In this document: positions 1 through 64,000 of the stretch, one piece after another
Layout of the letters: every line of letters starts with the position of its first letter
How positions within the stretch are numbered: position 1 is the stretch's first letter
Origin: Pseudalkalibacillus berkeleyi
GTDB lineage: Bacteria > Bacillota > Bacilli > Bacillales > Fictibacillaceae
Assembly: GCF_021608225.1 (NCBI RefSeq)
Contig: NZ_JAKIJS010000001.1
Span: 806,001-870,000 of the forward strand
DNA: 64,000 nucleotides
Direction of reading: 5' to 3'
Notes under the pieces: model-generated
The model's database searches: none
The model's input: the letters and a program-made list of their open reading frames with translations, nothing else
What the model was told of the DNA's origin: nothing
Translations under genes and position numbers: made by a program

Positions 1-225
1 TCCACAAGAGGATCTGCCAGAAGAACGTCTGCCTGAAGATCTGCCAGAAGAACGTCTGCCAGTAGATTTACCAGAAGAACGTCTGCCTGTAGATCTTCCA
101 GTTGAGCGTTTTCCGCTGGATTTCTTTCCTGAAGAGCAGTCTTTCTTCTTCTTTTTCTTACGCTTATGGCTGCATGTAATACAATTACATACAGTATCTT
201 TATATTCACTTTCGTAATAGCCCAC
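1..225 (-). CDS. Gly/Arg/Ser-rich repeat protein, C-terminus cut off by window edge
   Basis: The first 75 residues of an open frame that continues beyond the window. GTG start at 223-225, with AAGGAGG 8 nt upstream. Residues 13-18 hold three closely spaced cysteines (CNCITC), followed by H20 and a run of six lysines (23-28). From about residue 33 the chain is only G, K, R, S and T, ending in three nine-residue repeats of the form GRRSSG(R/K)S(S/T). Basic, Ser-rich low-complexity chains of this kind are known among Bacillaceae spore coat proteins such as CotG-type proteins, so a coat role is possible but only an inference. A second frame starting with TTG two bases upstream is also open here, but it has no sensible composition. 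Function not recognised. Confidence 0.6.
   Translation of the reverse strand, partial: MGYYESEYKDTVCNCITCSHKRKKKKKKDCSSGKKSSGKRSTGRSTGRRSSGKSTGRRSSGRSSGRRSSGRSSCG
7..87 (-). repeat. 27-bp coding tandem repeat, 3 units
   Basis: Three consecutive 27-bp units inside the repeat protein, each coding GRRSSG(R/K)S(S/T). Units differ by only a few bases, and partial units precede them. The array may continue past position 1. Confidence 0.85.
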
Positions 226-358
226 AAATAAAACCTCCTTTCCTTATTACCAATCTATTCATCCTTGTCCTATAGTGCTTGTACGATTGGATGTGATAAA
301 CGCATATTTATTGAAAAATAAGGCATATATGTATGGGCTAGCTAAAGTGAGACAACAT

Positions 359-410
359 GAAAAAGCTGCGGTTATTTGTTTAAAGTGTAAACAAAATACC
401 ACAGCCTTCT
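359..410 (-). terminator. Terminator of def
   Basis: Read on the minus strand, GGCTGTGG and ACCGCAGC flank a long AT-rich stem (TTTGTTTA pairing with TAAACAAA around a CACTT loop), followed by TTTTT. It lies about 25 bp past the def stop codon. The rest of 226-435 holds no gene I can support. Confidence 0.7.
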
Positions 411-435
411 ATTTAAGTATTAAATTTCTAAATGG

Positions 436-987
436 TTACCGTCCAATCGCTATGCCATCGGGACGTTCAAATGGATCTTCCTTATTAATATGGTCATAGA
501 ACATAACCCCATTTAAATGATCGATTTCATGTTGGAATACTATGGAAGGTAGTCCTTTCAATCTTAATTCAATGTCTTTCCCATCAAGATCAGTAGCCTT
601 AATTTTCACTTTATGATATCGAGGTACAAATCCAGGGACATCTCTGTCAACAGATAAACACCCTTCTCCACCTTCTAAATAAGACTGTTGAACGGAATGG
701 CTTACGATTTTTGGATTAAACAAAGCGTAGCTATACAACTTTCCGTCCTCGTCTTCAACAAGAACCGCAATCATTCTTTTTCCGACACCAATTTGGGGAG
801 CGGCAATCCCGATTCCAGGTCGAAGGTTATACTTTGCACTCATATCTGGATCTTGACTATTTACTAAGAATTCATGCATTTTCGCTAGCGTATTTCGATC
901 CTCTTCTGAAGGTGGCGTTGGTACAGCTTCAGCCCTCTCCCTTAAAATCGAGGCACCTTCCTTCACTACATCATTCATTGTTATCAT
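436..987 (-). CDS. def: Peptide deformylase
   Basis: Removes the N-formyl group from the initiator methionine of nascent proteins in the cytoplasm, using a bound metal ion. All three family motifs are present: GIGIAAPQ (about residue 58), EGCLS with the metal-binding Cys (about 108-112), and HEIDH (about 153-157) with the two metal-binding His and the catalytic Glu. I place the start at the ATG at 985-987, giving 183 residues beginning MITMNDVV. It has AAGGAG at a spacing of 8, whereas the upstream in-frame TTG sits directly against the Shine-Dalgarno sequence. The C-terminal extension after HEIDH is typical of the long Gram-positive form (DefB/YkrB). It is divergent from ykyA, as in B. subtilis ykrB-ykyA-pdh. 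Confidence 0.97.
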   Translation of the reverse strand: MITMNDVVKEGASILRERAEAVPTPPSEEDRNTLAKMHEFLVNSQDPDMSAKYNLRPGIGIAAPQIGVGKRMIAVLVEDEDGKLYSYALFNPKIVSHSVQQSYLEGGEGCLSVDRDVPGFVPRYHKVKIKATDLDGKDIELRLKGLPSIVFQHEIDHLNGVMFYDHINKEDPFERPDGIAIGR

Positions 988-1134
988 TTTCTTCAACTCC
1001 TTAAGCCTGCTGGTTACTCGATACTGACGCGCTTGTAAGCATTGAGATTATTTTAACACAAGTTGTTTTCTAAAAGAATATGTGCCAATGTTAGTTTTGT
1101 TCTAAGAAGTTCTAAATCGAAAGAATCGGTCATA

Positions 1135-1162
1135 TTGTACTAATATCCTCGTCCTGTATAAT
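1135..1162 (+). promoter_or_regulatory. Probable sigma-A promoter of ykyA
   Basis: TTGTAC (1135-1140), 16-bp spacer, TATAAT (1157-1162), about 70 bp upstream of the ykyA start in the def/ykyA divergent gap. Based only on match to consensus and position. Confidence 0.5.
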
Positions 1163-1231
1163 TTTTCTTGTATAGCTTTATTGAAACGTTTAATATAAAT
1201 AATTAGAGAGAAATTGATAGGGGGAACCATT

Positions 1232-1900
1232 TTGAGCGTCAAAAAAAGTATAGTTTTGATCTTTTTGACAATTGGATTATTAGTCAGTGGTTGTTCAGTA
1301 GGACAGTCAACAGAAGAAAAAATACATGAACATTTAGAAGAGACGGTTAGTTTAGAGAAGGGCTTTGGAGAGGTACAACAGTCACTTGTTGATGCAGAAC
1401 AGAAAGAGCAGAAATTATTTAACGAGATCCTAGCATTAAGCATGAAGGATATTGATCAGATTACAAAACTTGCGGATCAAGCCATTGTATCAGCCGAGAC
1501 ACGTCAAAAACATATTAAACAAGAAAAGGAAAGTATACAGAGTGCATATAACAATTTCAAAACCGTCAAGGAATTGTCTAAAGAAATCGAAGATGAAAAA
1601 GTTCAAACAGCTGCAGATCATCTAATTGAGACGATGGACCAACGATTTGAAAGCTATCAGGGTTTACATAAAGCATATGTTAAAGCACTGGAAAAGGATT
1701 TAGAGTTATATGAATTGCTAAAGAAAGAAGACTTGTCTTTAGATGAATTAAAGAAGCATACAGAAACTTTGAATAAACATTATGAGGAAGTATTAACAAA
1801 ACAAGATAAGTTTAATTCCTTAACAGATCAATATAATGAGAAGAAGAAATCCTTCTACAAACAAGCTGGATTATCAACAGGAAAAATCAAGGACTCCTAA
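1232..1900 (+). CDS. ykyA: YkyA-family cell-envelope lipoprotein
   Basis: A 222-residue lipoprotein. The N-terminus has a basic start, a hydrophobic core and a lipobox ending LLVSGC, so the protein should be lipid-anchored on the outer face of the membrane. The rest is almost all charged, Glu/Lys/Gln-rich helix, consistent with long coiled coils. Position next to def and directly before pdhABCD matches B. subtilis YkyA, a putative cell-wall-binding lipoprotein of unknown job. I prefer the TTG at 1232 (after GGGGGA) to the TTG at 1214, which would put non-signal residues in front of the basic region. It ends in its own terminator, so it is probably not part of the pdh transcript. Confidence 0.85.
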   Translation: MSVKKSIVLIFLTIGLLVSGCSVGQSTEEKIHEHLEETVSLEKGFGEVQQSLVDAEQKEQKLFNEILALSMKDIDQITKLADQAIVSAETRQKHIKQEKESIQSAYNNFKTVKELSKEIEDEKVQTAADHLIETMDQRFESYQGLHKAYVKALEKDLELYELLKKEDLSLDELKKHTETLNKHYEEVLTKQDKFNSLTDQYNEKKKSFYKQAGLSTGKIKDS

Positions 1901-1920
1901 TTAAAAATGAAATGTGCAAA

Positions 1921-1947
1921 GCCGGTCCAAGTGGATCGGTTTTTTTC
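1921..1947 (+). terminator. Terminator of ykyA
   Basis: CCGGTCC, AAGT loop, GGATCGG (one G-U pair), then seven T. Confidence 0.85.
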
Positions 1948-1957
1948 GTTTGTGTAG

Positions 1958-2133
1958 TAGTACAGACTGTTGTTCTATATTAGTACAGTTCGACTTATTC
2001 TTGTGTTGATTTGCGATATGTTGGATAAGGTGAAATTATGTACATATTATAATTGACGTTTCAATTTCTATTGGTGTACACTTGTGAAGGAAAGAGGTTG
2101 TACTAGTTATTAGCATGTTATTAACTAGTACAG
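1958..2133 (+). promoter_or_regulatory. Non-coding block upstream of pdhA with octamer repeats and a 30-bp palindrome
   Basis: The 394 bp between the ykyA terminator and pdhA has no gene. TAGTACAG occurs three times in the same direction (1958-1965, 1981-1988, 2126-2133). The third copy overlaps the right arm of an imperfect inverted repeat at 2101-2130, in which TACTAGTTA faces TAACTAGTA with 9 perfect outer base pairs and only two mismatched pairs over the 15 possible. This looks like a protein-binding region controlling pdh, but no regulator is known to me for this motif. Confidence 0.5.
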
Positions 2134-2248
2134 TTGTCGTATTCTACATGAATGATGTGGAATAGATGACGATTATTTAATTTAGAAAAAGGGTAAAACA
2201 TGATGTAGTTGACTTATTGTGCAGTTCAGTCATGCTTTACATGAAAAA

Positions 2249-2276
2249 TGGACAATCTAAATACTGTGTATATATT
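2249..2276 (+). promoter_or_regulatory. Candidate sigma-A promoter of pdhABCD
   Basis: TGGACA (2249-2254), 16-bp spacer, TATATT (2271-2276), which would give a leader of about 60 nt. Another possible -35, TTGACT at 2209-2214, lacks a good -10. Confidence 0.45.
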
Positions 2277-2317
2277 GTCTGGGATGATTAAAGTAGACAC
2301 ATCATGAAACTTTTTAA

Positions 2318-3427
<1,110 letters not shown>

Positions 3428-3430
3428 GCC

Positions 3431-4408
3431 ATGGCCCAAATGACGATGATTCAAGCGATTACTGATGCGATGCGCATTGAATTAAAAAATGATGAAAACG
3501 TTTTGATCTTTGGGGAAGACGTAGGTCAAAATGGAGGCGTATTCCGTGCGACAGAAGGTCTTCAAAAAGAGTACGGAGAAGATCGCGTTTTTGATACTCC
3601 GCTTGCAGAGTCTGGTATAGGTGGTCTTGCAATTGGTCTAGCATTGCAAGGATACCGCCCTGTTCCTGAAATTCAATTCTTCGGTTTCGTATATGAAGTA
3701 ATGGATGCAATTTCTGGGCAAATGGCTCGCTTGCGTTACCGTTCTGGCGGACGTTACAACGCTCCAATTACGGTTCGTTCTCCATTTGGAGGGGGAGTTA
3801 AAACGCCTGAACTGCATGCGGATAGCCTTGAAGGATTGATGGCTCAACAACCTGGACTTAAAGTGGTAATACCTTCAACGCCTTATGATGCAAAAGGTCT
3901 TCTGCTTGCATCCATCAGAGACAACGATCCTGTTATTTTTCTTGAACATATGAAGCTTTATCGCTCATTTAGAGGAGAAGTTCCAGAAGAAGAATATACA
4001 GTTGAAATTGGTAAAGCTGATGTGAAGCGAGAAGGAAAAGACATCACAATTATCTCTTATGGTGCAATGGTTCATTCTTCTCTAAAAGCTGCTGAAGAAC
4101 TGGAAAAGGAAGATATTCAAGCTGAAGTTATCGACTTGATGACAGTCAGTCCTTTAGATATTGACACTATTATTGAGTCCGTAAATAAAACAGGTCGAGC
4201 AATTGTCGTACAGGAAGCTCAAAAACAAGCGGGTATTGCAGCGAACGTTGTAGCGGAAATTAACGATCGTGCAATTCTTTCATTAGAAGCACCTGTATTA
4301 CGCGTTACTGCTCCTGATACAGTATTCCCATTCTCTGCTGCAGAGGATGTTTGGCTACCTGATTATAAAGACATTGTTACAAAGGCAAAGCAAGTTATCG
4401 AATTTTAA
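3431..4408 (+). CDS. pdhB: Pyruvate dehydrogenase E1 beta subunit
   Basis: 325 residues, the normal length for the E1 beta chain, which forms the alpha2-beta2 heterotetramer with PdhA and supplies the second half of the thiamine diphosphate site. Typical beta-chain blocks are visible: [15 protein letters not shown] near residue 28, [17 protein letters not shown] near residue 55, and the central SPFGGG segment. ATG start with AAGGAG from the end of pdhA upstream. Translation is probably coupled to pdhA. The 57-bp gap to pdhC has no terminator. Confidence 0.98.
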
Positions 4409-4465
4409 TTAATTATGAAATGAACACTCCAATCTGAGTATATACAAAATAAGGAGGCGAACCCT

Positions 4466-5794
4466 GTGGCGTTTAAATTTAAACTGCCTGATATCGGTGA
4501 AGGTATCCATGAAGGTGAAATCGTAAAATGGTTTGTCAAGAAAGGCGACGAAATCAAAGAAGACGATATACTTCTTGAAGTTCAAAACGATAAAGCTGTC
4601 GTTGAAATTCCATCACCATACGATGGCACTGTTACAGATATTAAAGTAGAAGAAGGCACAGTAGCGGTTGTAGGCGATGTTCTTCTAGAAATTGATGCTG
4701 AAGGTTATGAAGGCGAAGAGGAAGAGGAAGAAGAAGAGGAAAACTCTGAGCAACCTGAACAAAAGGAAGAAAAGAAGGAAGAATCGAAGAAGGAAACAGA
4801 AGCTGATCAGAGCTCAAAACAAGAAGATTCTGAATCTGAACAAGAAGAACAAGATCCTACAAATCGTGTTAAAGCGATGCCTTCTGTACGGAAGTATGCA
4901 AGGGAAAAGGAAATTGATATCAAGAAAGTTCAAGGATCAGGAAAGAATGGTCGCATCTTGAAAGAAGATATCGACGCTTATCTTGATGGTGGACAAGATT
5001 CAACATCTCAAGAAGAATCAGCTGCTCCTTCATCCGAAGAGAAACAACCTTCATCTTCTGATCAAAGTAAGCCTGCTGCTGCTCAACAGCAACAACTTGA
5101 AACACGCGAGAAGTTGAAAGGCATGAGAAAAGCCATCGCTAATGCAATGGTTAACTCGAAGCATACAGCACCACATGTCACGCACATGGATGAAGTTGTA
5201 GTAACAGATTTAGTTGCGCATCGTAAGAAGTTCAAACAAGTTGCGGCAGATAAAGGAATTAAACTTACTTATCTACCATATGTAGCAAAAGCTTTAGTTT
5301 CTGCATTGCGTGAATATCCGATTTTAAATGCTTCTATTGATGATCAGAACGAAGAGATCGTCCACAAGCATTATTACAACATCGGTATTGCAGCAGATAC
5401 GGATGCCGGATTAGTTGTTCCAGTCATTAAGGATGCTGATCGTAAATCGATCTTTAACCTATCGAATGAAATCAATGAATTGGCAAAGAAAGCCCGAGAT
5501 GGTAAGCTTACAACGGATGAAATGAAAGGAAGCACTTGCACGATTTCAAACTTAGGTTCTGCAGGTGGACAATGGTTCACTCCTATCATCAACCATCCTG
5601 ATGCTGCAATTCTTGGTGTTGGACGCATCCAAGAAAAGCCTGTTGTTGAAAATGGAGAGATTGTCGCAGCTCCAGTATTGGCAATTTCAATCAGCTATGA
5701 CCACCGTCTAGTTGACGGAGTAACAGCACAGAATGCATTGAATCATGTGAAGCGTCTGTTGAACGACCCACAACTATTGATAATGGAGGCATAA
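4466..5794 (+). CDS. pdhC: Dihydrolipoamide acetyltransferase, PDH E2
   Basis: Core of the PDH complex; transfers acetyl from lipoate to CoA. Domain order: one lipoyl domain (1-80) with the modified lysine in NDKAVVE (K43); a very acidic linker with an unbroken run of eight or more Glu near residues 84-92; a peripheral-subunit-binding domain (about 135-173, [15 protein letters not shown] and [11 protein letters not shown]); a Ser/Gln/Ala-rich linker; then the catalytic domain ending with HRLVDG, which carries the active-site His and Asp. 442 residues. GTG start with AAGGAGG 9 nt upstream. The acidic first linker is longer and more charged than the Ala/Pro linkers of many relatives. Confidence 0.98.
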
Positions 5795-5796
5795 AA

Positions 5797-7209
5797 ATGG
5801 TAGTTGGAGATTTTGCAGAAGAAATTGATACACTTGTCGTAGGTTCAGGTCCCGGAGGATATGTAGCGGCAATTCGTGCTGCGCAAATGGGACAAAAAGT
5901 GACAATCGTTGAAAAAGGAGAAATCGGTGGTGTTTGTTTAAACGTTGGATGTATTCCATCAAAAGCAGTGATTAATGCAAGTCACCGATTCGAACATGCT
6001 CAACATTCTGATGACATGGGAATTACCGCTGAAAATGTAAAAGTTGACATGAGTAAGGTCCAAGAATGGAAAGCTGGTATCGTGAAAAAATTGACTGGCG
6101 GAGTTGAAGGACTTCTAAAAGGCAATAAGGTCGATATCGTTAAAGGAGAAGCTTATTTCTCTGATACGAACACTGTACGTGTAACAAAGGATGAATACAC
6201 TTCTCAAACGTATAAGTTCAAAAATTGTATCCTAGCAACTGGTTCAAGTCCAATCGAGCTTCCATCTTTCAAATGGAGTGATCGTGTGATTTCTTCAACG
6301 GGTGCTCTTGCTTTAACTGAGGTTCCTAAGAAAATGGTAGTGATCGGTGGAGGCTATATCGGTATTGAGCTTGGTACTGCTTATGCTAACTTAGGTACAG
6401 AAGTAACAATTCTTGAAGGCGGAAAGCAAATTCTTCCTGGATTTGAAAAGCAAATGAGCACGCTCGTATCTCGTCGACTTAAGAAAAAAGGTGTAGAAAT
6501 CATCACGGATGCTATGGCTAAAGGCGTAGATGAATCTAAAGATGGTGTGAAAGTTACGGCTGAAGTAAAAGGCGAAGAGAAGTCATTTGATGCGGATTAC
6601 GTACTCGTTACCGTTGGACGTAAACCTAACACCGAGGAACTTGGTCTTGAGCAAATTGGTGTGAAGATGACAGATCGTGGCTTGATTGAAATTGACAAAA
6701 AGGCTCAAACGTCTGTTGAAGGTCTTTATGCAATTGGAGATATTGTTGAAGGTCCAGCACTTGCTCATAAGGCCTCTTATGAAGGTAAGATAGCTGCAGA
6801 GGCAATTTCAGGCGAAGCGGCTGAAATTGACTACCTTGCAATCCCAGCAGTCGTATTTAGTGATCCAGAACTAGCGAGTGTTGGATATTCTGAAGCAGAA
6901 GCTAAGGAAGCTGGATTCGACGTAGTAGCATCTAAATTCCCATTCGGTGCAAATGGTCGCGCGCTGTCATTAAACGACGCAGAAGGCTTTATGAAGCTTA
7001 TTACACGTAAAGAAGATGGTTTAGTGATCGGTGCACAAATCGCAGGTCCTAATGCATCTGACATGATTGCAGAGCTAGGTCTTGCAATAGAAGCAGGAAT
7101 GACTGCTGAAGATATTGCAATGACTATACATGCCCACCCAACTCTTGGTGAAATTACAATGGAAGCAGCTGAAGTGGCAATCGGCCTACCCGTTCACATT
7201 GTAAAGTAA
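5797..7209 (+). CDS. pdhD: Dihydrolipoamide dehydrogenase, PDH E3
   Basis: FAD enzyme that reoxidises dihydrolipoyl groups and makes NADH; it may serve other 2-oxoacid complexes too. It has the FAD-binding GSGPGG (17-22), redox-active cysteines in [13 protein letters not shown] (C47 and C52), the NAD-binding [12 protein letters not shown] (about 185-196), the second FAD contact [10 protein letters not shown], and the C-terminal HAHPTLGE with the active-site His-Glu pair. 470 residues. Start 2 bp after the pdhC stop, with GGAGG upstream. Last gene of the operon, followed by a strong terminator. Confidence 0.98.
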
Positions 7210-7219
7210 CATAACATCA

Positions 7220-7256
7220 AAAATCCCCATCGGATAATCTTCCGATGGGGATTTTT
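7220..7256 (+). terminator. Terminator of pdhABCD
   Basis: ATCCCCATCGGA pairs perfectly with TCCGATGGGGAT, then TTTTT. Confidence 0.95.
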
Positions 7257-7287
7257 TGATGTACTAGTCAAGGTCGGAAAATAACCC

Positions 7288-7322
7288 CAAAAAAAAGACT
7301 CGTCTCTTATGACGGTCTTCTT
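7288..7322 (-). terminator. Terminator of the slp-position lipoprotein gene
   Basis: On the minus strand AAGACCGTC pairs with GACGAGTCTT (one bulge), followed by eight T. About 12 bp beyond the stop codon. Confidence 0.75.
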
Positions 7323-7334
7323 CAATGCATGCTT

Positions 7335-7724
7335 TTAATTCGAATACGCTTTTTCCAGATGTTTTTGTATGACCGAAACCTTCCTCTTACCTTCAAGGCG
7401 AGCAATTTCTTCCTTCCCATTCAAAACAATAATAGTAGGAAATATGCTGACTTTATAACGTCTTATTAAATGATCGTTGCTTTTCTGGATCACTTTAATT
7501 GAATCAAGTTTATTAGGATATTTCTTTTGCAAAGCTAAGAGTGCATCGTAATAAATACGTTCATCATCTTGTTTATTTTTTGAAGAGAAAACAAATGTAT
7601 GTATTTCCTCAGTGTCCAGATTTGCTGGTGAGTTCTCATCTGCCGATTGTAGTTGACAACTACTCAAAATACTAAGTATTGAAATAAGAGTAATAGAAAG
7701 AATTCCAATTGACCTGAATTTCAT
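7335..7724 (-). CDS. Thioredoxin-fold-like small lipoprotein at the slp position
   Basis: 129 residues. The signal peptide has a lipobox (LSSC, C23), so the protein is predicted to be membrane-anchored outside the cell. The mature part resembles a thioredoxin fold: an HTFVFSSK strand, a helix with YYDALLALQKKY, then YKVSIFPTIIVLNGKEEIARLEGKR, where FPT looks like the cis-Pro loop. No CXXC is present, so it is unlikely to be a redox enzyme. Its place just after pdhD suggests correspondence to B. subtilis slp, a small lipoprotein, but I base this on position and type only. ATG start with a weak AAGAAGTGA upstream. Own terminator. Confidence 0.6.
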   Translation of the reverse strand: MKFRSIGILSITLISILSILSSCQLQSADENSPANLDTEEIHTFVFSSKNKQDDERIYYDALLALQKKYPNKLDSIKVIQKSNDHLIRRYKVSIFPTIIVLNGKEEIARLEGKRKVSVIQKHLEKAYSN

Positions 7725-7920
7725 GGAAGTTCACTTCTTTCATTTGGTGTGTGACATGTACTAAAAGAGTTTAACATGAAATTCGGAGTATTCTTTGTTC
7801 GTTGTTGATTCGTAAATAAAATGTTACAGGATTGAAACGAAAAAGGGGAATTATTGTGGTCGTAACAACTTTGTAATGAACATATAAATAGGTAGTGAAG
7901 GTTAGGGAAAGGAGAGGAAT

Positions 7921-8154
7921 ATGTATATCGCGTTGATTTTATCGTCTGTTCAACTGATTATTTGGAGCTTTTATGCTTTGGTTACTTATTTATCTCATCG
8001 TGATCCTTCTATATTCGAATATATTTTATTAGGTGTTTTCTGCTATTTTGGATATCTTTTCGGCGTGTTTTTGAAAAGTCCAAAAGTTCATTCTGGGATT
8101 TCTAGCTTCCTAGGGGCTGGTAGTTATCTTGTATTCCATCATTTTATACAATAA
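7921..8154 (+). CDS. Small membrane protein, unknown
   Basis: 77 residues with about three hydrophobic stretches (3-24, 32-50, 57-75 by eye) and few charges. ATG start preceded by GGGAAAGGAGAGGAAT, a strong ribosome binding site, which makes it a credible gene. I do not recognise the family. It stands alone between the lipoprotein and the convergent betaine transporter gene. Confidence 0.6.
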   Translation: MYIALILSSVQLIIWSFYALVTYLSHRDPSIFEYILLGVFCYFGYLFGVFLKSPKVHSGISSFLGAGSYLVFHHFIQ

Positions 8155-8160
8155 GCCAAA

Positions 8161-8196
8161 TAAAAAAGAAGAGGCGCATGGCCTCTCCTCTTCATT
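8161..8196 (-). terminator. Terminator of the BCCT gene, possibly bidirectional
   Basis: AGAGGC and GCCTCT pair around GCATG. The minus strand continues with TTCTTTTTT. It also lies directly after the plus-strand small membrane protein gene. Confidence 0.7.
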
Positions 8197-8201
8197 CATA
8201 T

Positions 8202-9701
8202 CTATTTCTTATATGATTTATAATCCGCCTTTAGCGCCTTCATGATGGCAAAGACAATGAAGATCATAATAAAGGTGAACGGGAATGCGGCTATAATAGA
8301 AGCTGTCTGTAAGGCTTGCAATCCGCCTGAATAAAGAAGAATTGCAGCAGATGCAGCTACGACACCACCCCAGATAAATTTAATATAATTTGAAGGGTTT
8401 AAACTACCGTTCGTTGTTTGCATACCTAATACGAATGTTGCGGAATCTGCTGAAGTAATAAAGAATGTACTGATCAACAGAATTGCGATTACAGACATAA
8501 TAGAACCTAGAGGGAATTGTTCTAGTAATGAGAACAATGCTACCTCAGTTCCTTGGTCGGTCATGAGTGAGTATAAAGCAGTTCCTTCCATACGCTCTTT
8601 AAAGATAGCTGAACCACCAAATACAGAGAACCAAAGACCGCCGAAAATAGTAGGAACGAGTAGAACACCTAATACGAATTCTCTTATCGTACGTCCTTTA
8701 GAAACACGGGCAATGAACATACCAACGAATGGAGCCCATGCAATCCACCAAGCCCAATAGAAAACTGTCCAAGATTGAATCCATCCTTGTTTCGTCTCAC
8801 TATATGGTCCAAGCGTAAAACTCATACTAGGAAGGTTTTGAATGTAAGAACCTAACGTTTGTGTAAACACGTCCATAATGAAATTCGTAGGACCAGCAAA
8901 TAGGAGGAAGAACATCAGTCCTATCGCTAGTACGATATTTACGTTACTTAAGTATTTAATACCTTTGTTTAATCCTGTTGAAGCAGATATCGTAAATAGT
9001 ACGGTAACTGTTGCGATTATGATCAGTTGCGTCATTTTTGTGTTCTCAATACCAGTGAATACATAGGATAATCCACCACTAATTTGAGCTGCTCCAAAAC
9101 CTAGTGACGTTGCGACACCAAATACTGTAGCGAATACCGCAATTACATCAATCATAATTCCTATAGGTCCGTTAACTCGGTCACCTAATAATGGTCTGAA
9201 AATCGCGCTAATTAAACCAGGTGCACCTTTGCGGAATTTGAAATATGCTAATGCTAGACCAATAACCGTATAAATGCCCCAAGGGTGTAATCCCCAGTGG
9301 AAAAATGCATAACGTATCGATGCACGAGCAGATTCGACAGTTTCTCCATTACCTGAAGGTGGGTCATAATAATGGAATAGAGGTTCAGCGACACCCCAGA
9401 ACACAAGTCCAATACCCATACCTGCACTAAATAACATTGCAAACCAGGTAATCAAATTGTAGTCTGGCTCATCGTCATCTTTACCAAGTTTAATTTTCCC
9501 ATATCTACTGAAAATGAGGTAGATGGAGAAAATCAAGAATGCTGTAGCAGACAGAAGGTAGAACCAACCAAATTTCTTTTGAAGGAATCCTTGTATCGCT
9601 CCAGTCTTTTCCTGTAATCCTTCTGGAGAAATAACGCCCCAGGCTATGAAGATTACTGAAATAATAAACGATATAATGAATACTGTAGTAAACTTCTTCA
9701 T
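8202..9701 (-). CDS. opuD: Glycine betaine transporter, BCCT family
   Basis: 499-residue secondary transporter of the betaine/choline/carnitine family, with about 12 membrane segments. Family signatures: GMGIGLVFWGVAEP (94-107) and the tryptophan-rich block around residues 311-342 (FYWAWWIAWAPFVG then IARVSKGRTIRE). It closely resembles OpuD of B. subtilis throughout, which takes up glycine betaine with sodium or protons for osmoprotection. The C-terminal tail is short and basic (KALKADYKSYKK), without the long regulatory extension of BetP. ATG start with AAAGGAG 7 nt upstream. Monocistronic. Substrate assignment within the family is by similarity. Confidence 0.92.
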   Translation of the reverse strand: MKKFTTVFIISFIISVIFIAWGVISPEGLQEKTGAIQGFLQKKFGWFYLLSATAFLIFSIYLIFSRYGKIKLGKDDDEPDYNLITWFAMLFSAGMGIGLVFWGVAEPLFHYYDPPSGNGETVESARASIRYAFFHWGLHPWGIYTVIGLALAYFKFRKGAPGLISAIFRPLLGDRVNGPIGIMIDVIAVFATVFGVATSLGFGAAQISGGLSYVFTGIENTKMTQLIIIATVTVLFTISASTGLNKGIKYLSNVNIVLAIGLMFFLLFAGPTNFIMDVFTQTLGSYIQNLPSMSFTLGPYSETKQGWIQSWTVFYWAWWIAWAPFVGMFIARVSKGRTIREFVLGVLLVPTIFGGLWFSVFGGSAIFKERMEGTALYSLMTDQGTEVALFSLLEQFPLGSIMSVIAILLISTFFITSADSATFVLGMQTTNGSLNPSNYIKFIWGGVVAASAAILLYSGGLQALQTASIIAAFPFTFIMIFIVFAIMKALKADYKSYKK

Positions 9702-9814
9702 TAATCTTCTCCTTTCAATTTTTATTAATTTTTAAACACGTTTTCCATTGTACTGAAAAGTACTATGAACTTTCAAGGATTTTGATAGTCTAATTATACT
9801 AATGCAATTTAGGT

Positions 9815-9839
9815 TTACCCTATTTTGTACCTATGTAAC
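9815..9839 (-). promoter_or_regulatory. Possible sigma-B-like promoter of the betaine transporter
   Basis: Minus strand: GTTACA (9839-9834), 13-bp spacer, GGGTAA (9820-9815), resembling the general-stress sigma-B consensus GTTT-N12-14-GGGTAT. A TATAAT (9798-9793, minus) lies a little closer to the gene and may serve a sigma-A promoter instead. Weak evidence. Confidence 0.25.
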
Positions 9840-9933
9840 CAATTTATACTTATTTTTAGGCGTTTCGCCTCTTTAAATACATTTATAGTCAATTTACACT
9901 AAATAAAGACAATTAGATAAAAGGGGAGTCACC

Positions 9934-10791
9934 ATGAAAAAAATACTATTACTTTTGTTGGTCGTCTTAATTGCAGGGTGTGGCCCACAGACCACAGATC
10001 AATCTAAAGAGAAAAAGAAAGAGCAATCAGAAAATACAGATACGGTTCATTCCGAAAAGGAATCACCTGAGGAAGATGAAAATGATGAAGGTTCAGGGAG
10101 TCATGACGAAGAAAAAGACAGCGAAGAAGACCCTGCTGCTGAAGATCAAACTGTCCAATATACTGTACACCCTGCAAATTGGACTTTAAAAACAGAAATG
10201 GAGACAGATTCTGAAAAGAAAACAGTATTATTAACGATTGATGATGCACCTGATCAGCACGCACTTGAAATGGCCAAAAAGCTGAAAGACTTGAATGTGC
10301 CAGCCATTTTCTTTGTGAATGGACACTTTATGGACACTGAAAAAGAGAAAGAAGTTGTAAAGGAAATATATGATTTAGGCTTTGAAATTGGTAACCATAC
10401 AATGAGTCATTCAAACCTCTCAAAATTATCAGAAGAAAAACAAAGGGTTGAGATCGTCCAACTTTCAGAAGAGATAGAATCCGTAACTGGAGAAGCACCT
10501 GCTTTCTTCAGAGCGCCATTTGGAGTTAATACGGATTTCTCAAAAGAATTAATGAAAGAACAGGAAATGATTTTTATGAACTGGACTTATGGATATGACT
10601 GGGAAAAGGAATATCAGACGAGTAGTAGTATTGCAGATATTATGGTTAATACCCCTTTACTGACGGATGGAGCCATCCTATTAATGCATGACCGCACATG
10701 GACAAATGAAGCATTAGTTGAGATAGTTAAAGGCCTACGTGCAAAAGGGTATTCCTTCGTAAACCCTGATCAAATTATTACTGGTAAATAA
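9934..10791 (+). CDS. Lipid-anchored polysaccharide deacetylase (NodB domain)
   Basis: 285 residues. The signal peptide has a lipobox (IAGC, C16), then a disordered Glu/Lys/Asp linker (about 20-75), then a carbohydrate esterase family 4 domain. Catalytic motifs: TIDD (101-104, metal-binding Asp), HTMSH (155-159, the two metal-binding His), RAPFG (193-197) and LMHD (250-253). Such enzymes remove acetyl groups from N-acetylglucosamine or N-acetylmuramic acid in peptidoglycan or other wall polymers; the exact substrate cannot be told. ATG start with AAAAGGGGAG upstream. Monocistronic, and shares a terminator with the convergent gene. Confidence 0.9.
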   Translation: MKKILLLLLVVLIAGCGPQTTDQSKEKKKEQSENTDTVHSEKESPEEDENDEGSGSHDEEKDSEEDPAAEDQTVQYTVHPANWTLKTEMETDSEKKTVLLTIDDAPDQHALEMAKKLKDLNVPAIFFVNGHFMDTEKEKEVVKEIYDLGFEIGNHTMSHSNLSKLSEEKQRVEIVQLSEEIESVTGEAPAFFRAPFGVNTDFSKELMKEQEMIFMNWTYGYDWEKEYQTSSSIADIMVNTPLLTDGAILLMHDRTWTNEALVEIVKGLRAKGYSFVNPDQIITGK

Positions 10792-10807
10792 TTAGAGGAA
10801 ATCAATA

Positions 10808-10858
10808 AAGGGCTGGTAGCTAGTCAATATCATTGACCTTTTACCAGCCCTACTTTTT
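10808..10858. terminator. Bidirectional terminator
   Basis: AGGGCTGGTA pairs with TACCAGCCCT around an inner GTCAAT/ATTGAC stem. T-rich on the plus side (ACTTTTTAT), between convergent genes. Confidence 0.8.
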
Positions 10859-10877
10859 ATCTTTCAAATTAGCTATA

Positions 10878-11291
10878 TCAACGTTTGTAATAATACATGA
10901 TTCTCCCATTAAATAAATGGAGTTCACCACTTAACTGCTTAGCAAGAAACTTACAAAATTCATTTGCTTTACCTTTATCTCCATGGGTAGATCCTTCAGG
11001 GAGAACGATTTGTATCTGTTCATCGTTGTCTTTTCCTCGTGCATTAGAAAGTCCAACAATTATGTATTGATAATCTGCTTCTATTCCTTTTAATAGATAA
11101 AACTTTTGTGAATCCTTTTCATGATACTCGACCTTGTAAGGGAACGCTGCAGCTCCGTATTCCCAACTTAATTGATCCCCAGTTTTGGTTGTGATTTCTT
11201 GATAATACTCAATTAATTTCTCAACCTCTTCAAGTGTAATCGCTTGCTGTTTTGATTTTTCTACAAGCTTCACATACGCACTTCTAGACAA
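10878..11291 (-). CDS. Small conserved protein, probably DUF1885 family
   Basis: 137 residues, soluble, no signal peptide. N-terminal helices (SRSAYVKLVEKSKQQAITLEEVEKLIEYY) are followed by a mixed sheet region. The overall sequence recalls the DUF1885 proteins of Bacillaceae, for which I know no function; this call is from memory of the family. TTG start at 11289-11291 with GGAGTGA upstream. Sits in the pdh-speA interval, where B. subtilis has no equivalent that I recall. Confidence 0.6.
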   Translation of the reverse strand: MSRSAYVKLVEKSKQQAITLEEVEKLIEYYQEITTKTGDQLSWEYGAAAFPYKVEYHEKDSQKFYLLKGIEADYQYIIVGLSNARGKDNDEQIQIVLPEGSTHGDKGKANEFCKFLAKQLSGELHLFNGRIMYYYKR

Positions 11292-11507
11292 GTCGGTTCA
11301 CTCCAGTCACCTAAATGTTTAATTATATTCAATATATCATTTGGATGAAGAAATTGACAGAATTGTACTAAGATTTAATTTGTAGTTTATGTTTGCAAAA
11401 TATGTCATAGAAATGAAAACGATTATTTTGTCGAATACGTTGTTAAATCTCAACGAACTGAGTATAATTAATTATAATATTCTAAAAATTCAGAAGGAGG
11501 GCGTGGT

Positions 11508-11807
11508 ATGGACCTTTTTGACAAACTATATGATGAAGATGAGACGGTTAAAGTTAGGTTTGTTGGATTTACAACTGAACACGTTCGTTATGATTTCGGT
11601 ATTGTTTTTACGAACATGTTCTTTGGGAAACCGCTCGTCGTATGCATGCAAACCGGGCGCTCCGCATTATTGGATGCAACCGATTTGAAGAACACAGACA
11701 GTATTCAAAAAGCGTTTAATATTCAATCAAAGAAGGAGGCAGAAGAACTGTCGTCTTTCTTTGAAGAATCAATTCCGTTCTCTCCAATTGCTGAACAATA
11801 TGATTGA
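11508..11807 (+). CDS. Small cytosolic protein, probably DUF3055 family
   Basis: 99 residues, soluble. The central block TKVRFVGFTTEH-type (here VKVRFVGFTTEHVRYDFGIVFTN) and CMQTGRSALLDA are strongly suggestive of the DUF3055 family of short Bacillales proteins of unknown function. ATG start with AGAAGGAGG 8 nt upstream. A longer overlapping frame starting at 11389 lacks a ribosome binding site and is a shadow. Followed by a long hairpin terminator. Confidence 0.65.
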   Translation: MDLFDKLYDEDETVKVRFVGFTTEHVRYDFGIVFTNMFFGKPLVVCMQTGRSALLDATDLKNTDSIQKAFNIQSKKEAEELSSFFEESIPFSPIAEQYD

Positions 11808-11814
11808 TCCTAAA

Positions 11815-11901
11815 TGTAGCAAACTCAGATAATTCTAATCACTCCCAAGAGCATTTACTAAAATGTATTAGGAGTTGTAACAGAGTTGGGTTTGCTACTT
11901 T
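11815..11901 (+). terminator. Long branched terminator hairpin
   Basis: GTAGCAAAC pairs perfectly with GTTTGCTAC about 60 nt later, followed by TTTTTT. Inside are nested pairings ACTCC/GGAGT and CATTT/AAATG. Unusually large for an intrinsic terminator. It ends just upstream of the SR1 promoter. Confidence 0.7.
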
Positions 11902-11954
11902 TTTGTATTACTGATAAAAACCTAATAATCATAATTATGACATACAAATTAACC

Positions 11955-11983
11955 TTGACAATTTAAATGTGACATCATATTAT
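11955..11983 (+). promoter_or_regulatory. SR1 promoter with possible CcpN site
   Basis: TTGACA (11955-11960), 17-bp spacer, TATTAT (11978-11983): near-consensus sigma-A. TGTGACATCAT (11969-11979) between the two elements resembles the CcpN operator TRTGHYATAYW (9 of 11 by my reading). In B. subtilis CcpN represses SR1 on glycolytic carbon sources. Confidence 0.8.
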
Positions 11984-11997
11984 GGTGTTAACAATAA

Positions 11998-12011
11998 TAA
12001 TAGCGCTTACA
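11998..12011 (+). promoter_or_regulatory. cre-like site (CcpA) in the SR1 5' region
   Basis: TAATAGCGCTTACA matches the catabolite-response consensus TGWAAGCGYTWWCA at 12 of 14 positions. It lies about 10-20 bp downstream of the expected SR1 start, a position suited to blocking transcription. Confidence 0.6.
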
Positions 12012-12036
12012 TTTTAAGCGGGAGAGAGGGATAGAA

Positions 12037-12159
12037 ATGGGAACGTTAATCTGTCAAACATGTGATACGACTATTGAACACTTTGAAGTCAATAAGGTAA
12101 CGACTCTATATGCAAACTGTCCGGAATGTAAACGTAAAAGGAAAAATCTAAAAAAATAA
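12037..12159 (+). CDS. sr1P: SR1P small peptide
   Basis: 40 residues beginning MGTLICQTCD. Cysteine pairs C6/C9 and C28/C31 form a likely small zinc site, and the C-terminus is lysine/arginine-rich. The start MGT(I/L)xCQ, the EHFE-type middle and VTTLY match SR1P of B. subtilis, which binds GapA and promotes its moonlighting role with RNase J1. ATG start with GGGAGAGAGGG upstream. Encoded inside the SR1 RNA. Confidence 0.9.
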   Translation: MGTLICQTCDTTIEHFEVNKVTTLYANCPECKRKRKNLKK

Positions 12160-12175
12160 GTATAACCTAAATGCA

Positions 12176-12210
12176 AAAAGACCGTTCCGATGAAGGGACG
12201 GTCTTTTTGG
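12176..12210. terminator. Bidirectional terminator of SR1 and speA
   Basis: AAAAAGACCGTTCC pairs with GGGACGGTCTTTTT (one G-U pair). Flanking A and T runs suit both strands. Confidence 0.9.
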
Positions 12211-12228
12211 TGAATTCATTTGATCAAG

Positions 12229-13704
12229 TTAAAGAATAGGTTTGTGCTCTTTAATGACCTGAATCATTTGTAAAGTTTCATCTTCAGGTCCTTGTACTGG
12301 TAAACCTGCGTTAATATTTTCGAAAATATAGTCAATATTTTCTTGTGTAATAATTTCCCCTGGGATAAAGATCGGGATTCCTGGAGGGTAAACCATAACA
12401 AACTCTGCTATAATACGACCGACTGACTCTTCAAAAGGAATACTCTCAGTGTCGGCGTAAAACGCATCTCTCGGTGATAATGACAGGACAGGAATACTCG
12501 GAACGCTAACTGGTATTGCTTTCTCAGAGCTTTCGATAGGTTGCTTGTGTAATTTGGAAAGCTGATCTAAAGCCTTTATTAATAAGAGTACTTCTTCTTC
12601 ACAATCTCCAGCTGTTATAATGCACAGAATGTTATATAGGTCAGAAAGCTCAACTTCAATATTATGTTGTTCTCTTAACCACAACTCAACATCATACCCT
12701 GTAATATTCAATTCTTTCACTGAAATGATTAATTTAGTCGGATCATAATCATAGGTCGCTTGAGTACCTAAGATTTCTTGTCCGATACAATGAATGTTAG
12801 GTATTTCATTGATTTGCCTTCTTGCAAATTCGGCTAAATGAATGGACTGTTCTGCTAATTCGTACCCTTGGGTTGCTAATCTCCTTCTTGCTACGTCAAG
12901 TGAAGCAAGTAAGATGTAAGAGGTTGAAGTAGTTGTCATCATACTTAGAATAGATTGAACTCGTTCAGGTGAAACAAGAGAACCTCTAACGTTTAATATT
13001 GAACTTTGTGTCAACGAACCTCCAAGTTTATGCACACTTGTGGCTGCCATATCTGCTCCTGCTTGCATAGCAGATAAAGGTAGTCGATCATGGAAATGGA
13101 TGTGTACCCCATGAGCTTCATCAACAAGAACAGGAATATGATAAGTATGTGCTAAGCTCACAATTTCTTTTAAATCAGCACTGATGCCAAAGTATGTCGG
13201 GTTGATCACAAGCAATCCTTTCGCATCAGGGTGCTGTTCAAGTGCTTTCGACACAGATTGAGTTGTAATACCATGTGATATACCAAGATAAGGATCGATA
13301 TCCGGGTGAATGAAAACAGGAACTGCCCCTGAAAAAATAATGGCTGACATCACAGATTTATGAACATTTCTAGGGACAAGGATTTTTTCGCCAGGTTTGC
13401 AGACCGCAAGAATCATCGTCATAATGGCTCCACTTGTGCCTTGTACTGAAAAATATGTGTAATCAGCCCCGAAAGCTTCTGCTGCAAGCTGCTGTGCCTC
13501 TTTAATCATGCCATGTGGATGATGTAGATCATCTAATGGACCGATATTTATTAAATCGATAGATAAGGCGTTATCCCCAATGAAGTCTCTAAATTCGGGG
13601 TCCATACCTCTTCCTTTTTTATGCCCTGGTATATGAAATTGAATTGGATTTCTTTTTGCATGATTCAATAGACCAGTAAATAATGGTGTTTCATTTTGAG
13701 ACAA
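12229..13704 (-). CDS. speA: Arginine decarboxylase (PLP, Orn/Lys/Arg decarboxylase family)
   Basis: Makes agmatine from arginine, the first step of polyamine synthesis in Bacillus. It has the family's FHIPGHKKG near the N-terminus, VDEAHGVHIHFH (cofactor-contacting Asp and His) and TSVHKLGGSLTQ with the PLP-binding lysine. Aligns end to end with B. subtilis SpeA by memory, including the C-terminal YPPGIPIFIPGE. I choose the TTG at 13702-13704 (491 residues, MSQNETPLF), because GAGGTG lies 6 nt upstream. The GTG at 13713 is part of that Shine-Dalgarno sequence. Adjacent to SR1, which in B. subtilis regulates arginine catabolism. Confidence 0.95.
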   Translation of the reverse strand: MSQNETPLFTGLLNHAKRNPIQFHIPGHKKGRGMDPEFRDFIGDNALSIDLINIGPLDDLHHPHGMIKEAQQLAAEAFGADYTYFSVQGTSGAIMTMILAVCKPGEKILVPRNVHKSVMSAIIFSGAVPVFIHPDIDPYLGISHGITTQSVSKALEQHPDAKGLLVINPTYFGISADLKEIVSLAHTYHIPVLVDEAHGVHIHFHDRLPLSAMQAGADMAATSVHKLGGSLTQSSILNVRGSLVSPERVQSILSMMTTTSTSYILLASLDVARRRLATQGYELAEQSIHLAEFARRQINEIPNIHCIGQEILGTQATYDYDPTKLIISVKELNITGYDVELWLREQHNIEVELSDLYNILCIITAGDCEEEVLLLIKALDQLSKLHKQPIESSEKAIPVSVPSIPVLSLSPRDAFYADTESIPFEESVGRIIAEFVMVYPPGIPIFIPGEIITQENIDYIFENINAGLPVQGPEDETLQMIQVIKEHKPIL

Positions 13705-13870
13705 TAGGTACACCTCATTTAATTAAAATAATCGTTATGACATCGATATGATAGAATGATAAAACAAAACAAAGTATATCAAATTTATGGATGGTTGCAA
13801 GTGATTTTTTTTGAAACTTTCCTATGTACCTGCATTGTACATAAAATCTTTAAGCGTTTGGAGTGAGAGT

Positions 13871-14830
13871 ATGAATTGGGAAACACGTCTTACGTCATTA
13901 TTAGAAATTGAATATCCAATTATTCAAGGTGGGTTGGCTTACTTAGCTTATTCTGAATTAGCAGCAGCTGTATCAAATGCAGGGGGTCTTGGACAAATTA
14001 CAGCGATGTCCTTACCCTCTCCAGAATCATTAAGAGAAGAAATACGAGCAGTCAAGAAGTTGACAAACAAACCTTTTGGAGTAAATTATGCAATCGGTCA
14101 GCATGGTCGACCATTTGAAGATATGTTACAAGTTGCAATTGATGAGAAGGTACCAGTCATTTCTATGACGGGTGGGAACCCTACACCAGTATTCGAACAA
14201 CTTAAAGGCACAGCTATTAAGAAGCTTGTCCTTGTCGCTTCTAAAAGGCAAGCTATTAAGGCTGAACAATTAGGTGCAGATGCAGTCATGGTAGTAGGTC
14301 AAGAGGGCGGAGGACATATTGGCAAAGACGACGTAAGCACAATGGTCTTGACACCTCAAGTTGTTGATCATATCTCTATACCTGTAGTCGCCTCTGGGGG
14401 AATAGGAGATGGAAGAGGTCTAATGGCAGCTTTAGCTCTAGGAGCGGAAGGGATTGAAATGGGGACGCGTTTCATTGCGACCAAAGAATGTACACATGCA
14501 CACCCATCTTATCAACAAGCATTAGTCAAAGGGAATGAAACGGATACGATGCTGATAAAAAAATCGATAGGTGCACCAGGTAGAGTGGTTCAAAATGAAT
14601 GGGCAGAGCAAATTGTGAAAATTGAAAATGTAACACCTACCTATGAAGCAATCAAAACTTATATTTCTGGAACGGCGAACCAAGCCTTTGCGAACAAAGG
14701 GATGATTAATGAAGGGTTTGGCTGGGCAGGTCAAGTGATGGGACGGATTAATGATGTGCCATCTGTTCAGGAGTTATTCGATCGAATATTTTCTGAAGGA
14801 AATCGAATAAGAAGTAAATGGAGCTTGTAA
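13871..14830 (+). CDS. Nitronate monooxygenase / FabK-like FMN oxidoreductase
   Basis: 319-residue TIM-barrel flavoprotein of the 2-nitropropane dioxygenase family. Visible features: YPIIQGGLAYLAYSELAAAVSNAGGLGQI at the N-terminus, MVVGQEGGGHIG with the catalytic-region His, and the FMN phosphate loop VVASGGIGDGRG then LGAEGIEMGTRF. Nitronate monooxygenases and FabK enoyl-ACP reductases are hard to separate by eye, so the substrate is open. ATG start 13871 with GGAGTGA upstream; upstream in-frame residues from 13811 are unlikely. Inserted between speA and yktB relative to B. subtilis. Confidence 0.85.
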   Translation: MNWETRLTSLLEIEYPIIQGGLAYLAYSELAAAVSNAGGLGQITAMSLPSPESLREEIRAVKKLTNKPFGVNYAIGQHGRPFEDMLQVAIDEKVPVISMTGGNPTPVFEQLKGTAIKKLVLVASKRQAIKAEQLGADAVMVVGQEGGGHIGKDDVSTMVLTPQVVDHISIPVVASGGIGDGRGLMAALALGAEGIEMGTRFIATKECTHAHPSYQQALVKGNETDTMLIKKSIGAPGRVVQNEWAEQIVKIENVTPTYEAIKTYISGTANQAFANKGMINEGFGWAGQVMGRINDVPSVQELFDRIFSEGNRIRSKWSL

Positions 14831-14880
14831 AGGGTAAGTTTGAAAGATAGACGATAATTGAAATGAACGAAAGTAAATAT

Positions 14881-14925
14881 AATGAAAAGAGCTACCATTT
14901 CCATATATGGCAGCTCTTTTCATTA
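14881..14925. terminator. Bidirectional terminator
   Basis: AATGAAAAGAGCT pairs with AGCTCTTTTCATT; near-perfect stem. Between the convergent flavoenzyme gene and yktB. Confidence 0.85.
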
Positions 14926-15034
14926 ACTTTAAAGATTATAAGATAGGTTGGATTGAAGAATTATTTCAAATGTGATGATAAATACCTATACGTATGATTC
15001 ATTACGTTAATATAATACATTAACTTTAAATGGA

Positions 15035-15676
15035 TCAGCTTGAAGCGTAAGCATTTTGCGCATATCGATATAAAGGTAAAAGTGTGTTGAAAGTCTGATC
15101 TATTACTGAAAGTAATGCTTCTCCGTCTTTTAGTCTTTGGTCATTTTTCGGAATGTGAATGCCACAAAGTAGTTCAGCTTTCTTAATGTTTTTCAAGCGA
15201 GTAGTCATTTCAGAAAATCTTTCTTTATCAACTTTCTCATGTGGAATGGATTCAGGCTTTGTATGATCAATGGACCAAACAAAATGTTTAGGAATTTCAT
15301 TTAAAATGTCACTCTGGTGTTTCTGCAATTCTTCAGCAAAGTCCTGTTTAATTGGAGATTCATAAATGACCGCAAACCATACGAACAGGTGACTCTCAAA
15401 TAACCCGATTTGAAAGTGGGGATGTTTCTTATACCCACGATTACTCGTCGAGAAAGCAACCCAAGTATCATCAGGAGGATTTACTGTTCTCCGAGCATGC
15501 TTCGCCGTGTGGTAAAACATTTCTTCTCCAGTGGCTGCTGAAAGAGATGGAGTAAAGTACTCACCAAGTTGTTCTAGTTTAGGTCGTATATGATCTTGAA
15601 TGCCTTCCATCCTTGCATCTAAGCCTTGTATGTTGAATACATTAAAATCTTTTTTTGAAAAGCCATTGAAATTCAT
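15035..15676 (-). CDS. yktB: YktB family protein (UPF0637/DUF1054)
   Basis: 213-residue soluble protein matching the YktB family along its length: FSKKDFNVFNIQGLDARM at the start, KHARRTVNPPDDTWVAFSTSNRGYKKHPHFQIGLFE in the middle, and KKAELLCGIHI near the end. Function unknown. Start at ATG 15674-15676 with GAGGTGA upstream; the in-frame TTG at 15694 lies before the Shine-Dalgarno sequence. In B. subtilis it sits between yktA and ykzI; yktA is not found here. Confidence 0.9.
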   Translation of the reverse strand: MNFNGFSKKDFNVFNIQGLDARMEGIQDHIRPKLEQLGEYFTPSLSAATGEEMFYHTAKHARRTVNPPDDTWVAFSTSNRGYKKHPHFQIGLFESHLFVWFAVIYESPIKQDFAEELQKHQSDILNEIPKHFVWSIDHTKPESIPHEKVDKERFSEMTTRLKNIKKAELLCGIHIPKNDQRLKDGEALLSVIDQTFNTLLPLYRYAQNAYASS

Positions 15677-15790
15677 GCGTTTCACCTCAATCAAAAGTTA
15701 AGTAGAGTTTACCACAGCGAAGTATGATATCAAAATTCATTTCGATCTAGACCAAACGTGACTAGAACACCGTAATAAGAAATAATGATG

Positions 15791-15810
15791 GAATATTTAA
15801 TTAAATATTC
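15791..15810. promoter_or_regulatory. Perfect 20-bp AT palindrome before ykzI
   Basis: GAATATTTAATTAAATATTC is its own reverse complement. It sits in the yktB/ykzI gap, just upstream of a TATGATAAT that could be the -10 of ykzI. Possible operator; chance is not excluded in AT-rich DNA. Confidence 0.4.
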
Positions 15811-15870
15811 TGAATAGTATGATAATACAAGCGTGAAGCAAGCAAAAAAAGAAAAGGAGTGTGAGTTACC

Positions 15871-16059
15871 ATGAAACAAGTGATTCAAACGCTAAAAAAT
15901 ACAGAGGCGGAGCGACGAATCCCAGTTCTTCGATTAGAGATTGATTATGAATTGGCAACTCTACACGATGCACTCGTAGAAAAAAACCCAGAACAAATCA
16001 AAAGGTCAAAGAAAAAATTAGAACGTCTAAGACAAGAAATGTTACAATTAGAGACATAA
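15871..16059 (+). CDS. ykzI: Short coiled-coil protein YkzI
   Basis: 62 residues, almost entirely helical and rich in Glu, Lys, Arg and Leu with heptad-like spacing (LRLEIDYELATLHDALVEKN, then KKLERLRQEML). It lies between yktB and the inositol monophosphatase gene, exactly where B. subtilis has the small gene ykzI of unknown function. ATG start with AAAAGGAG 11 nt upstream. Own terminator follows. Confidence 0.7.
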   Translation: MKQVIQTLKNTEAERRIPVLRLEIDYELATLHDALVEKNPEQIKRSKKKLERLRQEMLQLET

Positions 16060-16076
16060 TAGTATAAATTGGATAG

Positions 16077-16108
16077 AACGAACCTACACTTTGAGGGGTT
16101 CGTTTTTT
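16077..16108 (+). terminator. Terminator of ykzI
   Basis: AACGAACC pairs with GGTTCGTT, then TTTTT. Confidence 0.85.
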
Positions 16109-16137
16109 GTGACTAAAATACATAAGGGAGTGACACG

Positions 16138-16941
16138 GTGTCTAATAATTGGGAAATCATATGCGATCAAGCGATGGATTGGGCATATCAAGCCGGGTCG
16201 ATTATTCGAGAGTCGTTTAAAAAGCAATTAACGATCGAAACAAAATCTAATGCTGATGATTTAGTTACGAACATGGATAAAGATGTGGAAAGATATTTCA
16301 TAGATAATATTAGAAAACATCATCCAGATCACCAAATACTAGGTGAAGAAGGAAGTGGAGATGATGTCAATTCTTTAGAAGGTACGGTTTGGATCATTGA
16401 TCCAATTGATGGAACAATGAACTTTGTTCATCAACAAACAAACTTTGCGATCTCAATTGGTGTTTATCATGAAGGGGTCGGAAAAGTTGGAATTATTTAC
16501 AGCGTGGTAAATGATGAAATGTTTCATGCAATAGCGGGTAGTGGTGCATTCTTAAATGATTATCCATTATCCAAACTTTCCGAAGTTGAACTCGAAAAGT
16601 CTCTTATTGCAATTAACGCGACTTGGATTACTAAGAATAAACTAATGAATCCATCAAAGCTAATTCCTATTGTAGATGGATGTAGAGGAACAAGATCGTA
16701 TGGATCAGCTGCAATAGAGCTTGCATTTGTTGCCGCTGGTAGGCTGGATGCTTATATTACAATGCGACTATCGCCTTGGGATTTTGCAGCAGGAAAAATA
16801 TTAATTGAAGAAGTTGGTGGAACGATTTCTACATTAGATGGAACGCCTTTAAATCTACTTGGCCAAAATTCCATTTTCGCAGGATCTACTAGTCTCCATC
16901 ATCACATTTTAAAAGATTACCTGCATGACAGTAAATCCTGA
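16138..16941 (+). CDS. suhB: Inositol monophosphatase family phosphatase
   Basis: 267 residues with all metal-binding motifs of the Mg-dependent, Li-sensitive family: GEE (69-71), DPIDGT (88-93, inside WIIDPIDGTMNF) and WDFAAG (214-219). Hydrolyses inositol phosphates or related sugar or adenosine phosphates; the true substrate is unsure. Corresponds to B. subtilis YktC. GTG start with GGGAGTGA 5 nt upstream, just after the ykzI terminator. Confidence 0.93.
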   Translation: MSNNWEIICDQAMDWAYQAGSIIRESFKKQLTIETKSNADDLVTNMDKDVERYFIDNIRKHHPDHQILGEEGSGDDVNSLEGTVWIIDPIDGTMNFVHQQTNFAISIGVYHEGVGKVGIIYSVVNDEMFHAIAGSGAFLNDYPLSKLSEVELEKSLIAINATWITKNKLMNPSKLIPIVDGCRGTRSYGSAAIELAFVAAGRLDAYITMRLSPWDFAAGKILIEEVGGTISTLDGTPLNLLGQNSIFAGSTSLHHHILKDYLHDSKS

Positions 16942-16949
16942 TAAAAAAC

Positions 16950-16993
16950 AGAACAGGTCGATTCATCCACAATAAATGAATCGACCTGTTTTC
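16950..16993. terminator. Terminator of suhB and ylaF
   Basis: Perfect 15-bp stem AACAGGTCGATTCAT / ATGAATCGACCTGTT with A- and T-rich flanks, between convergent genes. Confidence 0.9.
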
Positions 16994-17026
16994 ATGTTTG
17001 AATAAGCATATTTGTATCTAGTCTTC

Positions 17027-17209
17027 CTATTGGTTATTTTCTCTAAATTTTTTCTTTAACGTGAAACCTAAGCCCATTAGGATAAATACACCAACTAGAG
17101 CAAGAATAGCTAAAGTAAGGCTTTGTTCGCCAATGGCAACACCGATTAATGCAATACATAAAGTGACAGATATAGATATTAAAATAAAGATTAATGATTT
17201 CATGTTCAT
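17027..17209 (-). CDS. ylaF: YlaF-like two-segment membrane protein
   Basis: 60 residues with two hydrophobic segments (about 3-24 and 31-51) and a basic tail (KKKFRENNQ). Position divergent to typA (ylaG) matches ylaF of B. subtilis. AGGAGG is 7 nt upstream of the ATG. Function unknown. Confidence 0.75.
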   Translation of the reverse strand: MNMKSLIFILISISVTLCIALIGVAIGEQSLTLAILALVGVFILMGLGFTLKKKFRENNQ

Positions 17210-17269
17210 AGACTTACCTCCTATATGTAGTGTATCGAAAAATGAAAGAAAGAAAAAGATTTCATTTTG

Positions 17270-17278
17270 TGTTATAAT
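17270..17278 (+). promoter_or_regulatory. Extended -10 promoter of typA
   Basis: TGTTATAAT (TGnTATAAT, perfect), about 80 bp upstream of the start. No clear -35 at the right distance, as allowed for extended -10 promoters. Confidence 0.6.
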
Positions 17279-17358
17279 AGAAAAGTTGAAATTTGATATG
17301 TGATAACCATCATGAGGTTCAAATTTAATTTGGACTCACATTTTAAGGAGAGATTTAA

Positions 17359-19203
17359 TTGAATCTTCGAGAAGAGATCAGAAACATAGCCATTATTGCC
17401 CACGTAGACCACGGAAAAACAACATTGGTGGACCAAATGTTACATCAATCCGGAACGTTCCGTGATAACGAACAAGTCAGTGAACGTGCTATGGATTCTA
17501 ACGACTTAGAAAAAGAACGCGGAATTACGATTCTCGCTAAGAACACAGCGATTAACTATAACGATAAACGTATTAACATCATGGATACACCTGGACATGC
17601 TGACTTCGGTGGAGAAGTAGAACGAATCATGAAAATGGTTGATGGTGTTCTTTTGCTTGTAGATGCATATGAAGGCTGTATGCCTCAAACAAGATTCGTA
17701 CTTAAGAAAGCACTAGAACAAAAGCTTACTCCAATCGTTGTGGTTAATAAGATAGACCGTCCGTTTGCTCGTCCTTCAGAAGTTGTTGATGAGGTCCTCG
17801 ATTTATTTATCGAGCTAGGCGCAGACGACGATCAATTGGAATTTCCTGTCGTATATGCATCCGCCCTCAATGGAACGGCAAGTGAAGATCCTGAGCCAGA
17901 CAATCAAGATGAAGATATGACGGCAATCTTCAATTCAATTCTAGAACACATCCCTGCACCTGTAGATACAAGCGAAGAACCTTTACAATTTCAAGTAGCG
18001 TTGCTTGACTATAACGATTATTTAGGGCGAATTGGGATCGGTCGAGTATTTAGAGGAAAGATTAAAGTAGGACAAAGTGTAGCGCTTATGAAGTTGGACG
18101 GTAGTGTGAAGAATTTCCGTGTAACTAAATTGTTTGGATTCCTAGGTCTTAAACGAGTTGAGATCAATGAAGCAGTTTCTGGAGATTTGATTGCTGTTTC
18201 AGGAATGGAAGAAATTAATGTAGGGGAAACAGTATGTCCTGAAAATCACCAAGATCCCCTTCCAATCTTACGTATTGATGAGCCTACTATTCAAATGACA
18301 TTCCTAGTGAACAACAGTCCGTTTGCAGGCCGAGAAGGTAAGTACGTAACTAGTCGTAAGATTGAAGAGCGTTTGAGAGCGCAATTAGAGACAGATGTTA
18401 GTTTACGCGTTGATAATACGGATTCACCGGATGTTTGGACAGTTTCAGGTAGAGGTGAATTACACTTATCAATCCTCATAGAAAATATGAGAAGAGAAGG
18501 GTTCGAGCTACAGGTTTCTAAACCTATCGTAATCATCCGTGAAATTGATGGGCAAAAATGTGAACCTGTAGAGCGCGTTCAAATTGACGTACCTGAAGAC
18601 CATACTGGAGCGATTATGGAGTCACTAGGCGAGCGAAAAGGTGAAATGGTTAACATGGTCAATCATGGTAATGGCCAAGTTCGTCTTGAATTCTTAGTGC
18701 CAGCACGTGGTCTAATTGGATATACGACAGAATTCCTTACCTTAACAAGAGGTTATGGTATTTTAAATCATACATTTGATAGCTATCAGCCAGTCATTCA
18801 ATCCAAAATTGGTGGTCGTAGAGCGGGCGTACTCGTTTCTATGGAATCAGGTAAATCTTCACAATACGGAATTATCAACGTAGAAGATCGTGGAACGATT
18901 TTCGTTGAACCGGGTACTGAGATTTATGAAGGCATGATTGTTGGAGAACACAATCGTGAAAATGACATAACGGTAAACTTGACGAAAGTGAAACAACTGA
19001 CAAACATGCGTTCGTCTGGAAAAGATAACACCGTATCAATGAAGAAGGCTCGTGTAATGACTCTTGAAGAAGCACTTGAGTATTTGAATGATGACGAGTA
19101 CTGTGAGGTTACTCCAGAATCAATTCGATTGCGCAAAAAGATACTAAACAAAAGTGATCGTGAGCGCATTGAGAAGAAAAACAAGTTAGAACAAAATTCA
19201 TAA
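17359..19203 (+). CDS. typA: Translational GTPase TypA/BipA
   Basis: 614-residue ribosome-binding GTPase related to EF-G, needed for 50S assembly and stress or cold growth. GTP motifs: AHVDHGKTT (14-22), ERGITI switch [12 protein letters not shown], and NKIDRP, with SALNG as G5. Domain II, the EF-G-like C-terminal domains and the TypA-specific tail are all present ([17 protein letters not shown]). TTG start with AAGGAG 8 nt upstream. First gene of typA-ylaH. Confidence 0.98.
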
Positions 19204-19225
19204 ATGAGAAAAGGAGACGGTACTT

Positions 19226-19546
19226 TTGAGTGTCGATGTAAATGAACGTCTTCAATTCTTTGCTAAGCTATATAATGTCACAGGTGAAAATGGACAAATC
19301 GGAATGTGGTATTTGTATTTCACAATCCTCCTCTTATCGATTGTCGTTTTCAAGCTAGGTTTCTCAAGGAAGCTCCCTTTACTAAAGGCAGCTGTTGTTT
19401 ATTTGTTCTTAGCACTTGGATGTACGATTTTAACCTTTTTCGCTGTTTTTCTTCCGGTAGCAGAAGGATTAATGGTGGCATCAGCCATCTTAATCATATA
19501 TAAAATTAGGTTATATCAATCGAAGAAAGAACAAAGCGAATCATAA
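19226..19546 (+). CDS. ylaH: YlaH-like membrane protein
   Basis: 106 residues, three membrane segments by eye (28-47, 54-75, 78-94) and a charged tail. Directly follows typA (22 bp), as in B. subtilis. TTG start with AAAAGGAGA upstream. Unknown function. Confidence 0.8.
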
Positions 19547-19558
19547 AGAACATGACAA

Positions 19559-19590
19559 AAAAACAGCTCAGTTGCGACTGAGCTGTTTTG
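19559..19590 (+). terminator. Terminator of typA-ylaH
   Basis: AAACAGCTCAGT and ACTGAGCTGTTT around a TGCG loop, then TTG. The T run is carried mainly by the stem end. Confidence 0.85.
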
Positions 19591-19650
19591 CTATTAGAGT
19601 AGTTAAATGAAGACCATTTATAACCAAAAGTGTACAAATTCAAAGGATAA

Positions 19651-19935
19651 ATGGGGGTATTCAACGTGAATTTGCAAGATACTCTGTATAATTGGTTAAG
19701 TATCCGAAAGGTATCACAAGAAAGGGCTGACGACAAAGCTGCTATAGAAACTTTTGAATTTTTCGATTTGATGTTAAGAGAAGATCATCACGTTAGCGAT
19801 ATTGATATTGTAATCGATCCTCCCATGTACATCGTTCATTACACGATCGAAGGGGAGAAGCAAAAAACACAGTTTCCGATCGAACTCATTGACTCATTAT
19901 TTGAATCCATTCATGCTGAACCTAAATACAATTGA
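19651..19935 (+). CDS. Small acidic soluble protein, unknown
   Basis: 94 residues, acidic, with pattern VSDIDIVIDPPMYIVHYTIEGEKQKTQFPIELID suggesting a small alpha/beta fold. Two starts are possible: ATG 19651 (AAGGATAA upstream) or GTG 19666 (AATGGGGGT upstream). I cannot decide, and give the longer. It lies between ylaH and ylaI, where B. subtilis has no gene. Convergent with ylaI, only 11 bp apart and without a visible terminator. Confidence 0.6.
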   Translation: MGVFNVNLQDTLYNWLSIRKVSQERADDKAAIETFEFFDLMLREDHHVSDIDIVIDPPMYIVHYTIEGEKQKTQFPIELIDSLFESIHAEPKYN

Positions 19936-19946
19936 TATAGTGAACC

Positions 19947-20147
19947 TTACCAAGTATCATCAATAGATGAATCTCTATAAGTCACAAAATTTCCAGAAGC
20001 TTTGCGTTCTTCTGTTCTATCTTTAATTCGGGAATTGCACGCTTCACACATATACGTATGAATGGGTCTGTTACGTAGTTTCTTTGCTAACGGACTTTCA
20101 TCTTTAATTTTTTCTATTTTATCGCATAGTACACACTTTACTCGCAT
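19947..20147 (-). CDS. ylaI: YlaI zinc-ribbon protein (DUF2197)
   Basis: 66 residues with two CXXC pairs (CVLC near the start and CEAC about 30 residues on), a probable zinc ribbon. The conserved LAKKLRNRPIHTYMC and RTEERKASG stretches fit the YlaI family. Start at ATG 20145-20147 (MRVKCVLC) with AGAGGTGA 5 nt upstream, instead of the GTG nine bases earlier. Unknown function. Confidence 0.85.
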   Translation of the reverse strand: MRVKCVLCDKIEKIKDESPLAKKLRNRPIHTYMCEACNSRIKDRTEERKASGNFVTYRDSSIDDTW

Positions 20148-20305
20148 AGGATTCACCTCTTTCTAGGGCTAGTATACCATGAAAGTCCTTTGCTGTATAA
20201 AACAGTACTGTGCAGGGATAAAATGATATTTGTCGAATGTATTTTTATCTAAGTTCGTAATCTTACAAGATTTCGATGAAATTCAATACGTGATAGGAGT
20301 TGATT

Positions 20306-20770
20306 ATGGTGGCGACCAAAAGTGTATCATCATTGAATGAATTACAGTATCAATTATTGCAAAAGGAATGTTATGTGGTGGTCAATTCCGTTGATCCAGT
20401 CGCACATACACCATACGTGAATGCAATATCTTGGGTGTATGCTCCAGATGTTGAAACCATTGTGTTCGCTGTGGACAACCGTTCGAAGGCTGTAAAAAAT
20501 ATTGAAGAAAATGAACATATCTCAATAACGTTGATTGAGGATGAAACCACTTCTGTCATTAACGGAACTGCAGAAATCATTGACAGACAAATTGATTCTG
20601 TCCCAATTAAACTTGCTTTAATTAAGGTTCATATTAATGAAATTAGAGACGCGATGTTCTATGGAGCGAAGATTGCTCAACCCCCTAAATATGAGAAGAC
20701 ATACGATCCTCAGGCTGCAGCCAGGTTAGATAAGCAAGTCATGGATGCTCTTAAAAGAGCCAGTTCTTAA
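20306..20770 (+). CDS. Pyridoxamine 5'-phosphate oxidase-like flavin split-barrel protein
   Basis: 154 residues with the layout of the FMN-binding split barrel: YVVVNSVDPVAHTPYVNAISWVYA, then VFAVDNRSKAVKNIEENEHISITLI, and a strand with VINGTAEII. Members bind flavin, F420 or haem; the substrate is unknown. ATG 20306 follows AGGAG at 7 nt; the TTG at 20300 is too close to it. Single gene between ylaI and the convergent ylaJ, an insertion relative to B. subtilis. Confidence 0.75.
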   Translation: MVATKSVSSLNELQYQLLQKECYVVVNSVDPVAHTPYVNAISWVYAPDVETIVFAVDNRSKAVKNIEENEHISITLIEDETTSVINGTAEIIDRQIDSVPIKLALIKVHINEIRDAMFYGAKIAQPPKYEKTYDPQAAARLDKQVMDALKRASS

Positions 20771-20785
20771 AGTAGGCTATGCAAT

Positions 20786-20836
20786 AAAAAAAGGATGACC
20801 GATAAGGCTTGTTACCTTGTTGGTCATTCCTTTTTT
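20786..20836. terminator. Bidirectional terminator
   Basis: AAAAAAGGATGACC pairs with GGTCATTCCTTTTTT, with an inner AAGG/CCTT stem. Between the convergent flavin protein gene and ylaJ. Confidence 0.85.
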
Positions 20837-20860
20837 GTATTACTTGAGTAATTTGAAATC

Positions 20861-21481
20861 TTATTGTTCTTTAACTTTGTCAGGATCGCTAGGTTTACTC
20901 TTTCCTTGTTTTTCTTGTTGGTCTTGTAACTTATCCTCTTCTTCTTGAGGCAAATTTTTATCATTCTTACGTATCGGATCAGGTTCTTTTTTATTAATTT
21001 TCCCCGGTATTTCTGGTATGAGTCGACCTGTAATGGCAGCAAGTTCTTCTAAAATGCCAGATAAAGGTTTTCCTTCTCCTATTTGTTTACCCATCTCTTT
21101 CAAGCGAGAAAATATGTCGGGGTCTGCAGTAATTGCGGCATTCGCGCCATATGGATCATGCTGTAATGCTTCAGCAACACTATACTTGATTGACCCAACC
21201 CTAGACCGATCAAGATTATCATCCACGTCGATTCCCACGATTGCATATTTCCCGATTACGACTGCAGTTGCATCCTTAACATCAGGAACTTTTGTTGCTA
21301 GATCCACTAGTCTCTTAGAAATTTGTCTTGAACTCTTTCGCTCTTGCTTATTGTATTCCACACTTTGCTTAACTTCAATTGGTTTAGTGTCATCAGCAAT
21401 GCTTTCATCATGTTCGTTATTTTGACATGCAATTAGAATCATGAAGAAAGACAAAATTAATAAACGAGGAATAATCCGCAA
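20861..21481 (-). CDS. ylaJ: YhcN/YlaJ family spore lipoprotein
   Basis: 206 residues. Signal peptide with lipobox (LIAC, C19), then the YhcN/YlaJ domain with VKDATAVVIGKYAIVGIDVDDNLDRSRVGSIKYSVAEAL, typical of lipoproteins made in the forespore and involved in germination. The C-terminal 50 residues are a charged, Pro/Lys/Glu/Gln-rich disordered tail. TTG start with AAAGGATG upstream. In B. subtilis ylaJ is followed by ylaK (phoH-like), which is absent here. Confidence 0.88.
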   Translation of the reverse strand: MRIIPRLLILSFFMILIACQNNEHDESIADDTKPIEVKQSVEYNKQERKSSRQISKRLVDLATKVPDVKDATAVVIGKYAIVGIDVDDNLDRSRVGSIKYSVAEALQHDPYGANAAITADPDIFSRLKEMGKQIGEGKPLSGILEELAAITGRLIPEIPGKINKKEPDPIRKNDKNLPQEEEDKLQDQQEKQGKSKPSDPDKVKEQ

Positions 21482-21591
21482 ATTTGTTCATCCTTTCGTC
21501 TAAATCAAGTTACGGTTATTCTTCGTTTAAACGTCTATCTTTATTCAGAAGTTCATACATATAAACGTATTCACTAGCGTTTTTCGTATTG

Positions 21592-22086
21592 TTATTTTAC
21601 AACCATTCTTACGATATTTCGGAAAGGTTGTTGACGGTTTGATCCATCAGCATAATAGAAATGAACTGGACCGTCACTTAATGGTTTTCCATTTTTGGAA
21701 AACCCGAGTATCCCTGCCTTAGCTTCATCAAGGCTCATGATTAATGATTCATCAGTTGAAGTTTGAAATTCAACTTTAGAAGCACTTTCATTTGGGCTGG
21801 CATTTTCTAAAAATGGTAAGAAAGGAATCCCATACGACTTAGAAAATAATTCTTCTTTATCATATTGAATTTTGTTTTGATTTGTATTTACAGGACCTTT
21901 AGCACCTTCTTTTCGTTCACGCTCCCAATGTTCAGCTACACGTTTGGCATAATGGTCTTCCACCTTTAACGGTTGTTCATCAAAATATGTGTCTAAATCA
22001 ACTTTTCGGTCATCAAAGATCCATACACCAGGATCTAATGTGATTGTATAATTTACATTCCCTTTAATAAATACGATAGATTCCAA
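21592..22086 (-). CDS. ylaL: YlaL family protein
   Basis: 164 soluble residues. A beta-rich N-terminus (IVFIKGNVNYTITLDPGVWIFDDRKVDLDTYF) is followed by a charged middle, GIPFLPFLENASP, and a C-terminal VHFYYADGSNRQQPFRNIVRMVVK. This fits my recollection of YlaL, located between ylaK and glsA in B. subtilis; function unclear. TTG start at 22086 with AAGGAG 8 nt upstream. The GTG at 22095 lies within the Shine-Dalgarno sequence. Confidence 0.75.
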   Translation of the reverse strand: MESIVFIKGNVNYTITLDPGVWIFDDRKVDLDTYFDEQPLKVEDHYAKRVAEHWERERKEGAKGPVNTNQNKIQYDKEELFSKSYGIPFLPFLENASPNESASKVEFQTSTDESLIMSLDEAKAGILGFSKNGKPLSDGPVHFYYADGSNRQQPFRNIVRMVVK

Positions 22087-22236
22087 AAGTCTCACTCCTT
22101 AAAAAATTCCGTAATAAGTATATCGTTCCATCTTCATTTTGTCACATTAGGGTATAGTACTACAAAGGAAGATGTGCAAAAGTGGCATATTTATTTGCGC
22201 ATCGGTAAAATGTGACCAATGGAGGTGGATCGAACA

Positions 22237-23166
22237 ATGTATTGTGAAACAGACGATGAACTATTAGAACTAGTGGAACGCGCACGTAAGTATACTGAAA
22301 AAGGAAAAGTAGCTAGTTATATTCCAGCACTTGAAAGAGCGAATCAAAATGATTTATCAATAGCCTTGTACTATGATGATGGCAGATGTGTGAGGGCAGG
22401 TGATGTTGAGAAGAAATTCACACTGCAAAGTGTTTCCAAAGTATTAACACTTGCACTTGCGATTATGGATCGCGGTGAAGAAGAAGTTTTCAGCCGTGTT
22501 GGGATGGAACCGACAGGTGACCCTTTTAATTCAATTGCCAAATTAGAAACACAAATACCTGCAAAGCCATTAAACCCAATGATTAACGCTGGTGCACTCG
22601 TTGTTACAAATATGATTGCAGGTGACTCAGTTCATCAGAAACTTGGGCGACTTTTATCGCTCATTCATGACATGACGAATAATACGGATATTGATATTGA
22701 GCATGAGGTGGCACAATCAGAATATGACACAGCAAATTTAAATAGATCTCTTTGCTTTTTCATGAAGCAACATGGCATTATTCAAGGTGATGTAGAAGAA
22801 CTCATCGATCTATATACGAAACAATGTGCAATTCAAGTTACCTGCTATGACTTAGCTCGTATAGGTGTAGTGTTAGCAAATAAAGGTTTAGACCCCCAAT
22901 CGAATAGAAGGATTTTACCAGAGAGAATTGCAACAATCGTTAAGACCTTCATGGTGACATGTGGCATGTACAATGCTTCAGGCGAATTTGCAATCCAAGT
23001 TGGAGTTCCTTCGAAGAGTGGTGTATCTGGTGCAATCCTTGCGCTCGTCCCACCCTCAATTGGTGTAGGCGTGTATGGTCCAGCTTTAAATGAAAAGGGG
23101 AACAGCATTGGAGGTGTAAAGCTTTTAGAAATGCTTTCTCAACGTTATGATTTAAGCATCTTTTAA
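22237..23166 (+). CDS. glsA: Glutaminase
   Basis: Serine-dependent glutaminase (beta-lactamase-like fold) that converts glutamine to glutamate and ammonia. Catalytic SVSK at 65-68 (Ser-X-X-Lys), conserved PLNPMINAGAL, the Tyr/Lys-containing YTKQCAI, and FMVTCGMYNASGEFA, ending with KSGVSGAI and GNSIGGVKLLE. 309 residues, the same as B. subtilis GlsA2 (YlaM). ATG 22237 chosen because GGAGGTG lies 9 nt upstream; the ATG at 22219 precedes that site. Followed at about 90 bp by ylaN. Confidence 0.95.
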   Translation: MYCETDDELLELVERARKYTEKGKVASYIPALERANQNDLSIALYYDDGRCVRAGDVEKKFTLQSVSKVLTLALAIMDRGEEEVFSRVGMEPTGDPFNSIAKLETQIPAKPLNPMINAGALVVTNMIAGDSVHQKLGRLLSLIHDMTNNTDIDIEHEVAQSEYDTANLNRSLCFFMKQHGIIQGDVEELIDLYTKQCAIQVTCYDLARIGVVLANKGLDPQSNRRILPERIATIVKTFMVTCGMYNASGEFAIQVGVPSKSGVSGAILALVPPSIGVGVYGPALNEKGNSIGGVKLLEMLSQRYDLSIF

Positions 23167-23253
23167 GCGCACAAGTCTTATTTATGTTGCAATTTCAAGT
23201 ATGAAACGGTACTATAAGAATAGAGAGAGGCACTTGGAACGGAGGGATTCGAT

Positions 23254-23532
23254 TTGTCGACAGAGATGGTTACGGGTCATCGTGAAAAAGCGTTTGCGTT
23301 GTTAAAAGCAGATGCTGAAAAAATCCTAAAGTTGATCGAGGTTCAGATGGAAAATTTAACAATGCCGCAATGCCCTCTCTATGAGGAAGTACTCGATACA
23401 CAAATGTTCGGACTTTCTAGAGAGATTGATTTTGCAGTACGGTTAGATTTAATTGAAGCTGAACAAGGTAAGGCTTTGTTGGAATCATTAGAACGTCAGC
23501 TGACGTCTTTATACGATGCCTGGTCTAAATAA
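23254..23532 (+). CDS. ylaN: YlaN (UPF0358)
   Basis: 92 residues, highly conserved helical protein with [31 protein letters not shown] unchanged. Reported in Bacillus and Staphylococcus to be needed under iron limitation through interaction with Fur; that is knowledge of the family, not visible here. TTG start with CGGAGGGA upstream. Order glsA-ylaN-ftsW is as in B. subtilis apart from one inserted gene. Confidence 0.95.
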
Positions 23533-23567
23533 ATCTCAATGATAGAGGACATACACTTCAAATATAA

Positions 23568-23602
23568 AACTCAAGCTGAGAATGATTCAGCTTGAGTTTT
23601 TT
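23568..23602 (+). terminator. Terminator of ylaN
   Basis: AAACTCAAGCTGA / TCAGCTTGAGTTT, then TTT. Confidence 0.9.
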
Positions 23603-23712
23603 CATTACATACCACATTTAACGGAAAGAACGGTTACTAATAATCATTAAATATTCACGAATATTCAACTAGGTGTATGATACGATATTAAATAGTGTAG
23701 GGGGGAATAGCG

Positions 23713-24192
23713 ATGCTACTTATGTTGATTATTGTTTTCGTTTTGTTTCCAATCGCAACACTCCTACATGAATTAGGACACTATATAACCGCTCGCTTAA
23801 CCGGGATAAAAATAATTCAGATTAAAATGGGTATTGGGAACACGATATTAAAATTAAATGATGGACCTCTCCGTCTAGAAGTTAGAGTGTTGTTCTTTAT
23901 TGGAGGTAGTACAAGCTGGGAATGTACCACTCAATCAAGACCTATCCAAAGAATGTTCATAGCTTTAAATGGTCCGATAGCGAATCTCCTGCTTGCATTC
24001 CTTGCATTTCATTATATGCATTACGTTGGGCTCCCTCTCATGGAGCAAACGTTACATATGTTCATGCTAGTAAACTTTTGGATCGCAATTGGTAACTTGA
24101 TCCCTTATAAACTTAATAACAGAACATCTGATGGTTGGTTAGTGGTTCAAAATTTATCTGCACTTATGAATCGCAGTTCGAGTCACCATTAG
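23713..24192 (+). CDS. Small site-2-protease-like membrane protein (M50 type)
   Basis: 159 residues, about four membrane segments. HELGH (19-23, zinc-binding HEXXH) in the first segment, and near the C-terminus NLIPYKLNNRTSDG, matching the NxxPxxxxDG third-ligand motif of M50 peptidases with a few extra residues. No PDZ domain is present. It could be an intramembrane protease or a family member with another job. ATG start with GGGGGGAA upstream. Inserted between ylaN and ftsW relative to B. subtilis. Confidence 0.78.
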   Translation: MLLMLIIVFVLFPIATLLHELGHYITARLTGIKIIQIKMGIGNTILKLNDGPLRLEVRVLFFIGGSTSWECTTQSRPIQRMFIALNGPIANLLLAFLAFHYMHYVGLPLMEQTLHMFMLVNFWIAIGNLIPYKLNNRTSDGWLVVQNLSALMNRSSSHH

Positions 24193-24301
24193 CGGTCTAT
24201 TCAAACGATTAATTTTCAAGAAACAAATACTGTGAAGGAAGGAAAAAGGTTGTTTTTCTCGAATAGTTTTAATAATTACAATTTATGTGGGGTTGACCAA
24301 C

Positions 24302-25504
24302 ATGTTTAAAAAAATGTTTAAGAATTATGATTATACAATGATTGTAATTGTGTTGTTATTATGTGCGATGGGTCTAGTTATGGTCTACAGCGCGAGTATG
24401 ATTGAAGCAGTGGTTGAATATGGAAGGGAAAGTGATCATTTCTTCAACAATCAACTCATATGGATTTTTCTTGGCATTATTGTGTTCGTTGTGTTCATGA
24501 TTCTTCCATACAAGGTGTATCAAAAATTCATCGTACCCATCACATTGCTCATGTTGTTGTCCTTAGGCTCAGTATTGTTATTTGGTAAAGAAGTGAACTA
24601 TGCAAAATCATGGTTTTCCATTGCAGGATTCAGAATTCAACCTGCAGAATATGCAAAATTAGGTATTATTCTTTATTTATCATCTGTCTTTTCTAAGAAA
24701 CAGAGCTACATATCAAATTTTAGGACAGGTATTGTTCCTCCGCTCATTGTACTATCATTAGTTTGTTTTTTGATCTTCGTTCAACCTGACTTAGGGAGTA
24801 TGATGATCATTGCAATGACGGCAGGAGTCATTTTATTTTGCTCAGGGATGAAGTGGACACATTTAACGATAATGAGTTCAGTCTTATTATTCCTAGCCTT
24901 CATTGGCTTTAAATTTTTTCTGAGTAACGAGCAATTGTCCAGGTTTGCAGCAGCCTATCATCCATTTGAGGATCCGGTAGATAGTGGATTTCAATTGATA
25001 AATGGCTATTTAGCATTAGGTACAGGAGGCATGTTTGGAAAAGGACTAGGCCAAAGTGTCCAAAAATATGGCTTTCTTCCTGAACCTCATACAGATTTTA
25101 TCATTACAATCATTGCAGAAGAGCTTGGTTTTGTCGGTGTCTTTGTCATTATCGCGATGCTCATGTATATTGTTTTCAAAGGAATGTATACAGGTCTACA
25201 TTGTAAGGATGCCTTTGGAAGCTTGCTTGCAATTGGGATATCGGGAATGATAGGGATTCAAACTATTGTTAATTTAGGTGCGGCTTCTGGCATACTACCT
25301 GTAACGGGTGTTACGTTACCATTCATTAGCTATGGTGGTTCTTCACTCATCTTATTAATGATGAGTGTAGGGATTCTAGTCAATATCTCTATGTTTGTAA
25401 AATACCGAAAGCAGCAAACGCCTCCGGCAGACCAATCATCAGACCACTCATCAAAGCAAAAAACAAAGCTTAAAGTTGTATCACAGCATCGTGTATCTCA
25501 ATAA
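24302..25504 (+). CDS. ftsW: Septal peptidoglycan glycosyltransferase FtsW
   Basis: SEDS-family polymerase with about 10 membrane segments. Hallmarks: GLVMVYSAS near the N-terminus, IQPAEYAKLGIILYLS, FVQPDLGSMMII, the extracellular GTGGMFGKGLGQSVQKYGFLPEPHTDFI and GVTLPFISYGGSS. It works with PbpB (encoded at the right edge) in septum synthesis. I take ATG 24302 (400 residues, MFKKMFKNYDY) with GGGGTTGA upstream rather than GTG 24287. Basic, Gln/Ser-rich tail in the cytoplasm. 13 bp before pycA, probably cotranscribed. Confidence 0.95.
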   Translation: MFKKMFKNYDYTMIVIVLLLCAMGLVMVYSASMIEAVVEYGRESDHFFNNQLIWIFLGIIVFVVFMILPYKVYQKFIVPITLLMLLSLGSVLLFGKEVNYAKSWFSIAGFRIQPAEYAKLGIILYLSSVFSKKQSYISNFRTGIVPPLIVLSLVCFLIFVQPDLGSMMIIAMTAGVILFCSGMKWTHLTIMSSVLLFLAFIGFKFFLSNEQLSRFAAAYHPFEDPVDSGFQLINGYLALGTGGMFGKGLGQSVQKYGFLPEPHTDFIITIIAEELGFVGVFVIIAMLMYIVFKGMYTGLHCKDAFGSLLAIGISGMIGIQTIVNLGAASGILPVTGVTLPFISYGGSSLILLMMSVGILVNISMFVKYRKQQTPPADQSSDHSSKQKTKLKVVSQHRVSQ

Positions 25505-25517
25505 GGAGGAATCAGAA

Positions 25518-28500
25518 ATGCAAAAGATCAACAAAGTACTTGTAGCAAATCGAGGGGAAATAGCAATACGTATTTTCAGAGCTTGTACAGAATTGAATAT
25601 CCGAACTGTAGCGGTATATTCTAAAGAAGATTCTGGATCGTTTCACCGTTACAAAGCGGATGAAGCTTACCTGATTGGTGAAGGGAAAAAGCCGATCGAT
25701 GCATATCTTGATATTGAAGGGATTATCGAAGTGGCAAAACGTTATGGCGTGGATGCCATTCATCCCGGTTATGGTTTTCTTTCTGAAAATATTCACTTCG
25801 CAAAAAGGTGTAGAGAAGAAGGAATCACTTTTGTAGGTCCTGAAACTGAACACCTGCTCATGTTTGGAGATAAAGTTAGAGCAAGAGAACAAGCAATTAA
25901 AGCAGACATTCCAGTTATTCCGGGTACTAATGGTCCCGTTGAAACAGTTGATGAAGTAAAAAGATTCGCGAACGAAAATGGGTTTCCAGTGATCATTAAA
26001 GCTACCCTTGGTGGTGGCGGTCGAGGGATGAGAATTGTTAGGAATATGGCTTCTCTTGAGGACGCATACGACCGTGCAAAATCTGAAGCTAGAGCCGCTT
26101 TCGGTAAAGATGAAATCTATGTAGAAAAGTTTGTAGAAGACCCAAAACATATTGAAGTACAAATCATAGCGGATAGCTATGGTAATGTTGTCCATTTACA
26201 TGATCGAGATTGCTCTGTACAAAGACGGCACCAAAAGGTTGTCGAAGTTGCTCCTAGTGTTTCATTAACGGAGGAGAAAAGGGAAGAAATATGTGAAGCA
26301 GCTGTTAAATTAATGAACAAAATTCAGTATGTGAATGCGGGTACCGTTGAGTTTCTTGTATCACCGGATGGTTCATACTATTTCATTGAAGTAAATCCCC
26401 GTGTGCAAGTAGAGCACACCATTACAGAAATGGTCACCGGTATTGATATCGTTCAGACTCAAATAATGATTGCTCAAGGCTATCAATTACATCAGGCGCC
26501 TATTTCTATACCTGCACAAGATCAGATTGCATGTCACGGTGTGGCCATACAGTGTCGTGTTACTACTGAAGATCCAGCTAACAATTTCATGCCAGATACC
26601 GGTAAGATTATGGCCTATCGTACAGGTGGTGGATTTGGTGTTCGCCTGGATGCAGGAAATGGGTTCCAAGGTGCTGTTATTACGCCACATTATGATTCTC
26701 TACTCGTTAAATTATCAACCTGGGCGCTTACGTTTGAACAAGCAGCGTCGAAAATGGTCCGTAACCTTAAGGAGTTTAGAATCCGCGGAATTAAGACGAA
26801 TATTGCATTTCTTGAAAATGTGATCAAACATGAACAGTTCGTTTCTGGTGAATACAATACGTCATTTATTGACACGACTCCTGAACTCTTTGTATTCCCT
26901 AAGCGTAAAGACCGTGGTACGAAAATGCTATCATACATCGCAAATGTTACAGTTAACGGTTTCCCTGGTCTAGGAATTCAAAGTAAACCGACAGCTAATA
27001 AACCTAGAATACCTTATGTAGACTTTACAAAAGCTCCTCCAGAAGGCTCTAAACAAATCTTGGACCGAGAAGGGGTACAAGGTTTAACGAATTGGATTAA
27101 ATCGAGAGAAGAAGTTTTATTAACAGATACTACTTTCAGAGATGCGCATCAGTCGTTATTAGCTACACGTGTACGAACACATGACTTATTGCAGATTGCT
27201 GAACCGACGGCAAAACACCTACCTGAACTCTTTTCAATGGAAATGTGGGGTGGCGCAACGTTCGATGTTGCGTATAGGTTCCTAAATGAGGACCCATGGG
27301 AGAGGTTGATTCAGCTAAGGAAGAAATCGCCTAACGTTTTATTCCAAATGTTATTAAGAGCTTCAAATGCAGTTGGATATAAAAACTATCCTGATAATGT
27401 CATTAAGGAATTTGTAAATAAGTCTGCATCAGCTGGAATTGATGTCTTTCGAATTTTCGATAGTTTAAATTGGATTGATGGCATGAAGGTTGCAATCGAG
27501 GCGGTTCGTGATACCGGTAAAGTAGCTGAGGCAGCAATTTGTTATACAGGTGATATACTAGATTCTTCTAGAAGTAAATACGACCTTAACTACTATTTGT
27601 CAATGGCGAAAGAACTTGAACAAGCAGGGGCACATATTCTTGCCATTAAAGATATGGCAGGACTCCTTAAGCCTCAAGCGGCGTATGAACTGATTTCGGC
27701 GTTGAAACAAGAGATTAATATTCCAATACACCTTCATACTCACGATACGAGTGGAAACGGAATCATGACTTATGCTAAAGCTGTTGATGCTGGTGTAGAC
27801 ATTGTAGATGTTGCAATCAGCTCTATGTCAGGATTAACTTCACAGCCAAGTGCTAATTCCTTGTATTACGCACTAGAAGGTAGCGGAAGACAACCGAATG
27901 TTTCTATCCCTAAATTAGAAGAATTATCTCACTATTGGGAAGATGTTCGTAAATATTATAAAGGTTTTGAAAGTGGAATGAACTCACCACATACTGAAAT
28001 ATATGAGCATGAAATGCCTGGAGGACAATACAGTAACCTACAACAACAAGCGAAGGCGGTAGGGCTTGGTCACCGTTGGGATGAAGTGAAGAAAATGTAT
28101 CGTAGAGTGAACGACCTCTTTGGTGATATTGTGAAAGTAACACCTTCTTCAAAAGTAGTTGGAGATATGGCCTTATATATGGTCCAAAATGATTTAACTG
28201 AAGATGATATTTATGAAAAAGGGGAAACACTTGATTTTCCTGATTCAGTCGTTGAAATGTTCCAAGGATATTTAGGACAACCATACCAAGGGTTTCCAAA
28301 AGATTTACAGAAAATCATCTTAAAAGGAAGAAAGCCTTTATCAGCTAGACCAGGGGAACTACTTGAACCGGTAGATTTCCAAGAGATGAAAGAGATGTTA
28401 TACCATAAATTAGATAGACCTGTTACAAGCCACGATTTAATTTCATACGCTCTTTACCCTAAGGTGTATATGGATCGTGAAAAAATGAATGAACAGTTCG

Positions 28501-28955
28501 GTAATATTAGTGTGTTAGACACACCTACGTTCTTCTATGGAATGAGATTAGGTGAAGAAATTGAAGTTGAAATTGAACAAGGAAAGACTTTAATCGTTAA
28601 ATTAGTTTCAATAGGAGAACCACAAAATGATGGTACGAGGACTGTATATTTCGAGTTGAATGGACAACCTCGTGAAGTTGTCGTTAAAGATGAAAATGTT
28701 AAAACAAATGTGGTTGCAAAGCCTAAAGCCGATAAAGCAAATGAAAAACATATCGGAGCTTCAATGCCGGGGACAGTCATCAAAGTCCTTGTAGCAAAAG
28801 GTGAAAAAGTCAAAAAAGGTGACCATTTGATGATTACAGAAGCGATGAAAATGGAAACAACCATTCAAGCACCTTATGACTCAGAAATTAAAGATATCCA
28901 CGTTGAGAATGGTACTACTTTACAACCAGGTGATTTGTTAATTGAATTAAATTAA
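25518..28955 (+). CDS. pycA: Pyruvate carboxylase
   Basis: 1145-residue biotin enzyme making oxaloacetate from pyruvate, the main anaplerotic step. Domains: ATP-grasp biotin carboxylase (1-about 450; HPGYGFLSEN, KATLGGGGRGMR, EVNPRVQVEHT), carboxyltransferase TIM barrel (about 530-830; TDTTFRDAHQSLLATRVRT, IKDMAGLLKP, HLHTHDTSGN), an allosteric/tetramerisation linker, and a C-terminal biotin domain with EAMKMET (biotinyl K1111). ATG 25518 with AAGGAGGA 9 nt upstream; the frame open to 25476 overlaps ftsW and is not used. Ends in a strong terminator. Confidence 0.98.
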   Translation: MQKINKVLVANRGEIAIRIFRACTELNIRTVAVYSKEDSGSFHRYKADEAYLIGEGKKPIDAYLDIEGIIEVAKRYGVDAIHPGYGFLSENIHFAKRCREEGITFVGPETEHLLMFGDKVRAREQAIKADIPVIPGTNGPVETVDEVKRFANENGFPVIIKATLGGGGRGMRIVRNMASLEDAYDRAKSEARAAFGKDEIYVEKFVEDPKHIEVQIIADSYGNVVHLHDRDCSVQRRHQKVVEVAPSVSLTEEKREEICEAAVKLMNKIQYVNAGTVEFLVSPDGSYYFIEVNPRVQVEHTITEMVTGIDIVQTQIMIAQGYQLHQAPISIPAQDQIACHGVAIQCRVTTEDPANNFMPDTGKIMAYRTGGGFGVRLDAGNGFQGAVITPHYDSLLVKLSTWALTFEQAASKMVRNLKEFRIRGIKTNIAFLENVIKHEQFVSGEYNTSFIDTTPELFVFPKRKDRGTKMLSYIANVTVNGFPGLGIQSKPTANKPRIPYVDFTKAPPEGSKQILDREGVQGLTNWIKSREEVLLTDTTFRDAHQSLLATRVRTHDLLQIAEPTAKHLPELFSMEMWGGATFDVAYRFLNEDPWERLIQLRKKSPNVLFQMLLRASNAVGYKNYPDNVIKEFVNKSASAGIDVFRIFDSLNWIDGMKVAIEAVRDTGKVAEAAICYTGDILDSSRSKYDLNYYLSMAKELEQAGAHILAIKDMAGLLKPQAAYELISALKQEINIPIHLHTHDTSGNGIMTYAKAVDAGVDIVDVAISSMSGLTSQPSANSLYYALEGSGRQPNVSIPKLEELSHYWEDVRKYYKGFESGMNSPHTEIYEHEMPGGQYSNLQQQAKAVGLGHRWDEVKKMYRRVNDLFGDIVKVTPSSKVVGDMALYMVQNDLTEDDIYEKGETLDFPDSVVEMFQGYLGQPYQGFPKDLQKIILKGRKPLSARPGELLEPVDFQEMKEMLYHKLDRPVTSHDLISYALYPKVYMDREKMNEQFGNISVLDTPTFFYGMRLGEEIEVEIEQGKTLIVKLVSIGEPQNDGTRTVYFELNGQPREVVVKDENVKTNVVAKPKADKANEKHIGASMPGTVIKVLVAKGEKVKKGDHLMITEAMKMETTIQAPYDSEIKDIHVENGTTLQPGDLLIELN

Positions 28956-28970
28956 TTAATGATTTCATAG

Positions 28971-29009
28971 AAAAAGCTATCCGGAACTTGAGTTCCGGAT
29001 AGCTTTTTT
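28971..29009 (+). terminator. Terminator of ftsW-pycA
   Basis: AAAAAGCTATCCGGAA pairs perfectly with TTCCGGATAGCTTTTT, then more T. Also usable on the minus strand for ctaA. Confidence 0.95.
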
Positions 29010-29059
29010 GCTGGGCGTGTAAAATTATTTGGTTTGTTTTGTTCATAGCCTATTAATAA

Positions 29060-29947
29060 TCATGACTTTCGTAGGAGTAACATAATTACGTAGCTTAACG
29101 TTGCAAATAAGATTGAAATAAACAAACCATGCATTAATCCAATGAATAGATTTAATTGAGTAAATATCATCAATGCACCAGATGTTACTTGCAGGGAAAC
29201 TAGTATAAGTAGGATGATGAATGATATATAGATCGGTTTGAGGTGCTTATAATACTTATGAATTTGGATGAAACTCAATAAAATCCATAGGAAGAACAAT
29301 CCTGCCAAAAATCTGTGCGTATAGTGAATCAATTCCAATTCATTTGTTGGAGGTAAGAACTCCCCATTACATAGAGGCCAACCTGAACATGCCAAGCTTG
29401 CTTTTGTGTGTCGCACGAGAGCTCCTGTGTATACGAGTGTGTAAAGATAGATAAATAATAGATATACATTCCATTTAAAGCCTCTGTCTAAATTTAAGAC
29501 AATTCGTTGTTTGCTACTTTCAAAAATTACCACCGCCAACAATACGACACTCGCAAACGAAATGAGAGAAAACCCAAAATGGAGTGCGAGTACAAATGAC
29601 GATTGTCCCCACACGACCGCTGCAGCACCTAGAAGGCCTTGAAACAAAATGAAGAACACAGATAAGAAGGAAAGAATCTTTACTTCTTTCGATTTTCGGA
29701 ATGTTAACCAAGCCCAGACTGCGAGAATGGTAACCATTAAGCCTAAAGTCGCAGAAACAATTCGATGACTATATTCAATTATAGTTTCTAATTCTGGTTG
29801 AGAGGGAAGAACTTCACCATAGCATAATGGCCAAGAATTTCCGCAACCCTCACCAGACCCTGTTGTCGTAACAATTGCCCCCATGAGTAAGACGAGTAGC
29901 ATACCTAAACTGGTCAGAACACTGTACAATTTTAATAAACGAGTCAT
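29060..29947 (-). CDS. ctaA: Haem A synthase
   Basis: Oxidises haem O to haem A for the caa3 oxidase. Eight membrane segments in two homologous halves. Each half has an extracellular cysteine pair (GCGNSWPLCYGE and ACSGWPLCNGE) and haem-ligating His in EYSHRI and HYTHRF. The start at ATG 29945-29947 (295 residues) has AGAAGGTG 7 nt upstream; the GTG at 29956 is within that site. Divergent from ctaB, as in B. subtilis. Confidence 0.95.
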   Translation of the reverse strand: MTRLLKLYSVLTSLGMLLVLLMGAIVTTTGSGEGCGNSWPLCYGEVLPSQPELETIIEYSHRIVSATLGLMVTILAVWAWLTFRKSKEVKILSFLSVFFILFQGLLGAAAVVWGQSSFVLALHFGFSLISFASVVLLAVVIFESSKQRIVLNLDRGFKWNVYLLFIYLYTLVYTGALVRHTKASLACSGWPLCNGEFLPPTNELELIHYTHRFLAGLFFLWILLSFIQIHKYYKHLKPIYISFIILLILVSLQVTSGALMIFTQLNLFIGLMHGLFISILFATLSYVIMLLLRKS

Positions 29948-30055
29948 ATGTGACACCTTCTCTTTACGGTTTACAAAAGTAATTATTCCCTATTGAAGCA
30001 TATATTTCAATGCTGTAGAGAAACTAAACTTATGTCGAATCAAGTCTAGTGTAAG

Positions 30056-30084
30056 TATACAAAATAATTGAATTCGTTTATAAT
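30056..30084 (+). promoter_or_regulatory. Candidate promoter in the ctaA/ctaB gap
   Basis: TATACA (30056-30061), 17-bp spacer, TATAAT (30079-30084). It would give ctaB a leader of almost 190 nt. The 332-bp gap (29948-30279) is AT-rich and holds no gene. In B. subtilis this gap binds ResD, which I cannot locate with confidence. Confidence 0.35.
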
Positions 30085-30279
30085 GTTAAAGGACATTTCA
30101 ATCGTGAATATCGTAACATATGTCTATGAAGCAATTCATTATAAATGTGAACAACCATAGACAATTTACGAAAACTGTTTTCACGAAGCCTATTTACTGA
30201 TAAATTAGAATAGGTGTTTTCCTATCGCTTATGATTGATGTAAGATATGGAAATAGAGTTTTATAAAGGAGGTGGAAGC

Positions 30280-31218
30280 ATGAGCAAAACGAATACAACA
30301 ACTTATGAAGCATCAAGCAGAGTTATGGAGCCAGGTCCTTTATCTGAAGCTAATCCGACTGGAACATGGAAAGACTTTCTGACGCTTGCGAAAATGGGAA
30401 TTGTCATGTCGAATCTCATTACAACTTTTGCAGGTTTTTGGATTGCTTTGCAAGTTACAGACGCTAACCTGATTGCGCACATCCCAACAGCAATATTGAC
30501 CCTACTTGGATCAGCGCTTGTCATTGCCGGAGGTTGTAGTTTAAATAACTATATTGATCGGGATATCGATCACTTAATGGAACGTACACATGAACGTCCG
30601 ACGGTTACTGGTAAGATCGATGCCAATCAAGTACTATGGGTCGGGATTACACTATCAGCAATCGGTACACTTCTATTAATGTTCGCCTCCTTGATGGCTG
30701 CACTACTTGGTGTGATTGGACTCTTTGTGTATGTCATCGTTTACACGATGTGGCTGAAGCGTACTCACTCAATTAATACAGTAGTGGGTGGAATTTCTGG
30801 GGCGATCCCACCGTTAATTGGTTGGGCCGCGGTAGATCCAAATCTTCATATGACGGCATGGCATTTATTCTTGATTATGTTTTTATGGCAGCCGCCTCAC
30901 TTCTTGGCATTAGCTATGAAAAGGTGTGAAGAATACCGCAAAGCCGGAATTCCTATGCTTCCTGTTGTTTCAGGTTTTAAAATGACGAAGCGACAAATGG
31001 TAGTTTATGTAGCAGCGTTGCTTCCGGTAAGTTTATACCTGTATCATTTTGGTACAATTTATGTAATTGTTGCATCAGTTCTTGGAGTAGGTTGGTTAGC
31101 TCTTGGTATATCAGGATTCTTTATGAAGAACGATATTAAGTGGGCTAGACTGATGTTTGTCTATTCCTTGAATTATTTAACCATTATGTTTGTGGTTATG
31201 ATTCTCGTCAATCACTAA
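30280..31218 (+). CDS. ctaB: Haem O synthase (protohaem IX farnesyltransferase)
   Basis: UbiA-type membrane prenyltransferase adding a farnesyl group to haem B. Seven to nine membrane segments. The first Asp-rich motif is [23 protein letters not shown], and the second conserved loop is [31 protein letters not shown]. 312 residues from ATG 30280, which has AAAGGAGGTG 5 nt upstream; the longer frame from 30247 would run through this site. Feeds CtaA and the oxidase encoded just downstream. Confidence 0.96.
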
Positions 31219-31241
31219 GGGCGAATATTGTTTGCCCTTAG
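31215..31241 (+). other. Hairpin at the ctaB stop codon, no T run
   Basis: CTAAGGGC pairs perfectly with GCCCTTAG around an 11-nt loop. The stem includes the ctaB stop codon. Without a T tract it is more likely an mRNA-stabilising or processing hairpin between ctaB and ctaC than a terminator. Confidence 0.5.
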
Positions 31242-31306
31242 CGATTACATAAAGTTTGAAAAATCGTTCTTAAAGTACAACAGAGAAAGCGGGGTTTAAT
31301 TTAGTA

Positions 31307-32356
31307 ATGAAACGATGGCTACGTCTAGGGCGCATAGTTCCACTATTAGGAATCATGATGCTCGGCTTAATGGGTTGCGGTAACGAACAAATATCCGCAC
31401 TTCAACCACAAGGTAAGGGAGCAAGTGCAGTATTTGATTTAATGATCTTGAGTCTTGCTATCATGGTTGTCGTACTTGTAATCGTATTTATTCTATTTGG
31501 ATATGTTTTGGTGAAATTTAGAGAACGAAAAGGTGACGATTCAATTCCAGAACAGGTTGAAGGTAATCACCTGCTAGAAGTACTTTGGACAGCAATTCCA
31601 ATTGTATTGTTAGTTGTTCTTGCAGTACCAACCGTCACAGCGACATTTGATTTATCTGTCAGTGAGAAGAGTGCAGAGCAATCTGCAGACGGTGCTGAAG
31701 AAGATAAGGGTCCTATGACGATTAATGTAACCGCTCACCAATATTGGTGGGAGTTTGAGTATCCTGATCAAGAAATTGTAACGGCTCAGGAACTTTACTT
31801 GCCGGTTGACGAAAGAGTAAATGTTAATCTCTCCTCTGCAGATGTCATTCATTCTTTCTGGATTCCAACAATCTCAGGGAAAATGGATACAAATCCAGGA
31901 GACAAGTTGGAGAACAAAATGTGGTTACATCCTGAAAAAGTAGGTACATACCAAGGTGCATGTGCTGAGCTTTGTGGTGACTCGCATGCTTTAATGTACT
32001 TCAAAGTCAAAGTTCTTGAAAAAGACGACTTTAATGCTTGGGTGAAGAGCATGAAAGAAACGAAATACGATGATGCTCCATCACAAGTAGCACAAGGACA
32101 AAAGATCTTTGAAAGTAACTGCTTACAATGTCACGCAGTTGGTGACAAAGGTGGTAATGTTGGACCGTCTTTAACAGGTTTTTCTGATAATGAAAAGGTT
32201 GCAGGAATTCTTGAGCATAACAAAGACAATATTAAAAAGTGGATTAATGATCCACAAGATGTTAAACCTGGTAACAACATGCCAGACTTCGACTTTAATG
32301 AAAAACAGTTAGATGCACTAGCAGACTATTTATTGGAACTTAAAACCGCTGAGTAA
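31307..32356 (+). CDS. ctaC: caa3 oxidase subunit II with fused cytochrome c domain
   Basis: 349 residues. Lipoprotein signal (LMGC, C24), two membrane segments (about 45-70 and 92-112), a periplasmic-side cupredoxin domain with the CuA ligands H182, C219, E221, C223, H227 and M230 (CAELCGDSHALM), then a covalent haem c domain with CLQCH (272-276) and a likely axial Met in NNMPDF (M325). Accepts electrons from cytochrome c and passes them via CuA to subunit I. The fused haem domain defines the caa3 class. ATG start; the Shine-Dalgarno sequence is weak (GCGGGG 12 nt upstream). Confidence 0.97.
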   Translation: MKRWLRLGRIVPLLGIMMLGLMGCGNEQISALQPQGKGASAVFDLMILSLAIMVVVLVIVFILFGYVLVKFRERKGDDSIPEQVEGNHLLEVLWTAIPIVLLVVLAVPTVTATFDLSVSEKSAEQSADGAEEDKGPMTINVTAHQYWWEFEYPDQEIVTAQELYLPVDERVNVNLSSADVIHSFWIPTISGKMDTNPGDKLENKMWLHPEKVGTYQGACAELCGDSHALMYFKVKVLEKDDFNAWVKSMKETKYDDAPSQVAQGQKIFESNCLQCHAVGDKGGNVGPSLTGFSDNEKVAGILEHNKDNIKKWINDPQDVKPGNNMPDFDFNEKQLDALADYLLELKTAE

Positions 32357-32391
32357 GCGTAGTTTCAATCGCTTAATAAGGAGGTACTAAC

Positions 32392-34251
32392 GTGAGTAAC
32401 GCACATGCAGCGAATAAAAGCGTGCTATGGGATTGGCTGACAACAGTCGACCATAAGAAAATTGGAATACTTTACCTCATATCCGGCGGATTCTTCTTCT
32501 TAGTCGGTGGTTTAGAGGCAGTATTGATTCGTATTCAACTCATGAGCCCCGAAATGGCTTTCTTAACAGGGGACATGTATAACCAAGTATTGACGATGCA
32601 CGGTACAACCATGATTTTCTTGGCGGCCATGCCGGTGATTTTTGCATTTATGAACGCCGTTGTCCCCTTACAAATAGGGGCTCGAGATGTTGCCTTTCCT
32701 TTTGTTAACTCATTAGGATTTTGGTTATTCTTCTTCGGAGGGGTTCTTTTAAACTTAAGTTGGTTCTTAGGTGGCGCACCCGATGCGGGTTGGACCGCCT
32801 ACGCCCCATTATCCACTCAATCAAGTGGTCATGGTGTCGATTTCTATGTATTAGGATTACAGATTGCAGGTGCGGGTACATTAATGGGGGGGATTAACTT
32901 CCTCGTAACCATTATTAACATGAGAGCACCTGGGATGACGTTTATGCGCATGCCATTGTTTACATGGACAGCATTCGTAACGTCTGGACTCATCCTATTT
33001 GCATTCCCTGCATTAACAATCGGATTCTTCTTATTGATGTTTGATCGTGTATTCGAAGCAAATTTCTTCGATGCAAACATGGGTGGTAACGCCGTTATTT
33101 GGGAACACATCTTCTGGATTTTCGGACATCCTGAAGTGTACATCTTAATCTTACCAGCATTCGGAATCATTTCTGAAGTCGTTGCTACATTCTCGAAGAA
33201 GCGTTTGTTCGGATACAGTGCAATGGTATTTGCAACTGTATTAATCGGTTTCTTAGGATTCATGGTTTGGGCTCACCATATGTTCACAGTTGGACTTGGT
33301 GCAGTTGCGAACTCAATTTTTGCTGTCGCTACAATGGCGATTGCGATTCCTACAGGTGTTAAGATCTTTAACTGGGTCTTCACAATGTGGGGCGGTAGAA
33401 TAAAGTTCAACACAGCGAACTTATTTTCCGTCGGATTTATTCCAACGTTTGTAATGGGTGGAGTAACTGGTGTTATGCTTGCAGTAGCACCTGCTGACTA
33501 TCAATACCACGACAGTTATTTCGTTGTCGCTCACTTCCATTATGTTATTGTTGGTGGTCTTGTTCTAGGTTTATTCTCTGGACTTTATTATTGGTATCCT
33601 AGAATGTTTGGACTAATGCTTAATGAAGCATTAGGGAAATGGAATTTCTGGACGTTCTTTATTGGTTTCCACTTGACGTTCTTCCCTCAACATTTCTTAG
33701 GTTTGATGGGAATGCCACGCCGTTACTTTACTTATCCAGCTGAATTTGAGCTAGGATCACTAAATATGATTAGTACTGTCGGTGCAGGATTGATGTCAAT
33801 TGGTACAATTATTTTCTTAATTAACATCGTAGTTACACATGTGAAAGGTGAGAAGGTTAGTGGAGATCCTTGGGATGGACGTACGCTTGAATGGGCTATT
33901 CCAAACCCAACTCCTCATTACAACTTCTTGCAAACACCACTTGTACGAGGACTAGACGCACTATGGATTGAAAAGATGGCTGGTAATAAGAAAATGACGC
34001 CTGCAGAACCAGTTGGCGACATTCATATGCCAAACAATTCAATATTGCCGTTTGTCATGTCTCTTGGTTTCTTTATTGCAGGATTTGGCTTCATTTACTT
34101 CAATACAGCTGGTACACCAGCACTTATTGCGGTCATTGTAGGGTTAGGAATCGGTCTTGCTTGTATGTTCTTGAGATCATGGATTGATGACCATGGACAT
34201 CATCTGCATAAAGAGGATTTATTGAAAGAGGATAAGGGGGTAGACGTATAA
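32392..34251 (+). CDS. ctaD: Cytochrome c oxidase subunit I
   Basis: 619-residue catalytic subunit with 12 or more membrane helices; binds haem a, haem a3 and CuB and reduces oxygen to water. Visible: MHGTTMIFLAAMP (haem a His), WEHIFWIFGHPEVYILILPAFG (CuB His and the cross-linked Tyr), VWAHHMFTVGL (CuB His pair), and HFHYVIVGG (haem a3 and a ligands). GTG start with AAGGAGG 7 nt upstream. Overlaps ctaE by one base. Confidence 0.98.
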   Translation: MSNAHAANKSVLWDWLTTVDHKKIGILYLISGGFFFLVGGLEAVLIRIQLMSPEMAFLTGDMYNQVLTMHGTTMIFLAAMPVIFAFMNAVVPLQIGARDVAFPFVNSLGFWLFFFGGVLLNLSWFLGGAPDAGWTAYAPLSTQSSGHGVDFYVLGLQIAGAGTLMGGINFLVTIINMRAPGMTFMRMPLFTWTAFVTSGLILFAFPALTIGFFLLMFDRVFEANFFDANMGGNAVIWEHIFWIFGHPEVYILILPAFGIISEVVATFSKKRLFGYSAMVFATVLIGFLGFMVWAHHMFTVGLGAVANSIFAVATMAIAIPTGVKIFNWVFTMWGGRIKFNTANLFSVGFIPTFVMGGVTGVMLAVAPADYQYHDSYFVVAHFHYVIVGGLVLGLFSGLYYWYPRMFGLMLNEALGKWNFWTFFIGFHLTFFPQHFLGLMGMPRRYFTYPAEFELGSLNMISTVGAGLMSIGTIIFLINIVVTHVKGEKVSGDPWDGRTLEWAIPNPTPHYNFLQTPLVRGLDALWIEKMAGNKKMTPAEPVGDIHMPNNSILPFVMSLGFFIAGFGFIYFNTAGTPALIAVIVGLGIGLACMFLRSWIDDHGHHLHKEDLLKEDKGVDV

Positions 34252-34871
34252 TGAATGTAGGCGAACGCTTAACAGATGAAAACTTCCCTGAATCCCCTGA
34301 AAAAGCTACCCTGGAAGGTAAAAATAAATTTTTAGGATTCTGGTTGTTTTTAGGTGGAGAAACCGTACTATTTGCAACATTGTTCGGAACGTACCTAGGA
34401 TTACGTAATTCATTCGGTAAAGGCCCAGAAGCATCTGAGATTTTCCAATTGCCGATTGTTTTCATTGCTACCATGATTCTACTTACTAGTAGTTTGACAA
34501 GTGTGTATGCTGTGCTCGCTCTGAAACAAAATAATGTTAAGGCCATGAGAGCTTGGTTCTATGTTACGTTGTTACTCGGAGTTGCGTTCCTTGGGCTTGA
34601 AATTTATGAATTTGTACATTATGTACATGAAGGGCATACGTTCACATCAGGCGCATTCGGTTCAGCTTTCTATACGTTGGTTGGATTCCATGGTGGTCAC
34701 GTACTTTTCGGAGTCCTTTGGATTGCATCATTGCTAGTACGTAACAGCGGTCGTGGATTAACATTGTACAACGCACCTAAATATTATCTCTTTGCCCTCT
34801 ATTGGCACTTTGTAGACGTTGTTTGGGTGTTTATCTTCACAGTCGTTTATCTTATGGGAAAGGTGGGGTAA
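34251..34871 (+). CDS. ctaE: Cytochrome c oxidase subunit III
   Basis: 206 residues, five membrane helices, typical short bacterial subunit III with FWLFLGGETVLFATLFGTYLGLR and the C-terminal HFVDVVWVFIFTVVYLMG. Its ATG overlaps the ctaD stop (TAATG), indicating translational coupling. AAGGGGG near the end of ctaD serves as ribosome binding site. Confidence 0.97.
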   Translation: MNVGERLTDENFPESPEKATLEGKNKFLGFWLFLGGETVLFATLFGTYLGLRNSFGKGPEASEIFQLPIVFIATMILLTSSLTSVYAVLALKQNNVKAMRAWFYVTLLLGVAFLGLEIYEFVHYVHEGHTFTSGAFGSAFYTLVGFHGGHVLFGVLWIASLLVRNSGRGLTLYNAPKYYLFALYWHFVDVVWVFIFTVVYLMGKVG

Positions 34872-34874
34872 TTG

Positions 34875-35207
34875 ATGGCTAGTAATGAGCAAACAAATTC
34901 AGTCCATCACCACTCGTCCTTACAAAAGAAAATTAAGTTGAAACAAGAGCGTCGTCAACACAACGTTTCATTCGTTATGATGATTTTGTTAACAATTGTT
35001 GCATTTGCTGCAATTACAAGTGACGCTGTTTCAGACAAACTTGCTATTCTTTTCATTCTTGTACTCGCAGGTGTACAGGTATTCTTCCAACTTTACGTTT
35101 GGATGCACCTAGGTCATAAAGGACATGAATTCCCAATGTGGGGAATTGCAAGTGGCCTGATGATCGCAGTTATTACTGTAGGTACTTTGATGGGACTTAT
35201 TTGGTAA
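34875..35207 (+). CDS. ctaF: Cytochrome c oxidase subunit IV
   Basis: 110 residues, three membrane helices, with the family block FQLYVWMHLGHKGHEFPMWGI. His/Ser-rich N-terminal stretch (VHHHSSLQ). ATG 34875 preferred over the TTG at 34872 because AGGTGGGG lies 6 nt upstream. Last gene of ctaCDEF; in B. subtilis ctaG follows, but here a terminator does. Confidence 0.93.
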   Translation: MASNEQTNSVHHHSSLQKKIKLKQERRQHNVSFVMMILLTIVAFAAITSDAVSDKLAILFILVLAGVQVFFQLYVWMHLGHKGHEFPMWGIASGLMIAVITVGTLMGLIW

Positions 35208-35217
35208 GATGGATGAA

Positions 35218-35248
35218 AGGTTGGCCCGATACGGGTCAACCTTTTTTA
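35218..35248 (+). terminator. Terminator of ctaCDEF
   Basis: AGGTTGGCCC / GGGTCAACCT (one G-U pair), then TTTTTT. Confidence 0.9.
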
Positions 35249-35357
35249 TATGTAGAATGTTGGATATCTGCATGGTGTTTAATGATCCTTTAAAGGAATT
35301 TGTCTATTTAAGGATAAATAGTAATGAGAGGCAGATTTTGATCAAGGGGGTATAGAT

Positions 35358-36554
35358 ATGGAGATTAGAACAATTGAAGAAAGTGAATTCAGGGATTTCT
35401 TAAAGATGGGGGAATTTGCTTTTCAATATAAACTATCTGAAGAAGCGATAAGTAAACGCAAGACTTTTATGCGTTTAAATGATTGCTGGGCACTTTTTGA
35501 AAATGGAGAAATGGCATCTAAACTTACTATTCATCCGATGGAGATTTGGCTTGGTGGGAAAGTAATGCCAATGGGAGGAATAGCAGGTGTGGCTACCTGG
35601 CCTGAACAACGACGAAAAGGCTTTGTAAAAGCTCTTATGAAAAAAGCACTGGAGCAAATGAAAATTAAAGGTCAATATGTTTCTATGCTTCATCCGTTTT
35701 CTTTTTCATTTTATAGGAAATATGGGTGGGAAATGACCCATACAACTATCAAGTATGAGATTAAGACTGATCAATTACCAAGATTGTCGTCTCAGTCTAA
35801 TGGATCTATCGAAAGAATTAAAAAAGAAAGTGATCGTCTTGATCAAATATACAACCGAATGGCGTGCAAGTATTCTGGAATGTTGAAAAGAACTGACGAT
35901 TGGTGGCATTACTCTATATTGGATAATGAATCCGATATGATAGCCGTCTATAAGGATGGAGACGGCGTGGACCAAGGGTATATGATATACAAGGTGAAAG
36001 AAAATCATATGGTGATTGATGAATGGGTATCGCTAACAAATGAGGCTAAGCTAAACATGTTGGATTTTGTAAGTAAGCATGATTCTATGATGAATAAAAT
36101 CACTATCCACGCTCCAGTGGATGAATCGTTTGCTTTCCTCATGGCAGATCCCAAGATTAATCAAGAAGTAAATTCATATTTCATGAGTCGTATTGTAGAT
36201 GTAAAGAGTTTTTTAGAGGAGTATCCATTTAAAGTTGAAAAGCTAAATCAACCGATCATCTTACAAGTTGTTGATTCATTTGCTGAATGGAATAATGGAA
36301 TTTTTATTATTAGAATAGATGAGGGTGGTGGACATAAAGTGGACTACCACCCACTTAAAGAGCATGCTACATGTTCACATGAGCCGAGTAACGTCATCCA
36401 ATGCGATATCAATACATTGAGTACGATGTTCTTTAATTATATGCGTCCATCAGATTTAGCCTTACAAGGTAACCTTTCAGGTAGCAAAACAAAAATTGAG
36501 CAAATTGAGATAGTGTTGGGAAATGCTAAGCCGTTTCTTTATGACTTCTTTTAA
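35358..36554 (+). CDS. Eis-type GNAT N-acetyltransferase
   Basis: 398 residues. N-terminal GNAT domain with GGIAGVATWPEQRRKGFVKALM (acetyl-CoA-binding motif A), then SMLHPFSFSFYRKYGWEM, then a second GNAT-like domain, and a C-terminal SCP2-like part with LSTMFFNYMRPSDLALQG. This three-part layout matches the Eis family, some of whose members acetylate aminoglycosides or peptides; substrate unknown. ATG start with AGGGGGT upstream. Sits alone between two terminators in the place where ctaG would be. Confidence 0.85.
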   Translation: MEIRTIEESEFRDFLKMGEFAFQYKLSEEAISKRKTFMRLNDCWALFENGEMASKLTIHPMEIWLGGKVMPMGGIAGVATWPEQRRKGFVKALMKKALEQMKIKGQYVSMLHPFSFSFYRKYGWEMTHTTIKYEIKTDQLPRLSSQSNGSIERIKKESDRLDQIYNRMACKYSGMLKRTDDWWHYSILDNESDMIAVYKDGDGVDQGYMIYKVKENHMVIDEWVSLTNEAKLNMLDFVSKHDSMMNKITIHAPVDESFAFLMADPKINQEVNSYFMSRIVDVKSFLEEYPFKVEKLNQPIILQVVDSFAEWNNGIFIIRIDEGGGHKVDYHPLKEHATCSHEPSNVIQCDINTLSTMFFNYMRPSDLALQGNLSGSKTKIEQIEIVLGNAKPFLYDFF

Positions 36555-36612
36555 ATGTACTCTAGTTAGCAAAGCATCACTAGGTGTATTCGCATTCCAC
36601 AAACTACAATAA

Positions 36613-36663
36613 GAAAAATCCGGTAGACGATAACGTCTGTTAAACGTTGTCTACCGGATTTTT
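36613..36663. terminator. Bidirectional terminator
   Basis: AAAAATCCGGTAGAC pairs with GTCTACCGGATTTTT, with an inner AACG/CGTT stem. Between convergent genes. Confidence 0.92.
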
Positions 36664-36667
36664 ACGT

Positions 36668-37729
36668 TCAAATTTTGAAATTCGTCTTAACGATTCCTGC
36701 TTCCCTCGCAGAGTTAAAGAGAATGATGAGAAGAGGTCCAACGATAAACCCAATTGGTCCAAGAATTTTCAAGCCTAAGTACATTGCAATTAACGTTGAG
36801 AGTGCAGATAATCCTATATGGTGGCCCATTACTTTCGGTTCTACAGTTCTACGTATAATGAGCAGAATGACTGCCAGGACTGCGAGCTTAGTTCCTAATA
36901 CAATATTACCGATTAATAAGTAATAGATTGCCCAGGGCCCGAGTATGATAATTGATCCAATGATAGGTATAAAATCAATGATCCAAATGATAAAAGCCAT
37001 TAAAAGTGCTACTTCTGGAACAATAATATACAAGCCAATTAAGGCTGCAACAAAGATCACAATGCTTAAAAGAAATTGTGCTTTCATAAATCCAAAAATG
37101 ACATAGGAGAGTCGAGTCGTCATGAAATGGACTTTCTCCGCAGACTTTTCAGTTAAATGAGCATAGAATCTTCGATGCAATCGTGGAAATTCTAGAAGGA
37201 AGAGAAATAAGGTAATTAAATATACTAGGATACTGACCAAATAACTTGGAATCAATGAGACAACTGAGGTGAGGGACTCGACATAATTTTTTTCTAGTAT
37301 TTTCCCTCTAATGGATTCAAGAAACTGGTCGACTTGACTGTTAATTTCACTCACAAACTCTTCTGGAAGGTCTTGTGCAGCATTTTCGAAATTTTGCTGT
37401 ATATCCTCCCATACATTGTTCATTTCAGTTATATAGGCAGGTGAATTTTCCACAAAGTTTATAGCTGATGTAACAACTTTTGTTACCAAAACATAACTGC
37501 CTAACCCCATCAAAACGACAAATAATGTGAAAACTATGAATACAGATAAGTTACGTTTGATAGGGAACCTTTTTTGAAACATTCTAACAGTAGGTTCTAA
37601 GATAAATGCTGTTATAAGGGCAAATACTATCGGTAAAGATATTGGTAATATCCATATGAATGCTGCAATTACAATTAGTGAGATCAATCCATATATAATC
37701 CAACGTTTTCGTGCTGAAAATGGTTTCAA
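36668..37729 (-). CDS. AI-2E / YtvI-type membrane protein
   Basis: 353 residues with about eight membrane segments and the family arrangement: two N-terminal segments, an extended amphipathic loop (about 85-165), then a C-terminal hydrophobic bundle with FIIWIIDFIPIIGSIIILGPWAIYYLLIG and VEPKVMGHHIGLSALSTLIAMYLGLKILGPIGFIVGPL. Similar to sporulation protein YtvI and the AI-2E exporter family; the transported substrate is unknown. TTG start with GGGGGA 5-6 nt upstream. An insertion relative to the B. subtilis ctaG-ylbA interval. Confidence 0.82.
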   Translation of the reverse strand: MKPFSARKRWIIYGLISLIVIAAFIWILPISLPIVFALITAFILEPTVRMFQKRFPIKRNLSVFIVFTLFVVLMGLGSYVLVTKVVTSAINFVENSPAYITEMNNVWEDIQQNFENAAQDLPEEFVSEINSQVDQFLESIRGKILEKNYVESLTSVVSLIPSYLVSILVYLITLFLFLLEFPRLHRRFYAHLTEKSAEKVHFMTTRLSYVIFGFMKAQFLLSIVIFVAALIGLYIIVPEVALLMAFIIWIIDFIPIIGSIIILGPWAIYYLLIGNIVLGTKLAVLAVILLIIRRTVEPKVMGHHIGLSALSTLIAMYLGLKILGPIGFIVGPLLIILFNSAREAGIVKTNFKI

Positions 37730-37873
37730 TATTGTCCCCCTTCCCTAAATAATCCTTACTTATATTATATGTGCAATGTGAAATAATGAACAGGTATCTG
37801 TAACAAAAAAATTCTCTAATCATTAAATGACTGCTTCATGATTAACATAGGACTCTGTGTACTCAAAAATTCT

Positions 37874-37910
37874 AAAAAAAAGGTCTGACGTAAGTAGCCA
37901 GACCTTTTTC
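37874..37910. terminator. Terminator after ylbA
   Basis: AAAAAGGTCTG / CAGACCTTTTT; minus direction fits ylbA, whose stop is about 75 bp away. Confidence 0.85.
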
Positions 37911-37985
37911 ATACGTAGAAAAGTATTTAAATTCTTATAAGTTGTCACACATTATTCACGACTACCTTAAGTTATGGGTAGCTTA

Positions 37986-38348
37986 TTAGTTCGTATGGTG
38001 CTTGTCGATCTCTTCTTTTAATTCATTGAGTAGTTTCTTACAAGCGTTCACAATTTGTTTCGGAAAGTCTTCATCATACTCTACACCATGAGGGTAATAA
38101 TGCTTCCCTAAGTATGGCTCCATCACTTTAATCATAGCATGAGAAGTTTCAACTTCACCTTCCACTGCATAACAAGGAACGCGTAAATAGAATACTTCAC
38201 CATTGTCCATATTTTCAAACTTATAATCGTATGTAATTCGTTCGTAGTCCCACTGTCCTGCACGAACAAATCCTACTTCATTCATCAAATGCTCAAGCAT
38301 TTCGAAATCCAGCATTTTACCGGCTAAGCCGATTTCTTCAAATTTCAT
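37986..38348 (-). CDS. ylbA: YlbA, YugN-like protein
   Basis: 120 soluble residues with GQWDYERITYDYKF, YYLRVP-type strand (here FYLRVPCYAVEGEVE) and GKHYYPHGVEYDEDFP, characteristic of the YugN-like family of Bacillales. Position ahead of ylbB/ylbC matches ylbA. ATG start with GGAGGATATCTC upstream. Function unknown. Confidence 0.82.
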   Translation of the reverse strand: MKFEEIGLAGKMLDFEMLEHLMNEVGFVRAGQWDYERITYDYKFENMDNGEVFYLRVPCYAVEGEVETSHAMIKVMEPYLGKHYYPHGVEYDEDFPKQIVNACKKLLNELKEEIDKHHTN

Positions 38349-38509
38349 GAGATATCCTCCACATCCTTCGATATGTTCTTTCCTTCATAATAATAGTACG
38401 AAACTGATAAAGATGCAATCTTTCCAGGCAGTATTTGAAATAAATTGTAATGAAATTTGAAAAGAAAATGAAAAATTGGTCAAACTAACGATGAAATGGA
38501 GGAGATGAT

Positions 38510-39127
38510 ATGAAAAAATGGTGGATAATATTATTAGCATTACTCGTCAGCTTGTCACTTTATTCGCCTACACAAGCTCAGAGTCAATCCGTTCACATCG
38601 TTAAGTCTGGTGATACACTATGGAAAATTTCAAAGTGGTTTCAAATAGGTTTATCTGAAATCATTAATGCTAACCCGCAAATTAAGAATCCAGATTTGAT
38701 TTATCCTGGTGATAAAGTGGTTGTACCTCGGAAACAACAGATTAAGCAGGTTGAATATGAGGTAATCAAACTAACGAATCAAAAACGGGCAGAAAATGGG
38801 TTAGGACCATTAAAAGCTGATTGGCAATTATCACGTGTAGCGAGATATAAATCCAATGATATGAAAAATAATGGATACTTCTCTCACCAATCCCCAACGT
38901 ATGGAAGTCCATTTGAGATGATGCGAGAATTTAATGTAAATTATTCATCAGCAGGAGAAAATATTGCAATGGGACAAACTTCTGCACAAGCCGTTGTTGA
39001 TGCTTGGATGAAAAGTCCAGGTCATCGGAAGAATATCCTGAGCTCTAACTATACTTATATTGGCGTTGGGTATGCAAAGGGTGGCTCCGGGAGGTATTAC
39101 TGGACACAAATGTTCATTAGAAAGTAG
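38510..39127 (+). CDS. Secreted LysM and CAP-domain protein
   Basis: 205 residues. Signal peptide 1-24 (cut near QAQS), one LysM domain (about 28-73; HIVKSGDTLWKISKWFQIGLSEIINANPQI), and a CAP/SCP domain (about 80-205) with the conserved His (YFSHQSP), SAGENIA and HRKNILSSNYTYIGVGYA. It should bind peptidoglycan and sit in the wall or spore. Similar to YkwD-type proteins. ATG start with GGAGGAGA upstream. Only 8 bp before ylbB, so cotranscribed; ylbC downstream encodes a second CAP protein. Confidence 0.88.
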   Translation: MKKWWIILLALLVSLSLYSPTQAQSQSVHIVKSGDTLWKISKWFQIGLSEIINANPQIKNPDLIYPGDKVVVPRKQQIKQVEYEVIKLTNQKRAENGLGPLKADWQLSRVARYKSNDMKNNGYFSHQSPTYGSPFEMMREFNVNYSSAGENIAMGQTSAQAVVDAWMKSPGHRKNILSSNYTYIGVGYAKGGSGRYYWTQMFIRK

Positions 39128-39135
39128 GAGTGAAA

Positions 39136-39573
39136 GTGAAACAACTAAGTGAAATAATGACGACTAAGGTTGATTACTGTACAACTTTGGATAATGTTTA
39201 TGAAGCCGCTGTCAAAATGAAGAATGATCATGTTGGTGCGATTCCTGTTTGTGAAAATGAAAAGTTAGTAGGTATGATTACTGATAGAGATATTGTAATC
39301 AGAGGCGTAGCCGAAAAAAGACCTAACGCATCTAAAATCACAGACGTAATGAGTGACCAAATAATTACGGGGACCCCAGACATGTCGATTGAAGAAGCTA
39401 TGCAATTAATGATGGAGCATGATATACGTAGGTTACCTGTTGTTGAGCAAAGTCAATTAGTAGGTATTGTATCGTTAGGTGATTTGGCTACCCATCAAGA
39501 AAGTAATCAACAAGCTGGAATTGCACTTAGCGATATTTCAAGCGCAGAACCCGATCAACATAGTCACCATTAA
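39136..39573 (+). CDS. ylbB: CBS-domain pair protein YlbB
   Basis: 145 residues made of two CBS motifs (MTTKVDYCTTLDNV..., MVTDRD-like MITDRDIVIRG, then MSDQIITGTPDMSIEEAMQLMMEHDIRRLPVVE), probably binding an adenine nucleotide as a sensor. GTG 39136 chosen, since AGGAGTGAAA precedes it (MKQLSEIMTT); the GTG at 39130 lies inside that site. The His-rich tail ends DQHSHH. Confidence 0.85.
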   Translation: MKQLSEIMTTKVDYCTTLDNVYEAAVKMKNDHVGAIPVCENEKLVGMITDRDIVIRGVAEKRPNASKITDVMSDQIITGTPDMSIEEAMQLMMEHDIRRLPVVEQSQLVGIVSLGDLATHQESNQQAGIALSDISSAEPDQHSHH

Positions 39574-39576
39574 ACT

Positions 39577-39615
39577 AAGGTTAACTCTTCCTCTTTAGGA
39601 GAGTTAACCTTTTTG
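39577..39615 (+). terminator. Terminator of ylbB
   Basis: AAGGTTAACTCT / AGAGTTAACCTT, then TTT. Confidence 0.9.
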
Positions 39616-39740
39616 TATGTAAACGTGCGTTGCTGAATAGAATGTATAACAAGCTTACTCAGCTTCAATGGATAGACATATGAATTGCTTTCATGTAATG
39701 TTTAAGTAACTATACTTATGTACGTAATGGGGAGGATAAT

Positions 39741-40793
39741 ATGAGGAGCATTGGCTTGATTATCGTTATAGCAGTGATCATGTTCGGTATTAGTATCGTT
39801 TACGATGATCTAAAATATCTCCCAGAAATATCGGAATCATATGAACAGGAAAGACAAAATAAAAGCAAACAAAATGTAGAAGATGAGAAGAATATAGATC
39901 TCCCCAAAGAGGGTATGGTTCAGTTCATGTCTATGAATCAAGACGAGCTCATTACCAAAATTGGTGAACCCGATCAAATCGATCCAACAAGATATGGCTA
40001 TCAATGGTGGACTTATCAAACCGAAAGCTCTGATCAATACATCCAATTCGGAATGGATAAGGGAGTGATTGTATCGATATTTGTACTAGGTAATGGTGTA
40101 GATATTTCACCATTGAAAATCGGTCAAAAAGTGTCAGAGATCAAAAAGTTTGTAAATATTGATAATCAAGTTTCAATGAATGTTGACGGAAATCATCTTC
40201 GATTTGATTTAACAAAGGAAGAGGTTCGTTCTAGACCTTTGGTTGAATTTGACGGCGTATGGGCGCAGCTATACATTGATACGTTCAAAAATTCTTTAGT
40301 CGGTGTAAGATACATGAATCCGAACGTACTGGCGGTGCAAAGACCTTATTCGCTTGAATATAGAGGAGAATTAATAGAGAGTCCTAAATTAACGGATGAA
40401 GACATAGTGAAAGTGCAAAATGCGGAAAAGAAGCAAGTGTTTAATATAACGAACATCATTCGAAAACAATATGGAGTATCACCATTAAAGTGGCATGAAC
40501 AGGTTGCTAAAGTTGCCTTTGGACATAGTAAGGAAATGAATATAGAACAATACTTTTCACATGAGTCTCCTATATCGGGGACATTATCTGACCGATTAGA
40601 AAAAGGAGATGTGAAATATGTTCAGGCAGGTGAGAACATAGCCGCAAATTATATTGATGGGATTGCGGCTGTGTATGGTTGGTTGAATAGTGAAGGTCAC
40701 AGGAAAGCAATGTTAAGTGAGGACTTTACCCATTTAGGAGTAGGAGTATATGAGAAACATTATACTCAAAACTTCATCGTGCCCTTTGAATAA
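39741..40793 (+). CDS. ylbC: YlbC, membrane-anchored CAP-domain protein
   Basis: 350 residues. N-terminal membrane anchor (1-20), CAP-associated beta domain (about 60-190; IGEPDQIDPTRYGYQWWTYQ), then a CAP/SCP domain (about 230-345) with YFSHESPISGT, QAGENIAANYIDG and HRKAMLSEDFTHLGVGV. Probably exposed outside the membrane; CAP domains of bacteria are mostly of unknown activity. ATG start with GGGGAGGA upstream. Confidence 0.9.
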   Translation: MRSIGLIIVIAVIMFGISIVYDDLKYLPEISESYEQERQNKSKQNVEDEKNIDLPKEGMVQFMSMNQDELITKIGEPDQIDPTRYGYQWWTYQTESSDQYIQFGMDKGVIVSIFVLGNGVDISPLKIGQKVSEIKKFVNIDNQVSMNVDGNHLRFDLTKEEVRSRPLVEFDGVWAQLYIDTFKNSLVGVRYMNPNVLAVQRPYSLEYRGELIESPKLTDEDIVKVQNAEKKQVFNITNIIRKQYGVSPLKWHEQVAKVAFGHSKEMNIEQYFSHESPISGTLSDRLEKGDVKYVQAGENIAANYIDGIAAVYGWLNSEGHRKAMLSEDFTHLGVGVYEKHYTQNFIVPFE

Positions 40794-40820
40794 ACAAATG
40801 ACAATCATAAAGATCAATGA

Positions 40821-40866
40821 AGGAAAGATTGACCTATTATTTGAAATGGTTAATCTTTCTTTTTTG
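40821..40866. terminator. Terminator shared by ylbC and the thioesterase gene
   Basis: AAAGATTGACC / GGTTAATCTTT then CTTTTTT. The thioesterase stop codon lies inside the right arm. Confidence 0.75.
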
Positions 40867-41353
40867 TTCTAGGAATTAAATAGAAGCTTCCAGACGCTGC
40901 AACTATAAGTGTCCCTTTATCATTATATATTTTAGCTTCTGTTACAGACGTTTTTGAACCTAGGTGAAGAATTTTTGCTTCACATCTTAGTTCATTCCCT
41001 ACTCCGGGAGCTATGTAATTCAATTTCATTTCAGACGTCACAGCAACCACTTCATGCGATATTTTACGATTGACGAGGGTACCCATAGCTGTATCAGCTA
41101 ATGTAGCTGTGAATCCCCCATGAACGATGTCCACTGAATTATGAAGAAATGGAGAAATCGGAATGCTCATAATTAGAACATCGTTTCTTATCTCCATGCT
41201 GGTTTTCATGAAGCTGGTAATGTAAGTTGTGTAAAGGCCTTCATTCTTGTCATGAATGCCTTCTAATATTTGATAAATAACACCTTTATCTTCATCTGAA
41301 GCATGAGTAAGTAGTCCATTCATTTTCTTTATAATTTTATTATCCATTCCCAT
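40850..41353 (-). CDS. PaaI-type hotdog thioesterase
   Basis: 167 residues. Hotdog-fold acyl-CoA thioesterase with the family core HNSVDIVHGGFTATLADTAMGTL (catalytic HGG then the Asp) and VAVTSEMKLNYIAPGVGNELRCEAKILHLGSKTSVTEAKIYNDKGTLI. An N-terminal helical extension of about 45 residues is longer than the minimal domain. Acyl substrate unknown. ATG start with AAAGAGGAAAT upstream. Insertion between ylbC and ylbD relative to B. subtilis. Confidence 0.85.
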   Translation of the reverse strand: MGMDNKIIKKMNGLLTHASDEDKGVIYQILEGIHDKNEGLYTTYITSFMKTSMEIRNDVLIMSIPISPFLHNSVDIVHGGFTATLADTAMGTLVNRKISHEVVAVTSEMKLNYIAPGVGNELRCEAKILHLGSKTSVTEAKIYNDKGTLIVAASGSFYLIPRTKKKD

Positions 41354-41498
41354 ATCATTTCCTCTTTTCTATACATACACATAAGGATAGTGTATCAATG
41401 AAAAAATAACTTCCGCAACTATAAAATAGGCGAACATATTACGGTCTATCAATGTACTATATACTGTAGGCTTGAGTTGAACGTAATGGGGAGGCATT

Positions 41499-41912
41499 AT
41501 GGTGAGTAAGCAAGCGAACAATAATGAAAAGGTCGAACAATTCAAGATGTTTGTACGCTCACACCCTGGATTAATCGATCATGTTAAGAACGGTGACCAG
41601 TCATGGCAAGATGTTTTTACTGAATGGAACCTATTAGGTGAAGACCATGAACAATGGGGGAAATATATTGAGCGTAAGATTGGCGTAGCAAGCAAGAAAG
41701 CCAAGAAAAAAACAAATAGTGTCAATGATTTATCTGTCGGTGAATTACTAAACATGTTCAAAAACCTTGATATTGAAGAGGTTAGAGACTATGTTTCTCA
41801 ATTTAGTTCCGCGGTTACTGGCATTCAAGATGTGCTATCACAATTCCAATCCAAAGGACCGACAAGGCCACCAATGAACAGTCATCCATTTAATCAATAT
41901 TTTAAAGATTAA
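41499..41912 (+). CDS. ylbD: YlbD, putative spore coat protein
   Basis: 137 residues, helical, with FKMFVRSHPGLIDHVKNGDQSWQDVFTEWNLLGEDHEQW as in YlbD of B. subtilis, where it is annotated as a coat protein. The Pro-rich tail ends in NQYFKD. ATG 41499 or GTG 41502; GGGGAGG upstream fits both. 18 bp before ylbE. Confidence 0.85.
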   Translation: MVSKQANNNEKVEQFKMFVRSHPGLIDHVKNGDQSWQDVFTEWNLLGEDHEQWGKYIERKIGVASKKAKKKTNSVNDLSVGELLNMFKNLDIEEVRDYVSQFSSAVTGIQDVLSQFQSKGPTRPPMNSHPFNQYFKD

Positions 41913-41930
41913 GGTAAGGGAGCCTGAAAC

Positions 41931-42158
41931 ATGCGTAGGGAAATCATTGATTACTTAGATCAACGTCCAGATTTGAAATATATGATAAGGGAACAACCTG
42001 ACTGGTATAGGAAGTTGTCGAGAAATCCAGCATCAATACAAGAACTTGATGAAGAAGCGAAAACGTTCTATGGTCAAACCTTTGGTCAGAGAATTGACAA
42101 ATTAAGTGGACAAATCGAATCCATTTCTCGTCTTGTACAGTTATTCGGCAAACAATAA
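41931..42158 (+). CDS. ylbE: YlbE-like protein
   Basis: 75 residues: YLDQRPDLKYMIREQPDWYRKLSRNP, then TFYGQTFGQRIDKLSGQI. Matches the YlbE family; function unknown. Pairs with ylbD in one transcription unit. AAGGGAG upstream of the ATG. Confidence 0.85.
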   Translation: MRREIIDYLDQRPDLKYMIREQPDWYRKLSRNPASIQELDEEAKTFYGQTFGQRIDKLSGQIESISRLVQLFGKQ

Positions 42159-42159
42159 T

Positions 42160-42226
42160 CAAGGTTGACTCAAAGTAAAGTGTTTAATACCTAGTTGGTA
42201 TTTAGCACTTGTGAGTCAACCTTTTT
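42160..42226 (+). terminator. Long three-part terminator of ylbDE
   Basis: AAGGTTGACTCA pairs with TGAGTCAACCTT; inside it AAGTG/CACTT and AATACC/GGTATT stack towards a TAGTT loop. Followed by TTT. About 67 nt in all. Confidence 0.88.
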
Positions 42227-42276
42227 GCTGTTGTACAAGCTATATGGATATTTTACTATCATCTCGTGAAAAATAC

Positions 42277-42297
42277 CGGGTGAGGAGGTGTCACCCG
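42277..42297 (+). promoter_or_regulatory. Hairpin presenting the Shine-Dalgarno sequence in its loop
   Basis: CGGGTGA (42277-42283) pairs perfectly with TCACCCG (42291-42297), and the 7-nt loop is GGAGGTG, the ribosome binding site of the lipoprotein gene whose ATG is at 42301. Such a structure could control translation start. Confidence 0.7.
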
Positions 42298-42300
42298 TTC

Positions 42301-42720
42301 ATGGTTAAACGTTTATTTGCGAGTTGTATATGTTTAGGGCTGTTAGTAGGATGCCAATTAGGCAATCAAGAAAAGTTGCAAGTGGTAAATGTGAATGGTA
42401 ATCCAGACTCATTTCAAGCATTGGCGGTTACAAATTCAAAAGTATCGATGACACTACGACATATGATTACGGACAATGATCTCTTTGTAGAGTGTTATAT
42501 TCCTGACTTTAAGTTTACGGATCATAGTAATGACCAATCTGAAGGTGCAGGGTATCTCAAAGTGTCAGTTGACCATCAAAAAGCCTTTTCCGTTAATAAA
42601 GCAGCATTCATTGTAAAGGACTTATCGAAAGGGAATCATCATATTAGTGTTATGTTGGTTAATGCCAATGGAAAGAAAATTAAAGGTATGGAGAAACAAT
42701 TTTTTGTAAACATACCATAA
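42301..42720 (+). CDS. Small lipoprotein with beta-sandwich-like domain, unknown
   Basis: 139 residues. Lipobox LLVGC (C18) after a short basic start. The mature part looks like a small beta sandwich: MTLRHMITDNDLFVECYIPDFKF, then GAGYLKVSVDHQKAFSVNKAAFIVKDLSKGNHHISVMLVNANGKKI. The last pattern recalls secreted Ig-like or copper-handling accessory domains, but I do not recognise a family. ATG 42301 follows the hairpin-borne GGAGGTG. Inserted between ylbE and ylbF relative to B. subtilis. Confidence 0.75.
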   Translation: MVKRLFASCICLGLLVGCQLGNQEKLQVVNVNGNPDSFQALAVTNSKVSMTLRHMITDNDLFVECYIPDFKFTDHSNDQSEGAGYLKVSVDHQKAFSVNKAAFIVKDLSKGNHHISVMLVNANGKKIKGMEKQFFVNIP

Positions 42721-42828
42721 ACCCTTGGGCGTTGTTCGGGCAACAAATTTAGTCAGAAACATGGAAATGTATACCTTAAGTATGGCATAATGAAAGCAGA
42801 CCCAAAGATAAGGGTGGAGGTGTACGTA

Positions 42829-43269
42829 ATGCTTGCAACAATTGAAGGAATTGAAATATTAGATGGAGCAGATGAATTAGCATCCATTGTCGTTCAATCA
42901 GATACTGCAAAAAAATATAAAGAAGCGAAGAAAAATCTTCTCCAAGATAAAGAAGCACAGAGGTTGATCTACGAATTTAGTAAGATGAAAGAGAAGTATG
43001 AAGAAGTACAACGATTCGGTAAATATCATCCTGAGTATAAAACAGTTTCAACAGACATTAGAGTGTTGAAACGTGACATTGATTTGATTCACACTGTGTC
43101 AGATTTCAAGAAGGCTGAGAAGGAATTAGAGAAGCTCCTAAATGAAATTAGTGGCATTTTAGCTGGACAAGTATCTAAGAACATTAAAGTACCAACAGGG
43201 AATCCGTTCTTTGATAATATGTCCTGTGGCGGAGGCTGTGGCTCCGGTGGTTCTTGCGGGTGTGGTTAA
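42829..43269 (+). CDS. ylbF: YlbF/RicF, subunit of the Y-complex
   Basis: 146 residues. Helical YlbF/YmcA domain with VQRFGKYHPEYK and FKKAEKELEKLL, then VPTGNPFFDNMSCGGGCGSGG, ending in a cysteine cluster (C at five positions in the last 18 residues). In B. subtilis it joins YmcA and YaaT in a Fe-S-containing complex that directs RNase Y cleavage and supports competence, biofilm and sporulation. ATG 42829 follows GGAGGTG; earlier in-frame codons are not needed. Own terminator. Confidence 0.93.
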   Translation: MLATIEGIEILDGADELASIVVQSDTAKKYKEAKKNLLQDKEAQRLIYEFSKMKEKYEEVQRFGKYHPEYKTVSTDIRVLKRDIDLIHTVSDFKKAEKELEKLLNEISGILAGQVSKNIKVPTGNPFFDNMSCGGGCGSGGSCGCG

Positions 43270-43278
43270 TCCAATATG

Positions 43279-43319
43279 AAAGAAAGAGGAAGGGCTACCA
43301 AGCACCTTCCTCTTTCTTA
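43279..43319 (+). terminator. Terminator of ylbF
   Basis: AAAGAAAGAGGAAGG / CCTTCCTCTTTCTT, 14-bp stem. Confidence 0.85.
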
Positions 43320-43384
43320 TTGTGGTTTAGTTATAGGCATTGTCGACTTTTCTACAAGACTTCAACAGTATTCTTTACCGGGGC

Positions 43385-43705
43385 TTAATTTCTAAATCGA
43401 ATACAATCATGGCAGAAGTTTCCACAACAAAACATTTTTTCTTGTGGAACAAAGAACCTACATCGGTAAACATGGCTATGCTGATCTTTTCGTACAAATA
43501 TTGCTTCAAAATGCAATCTCTTACCTTTCATTGATTGAACAGCAGCTGTCTCAATGATCTTCTTCATCTCTTTATTTTCAATTTCGTCGGATACACTTAA
43601 ATATAAGAATGGCGTACCAGCCATATGTGTTTTTTTCACATCATCAATAGGTTGTGCTTGATTTAAGTGATCAATAAATGTTGCCCAAACCTGATCTAGA
43701 ACCAT
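43385..43705 (-). CDS. Cys-rich-tailed small protein, unknown
   Basis: 106 residues. The body is alpha/beta (DQVWATFIDHLNQAQPIDD, GTPFLYLSVSDEIENKEM, HFEAIFVRKDQHSHVYRCRFFV), and the tail has C93, C94, C98 and C101 (MFCCGNFCHDC), a possible metal or Fe-S site. Start at ATG 43703-43705, with AAGGTGAG 7 nt upstream. Not known to me from B. subtilis; it lies between ylbF, which also ends in cysteines, and ylbG. Confidence 0.65.
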   Translation of the reverse strand: MVLDQVWATFIDHLNQAQPIDDVKKTHMAGTPFLYLSVSDEIENKEMKKIIETAAVQSMKGKRLHFEAIFVRKDQHSHVYRCRFFVPQEKMFCCGNFCHDCIRFRN

Positions 43706-43799
43706 TACACCACTCACCTTGAAAAATCTAAATATAAATTGCCTATACATTGAATTTCGTGCTAGACTGAATGAAAAAAGTAATAAAGGAGTTTGGGGT

Positions 43800-44075
43800 A
43801 TGCTAACGAATCGAACTGGATTAGCAATATGGCTTCACTCATTAAAATATATTAAACAACTTCGTAAATTTGGAAATATTCATTATGTTTCCAAGCGAAT
43901 GAAGTATGCCATACTTTATTGTGACACTTCACAAAAAGAGCGGATTATTGAAAAGATTGAAAAGCTACACTTTGTTAAGAAAGTTGAACCTTCTCATAAA
44001 GCCTATATTAAAACCGAGTATCAGAATGCTATGCCTGATAAAGCGAAAGAATACGATTATAAAATCGGTCTTTAA
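43800..44075 (+). CDS. ylbG: YlbG (UPF0298)
   Basis: 91 residues with RTGLAIWLHSLKYIKQLRKFGNIHYVSKRMKYAILYC and AKEYDYKIGL at the C-terminus, all typical of YlbG. Cytosolic, function unknown. ATG 43800 with AAAGGAG 8 nt upstream; the frame is open from 43719 but without a site. Confidence 0.9.
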   Translation: MLTNRTGLAIWLHSLKYIKQLRKFGNIHYVSKRMKYAILYCDTSQKERIIEKIEKLHFVKKVEPSHKAYIKTEYQNAMPDKAKEYDYKIGL

Positions 44076-44080
44076 AAGAC

Positions 44081-44458
44081 TTATTGCCATTTTGGTATGA
44101 TATTTTGTAATCTAAGTATTCCGGTAAGGTATTGATAATAAAGTTCTATTTCATTGAAGCCATTTGACGGTCTTACTTCTAAAGTATGGACTTCTTTACC
44201 GAGTTGTTCAGCACATTGGAGAAACAAATCCCATCTTTTTGATTGCTCCCGAATTCCTTCTCTACAAATATAAATGGGTTGGAAATTGGAATCCCCAGCC
44301 GGCTGAAGAACAATTGAGAATGAGCAGACGGTATGGTCTTTTTTATTTGTTTTCAAGATAACCATCTTGCTCAGTCGATTCGCATTTGTTTTGGCTAATT
44401 CGATTAGCTCGTACAGGTCTGAGTAACCTTCACCTAATTCGATAAAACGTTGTATCAT
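44081..44458 (-). CDS. DUF7147-like small protein
   Basis: 125 residues: MIQRFIELGEGYSDLYELIELAK at the start, FQPIYICREGI in the middle, ELYYQYLTGILRLQNIIP at the end. I recall this as the DUF7147 family, sometimes mislabelled methylthioribose kinase in Bacillaceae genomes; no kinase motif is visible. ATG 44456-44458 with AAAGGGG upstream. Convergent with ylbG, 5 bp apart, with no terminator between. Confidence 0.7.
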   Translation of the reverse strand: MIQRFIELGEGYSDLYELIELAKTNANRLSKMVILKTNKKDHTVCSFSIVLQPAGDSNFQPIYICREGIREQSKRWDLFLQCAEQLGKEVHTLEVRPSNGFNEIELYYQYLTGILRLQNIIPKWQ

Positions 44459-44577
44459 ATGTATTTCCCCTTTCATTACATACTTTAGCATGAATGAAAC
44501 AAAATGTGCACTTACTGTCCTTCAAGCGTGTACTGTAAGGCGAAGACCCTTGAGACTTTTATAGAATCAACAGTATT

Positions 44578-44611
44578 AAAAAAATGCCCGCAGGTAGGAA
44601 TGCCTGCGGGC
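44578..44611 (-). terminator. Minus-strand terminator with no adjacent minus gene upstream
   Basis: GCCCGCAGG (44586-44594) pairs perfectly with CCTGCGGGC (44603-44611). Read on the minus strand it is followed by ATTTTTTT; on the plus strand the following bases are TGTTCCAT, not T-rich. The next minus-strand gene upstream is ylbJ, 1.3 kb away. Confidence 0.8.
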
Positions 44612-44666
44612 TGTTCCATATCCTTAACATGCTAGAAACATCATTGTAATGTTTTTTTGCCGAAGG

Positions 44667-44768
44667 AATAGAACAATGGGAGAGGAGAAACCGGAGTTAA
44701 GCCTATGGGGAAATAAGCTTACTCCGTGGTTCAACTAACAACATCACAAGGATGTTGTTGTTTCTATT
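44667..44768 (+). promoter_or_regulatory. Structured leader of rsmD (ylbH leader element)
   Basis: An RNA with three pairings: outer AATAGAACAA (44667-44676) with TTGTTTCTATT (44758-44768); CGGAGTTAAGC (44692-44702) with GCTTACTCCG (44717-44726); AACAACATC (44737-44745) with GATGTTGTT (44751-44759). The last is a terminator-like hairpin before a T-rich stretch and excludes the outer pairing at its end, as in an attenuator. A ylbH leader motif was described earlier in Bacillus by comparative genomics; I match it by position and style, not alignment. Confidence 0.65.
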
Positions 44769-44865
44769 ATTGGACAGAACAAATGCAGATATACACGTGA
44801 TTTAAGATTTATGCAGGTTTGTGGTAGGATAGTGGAGGAAAATAAAACGATGTGAGGTATAAATA

Positions 44866-45922
<1,057 letters not shown>

Positions 45923-45944
45923 CCATTCACAAATACATAAATGT

Positions 45945-47156
45945 TTAATTCATAATTGTTCTCCATTTGAGGACGATATAGATGAGCAGGCTTAAAAAAG
46001 TAATAAGTGTTCCAATAGACAGTAAATGATCCCAAGCATGATAAATCCACGATATCGATGGATGTGAAGCGAAGGTTTCAACTACTGTAGGGGTTGTGCG
46101 ATCATTTACATACAAAGGTCTCCATAGCAAAATAGTCAATAAGGATGCAATAAATCCATGTAAAATCCTTGCGATAAAGAAGGGCTTAAAGCGAATGTCA
46201 GTTTCAGCTAAGATGCTCGCAACTTGAGCCTGGACTGAAAAGCCATTGAAGGCAAGAATGAAACTGACGATGATGGCTTGGTGTAGTAGGTTTGAACTTG
46301 AAATATCGCTTATGAGCTTACTACCGAGTGTAATCTCAAACAGTCCAGAGATAAATGGGGAAATTATATCTGTTGAAAACCCAATTACACTTGTAAACGT
46401 AGCGAGAAATGTGGCTAAAATACTCGTAATGTTGAACTCTGTAAGCATTCGATTTAGTACAGAGAATAACAATATGAACCCGCCAATCATTAATAACGTT
46501 TGTATGGAATGTTTAACAGCATCCCCTAATTGTTTACCAATTGGTCGAGGATCTTGTTGTTGTACTTGATTCATTCGTTTTATTGCATAGACCACCAATG
46601 AACCTTTTCTATGTTTCTGTCTAATCGGTTGATTGGATTGATTAGTACCGTGAAAACGCATAATTAAACCTACCACGATATTCCCTAAATAATGTGCCGC
46701 AGCGAGCAAGATACCCAGCTCAGCATTATGGAAAAAACCGACTGACACTGCACCGAGAATAAAGAGGGGATTAGAACAATTCGTGAAAGATACGAGACGT
46801 TCTGCTTCTTCGCGGGTGATTTCATGATCAATTCTTAAGCGTGCAGTAAGCTTCGCTCCAGCAGGAAATCCAGAAGCTAACCCCATCGCCCATACGAAGC
46901 CTCCAGAACCAGGCACCCTAAATAATGGTCTCATAATGGGTTCCATAATTACACCAATAAAGCGAACAACTCCAAAACAAATTAATAATTCGCTTATAAT
47001 AAAGAAGGGCAGTAATGACGGAAAAACAATTCCCCACCACATTTCCAATCCTGTTAAAGAGGATTCGAAGGCCGCTTTTGGGTATATCATAATAGAGAAG
47101 GCAAAAAGGGTAGTTGAAATTGCAATAATTAGATTTTTTGTTTGTGAAAGGTACAA
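45945..47156 (-). CDS. ylbJ: Sporulation integral membrane protein YlbJ
   Basis: 403 residues, about 8-10 membrane segments with the gate (nucleoside recognition) pattern: GLEMWWGIVFPSLLPFFIISELL, GFVWAMGLASGFPAGAKLTARLR, TNCSNPLFILGAVSVGFF, and a second half with FNGFSVQAQVASILAETDI. Made in the mother cell in B. subtilis and needed for spore cortex formation. TTG start with GAGGAGG upstream. No terminator directly after its stop codon. Confidence 0.92.
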   Translation of the reverse strand: MYLSQTKNLIIAISTTLFAFSIMIYPKAAFESSLTGLEMWWGIVFPSLLPFFIISELLICFGVVRFIGVIMEPIMRPLFRVPGSGGFVWAMGLASGFPAGAKLTARLRIDHEITREEAERLVSFTNCSNPLFILGAVSVGFFHNAELGILLAAAHYLGNIVVGLIMRFHGTNQSNQPIRQKHRKGSLVVYAIKRMNQVQQQDPRPIGKQLGDAVKHSIQTLLMIGGFILLFSVLNRMLTEFNITSILATFLATFTSVIGFSTDIISPFISGLFEITLGSKLISDISSSNLLHQAIIVSFILAFNGFSVQAQVASILAETDIRFKPFFIARILHGFIASLLTILLWRPLYVNDRTTPTVVETFASHPSISWIYHAWDHLLSIGTLITFLSLLIYIVLKWRTIMN

Positions 47157-47288
47157 TCGAAAGCCTCCTCTTGAATAGTCTAAGATAAGAGTAAATATAT
47201 GAAGGTTGTCCTTATCATTTATACGTATACACGATCAGATTAGACCAGGATGCAAATGAATCGTTTGATTTCTTAAGGAGGTCTGACT

Positions 47289-48083
47289 GTGAAAAACCCC
47301 AAGGTAGGCTTAGCTCTTGGTTCTGGAGGAGCTAGAGGGTTTGCCCATATAGGTGTATTGAAATCGTTACACCGAGCAGGTATTCCAATTGATATGATTG
47401 CAGGAAGTAGTATGGGGGCACTTGTAGGTGCATTTTATTGTACGGGGCATGAACCAGATACGATGGTGAAAATGGCACGGATGTTCCGTAGAAGGTATTA
47501 TATGGACTACACCGTTCCCAAGATGGGTTTTGTATCGGGCAATAAAGTTGAACAACTCATGTACGTATTAACCCAAAATAAGAAAATAGAGGATTTAGAA
47601 ATCCCGTTTTCAGTCATTGCGACAGATTTGCTTAAATCAGAGAAAGTGATTATTCGAGAAGGTTTAATATCAGAAGCCGTTCGAGCGAGCATAGCAGTTC
47701 CAGGGATATTCGTTCCCTTCAAAAAGGACGGAAGATTGCTTGTTGATGGAAGCGTGATCGATCGAGTACCCGTTTCAGTTGTAAGAGAAATGGGAGCGGA
47801 TGTCACGATTGCAGTTGATATTTCACACATTAAGCAAAATCCTGAGATCAATACGATATTTGATGTTATTATGCAAAGTATTGATATTATGCAACGCGAA
47901 CTCGTAAAAACGCATGAACTTGTAACCGATGTGCTGATTCGACCACACGTAGAGAACTTCAGTGCCTCTGCTTTCAAAGATATTGAAGAAATCATTGAAA
48001 TTGGAGAGAAAGAGACAAATAAGCGAATCGATGATATTGAAGCAGCAATTCAAAACTGGAGGAAAGAGAATGAAAAGACTTAG
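47289..48083 (+). CDS. ylbK: Patatin-like phospholipase YlbK
   Basis: 264 residues, serine esterase of the RssA/patatin class. LGSGGARGFAHIGVL forms the oxyanion hole, GSSMG carries the nucleophile Ser (near residue 39), and LVDGSVIDRVPV carries the Asp of the dyad. Substrate lipid unknown. GTG start with AAGGAGGTCTGACT upstream. Overlaps ylbL by 14 bases. Confidence 0.92.
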   Translation: MKNPKVGLALGSGGARGFAHIGVLKSLHRAGIPIDMIAGSSMGALVGAFYCTGHEPDTMVKMARMFRRRYYMDYTVPKMGFVSGNKVEQLMYVLTQNKKIEDLEIPFSVIATDLLKSEKVIIREGLISEAVRASIAVPGIFVPFKKDGRLLVDGSVIDRVPVSVVREMGADVTIAVDISHIKQNPEINTIFDVIMQSIDIMQRELVKTHELVTDVLIRPHVENFSASAFKDIEEIIEIGEKETNKRIDDIEAAIQNWRKENEKT

Positions 48084-49092
48084 AACGCAGTGGCCATGGG
48101 CGGTATTGTTATTAGTGATTTTAATCGCGTTTTTACCAATTCCATACTACTTTACCCAACCGGGAGATGCTAAAGTTCTTTCACCTATAATTAAGGTGGA
48201 AGAAGGGAATAAATCAGAGGGTTCATTTATGTTGACAACAGTATTAATTGGTAAAGCGAACGCGGCTGAATATTTATGGGCACAGGTCAGTGATTATCGT
48301 GAAGTGATCCCAGAAGACCATGTGCGTGGATCTGATGAAACAGAAGAGGAATACCAATCTAGACAGCTTCAGTTAATGCAGAGCTCTCAACATGCTGCAA
48401 CAATTGTCGCTTATAAAGAAGCGAATAAAGGAATAGAAATTACGAATAAAGGTGTCCTGATTACAGGTGTCATTTCAGGAATGCCCGCAGCAGACCTACT
48501 TAAGATAGGAGACTTAATTACAGAACTGAATGGTTCGCAGATCAAAACAGCAGAACAATTAGTTGATCAATTGAAGAAATTTAAGGCTAATGATGAAGTT
48601 GAATTAACGGTTTCAAGAGATTCGAAGGAAAAGAAAGTGACCATCGCTTTGAAACCCTTTCCTGAGAAAGTAGTTAATAAGGATGGAGAAGAACGTGCGG
48701 GTATTGGCATTACTTATCCAGTTACTTTTACTGAAATAGAAACAAACCCTGAAATAAAAATTGAAACGAATCAGATAGGCGGCCCGTCAGCAGGACTGAT
48801 GTTTACGCTTGAAATCTATAATCAATTAACGAAGACGGACTGGACGAAAGGCCGTCAAATTGCCGGCACAGGTACGATGAACGAAGCAGGAGAAGTAGGT
48901 CCAATTGGAGGCATTAAGCAAAAAGTGGTTGCAGCAGACAATGCTGATGCAGTAGTATTTTTCGCTCCTGTAGCAGCTGATAATTATAAACATGCAAAGG
49001 AAGCGGCCGAAGATATTAACACTGACATGGAAATCGTCCCTGTCAAAACATTTACTGATGCATTGGAATATTTAAAAAAAGAAAAGAATTAA
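48070..49092 (+). CDS. ylbL: YlbL, membrane-anchored PDZ and Lon-type protease
   Basis: 340 residues. N-terminal membrane anchor (about 8-28), beta segment, PDZ domain (about 118-195; GVLITGVISGMPAADLLKIGDLITELNG), and Lon S16 protease domain with the catalytic Ser240 in IGGPSAG and Lys283 in GGIKQK. Extracytoplasmic protease; in B. subtilis it is linked to relief of the DNA-damage checkpoint (removal of YneA). ATG 48070 inside ylbK with GGAGGAAAG upstream. Confidence 0.94.
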   Translation: MKRLRTQWPWAVLLLVILIAFLPIPYYFTQPGDAKVLSPIIKVEEGNKSEGSFMLTTVLIGKANAAEYLWAQVSDYREVIPEDHVRGSDETEEEYQSRQLQLMQSSQHAATIVAYKEANKGIEITNKGVLITGVISGMPAADLLKIGDLITELNGSQIKTAEQLVDQLKKFKANDEVELTVSRDSKEKKVTIALKPFPEKVVNKDGEERAGIGITYPVTFTEIETNPEIKIETNQIGGPSAGLMFTLEIYNQLTKTDWTKGRQIAGTGTMNEAGEVGPIGGIKQKVVAADNADAVVFFAPVAADNYKHAKEAAEDINTDMEIVPVKTFTDALEYLKKEKN

Positions 49093-49100
49093 GCATATGG

Positions 49101-49142
49101 GGACTGCTCAGAATGAAAACGAATCTTCTAGCAGTCCTTTTA
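49101..49142 (+). terminator. Terminator of ylbKL
   Basis: GGACTGCT / AGCAGTCC enclosing an AGAA/TTCT pairing, then TTTTACTATTTTT. Confidence 0.75.
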
Positions 49143-50369
49143 CTATTTTTGGTGTAAACGAATCGGGGTGTTCGAATATTCTTGTTTATATAGCACCTTT
49201 TGAGCTTTATATGGGAATCCTAGAATATAAGTGTTGGTCGATTGCTTGTCTAATTCAAAGAATGGGTCTTTGTATTTAGAAAGCGTACTGACAAGTGGCA
49301 GATTGAGGTCTTTTTTGATCCCACTTAAGTAGTGTTGGCCGGTTTCAGTCATCCCAAGTAACCTAATGTATGTAGGGGGTTCTGTTAAGGCTCTTTCCAT
49401 TGTATTTTTCTTCGCATTTGTTAAGATGTGGGTGCAAAGTCTTTGTATACGTGTCCATGTATAACGCTTCGTCTTAACGGATTGCATGAAAGAGGTGAAG
49501 TCTTCCGCTTGAGTGATATATTCCTTCAAACGATTTTCCAAGCCTTCTTCGCAATCATAAATATCTCTTAGTTCCTCGGGTGTTGAAGTAATGAGTCTGT
49601 GCTTCAATAATAAGAAGAATCTGTCCCAGTTGAGAAAGTGTCCAAATGAGTTGAAATGATCCTGTAGTCTATTTAACGTTGATTTAGGAACATAGCTTGT
49701 TATTGCTGAAAGATCGCTACCATGCTCAAAAAGCATTTTACGTATACCTGTGGCACTTGCGATATTGTTTACGCCAACTCCCTCATCATGATAACCTGCG
49801 CCAGTACGTTGAATAGTGTTGGCTTTCATGTTTGAATGGATTTGTCGAATTGATTGTACATAATGATAGCCGAGGATATTATTTGGTTTAGATAAATCAA
49901 TTGTTTCTTGAGGTCGATTGGATAGTTGTTTGAAAGCTTCAGAAGTTGCTGATGGATAACTTACACCTGACTTAACTTTTTCTTGAATGAGGAGATTGTA
50001 TTCTTCTTCATTCTTGTTTAAGAAATCAACCGTTTCGTTAAAAGGACGTATATTTCCAGATTCACTGCCGAAAATAACTTCATCTGTCTTTAACGCGTTT
50101 AATATTGTAATCGCACCATATGCAAAACGATCAGCTCTTTGGGTCGCAAAAGCATAAGGAAGCTCTACAACAAGGTCAACGCCGGCTTCTAATGCCATTC
50201 GCGTCCTAGTCCACTTAGATACGAGTGCTGGTTCGCCTCTCTGTAGGAAATTACCACTCATGACCGCAACCGTAACATCTGCATTTGAAGTTTTCTTAGC
50301 TTGTTGCAAATGGAACAAGTGTCCATTATGAAAAGGATTGTATTCAACCACAAGACCTAATGATTTCAT
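49143..50369 (-). CDS. tmcAL: tRNA(Met) cytidine acetate ligase (TmcAL, YlbM)
   Basis: 408 residues. Uses acetate and ATP to acetylate C34 of elongator tRNA(Met). Nucleotidyltransferase-like N-terminus EYNPFHNGHLFH (H14xGH17), MSGNFLQRGEPALVSKWTR, VDLVVELPYAFATQRAD, and a C-terminal RNA-binding half. ATG 50367-50369 with AAGGAG 7 nt upstream; the frame is open far upstream, but those codons lie in AT-rich spacer. No T-run terminator in its own direction was seen. Confidence 0.95.
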   Translation of the reverse strand: MKSLGLVVEYNPFHNGHLFHLQQAKKTSNADVTVAVMSGNFLQRGEPALVSKWTRTRMALEAGVDLVVELPYAFATQRADRFAYGAITILNALKTDEVIFGSESGNIRPFNETVDFLNKNEEEYNLLIQEKVKSGVSYPSATSEAFKQLSNRPQETIDLSKPNNILGYHYVQSIRQIHSNMKANTIQRTGAGYHDEGVGVNNIASATGIRKMLFEHGSDLSAITSYVPKSTLNRLQDHFNSFGHFLNWDRFFLLLKHRLITSTPEELRDIYDCEEGLENRLKEYITQAEDFTSFMQSVKTKRYTWTRIQRLCTHILTNAKKNTMERALTEPPTYIRLLGMTETGQHYLSGIKKDLNLPLVSTLSKYKDPFFELDKQSTNTYILGFPYKAQKVLYKQEYSNTPIRLHQK

Positions 50370-50507
50370 ATTTTGACTCCTTAATATTTTGTAGTAAAAA
50401 TAGGTTTGAGTTAAACTAGTAATACGTTCTTTAAAATGAAGATCTTTGTTGAGTTCTATTGTACCAAATTCTACTGAAAGATTAAAAACGACTGTAAAGA
50501 AAAAATG

Positions 50508-50536
50508 TTGACAATTTTTTTGTGGAAAGCTATAAT
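50508..50536 (+). promoter_or_regulatory. Perfect consensus sigma-A promoter of ylbN-rpmF
   Basis: TTGACA (50508-50513), 17-bp spacer, TATAAT (50531-50536): both hexamers perfect. About 20 bp of leader before ylbN. Confidence 0.93.
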
Positions 50537-50564
50537 TACTACTGTTGCCTTGAGGTGATGACAA

Positions 50565-51092
50565 ATGAAATGGTCTATACAACAACTGAGAAGTTTTCAA
50601 CGTAAAGGACTTGAAATTGATGAAACGATAGTGTTGGAATCAATACACGATTTTGAGCCTGAAATACGTGAAATAACACCGGTTCATGTAACTGGAAGTG
50701 CTGAAATCAATCAAAATCGTGCTGTATTTCACTTGAAGATGTCAGGAGAGATGACGTTACCTTGTTCAGTAACATTACAAGACGTCCGCTATCCATTTGT
50801 TCTTCATTCTACAGAAATTTTCATGTTTGATCCAGATCATGGAATGGATGCAAATGAAGAAGACATTCATCTCGTCGAAGGAAATACAGTTGACCTGAAA
50901 CCTTATATTCAGGAAAACATTTTGTTGGAAAAGCCGTTGAAGGTTATCAGCTCTGAACCGACAGACAACCCACCTGCTCCTCCATCGGGAAATGGATGGG
51001 AAGTCGTAGAAGAAGACCCTGATCAACAAGACAAAGTTGATCCTAGGATGGCCGGATTGGCCAAATTATTGAACGACAATGAAAAAAAGTAA
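50565..51092 (+). CDS. ylbN: YlbN/YceD family protein (DUF177), 23S rRNA accumulation
   Basis: 175 residues. DUF177 features: MSGEMTLPCSVTLQDVRYPF with the conserved Cys, VDLKPYIQENILLEKPLKV, and a Pro/Asp/Glu-rich tail ending RMAGLAKLL. Paired with rpmF in most bacteria; the E. coli relative YceD affects 23S rRNA levels. ATG start with TGAGGTGATG upstream. Driven by the perfect promoter at 50508. Confidence 0.93.
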   Translation: MKWSIQQLRSFQRKGLEIDETIVLESIHDFEPEIREITPVHVTGSAEINQNRAVFHLKMSGEMTLPCSVTLQDVRYPFVLHSTEIFMFDPDHGMDANEEDIHLVEGNTVDLKPYIQENILLEKPLKVISSEPTDNPPAPPSGNGWEVVEEDPDQQDKVDPRMAGLAKLLNDNEKK

Positions 51093-51152
51093 AGAAGCGT
51101 CAATAAATTGACCTTCTCTAACTGAACAATTCCTTCAAGGAGGTGGAAAACC

Positions 51153-51326
51153 ATGGCAGTACCTTTTAGAAGAACCTCTACTACTCGTAAGAACAAGCGT
51201 CGTACTCACTATAAGTTGAAAGTACCTGGAATGGTAAAATGCCCTAACTGTGGCGAATACAAGCTATCTCACCGAGTATGTGGCGAATGTGGCCAGTACA
51301 AAGGAAAAGAAGTAGTTGAAAAGTAA
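51153..51326 (+). CDS. rpmF: 50S ribosomal protein L32
   Basis: 57 residues beginning [20 protein letters not shown]. Carries a zinc-ribbon: C30/C33 (CPNC) and C43/C46 (CGEC), so this is the zinc-binding C+ paralogue. ATG start with AAGGAGGTGG 6 nt upstream. Cotranscribed with ylbN. Confidence 0.98.
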
Positions 51327-51337
51327 GCTTTACTCAA

Positions 51338-51368
51338 ACAAGGAGGTAACTAACCTCCTTGTTTTTTT
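51338..51368 (+). terminator. Terminator of ylbN-rpmF
   Basis: ACAAGGAGGT / ACCTCCTTGT, then TTTTTT. Confidence 0.93.
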
Positions 51369-51456
51369 GTATTTTACGAGAATCGGAAGTATAAGGGAAT
51401 AATCCCAACATATTTAGATGAAATCGGGAAAATAAGTTGTGAAAATGGAGGAGAGC

Positions 51457-52224
51457 ATGGTGAAAAAGGCAGTACATATTGAAATTCGAGATGAAATCGG
51501 TTGGGTCATTCTGAATCAACCCAATCGGTATAACGCAATAAATTTTGAGATGATTGATTTATTAGAAGAAGGAATTGCGAGATTGAAAAATGATGAATCT
51601 GTAAAGGCTCTCGTCATAACCGGAGCTGGAGAGAAAGCATTTTGTTCAGGTGGTGACCTTTCTGCATTCCATCAATTACATTCAGAACAAGAAGCCTATT
51701 CGATGCTCTCTAGAATGGGCAAGGTATTACTGGACCTGTTTCAGTTTCCTAAACCTACTGTTGCGTTATTAAATGGTGTTGCGGTAGGGGGAGGATGTGA
51801 AATTGCTACAGCTTGTGATATCCGTATAGCGAGCGACCATGTGAAATTCGGTTTTATCCAAGGGAGTTTAGGCATTACAACAGGTTGGGGTGGGACGACG
51901 TTTCTGATGGAGCGAGTCCCAAAGGATGCAGCTTTTGAGTTATTAATCCGTGCAAACAAAATACCTGTCACAACAGGTTTGCAAATCGGTTTTATTCAAC
52001 AGGTTTTTGCAAAAGAAACGATCCAAGAAGATTTTCAAAATTGGATTCGTCCTATGTTGAAAAATACAAGAGGCGTACTTGAAGCATATAAGCAGAGACG
52101 TCTTGACCAAATCGATTACAAAACGATCAAGAAACGAATGAATCAAGAAATCAGTGAATGTTCTCGGTTGTGGGCATCAGACGAGCATCATCAAGCAGTG
52201 GCTGCATTTCTAAAACGTCAATAA
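51457..52224 (+). CDS. Enoyl-CoA hydratase/isomerase family protein
   Basis: 255-residue crotonase-fold protein. Oxyanion-hole segments AFCSGGDLSAF and GVAVGGGCE are present, and the position of the first catalytic Glu is filled by GCE; GWGGTTFL replaces the usual second-Glu loop. Could act in beta-oxidation or branched-chain amino acid breakdown, in line with the acyl-CoA carboxylase genes 1.5 kb downstream. ATG 51457 (or GTG 51460) with GGAGGAG upstream. Insertion between rpmF and ylbO. Confidence 0.85.
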   Translation: MVKKAVHIEIRDEIGWVILNQPNRYNAINFEMIDLLEEGIARLKNDESVKALVITGAGEKAFCSGGDLSAFHQLHSEQEAYSMLSRMGKVLLDLFQFPKPTVALLNGVAVGGGCEIATACDIRIASDHVKFGFIQGSLGITTGWGGTTFLMERVPKDAAFELLIRANKIPVTTGLQIGFIQQVFAKETIQEDFQNWIRPMLKNTRGVLEAYKQRRLDQIDYKTIKKRMNQEISECSRLWASDEHHQAVAAFLKRQ

Positions 52225-52338
52225 GAATCTAAAGTATAAGAAAACCAAAGAAAACCAATCAACTAGTAGAACGAGAGTCTATCTTATCTATCAACTGCAT
52301 ATGTTGTAAATAAAGTAGTCATGTATGGAGGGATGTTG

Positions 52339-52950
52339 ATGGGCTCTACACGGCAAGATGCTTGGAATCATGATGAAGATCTATTGTTAGCAGAAGTTGT
52401 ATTGCGTCATATTAGAGAAGGTGGGACTCAATTAGCAGCATTTGAGGAAGTAGGGAGAAAGCTATCCCGTACGTCTGCCGCATGTGGATTTAGATGGAAT
52501 TCATTATTACGGAAGAGGTACGATGCAGCAATAGCGATCGCAAAAAAACAAAGAAAGACTATGAATCAAACTAGTAAACCGAAGAAAGCGAACGAGAAAC
52601 AAAGGGATCAAGTCAAAGTTATGAGTAACAATGCAGTAGAATTGAGTTTGGATGAAGTCATTCAATACTTACAAACACTTCAAGAAACTGAGGCGCATTC
52701 ACAAGCCATATTAAGTGAGTATCATCAACTCCAGGATGAGAATGCAAATCTAATTAAACAAAATAAGGCACTTTCCATTCAATACGATCAATTACAAAAT
52801 GAGTATGAGAAAATACATGAGGATCACAAAGTCTTATTGAATTTCATGGATCGCGCAAGGAAGATGGCGATCAGTGATGACGAATCAGCTGCTACTCAAG
52901 TCAAATTCCAAATGGACTACAATGGTAATCTCGAAAAGATAGAAAAGTAA
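52339..52950 (+). CDS. ylbO: RsfA-type prespore transcription factor YlbO
   Basis: 203 residues. N-terminal SANT/Myb-like DNA-binding domain (about 5-65; [49 protein letters not shown]), basic linker, then a coiled coil rich in Gln and Glu (about 105-175). RsfA proteins tune sigma-F-dependent genes in the forespore. ATG 52339 with GGAGGGATG upstream. Confidence 0.9.
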
Positions 52951-52958
52951 GCAAGGAA

Positions 52959-52993
52959 AAAGTGGTCGATCATTCAGTGATCGACCACTTTCC
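52959..52993. terminator. Terminator between ylbO and ylbP
   Basis: AAAGTGGTCGATCA / TGATCGACCACTTT. The T run is better on the minus strand (ylbP). Confidence 0.8.
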
Positions 52994-53034
52994 GTATTGG
53001 AATAAATTTAATTTGTTATTTTACTTCTTATACT

Positions 53035-53565
53035 CTAAGACTCAATGCTTTCAGACGACAGGTCAGTTTCCTTAATTAAGCTATTATCTGTGGTAGGATC
53101 CTGTTGTTCATGAACGCCATCTGGATACCATACATATGGATTTTCTCCTCTGTCACGATTTGGATTGTACGTTACAGAAGAAAAGTTCATTTTTTCCCAA
53201 AATTCACTAGAACGTTGTCTTGCGTTCGTCTTAACTGGAAGATTATATGATTTCGCATACTGAACAAGCGCACTACCGAATCCTTTTCCGTGATAATCAG
53301 GCAATACTTCTAGCTTCCATAGCTCAAGGTAATCTTGTGGCGGATCGAAATATCGATCATAATGGCCATCGATTCGATATAGACTCATTCGAGCTACTAG
53401 CTTATTACCATAATAAATACCATAGAATGGTGATTCACTATCATTTTCAATGATATTTTCCTGAAGGTCTTCTAACATAGATAGCTCTTGAACCCCGTAT
53501 TCCTTGAACTTTTTAAATTCCTCAAGGGTTTTATAGTTTACGAGAAGTTTTTGCACTTTATACAT
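53035..53565 (-). CDS. ylbP: GNAT acetyltransferase YlbP
   Basis: 176 residues. GNAT core: LELWKLEVLPDYHGKGFGSALVQYAKSYNLPVKTNARQRSSEFWEKMNF, with the acetyl-CoA loop (HGKGFG). The N-terminal half has YYGNKLVARMSLYRID. The extra C-terminal 20 residues are acidic. Substrate unknown. ATG start with GGGGGATG upstream. Confidence 0.88.
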   Translation of the reverse strand: MYKVQKLLVNYKTLEEFKKFKEYGVQELSMLEDLQENIIENDSESPFYGIYYGNKLVARMSLYRIDGHYDRYFDPPQDYLELWKLEVLPDYHGKGFGSALVQYAKSYNLPVKTNARQRSSEFWEKMNFSSVTYNPNRDRGENPYVWYPDGVHEQQDPTTDNSLIKETDLSSESIES

Positions 53566-53605
53566 ATATAAGCATCCCCCTTCAATTACTCTCCCTTTCT
53601 ATCTC

Positions 53606-53625
53606 ATTTTATTATATAATAAAAT
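53606..53625. promoter_or_regulatory. Perfect 20-bp AT palindrome in the ylbP/carboxylase divergent gap
   Basis: ATTTTATTATATAATAAAAT is its own reverse complement and contains TATAAT on both strands, so it may be back-to-back -10 elements. Just downstream, TTCTGCAAA occurs twice (about 53635-53660). Confidence 0.4.
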
Positions 53626-53733
53626 TACGAAAAATTCTGCAAAAGTGAAAAATTTCTGCAAATTTCTACAGGAATCTTGATTATTCATGTTGAAACTAGT
53701 AGATTGTAGCCCATGTAGTTAGGAGGAGATTAT

Positions 53734-55080
53734 TTGAAAAAGTTACTTATTGCCAACAGAGGAGAAATTGCAGCAAGAATTGTAAGGACATGTGAAAAAC
53801 TAGGTATAGAGCCTGTTATTGTGTATTCACAAGCTGATAAGGATCTACCCTACGTGAAGAATGCTAAGATTGCACATGAAATTGGAGAACCTCCAGTTGC
53901 GAAGTCATACCTAAATAGTGATAAAATATTAGAGGTTGCTCGTACTGAACAAGTAGATGCAATCCATCCAGGTTATGGTTTTCTATCCGAAAATGCAGAT
54001 TTTGTTCGCAATGTTGAAAACGCTAACATGATCTTTATCGGACCAACAGCAAATGTTGTTGAAGCCATGGGAGATAAAGTGAAAGCGAGAAAGACCATGC
54101 AAGAAGCGAATGTCCCGGTTGTTCCAGGTAGTGATGGGGCTTTAAAGGATGTTGAAGAAGCTGTTCAGTTAGCAGGTGAAATCGGATATCCGGTTATGAT
54201 TAAAGCTAGTGCTGGTGGCGGCGGGATCGGTATGCAAAAGTGTGAAGATGAAAAAACATTGAGAACAGCATTTGTTTCAAGCCAAAACCGAGCAAAGGCG
54301 TACTTTGGAAATGATGAAATGTTCATGGAGAAATTTATAACGAACAGTCGTCACATCGAAGTGCAAATTTTTGGAGATGAGCACGGGAATGTCGTCCATT
54401 TATTTGAGCGGGATTGCTCGATCCAACGTCGACATCAAAAAGTAATTGAAGAAACCCCGTCTCCTTTCTTAAGTGAGGAAGTACGCACTGAAATTTGTAA
54501 TGCGGCTGTACAAGCTGGTAAACATGTAAAGTATACGAATGCAGGAACAGTTGAATTTATCGTTGATGAAGAAGAGAACTTCTATTTCTTAGAAATGAAT
54601 ACTCGTCTTCAAGTGGAACATCCTGTAACAGAAATGGTGACAGGGTTGGATTTAGTAGAATGGCAAATTGAAATTGCGCAATCTAAACCTCTACCAAAAA
54701 GTCAAGAAGAATTAACTAAGAAGGGTCACAGTTTTGAGTTTAGAATTTATGCGGAAGACCCAACAACATTTTTACCATCACCTGGTAAGATCGATACATT
54801 CGAGTATCCCACTAGAGAAGGTGTACGTGTTGACACAGGGTTTGCATCACAAACTCAAGTGACACCATTTTATGATCCTATGATTGCCAAAGTCATTATT
54901 TATGGTACAAACAGACAAGAAGCGATTACGAAATCGATTCAATTCTTTGACGAGTGGAAATTGGATGGAATCAAGCATAATGGTCCTTTGTTCACGACTG
55001 TACTTAACGAAGAATCGTTTCAAAAAGGAAATTACACTACACTTTATTTAAATCAACTAAATACAAAAGTAAAAAACTAG
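53734..55080 (+). CDS. Biotin carboxylase subunit of an acyl-CoA carboxylase
   Basis: 448 residues, ATP-grasp biotin carboxylase alone (no fused biotin domain). IHPGYGFLSENADFV, KASAGGGGIGMQ (ATP loop), RHIEVQIFGDEHGNVVHLFERDCSIQRRHQKVIEE and EMNTRLQVEHPVTEM. Resembles the accC2 (yngH) type rather than the accBC pair of fatty acid synthesis, judging by its neighbours. TTG start with AGGAGGAG 7 nt upstream. First of three genes that together make a complete carboxylase. Confidence 0.93.
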   Translation: MKKLLIANRGEIAARIVRTCEKLGIEPVIVYSQADKDLPYVKNAKIAHEIGEPPVAKSYLNSDKILEVARTEQVDAIHPGYGFLSENADFVRNVENANMIFIGPTANVVEAMGDKVKARKTMQEANVPVVPGSDGALKDVEEAVQLAGEIGYPVMIKASAGGGGIGMQKCEDEKTLRTAFVSSQNRAKAYFGNDEMFMEKFITNSRHIEVQIFGDEHGNVVHLFERDCSIQRRHQKVIEETPSPFLSEEVRTEICNAAVQAGKHVKYTNAGTVEFIVDEEENFYFLEMNTRLQVEHPVTEMVTGLDLVEWQIEIAQSKPLPKSQEELTKKGHSFEFRIYAEDPTTFLPSPGKIDTFEYPTREGVRVDTGFASQTQVTPFYDPMIAKVIIYGTNRQEAITKSIQFFDEWKLDGIKHNGPLFTTVLNEESFQKGNYTTLYLNQLNTKVKN

Positions 55081-55092
55081 GAGTGGTCCAAC

Positions 55093-55305
55093 ATGAAGGA
55101 AATTACAGCATCAATGGCAGGAACGGTATTAAACGTATTAGTATCTGAAGGTGAAAGTGTCACTTCAGGTCAATCTGTGTTAACGCTTGAATCAATGAAA
55201 ATGGAAATCCCAATTGAGACAACTGAAGCAGGGGAAGTAAGCTCAGTAAATGTAAACGTTGGAGATTTCGTTAATGAAGGTGACGTATTAGTCGTTATGA
55301 AGTAA
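55093..55305 (+). CDS. Biotin carboxyl carrier protein, minimal
   Basis: 70 residues, just a biotinyl domain: SMAGTVLNVLVSEGESVTSGQ, then ESMKMEI with the biotinylated lysine, and VNEGDVLVVMK at the end. It corresponds to the small carrier (YngHB type) of Bacillus acyl-CoA carboxylases. ATG start with AGGAGTGG upstream; 12 bp after the biotin carboxylase gene. Confidence 0.93.
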   Translation: MKEITASMAGTVLNVLVSEGESVTSGQSVLTLESMKMEIPIETTEAGEVSSVNVNVGDFVNEGDVLVVMK

Positions 55306-55308
55306 ATA

Positions 55309-55326
55309 TGAATGAGCGCTCGTTCT
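55309..55326. promoter_or_regulatory. FadR-like palindrome inside the carboxylase operon
   Basis: TGAATGAGCGCTCGTTCT. Core GAATGAGCGCTCGTTC is a near-perfect inverted repeat. It resembles the B. subtilis FadR operator TGAATGANTANTCATTCA, with a perfect left half and two changes in the right half. Sits in the 47-bp gap just before the carboxyltransferase gene. Confidence 0.5.
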
Positions 55327-55352
55327 CTCATAAGCAATGAAGGAGGATTTAG

Positions 55353-56891
55353 ATGTTGAAAACAATTAATGAGACATTGCAAGAGACGAAAGCAAGAGTT
55401 GAAGCTGGTGGTGCCGAAAAGTACCACGAGAAATTGAAAACTCAAAATAAGTTGTTTGCTAGAAAACGTCTCGAACTATTATTTGATGACGGTACTTATA
55501 CAATTGAAGATGGTAAGTTTGCGAACAACCAAGCAGAAGGTTTACCTGCAGATGGTGTCGTAACCGCTATTGGTAAAGTAAACGGTCAAAAGGTTTGTGT
55601 AATGGCGAATGATTCAACTGTTAAAGCGGGCTCATGGGGAGCGCGAACAGTTGAAAAAATCATCAGAATTCAAGAAACAGCAATGCGTTTGAAACTGCCA
55701 ATGTTTTATTTGGTGGATTCTGCAGGTGCAAGAATCACTGACCAAATAGAAATGTTCCCGAATCGTAGAGGGGCTGGGAAAATATTCTATAATCAAGTGA
55801 AAATGTCTGGTATGGTTCCTCAAGTTTGTGTTTTATTCGGACCTTCGGCAGCAGGTGGAGCTTATATACCTGCCTTTTGTGACACAGTAATTATGGTCGA
55901 TCAAAATGCGTCTATGTATTTGGGATCACCACGTATGGCTGAAAAGGTCATAGGAGAAAAGGTGACACTAGAAGAAATGGGCGGAGCAAGAATGCATTGT
56001 AGCATAAGTGGATGTGGAGATGTACTTGCACATGATGAGGAGGAAGCGATCGCTTCAGCTAGAGATTATATATCTTACTTCCCATCAAACTATAGAAACA
56101 AACCTGAGAAGCTGGAAGGCGTATCTCCTGTAAAAGGTAGAGCGCTATCTGATATTGTTCCAGAGAACCAAAATGTCCCATTTGATATGTATGAGTTCAT
56201 CGATGGTCTAGTTGATGAAGGTAGCTTCTACGAAATGAAAAAGCTCTTTGCACCTGAGATGATAACAGGATTTGCAAGAATGGATGGGAAGGTCGTAGGA
56301 ATTGTTGCGAACCAACCGAAGGTTAAAGGTGGAGTCTTGTTTGTAGATTCAGCAGATAAAGCAGCGAAATTCATTACATTATGTGATGCCTTCTCGATTC
56401 CGTTGCTATTCCTTGCTGACGTTCCAGGATTTATGATCGGAACGAAGGTTGAGAGAGCTGGTATCATTCGTCACGGTGCGAAATTGATTGCGGCTATGAG
56501 TGATGTGACAGTTCCTAAGATCTCAGTTGTTGTTCGTAAAGCCTATGGTGCAGGACTTTATGCTATGGCAGGACCTGCTTTCGAACCGGATTGTTGTATA
56601 GCTTTACCGACAGCTCAAATTGCAGTTATGGGTCCTGAGGCAGCTGTAAATGCTGTATACTCTAATAAGATTAATGAGATTGAGGATCCGAAGGAACGTA
56701 TGAAGTATGTTCAAGAGAAACATCAAGAATATAAGGAGCATATCGATATTTATAAACTTGCTTCTGAAATGATTGTGGATCAAATCGTATCTGCAGATGA
56801 CCTACGTGAAGAATTGATGGATCGTTTCGAAGTATATGAGTCGAAAGAAATGATATTCAGTGAACGTAAACATCCTGTTTATCCGGTGTAA
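55353..56891 (+). CDS. Acyl-CoA carboxylase carboxyltransferase (propionyl/methylcrotonyl-CoA carboxylase beta type)
   Basis: 512 residues, both halves of the carboxyltransferase fold fused. SWGARTVEKIIRIQETAMRLKLPMFYLVDSAGARI, FGPSAAGGAYIPAFCD (acyl-CoA oxyanion region), and C-terminal FLADVPGFMIGTKVERAGIIRHGAKLIAA with RKAYGAGLYAMAGPAFEPDCC. MHCSISGCGD fits a propionyl- or methylcrotonyl-CoA carboxylase rather than AccD. Works with the two genes upstream; exact acyl-CoA unsure. ATG start with GAAGGAGG upstream. Followed by a perfect terminator. Confidence 0.92.
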   Translation: MLKTINETLQETKARVEAGGAEKYHEKLKTQNKLFARKRLELLFDDGTYTIEDGKFANNQAEGLPADGVVTAIGKVNGQKVCVMANDSTVKAGSWGARTVEKIIRIQETAMRLKLPMFYLVDSAGARITDQIEMFPNRRGAGKIFYNQVKMSGMVPQVCVLFGPSAAGGAYIPAFCDTVIMVDQNASMYLGSPRMAEKVIGEKVTLEEMGGARMHCSISGCGDVLAHDEEEAIASARDYISYFPSNYRNKPEKLEGVSPVKGRALSDIVPENQNVPFDMYEFIDGLVDEGSFYEMKKLFAPEMITGFARMDGKVVGIVANQPKVKGGVLFVDSADKAAKFITLCDAFSIPLLFLADVPGFMIGTKVERAGIIRHGAKLIAAMSDVTVPKISVVVRKAYGAGLYAMAGPAFEPDCCIALPTAQIAVMGPEAAVNAVYSNKINEIEDPKERMKYVQEKHQEYKEHIDIYKLASEMIVDQIVSADDLREELMDRFEVYESKEMIFSERKHPVYPV

Positions 56892-56913
56892 ATCAAATGA
56901 ATTCATATCAACC

Positions 56914-56955
56914 AAAGGATTAATCCCAGTTTAGTTTGGGATTAATCCTTTTTTT
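56914..56955 (+). terminator. Terminator of the carboxylase operon
   Basis: AAAGGATTAATCCCA / TGGGATTAATCCTTT, perfect 15 bp, then TTTT. Confidence 0.95.
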
Positions 56956-57085
56956 AAAGCGCATATTGAATACAGAACAATCACCTACCTGAGCAGGAGA
57001 TGGTTTGCTTGCGAAAACGATGACATAAACATGCGAGTTATGTGCTACTATTAAATAAAATTAGGAAGAAAGTAGGGGGTAGCTC

Positions 57086-57970
57086 ATGAAGGCTTCTATT
57101 ATAGGAGGTGGCTCGATTGGACTTCTTTTCGCAGCCTATTTACTTCGAAGTGGAATGGATGTTTCTTTGATTGTGAGACGAAAGGAACAGAAGGGCGCTA
57201 TCCAAAATGACGGACTGAAGTTAAAATCGAGAAATGGTCAATTTACATATAAACCTGATGTTCATATTTTAAGTGAAGTAGAGTCTATTGAGGCTGATAT
57301 ATTGATTGTAGCTGTAAAATCTTATCAAGTTGCCGATATTAAATCAGAAATCTTAACTAAATTTGAACAAACTAAATCCATTTTATTTGTACAAAATGGG
57401 ATGCATCATATTAAATTTTTGCCAGACCTAAAGAACCATTCCGTCTACTTAGGAATTGTGGAACATGGGTCTCTTAAGGAATCCGATACATGTATCCGCC
57501 ATACAGGGGTAGGACAAACGAAAATTGCTCCTTACATTGATGGTCATTCCGGAATCAATTGGGAACAATACTCCACTGACTCCTTTTCTTTTGTTCATCA
57601 TCATGATTGGTATGAAATGTTGAGTAAGAAGCTTCATATCAACTCAGTAATAAATCCTTTAACGGCTATTTTAGGTGTCGAGAATGGTAGGTTGTTAGAT
57701 CATCCTGACTGGATAGATTTAATGAAGAAGCTAAGTGCTGAATCTTGTCGAGTACTTCATATAAATGAAAACGATGCATGGGAGGATTTATTAACGGTCT
57801 GCAAGAATACATCTTTAAACAAATCATCTATGTTAAGAGATATAGAAAGTCGTCGAAAAACAGAAATAGAGGCGATTAATGGGTACTTGGTTGAATTGGC
57901 TAGTCAGGACCAGATTGAGTTATCGAATCACGAATTTGTTTACAAAATGATAAAGGGTATGGAAATGTAA
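57086..57970 (+). CDS. panE: Ketopantoate reductase-type protein YlbQ
   Basis: 294 residues. NADPH-binding GGGSIG (7-12) and the C-terminal ApbA/PanE half with KLHINSVINPLTAILGVENGRLL, where the Lys and Asn match the catalytic pair. Makes pantoate for coenzyme A synthesis. B. subtilis has this gene as ylbQ in the same place. ATG start with GGGGGT upstream. Confidence 0.92.
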   Translation: MKASIIGGGSIGLLFAAYLLRSGMDVSLIVRRKEQKGAIQNDGLKLKSRNGQFTYKPDVHILSEVESIEADILIVAVKSYQVADIKSEILTKFEQTKSILFVQNGMHHIKFLPDLKNHSVYLGIVEHGSLKESDTCIRHTGVGQTKIAPYIDGHSGINWEQYSTDSFSFVHHHDWYEMLSKKLHINSVINPLTAILGVENGRLLDHPDWIDLMKKLSAESCRVLHINENDAWEDLLTVCKNTSLNKSSMLRDIESRRKTEIEAINGYLVELASQDQIELSNHEFVYKMIKGMEM

Positions 57971-57989
57971 AGGGGAAGAGGGGGAAGCA

Positions 57990-58373
57990 ATGTTAGGTGT
58001 CTTGCTTGGTTCGATTGCAACATTTGTTACTGTTCCGTTTTTAGTTTGGGGTGTCGTATATGTTGTGACAAGAAAAATCTCAAGAAAGAAGAAGTTTTCA
58101 TTCATGTTAGCTACAGATGTGACGACATTCTTTCTTATTATTTCGGTATTGGTGACGATGTACACGATTTGGAGTAGGCCCTTCATCTGGCCAGTGATCA
58201 TTTTATTGTTATTGATTGTTATAGGTATTACCTTTCTATTTTGGAAACAAGATAAGGACGTTGGTATATCTCATATTATCAAAACATCCTGGCGCTTTAA
58301 TTTCCTATTGTTTTCATCCGGTTATTTATTTCTTTGCGTTTATGGGTTAGTACAAAGAACATTGGAGTTGTAA
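57990..58373 (+). CDS. DUF3397 membrane protein
   Basis: 127 residues, four membrane segments by eye, with basic loop KISRKKKF after the first and SHIIKTSWRFNFLLFSSGYL before the last. Fits the DUF3397 family usually found between panE and bshC in Bacillaceae. Function unknown. ATG start with GGGGAAG upstream; 19 bp after panE. Confidence 0.8.
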   Translation: MLGVLLGSIATFVTVPFLVWGVVYVVTRKISRKKKFSFMLATDVTTFFLIISVLVTMYTIWSRPFIWPVIILLLLIVIGITFLFWKQDKDVGISHIIKTSWRFNFLLFSSGYLFLCVYGLVQRTLEL

Positions 58374-58461
58374 TCTCAAGCAGAATTGTTTAAGAGTACC
58401 CCATAAATTTGCTATACTCATATTCGCAAAGTGACGGTGTGACTTAGAAAGGAAGAACGTT

Positions 58462-60081
58462 ATGAATGTGCATGATTTACCATATACGAAAAAAGATGAC
58501 CTATATACCGCTTACCTTTCTGGGGATGAAAGTGTACGGAGTTTGTTTCACTATGACCCAATGGATGAGGAAAGCTATTTTCAACGTTGGAAAGCTCTAA
58601 AAGAAAGAAAATTCCAAAGAGAAGCATTACATAATCACCTTAAGGCTTTCCATCTTCATCTACCAGCTTCTGAGAAAACATTTGATAATATTGACCGTTT
58701 GAAAAATCCCGATACAACGGTTGTCGTTACCGGACAACAAGCAGGACTTTTAACAGGTCCTCTCTATTCAATACATAAATGTATGTCTGCGATCCTGTTT
58801 GCTAAAGAAAAAGAAAAGCAACTTGGTGCACCAGTAGTTCCAGTCTTCTGGATTGCTGGAGAAGATCATGATTTTGATGAAGTGAATCATATCAATGTTA
58901 TTCAGAAAAATGACATCATCAAGAAGAAAATATTAATGAATGAAGGTAAGAGGTCGGTTTCTAACATACGACTTGAGAAAGACAGACTGCGTCAATGGGT
59001 CGATGAAGTCATTCGTTCATTCGGGGAGAAGAAACATACGCAAGACTTGAAACAATTGATGGAAGATGCAGTTGATCATTCAACTTCGATGACAGATTTT
59101 TTCGCTTACCTTATGTTAAAACTGTTTGAAGATCAAGGTCTTGTCATGATGGACGCTCACCATCCAGAAATAAGAAAACTTGAGTCTGCAACATTCCAAG
59201 CAATGATTGCAAATACTGAAGAAATTGATGGGGCATTTCAGAAAGGTAGTGAGCAATTACATTCACTAGGATATCCCTCATTAATTGAGTCTGAAGAGAA
59301 CAATTCGCACTTATTCATTGAAGAACAAGATGCGAGAGTATTGCTCATTAGAGAAGATGGTCACTTTCGTGGTAAGAATAATGAATGTCTATATTCGAAG
59401 GAAGAGTTGTTAAACATTGCAAAAGAGACGCCTCACCGACTAAGTAACAATGTGGTTACTCGTCCTTTAATGCAAGAGTTGATTCTCCCTACACTTGCGT
59501 TCGTTGCGGGACCGGGTGAAGTTTCTTACTGGAGTATGCTTAAATCAGTCTTTGAAGTTCATAATGTTACGATGCCTCCAATTGTACCTAGGTTATCACT
59601 AGCGCTAGTAGACAGAACCACTCAAAAAATGTTAGATGAAACAAAACTTGATTTGAAGAGTGTGTTGAAAACGGGTACCCAAAAAGAGAAAGAAAAATGG
59701 TTGTCGGATCAAGTATCTTTTGATCTAGATGCTCAAATAACGAAGTCATTACAGATATTTAAAGAAGAGCATGATCAGTTGAAGCATTCTGCTTTATCCT
59801 TGGACAAAGGATTACAACAAGTAACTGAGAAGAATTGGACCATTATAGAGAACCAGATTAACTATCTCAAAAAAAGTATGGAGCGTTCTATTCATAGACA
59901 ACACGAGGTGGAGCTAAGAAAATATGATTATATACAAGCGCATTTACTGCCAAATGGTCAGCCTCAAGAACGCATTTTGAATATATTTTATTATATTAAC
60001 GAATATGGTATGGAAATGATCCAAGAATTGATTGCACAACGGTATAAATGGAACGGCAATCTACAAATTGTTTGTATTTAA
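58462..60081 (+). CDS. bshC: Bacillithiol synthase BshC (cysteine-adding enzyme)
   Basis: 539 residues. Last step of bacillithiol synthesis, adding cysteine to glucosaminyl-malate. Rossmann core with TGQQAGLLTGPLYSIHKCMSAI, VFWIAGEDHDFDEVNHI, RPLMQELILPTLAFVAGPGEVSYW, and a C-terminal coiled coil (about 380-470). Former name YllA. ATG start with AAAGGAAGAACGTT upstream. Ends 280 bp before mraZ; 60082-60249 is empty AT-rich DNA. Confidence 0.96.
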   Translation: MNVHDLPYTKKDDLYTAYLSGDESVRSLFHYDPMDEESYFQRWKALKERKFQREALHNHLKAFHLHLPASEKTFDNIDRLKNPDTTVVVTGQQAGLLTGPLYSIHKCMSAILFAKEKEKQLGAPVVPVFWIAGEDHDFDEVNHINVIQKNDIIKKKILMNEGKRSVSNIRLEKDRLRQWVDEVIRSFGEKKHTQDLKQLMEDAVDHSTSMTDFFAYLMLKLFEDQGLVMMDAHHPEIRKLESATFQAMIANTEEIDGAFQKGSEQLHSLGYPSLIESEENNSHLFIEEQDARVLLIREDGHFRGKNNECLYSKEELLNIAKETPHRLSNNVVTRPLMQELILPTLAFVAGPGEVSYWSMLKSVFEVHNVTMPPIVPRLSLALVDRTTQKMLDETKLDLKSVLKTGTQKEKEKWLSDQVSFDLDAQITKSLQIFKEEHDQLKHSALSLDKGLQQVTEKNWTIIENQINYLKKSMERSIHRQHEVELRKYDYIQAHLLPNGQPQERILNIFYYINEYGMEMIQELIAQRYKWNGNLQIVCI

Positions 60082-60249
60082 TCGGTACATGATTCTTCAA
60101 AAAAATTCATTTGTATATTTCAAAAAGTGGTATTTCGGTCAATTCCACCAAGAAGTAGAAAATGTGCTGAAGTTTTATCGTTCAATTCGTATGTATATGT
60201 CAGAAAAAAGTTGCCGATTGTGTAGTAAATAATCGATGAAAACTTTTCA

Positions 60250-60277
60250 AAATCCTGCTGGGAACAGCAGGATTTTT
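60250..60277 (+). terminator. Terminator of bshC
   Basis: AATCCTGCTG / CAGCAGGATT with a GGAA loop, then TTTTT. Confidence 0.95.
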
Positions 60278-60304
60278 TTATGTTCAAACGAATACTAAAA
60301 CAAG

Positions 60305-60350
60305 TGGTGAAAAGTGGGGAGTTGTGGTAGACTTAGGGATGAAAGTGGGG
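60305..60350 (+). promoter_or_regulatory. MraZ-type operator: five direct repeats at 10-bp steps
   Basis: TGGTG (60305), TGGGG (60315), TGGTA (60325), AGGGA (60335) and TGGGG (60346), each followed by about 5 bp, resembling the TGGGN-N5 repeats bound by MraZ upstream of its own operon. TGGTAGACT (60325-60333) inside could be an extended -10 of the mraZ promoter, so binding would block or modulate it. Confidence 0.75.
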
Positions 60351-60364
60351 AGGGGGATCCGTCT

Positions 60365-60796
60365 ATGTTCATGGGAGAGCATTTACATACCATTGACGAT
60401 AAGGGAAGAATGATTATCCCCTCGAAATTCCGTGATGATTTAGGATCCACTTTTGTACTAACGAGAGGATTAGACCAATGTATTTTTGGATACCCTCTTG
60501 AGGAATGGAAGCAGCTTGAAGAGAAATTAAAAGCTCTCCCATTTACGAAAAAGGATGCACGTGCATTTACACGATTTTTCTTCTCTGGTGCAGCAGAATG
60601 CCAGTTAGATAAACAAGGTCGTGTGAACATTGCATCTACACTACGACAATATGCAAAGTTGGATAAGGACTGTGTCGTCATAGGTGTAAGTAATCGAATT
60701 GAGATTTGGAACAAGCAAGTTTGGGAAGAATACTTTGCCAAGTCTGAAGACTCATTTGGTGAGATTGCTGAAAGTCTTATGGATTTTGACCTTTAG
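60365..60796 (+). CDS. mraZ: Transcriptional regulator MraZ
   Basis: 143 residues with two AbrB/SpoVT-like swapped-hairpin DNA-binding motifs: [20 protein letters not shown] and [19 protein letters not shown]. Forms a ring and controls the division and cell wall (dcw) cluster. Start at ATG 60365 ([10 protein letters not shown]), with AGGGGGAT upstream; the earlier in-frame codons overlap the operator repeats. First gene of mraZ-rsmH-ftsL-pbpB. Confidence 0.97.
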
Positions 60797-60843
60797 AACA
60801 GGACACAACAGCTTTGCTTACATGTAGAAATTGAGGGAACACA

Positions 60844-61773
60844 ATGTTTGAACATGAAACCGTATTAAAAGAAGAAGCAATTAAAGGACTAAACATTAAA
60901 GAAAATGGCATTTATGTGGACTGTACTTTAGGAGGAGCAGGTCATACAGAGGAAATTGCGAAGCGCCTCACTACAGGCCATGTATATGCATTCGACCAAG
61001 ATATCACAGCAATTAACCATGCGAAAGAAAGACTTTCTCAATTCGAAGGTAAATTCAGTATCATCCAGTCTAACTTCAGGCATTTGAAACAAGAACTTAT
61101 GGAACAAGGGATTAGTGGTGTTGACGGAATATTGTTCGATTTAGGTGTTTCTTCACCTCAATTAGACGAAGCGGACCGTGGATTCAGCTACCACCAGAAC
61201 GCACCCTTAGATATGAGAATGGATCAATCAAGCGAATTAACGGCTTATCGAGTTGTGAATGAATGGCCTTATGAACAAATTGTCTCTATATTATTTAAAT
61301 ATGGAGAAGAGAAATTCGCGAAATCCATTGCAAGGAAAATTGAATCTTACCGAGAACGTCAACCAATTGAAACCACGGGAGAATTAGTTGATATCATTAA
61401 AGAAGCGATTCCGGCAAGAGCGCGTAGAAAAGGTGGTCATCCTGCCAAGAGAACCTTCCAAGCCATTCGGATCGCGGTTAATGATGAAATGAATGCATTT
61501 GAAGAGGCACTCAGGGATGGAATTGAACTGCTCAATCAGAACGGTAGAATTTGTGTCATTACGTTCCATTCGTTAGAAGATCGGTTGTGTAAAAGAGTCC
61601 TAAAAGAAGAGAGTAGTGTACCAGATCTACCACGTGGAATGCCTGCTATTCCAGACGAGTACCAACCCAACATGAATTTGATTACTCGTAAACCAATAAC
61701 ACCTGAAACAGAAGAAACAGAGAAAAATAGAAGAGCGAGATCATCAAAATTGAGAATCGCTGAGAAAAGATAG
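60844..61773 (+). CDS. rsmH: 16S rRNA (cytosine1402-N4)-methyltransferase RsmH
   Basis: 309 residues. SAM motif [10 protein letters not shown] (26-35), [19 protein letters not shown], the inserted substrate domain, and [17 protein letters not shown] then ITFHSLEDR. Former name MraW. ATG start with TTGAGGGA upstream. The tail is rich in Arg and Lys. Confidence 0.98.
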
Positions 61774-61787
61774 AAAGGGGAGAGGGT

Positions 61788-62147
61788 ATGAGTAATTTAG
61801 CCCATCAAGTACAGAGAAATACAGAAAGTGTTCAAAACCCACAACCGAAAACACATGTTAAACGTAAACTTTCGAGGTTTACAAAAGGTGAAAAGGTACT
61901 TTGGTCAATAGCGGGGATCCTTATGCTTGTCACGTCTATTTTCATCATTTCTAACTATGCTGAAATGTACACTGTAAACAAAGATATTCAAGTTATTGAA
62001 CAGAAGATTGATCAACAAAACAAAAAAGTGAATGACCTGACACTTGAAAAATCCGAATTAAGTGAGCCGTTAAGAATCATGAATTATGCCGAGGATAAAC
62101 TTGGCATGAAATTTGACGATAAGAACGTTAAAGTAGTCAATAATTGA
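61788..62147 (+). CDS. ftsL: Cell division protein FtsL
   Basis: 119 residues: basic cytoplasmic N-terminus, one membrane segment (about 38-56), then an extracytoplasmic coiled coil with leucine-zipper-like spacing (about 62-100) and NYAEDKLGMKF. Partner of DivIC and DivIB in the divisome, recruiting FtsW/PbpB. ATG start with AAAGGGGAG upstream; 14 bp after rsmH. Confidence 0.93.
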   Translation: MSNLAHQVQRNTESVQNPQPKTHVKRKLSRFTKGEKVLWSIAGILMLVTSIFIISNYAEMYTVNKDIQVIEQKIDQQNKKVNDLTLEKSELSEPLRIMNYAEDKLGMKFDDKNVKVVNN

Positions 62148-62162
62148 TTAGGTGTGATTCGG

Positions 62163-64000
62163 ATGATTGAAAAGAAGAATTCAAATATTAACAAAGGAGC
62201 AGTGATATTATCTTTGATATTTGTCCTGCTCTTTTTCTTATTAATCGGTCGTTATTTCTATTTAGGTTGGACAGGAAAAGCTGAAGGTGTGGATTTAGAA
62301 AAGTGGGCTGAGAAAAAGTGGACAAAAAGTGACCGTCTTGATGCAAATCGAGGGACAATTTATGATCGGAACGGTAAAGCAATTGCAGAAGATATTCCTT
62401 CCTATACGGTCATCGCGATTTTAAATGAAGACTACTCGAATCACATTGAGGACCCAGCTGAAGCAGCTAGCAAACTTGCTCCAATCTTGAACATGTCAGA
62501 ATCAAGACTCAGAGATTTAATGAGTCGAGATGCTTTCCAGGTTGAATTAGGTCCGGGTGGTAATAAGATTAGTCACTCAAAGATGGAAGAAATTAAGGCA
62601 CTTGAAATTAAAGGGATAGACTTCAATAGGGAGACGAAGCGTCATTATCCAAATCAAGATTTTGCTTCTCATATCATCGGTTTTGCTACGAACGATGAGG
62701 ATGGCAATCGCAAAGGCGCGATGGGTCTCGAGAAAGCATTAGATAAATATTTACAAGAACAAGACGGCATGTTGAAGTATCAAAGTGATGGAGAGGGTTT
62801 AAAGCTACCAGACCCGAAAGAAGTCATTAAAGAGCCTAAGCATGGCGCTAGTGTTTATTTAACAATCGACGAGAAAATTCAACTATTTCTTGAAAAAGCA
62901 ATGAATAATGTAGATGAGGAATATCACCCAAAACGGATGATTGGAATCGTGGCGGATCCGAAAACAGGACAAATTCTCGCCATGTCCAATCGCCCAAGCT
63001 TCAACCCAAACGTACGTGACATTACAAACTATACGAACTATGCAGTGAGCTCAGCATTTGAGCCTGGTTCTACGATGAAGATATTCACCTTAGCTACCGC
63101 TATTGAGGAAGGCGTTTATAATGGAAACGCCGAGTATCAATCAGGGGTTTATAAAACTAAATATGAAAAGTATAGGGATCATAACAGCGGAAGAGGTTGG
63201 GGGAAAATCTCATATAATGAGGGAGTACGGAAATCATCTAACGTTGCATTTGCAAAAATAGCGAAAGAGCAATTAGGATTTGAAAAGCTCTACGAATATA
63301 TCAATGAGCGTTGGGAATTTGATGAGAAAACAGGTATTAACATTCCTGGAGAAGGAAAGCCGATTATCCAAGACCGTTATGAATCTGATAAAATTACTAC
63401 TGCATTTGGACAAGGTAGTGCCATCACTCCAATTCAACAAATTCAAGCAGCTACTGCCATTGCGAACGGTGGGAAGATGATGAAACCATATGTAATTGAA
63501 AAGATGGTAGACCCTAGCACGAAGAAAGCCATTCAAAACGCAAAACCTACTGTCGTTGGTGAACCGATATCATCTGATACAGCAAAAGAAGTCAGGGATC
63601 TTTTAAGGACTGTAGTAACAGAAGGAACAGGAAAAAATTATGACATTGATGGATATGACGTTGCTGGTAAAACAGGTACTGCTCAATTGTGGGCAAAAGA
63701 AGATGGTGTGAGTAGTTGGGATAATTACATGTTCTCGTTCCTCGGCATGGCACCTGCTGACGATCCTAAGCTTCTCGTATACGTTGCGATTGATCGTCCA
63801 GATTTAGAAGATGGAAGAGAGTCCGGCTCTGTCCCTGTTTCAAAAGTGTTCAACCCTGTTATGAAGGGGGGGCTTCAATACTTGAACATTAATCCTGAAG
63901 AAAGCTCTGAAAAATCAGAGGCGTCTATTAAAGGCGTTGAGGTTGCGGATCTAGTCGGGGAGTCATCGATTTCGACTAAACGGGATTTAGAAGAAAAGGG
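62163..64000 (+). CDS. pbpB: Septal transpeptidase PbpB (PBP2b), C-terminus beyond window
   Basis: 612 residues visible of a class B penicillin-binding protein. Membrane anchor (about 12-33), dimerisation domain starting RLDANRGTIYDRNG, transpeptidase motifs STMK (S303, K306), SSN (358-360) and KTG (503-505), and the start of a PASTA domain (VEVADLVGESS) at the cut. PASTA repeats occur in B. subtilis PbpB and SpoVD; position after ftsL says PbpB. ATG 62163 with AGGTG 8 nt upstream; an in-frame GTG nine bases earlier is inside that site. Cross-links septal peptidoglycan made by FtsW. Confidence 0.96.
   Translation, partial: MIEKKNSNINKGAVILSLIFVLLFFLLIGRYFYLGWTGKAEGVDLEKWAEKKWTKSDRLDANRGTIYDRNGKAIAEDIPSYTVIAILNEDYSNHIEDPAEAASKLAPILNMSESRLRDLMSRDAFQVELGPGGNKISHSKMEEIKALEIKGIDFNRETKRHYPNQDFASHIIGFATNDEDGNRKGAMGLEKALDKYLQEQDGMLKYQSDGEGLKLPDPKEVIKEPKHGASVYLTIDEKIQLFLEKAMNNVDEEYHPKRMIGIVADPKTGQILAMSNRPSFNPNVRDITNYTNYAVSSAFEPGSTMKIFTLATAIEEGVYNGNAEYQSGVYKTKYEKYRDHNSGRGWGKISYNEGVRKSSNVAFAKIAKEQLGFEKLYEYINERWEFDEKTGINIPGEGKPIIQDRYESDKITTAFGQGSAITPIQQIQAATAIANGGKMMKPYVIEKMVDPSTKKAIQNAKPTVVGEPISSDTAKEVRDLLRTVVTEGTGKNYDIDGYDVAGKTGTAQLWAKEDGVSSWDNYMFSFLGMAPADDPKLLVYVAIDRPDLEDGRESGSVPVSKVFNPVMKGGLQYLNINPEESSEKSEASIKGVEVADLVGESSISTKRDLEEK

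Follow-up and report, generated by a model that had tools for sequence, protein, structure and literature searches.

A candidate read-through translation lock at the forespore-type promoter of a lipoprotein gene in Pseudalkalibacillus berkeleyi

Which RNA carries the hairpin that frames the Shine-Dalgarno (SD) sequence of a small lipoprotein gene of P. berkeleyi, and what would be its effect on translation? The earlier note on this DNA described a loop that is exactly GGAGGTG, closed by a perfect 7-bp stem and ending 3 nt before the ATG of a lipoprotein gene. Coordinates and pairing (7/7 pairs) are confirmed, the hairpin forms in the computed RNA fold and the downstream protein has an LVGC lipobox. 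The features considered are the following (the window is the whole stretch of 64,000 nucleotides analysed).

42161..42223, + strand: terminator-like nested inverted repeat in the gap between ylbE and the lipoprotein gene (arms 42161-42172 and 42212-42223, then a T run)
42246..42250, + strand: -35 element GGATA, invariant in 8/8 members of the genus
42266..42275, + strand: -10 element GTGAAAAATA, 15 nt past the -35, its last base being taken as -7
42277-42283, + strand: 5' arm CGGGTGA, of which only the last 2 nt lie at or after the predicted +1
42282, + strand: predicted transcription start (+1), a G within the 5' arm, placed 7 nt beyond the last -10 base
42284-42290, + strand: loop GGAGGTG, i.e., the SD sequence
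42291-42297, + strand: 3' arm TCACCCG, occupying the SD-to-start spacer
42301..42720, + strand: lipoprotein gene (139 aa, LVGC lipobox), between ylbE and ylbF

The hairpin and the forespore-type promoter

The 3' arm is separated from the ATG (42301-42303) by TTC. The overall stability of the 65-nt region around the hairpin is not unusual (z -0.87). With up to 3 mismatches tolerated, the 21-mer of the hairpin occurs once in the 3.5-Mb genome. A 464-kb portion of the same genome yielded 353 genes with an SD, lipoprotein gene included, and this gene alone has its SD in the loop of a stem of at least 6 Watson-Crick pairs; its weighted stem score (19) ranks first of 353, the runner-up reaching 17.5, in a null that contains the gene itself.

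A scan of the window with Rfam gives no family at the hairpin, the only matches being the ylbH leader (RF00516, 44576-44729 +, 56.2 bits for a gathering value of 50) and the SR1 sRNA family (11990-12212 +, 48.6 bits for a gathering value of 45). On the minus strand (42297-42277), the hairpin followed by GTATTTTTCA is the sole terminator-like site in a scan of 41900-42900 (shuffles: 0.6), and no gene there obviously requires a terminator.

The gene is embedded in a ylbB-ylbC-ylbD-ylbE-[lipoprotein]-ylbF-ylbG-rsmD-coaD stretch. YlbD, YlbE and YlbF are identified by Pfam and the ylbH leader by Rfam; the other neighbours are presumably ylbB, ylbC, ylbG, rsmD and coaD, as judged from gene order. 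The terminator-like repeat downstream of ylbE has 12-nt arms that are 100% complementary and an inner repeat at 42178-42210; it is absent from the output of the terminator scan and has a loop beyond the limit set there. Such a repeat restricts read-through from ylbE and need not abolish it.

Orthologues of the lipoprotein are found in 8/8 genomes of the genus and in 175 of the 299 sampled genomes of the order. In the same family, the seven sampled genomes of genus g2 (G008, G011, G013, G015, G017, G019 and G021) give no match to the lipoprotein profile, unlike the other three genera of that family. Pfam and NCBIfam give nothing above the curated cut-offs for this protein (DUF2846: 20 bits, 34.3 being needed). 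The structure predicted by AlphaFold is a mostly beta domain (pLDDT 79, pTM 0.66), for which a Foldseek search against the PDB finds 0 matches at E<=0.001 and weak resemblances to Ig/PKD/FnIII-like folds; the domain is predicted to be an Ig/PKD/FnIII-like beta sandwich.

The intergenic alignment of the genus shows that GGATA-N15-GnnnAnnnTA is invariant in 8/8 species and lies immediately before the 5' arm. The element associates a GNATA-like -35 and a G-N3-A-N-A-N-TA-like -10 that are 14-15 nt apart, letters which we take to be those of the sigma-F/sigma-G consensus. For forespore promoters, PMC5942855 gives a spacing of 14-15 nt (15 nt being usual) and a purine at -7, the numbering adopted here for the last base of the -10. 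On its sequence, the element is a predicted forespore-type promoter, sigma-F and sigma-G being not separable. Its promoter score is 11.7, the 95th percentile of shuffled sequences being 4.6; this percentile is exceeded in 108 of 112 orthologues (47 genera), on which the model was itself trained. Of 34 held-out loci, 31 score above it, vs. 18 of 170 shuffles. The sister genus carries the same element (GGATA-N15-GAAAAAACTA), as do distant families (GAGTA...GCAAACACTA), in which the downstream sequence is unrelated. Similar promoters precede the SASP genes of the genus, e.g., that of L067 in the same genome, the -10 of which ends 25 nt before the ATG, as here. This type of promoter suggests that the lipoprotein is made in the forespore.

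The hairpin straddles the predicted transcription start, and its existence as RNA thus depends on the promoter used: the forespore transcript would keep just 2 nt of the 5' arm, so that the hairpin could not form in it. The earlier note had proposed that the hairpin displays the SD or submits it to control by a protein or by temperature. A role in the control of translation is likely. These modes of action, however, need the hairpin in the mRNA of the gene itself, which is doubted because the conserved forespore promoter sets the predicted +1 inside the 5' arm.

They could be retained if the normal mRNA came from a promoter located farther upstream, the hairpin then displaying or regulating the SD (as an accessible loop, a CsrA-like GGA-loop site, a thermometer or a 5'-stabilising hairpin). 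This explanation is favoured by the co-varying stem, whose loop coincides with the SD, and by two features consistent with RNA, namely the G-U intermediates and a loop size that changes by 1 nt. A weak TTGTAC-N17-TACTAT is also visible by eye at 42231-42259 in the sequence of P. berkeleyi; this sigma-A-like pair is however missed by the promoter scan and unaligned in the congeners, the conserved pair being the -35 and -10 that adjoin the hairpin. As for CsrA, a GGA is indeed present in the stem loop at the SD and csrA is found in 7 of the 8 genomes of the genus, but the remaining species, G005 (a draft of 160 contigs), combines an 8-pair stem with no csrA match. A thermometer would have its SD base-paired in the mRNA, and here the SD is in the loop. 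With, in addition, no Rfam family at the site, this explanation is considered quite unlikely.

Opening energies and variation of the arms in the genus

The cost of unpairing the SD-to-start region (opening energy) was computed for RNA entering from upstream and for RNA beginning at +1. In P. berkeleyi, it amounts to 12.3 kcal/mol for upstream RNA and to 4.0 kcal/mol for RNA from +1. When the 5' end is moved downstream, the values are 12.2 kcal/mol out to -6, then 11.9 at -5, 10.6 at -4, 7.2 at -3, 5.9 at -2, 4.5 at -1 and 4.0 at +1. Closure thus disappears just upstream of the predicted start. These stem energies leave out ribosomes and co-transcriptional folding.

Such a profile would correspond to a lock against read-through translation. 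Transcripts arriving from upstream, through read-through of ylbE or from spurious starts, would, if made, include the 5' arm, in which CGGGTGA would pair with TCACCCG and bury the SD-to-start region; this folding would lower translation in the cell. RNA from the forespore promoter would begin near G42282, lack the 5' arm and leave the ribosome site open. The RNA would fold shut or open according to its start point, and the sigma factor making the RNA would therefore decide its translation. The hairpin would probably block translation only of stray transcripts from upstream, with the benefit that the lipoprotein would be kept out of growing cells and mother cells. The lock may be leaky in this genus, since the SD sits in the loop and not in the stem. 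Against a read-through lock, it must be mentioned that the terminator-like repeat already separates ylbE from the lipoprotein gene. We hold with moderate confidence that the dyad represents one version of a lock on read-through translation, which the choice of promoter opens and the arms of which change between lineages.

The eight species of the genus (P. berkeleyi is G000) fall into three groups: (i) a strong stem in 5/8 (G000, G003, G006, G005 and G001), that of G005 having 8 pairs; (ii) a weak stem of 5 pairs in G007 (swap p 0.06); (iii) no stem in G004 and G002. Paired changes are observed at the fourth pair (G-C, A-T or G-T) and at the outermost pair (C-G or T-A). The covariation of the two arms in relatives, proposed in the earlier note as a check, is thus observed: the 3' arms pair best with the 5' arm of their own species (permutation p 0.013 for 8 species; p 0.033 and 0.022 when limited to the 6 species with a stem). 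Variation of the arms without compensation, which the earlier note regarded as unfavourable, is seen in G004 and G002 only, and both fold the ribosome site onto other upstream arms. Located further upstream, these arms close the site in G002 and G004 with p 0.06 and 0.01, respectively, at 60 nt, those of G002 being TCCCTCAT/ATGAGGGA. In G005 and G007, a second arm (GCACCT/AGGTGC) lies between -35 and -10.

The same dyad could be read as a DNA operator around +1, bound by a forespore regulator (RsfA or SpoVT being possible candidates). A position across -10 and +1 is typical for repressor sites and the half-site GGRTG/CAYCC is repeated within the genus. However, the spacing of the half-sites varies by 1 nt among congeners, the arms contain G-T pairs, the dyads of other genera differ in sequence and position, and the effect appears in RNA folding energy vs. 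controls, so that an operator is very improbable. A GlnR/TnrA-like dyad was put aside, the half-sites being devoid of the outer T/A of that motif. The CsrA site, the thermometer and the DNA operator are all ranked below the read-through lock.

A more general objection is chance: a conserved promoter segment (TATCGGRTGAGG) would fit the spacer in some species and have no function. Promoter and SD account for the conservation of the 5' arm, the stem is missing in 2/8 species, and the locus of P. berkeleyi taken alone is only marginal vs. shuffles (p 0.048 with 30 nt, 0.16 with 60 nt, and 0.06-0.26 according to the upstream length) as well as with a segment-swap null (p 0.11). On the other side, pairing with the own arm beats pairing with the arms of congeners, the hairpin is unique among the 353 genes, and an excess of closure is found across the family with clean controls (see below). 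Chance is accordingly rated as rather unlikely.

Closure of upstream RNA among orthologues and in other forespore genes

The orthologue set consists of the loci fetched (family matches and part of the 175 genomes), i.e., a subset of all orthologues. Two of 114 loci (L135 and L213) were dropped for want of a usable SD, leaving 112, and the 4 loci with a promoter score <4.6 were excluded from the lock tests, leaving 108 (45 genera). Starts and promoters were chosen by script, without locus-by-locus inspection. In the shuffle test, the upstream piece is replaced by dinucleotide shuffles.

With 60 nt upstream, the closure excess over shuffles is 3.6 kcal/mol, and 16 of the 45 genera have p<0.05 (24 have p<0.1; KS 1.7e-11). 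With 30 nt, it is 3.0 kcal/mol, 15 and 19 genera being below 0.05 and 0.1, respectively. Ordinary genes of the same genome give 0.05 kcal/mol at 60 nt (13/250 with p<0.05) and 0.12 kcal/mol at 30 nt (11/220); the orthologue family differs from the 250 control genes by a Mann-Whitney test (7e-12). Control genes with non-coding upstream DNA give 0.17 kcal/mol (8/120 with p<0.05). For another forespore gene, gpr, which serves as negative control, the excess is 0.03 kcal/mol and 2 of 23 loci have p<0.05 (7 of 30 having been dropped for lack of a start or SD). The positive control, sigG, reaches 7.1 kcal/mol with 22 of 30 loci at p<0.05.

The excess is found again in held-out loci (31 usable of 34, 3 being dropped for a low promoter score), with 2.9 kcal/mol, 7 of 17 genera at p<0.05 and KS 0.0016; it must be noted that 9 of these 17 genera were already in the first set. 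Among the 8 held-out genera that are new to the analysis, p is at or below about 0.05 in 3 (g78, g16 and g22; KS 0.15). Against the lock, 21 of 45 genera have p>=0.1 at 60 nt, and 7 of 45 have p>0.5. Two further nulls give weaker results: with segment swaps between genera, 9 of 45 genera have p<0.05 (KS 6.6e-5), and swaps between genera evaluated by plain duplex energy are only partly significant (KS 0.069 and 0.0028).

Arm pairs read by eye differ from one locus to another: CTCCTTTCT/AGAAAGGAG in g14, CTCCCAAT/ATTGGGAG in L159, CAGTGCAA/TTGCACTG in L197 and AACACTAACAC/GTGTTAGTGTT in L156. It seems that closure of the upstream RNA is conserved rather than any one sequence.

The same test was applied to the SASP genes of the genus (30 of 57 matches fetched, 29 after L077 was dropped), 7 of which have p<0.05. 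In L080, CACCTCTATTC, located between -35 and -10, is complementary to GAATAGAGGTG at the SD. An arm between -35 and -10 likewise complements the SD region in L075, L076, L081, L083 and L088; five of these six genes have p<0.05, L083 being at 0.06. The arms of the L080 group would be the same kind of promoter-encoded lock. In L071, L079, L082, L085, L087 and L089, together with the L075 group, a leader hairpin (for instance AAAGGTA..TACCTTTT) begins close to the predicted +1; these leader hairpins perhaps stabilise the spore mRNA. On the contrary, gpr shows no lock, unlike sigG, the lipoprotein gene and some SASP genes.

Known systems and biological meaning

The hairpin over the SD resembles CsrA sites (PMC4894983), where GGA is found in hairpin loops; it differs from them by the stem-bearing G005, which gives no csrA match, and by a hairpin probably absent from the main transcript.

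Two systems are closer. In B. subtilis sigG (spoIIIG), according to PMC5942855, complementary sequences form a hairpin that is proposed to block read-through translation and that cannot form in RNA from sigG's own promoter. Both sigG and the lipoprotein gene are preceded by a sigma-F/G promoter (a predicted one for the latter) near the ribosome-binding site (RBS), sigG being a forespore gene. The sigG hairpin is very large (20+ pairs vs. 7-9 pairs at the lipoprotein gene) and sigG has an extra small RBS hairpin within its own leader. The lipoprotein gene also differs by its SD in the loop, by a 5' arm that overlaps the -10/+1 region and by its product, an unrelated lipoprotein. In the T4 phage genes e (lysozyme) and I-TevI, as described in PMC3014915, longer transcripts initiated upstream bury the translation start. 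The 5' strand of this structure is encoded where the late promoters are located, and late RNA is therefore without it. The T4 case concerns phage timing, with an effect measured for gene e (~100-fold), whereas the lipoprotein lock concerns cell type and is computed only.

The lipoprotein gene shares with these systems (i) the closure of RNA entering from upstream, found by computation at the genus and family levels, and (ii) an internal, predicted promoter whose transcript, from its inferred start, omits the 5' arm. On these computed features, it would join the locks of the sigG type and of the T4 gene e type. The literature covered, which comprises few subscription journals, contains nothing on this gene, nor on forespore read-through locks beyond sigG.

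We put forward, as a tentative extension that is possible rather than probable, that promoter-encoded locks generally protect Bacillales forespore genes as a second safeguard: the untranscribed promoter would hold an arm directed against the ribosome site, and locking, not sequence, would be selected, so that arms would be replaced between genera. Compartment specificity in sporulation is usually attributed to sigma factors alone. If the promoter also encodes a silencing arm for transcripts with a wrong start, leak from a neighbouring gene would be harmless, and cell-type specificity would become testable at the level of translation. The sigG case would then be extended to an uncharacterised lipoprotein gene, and other developmental genes could be screened with a simple computation.
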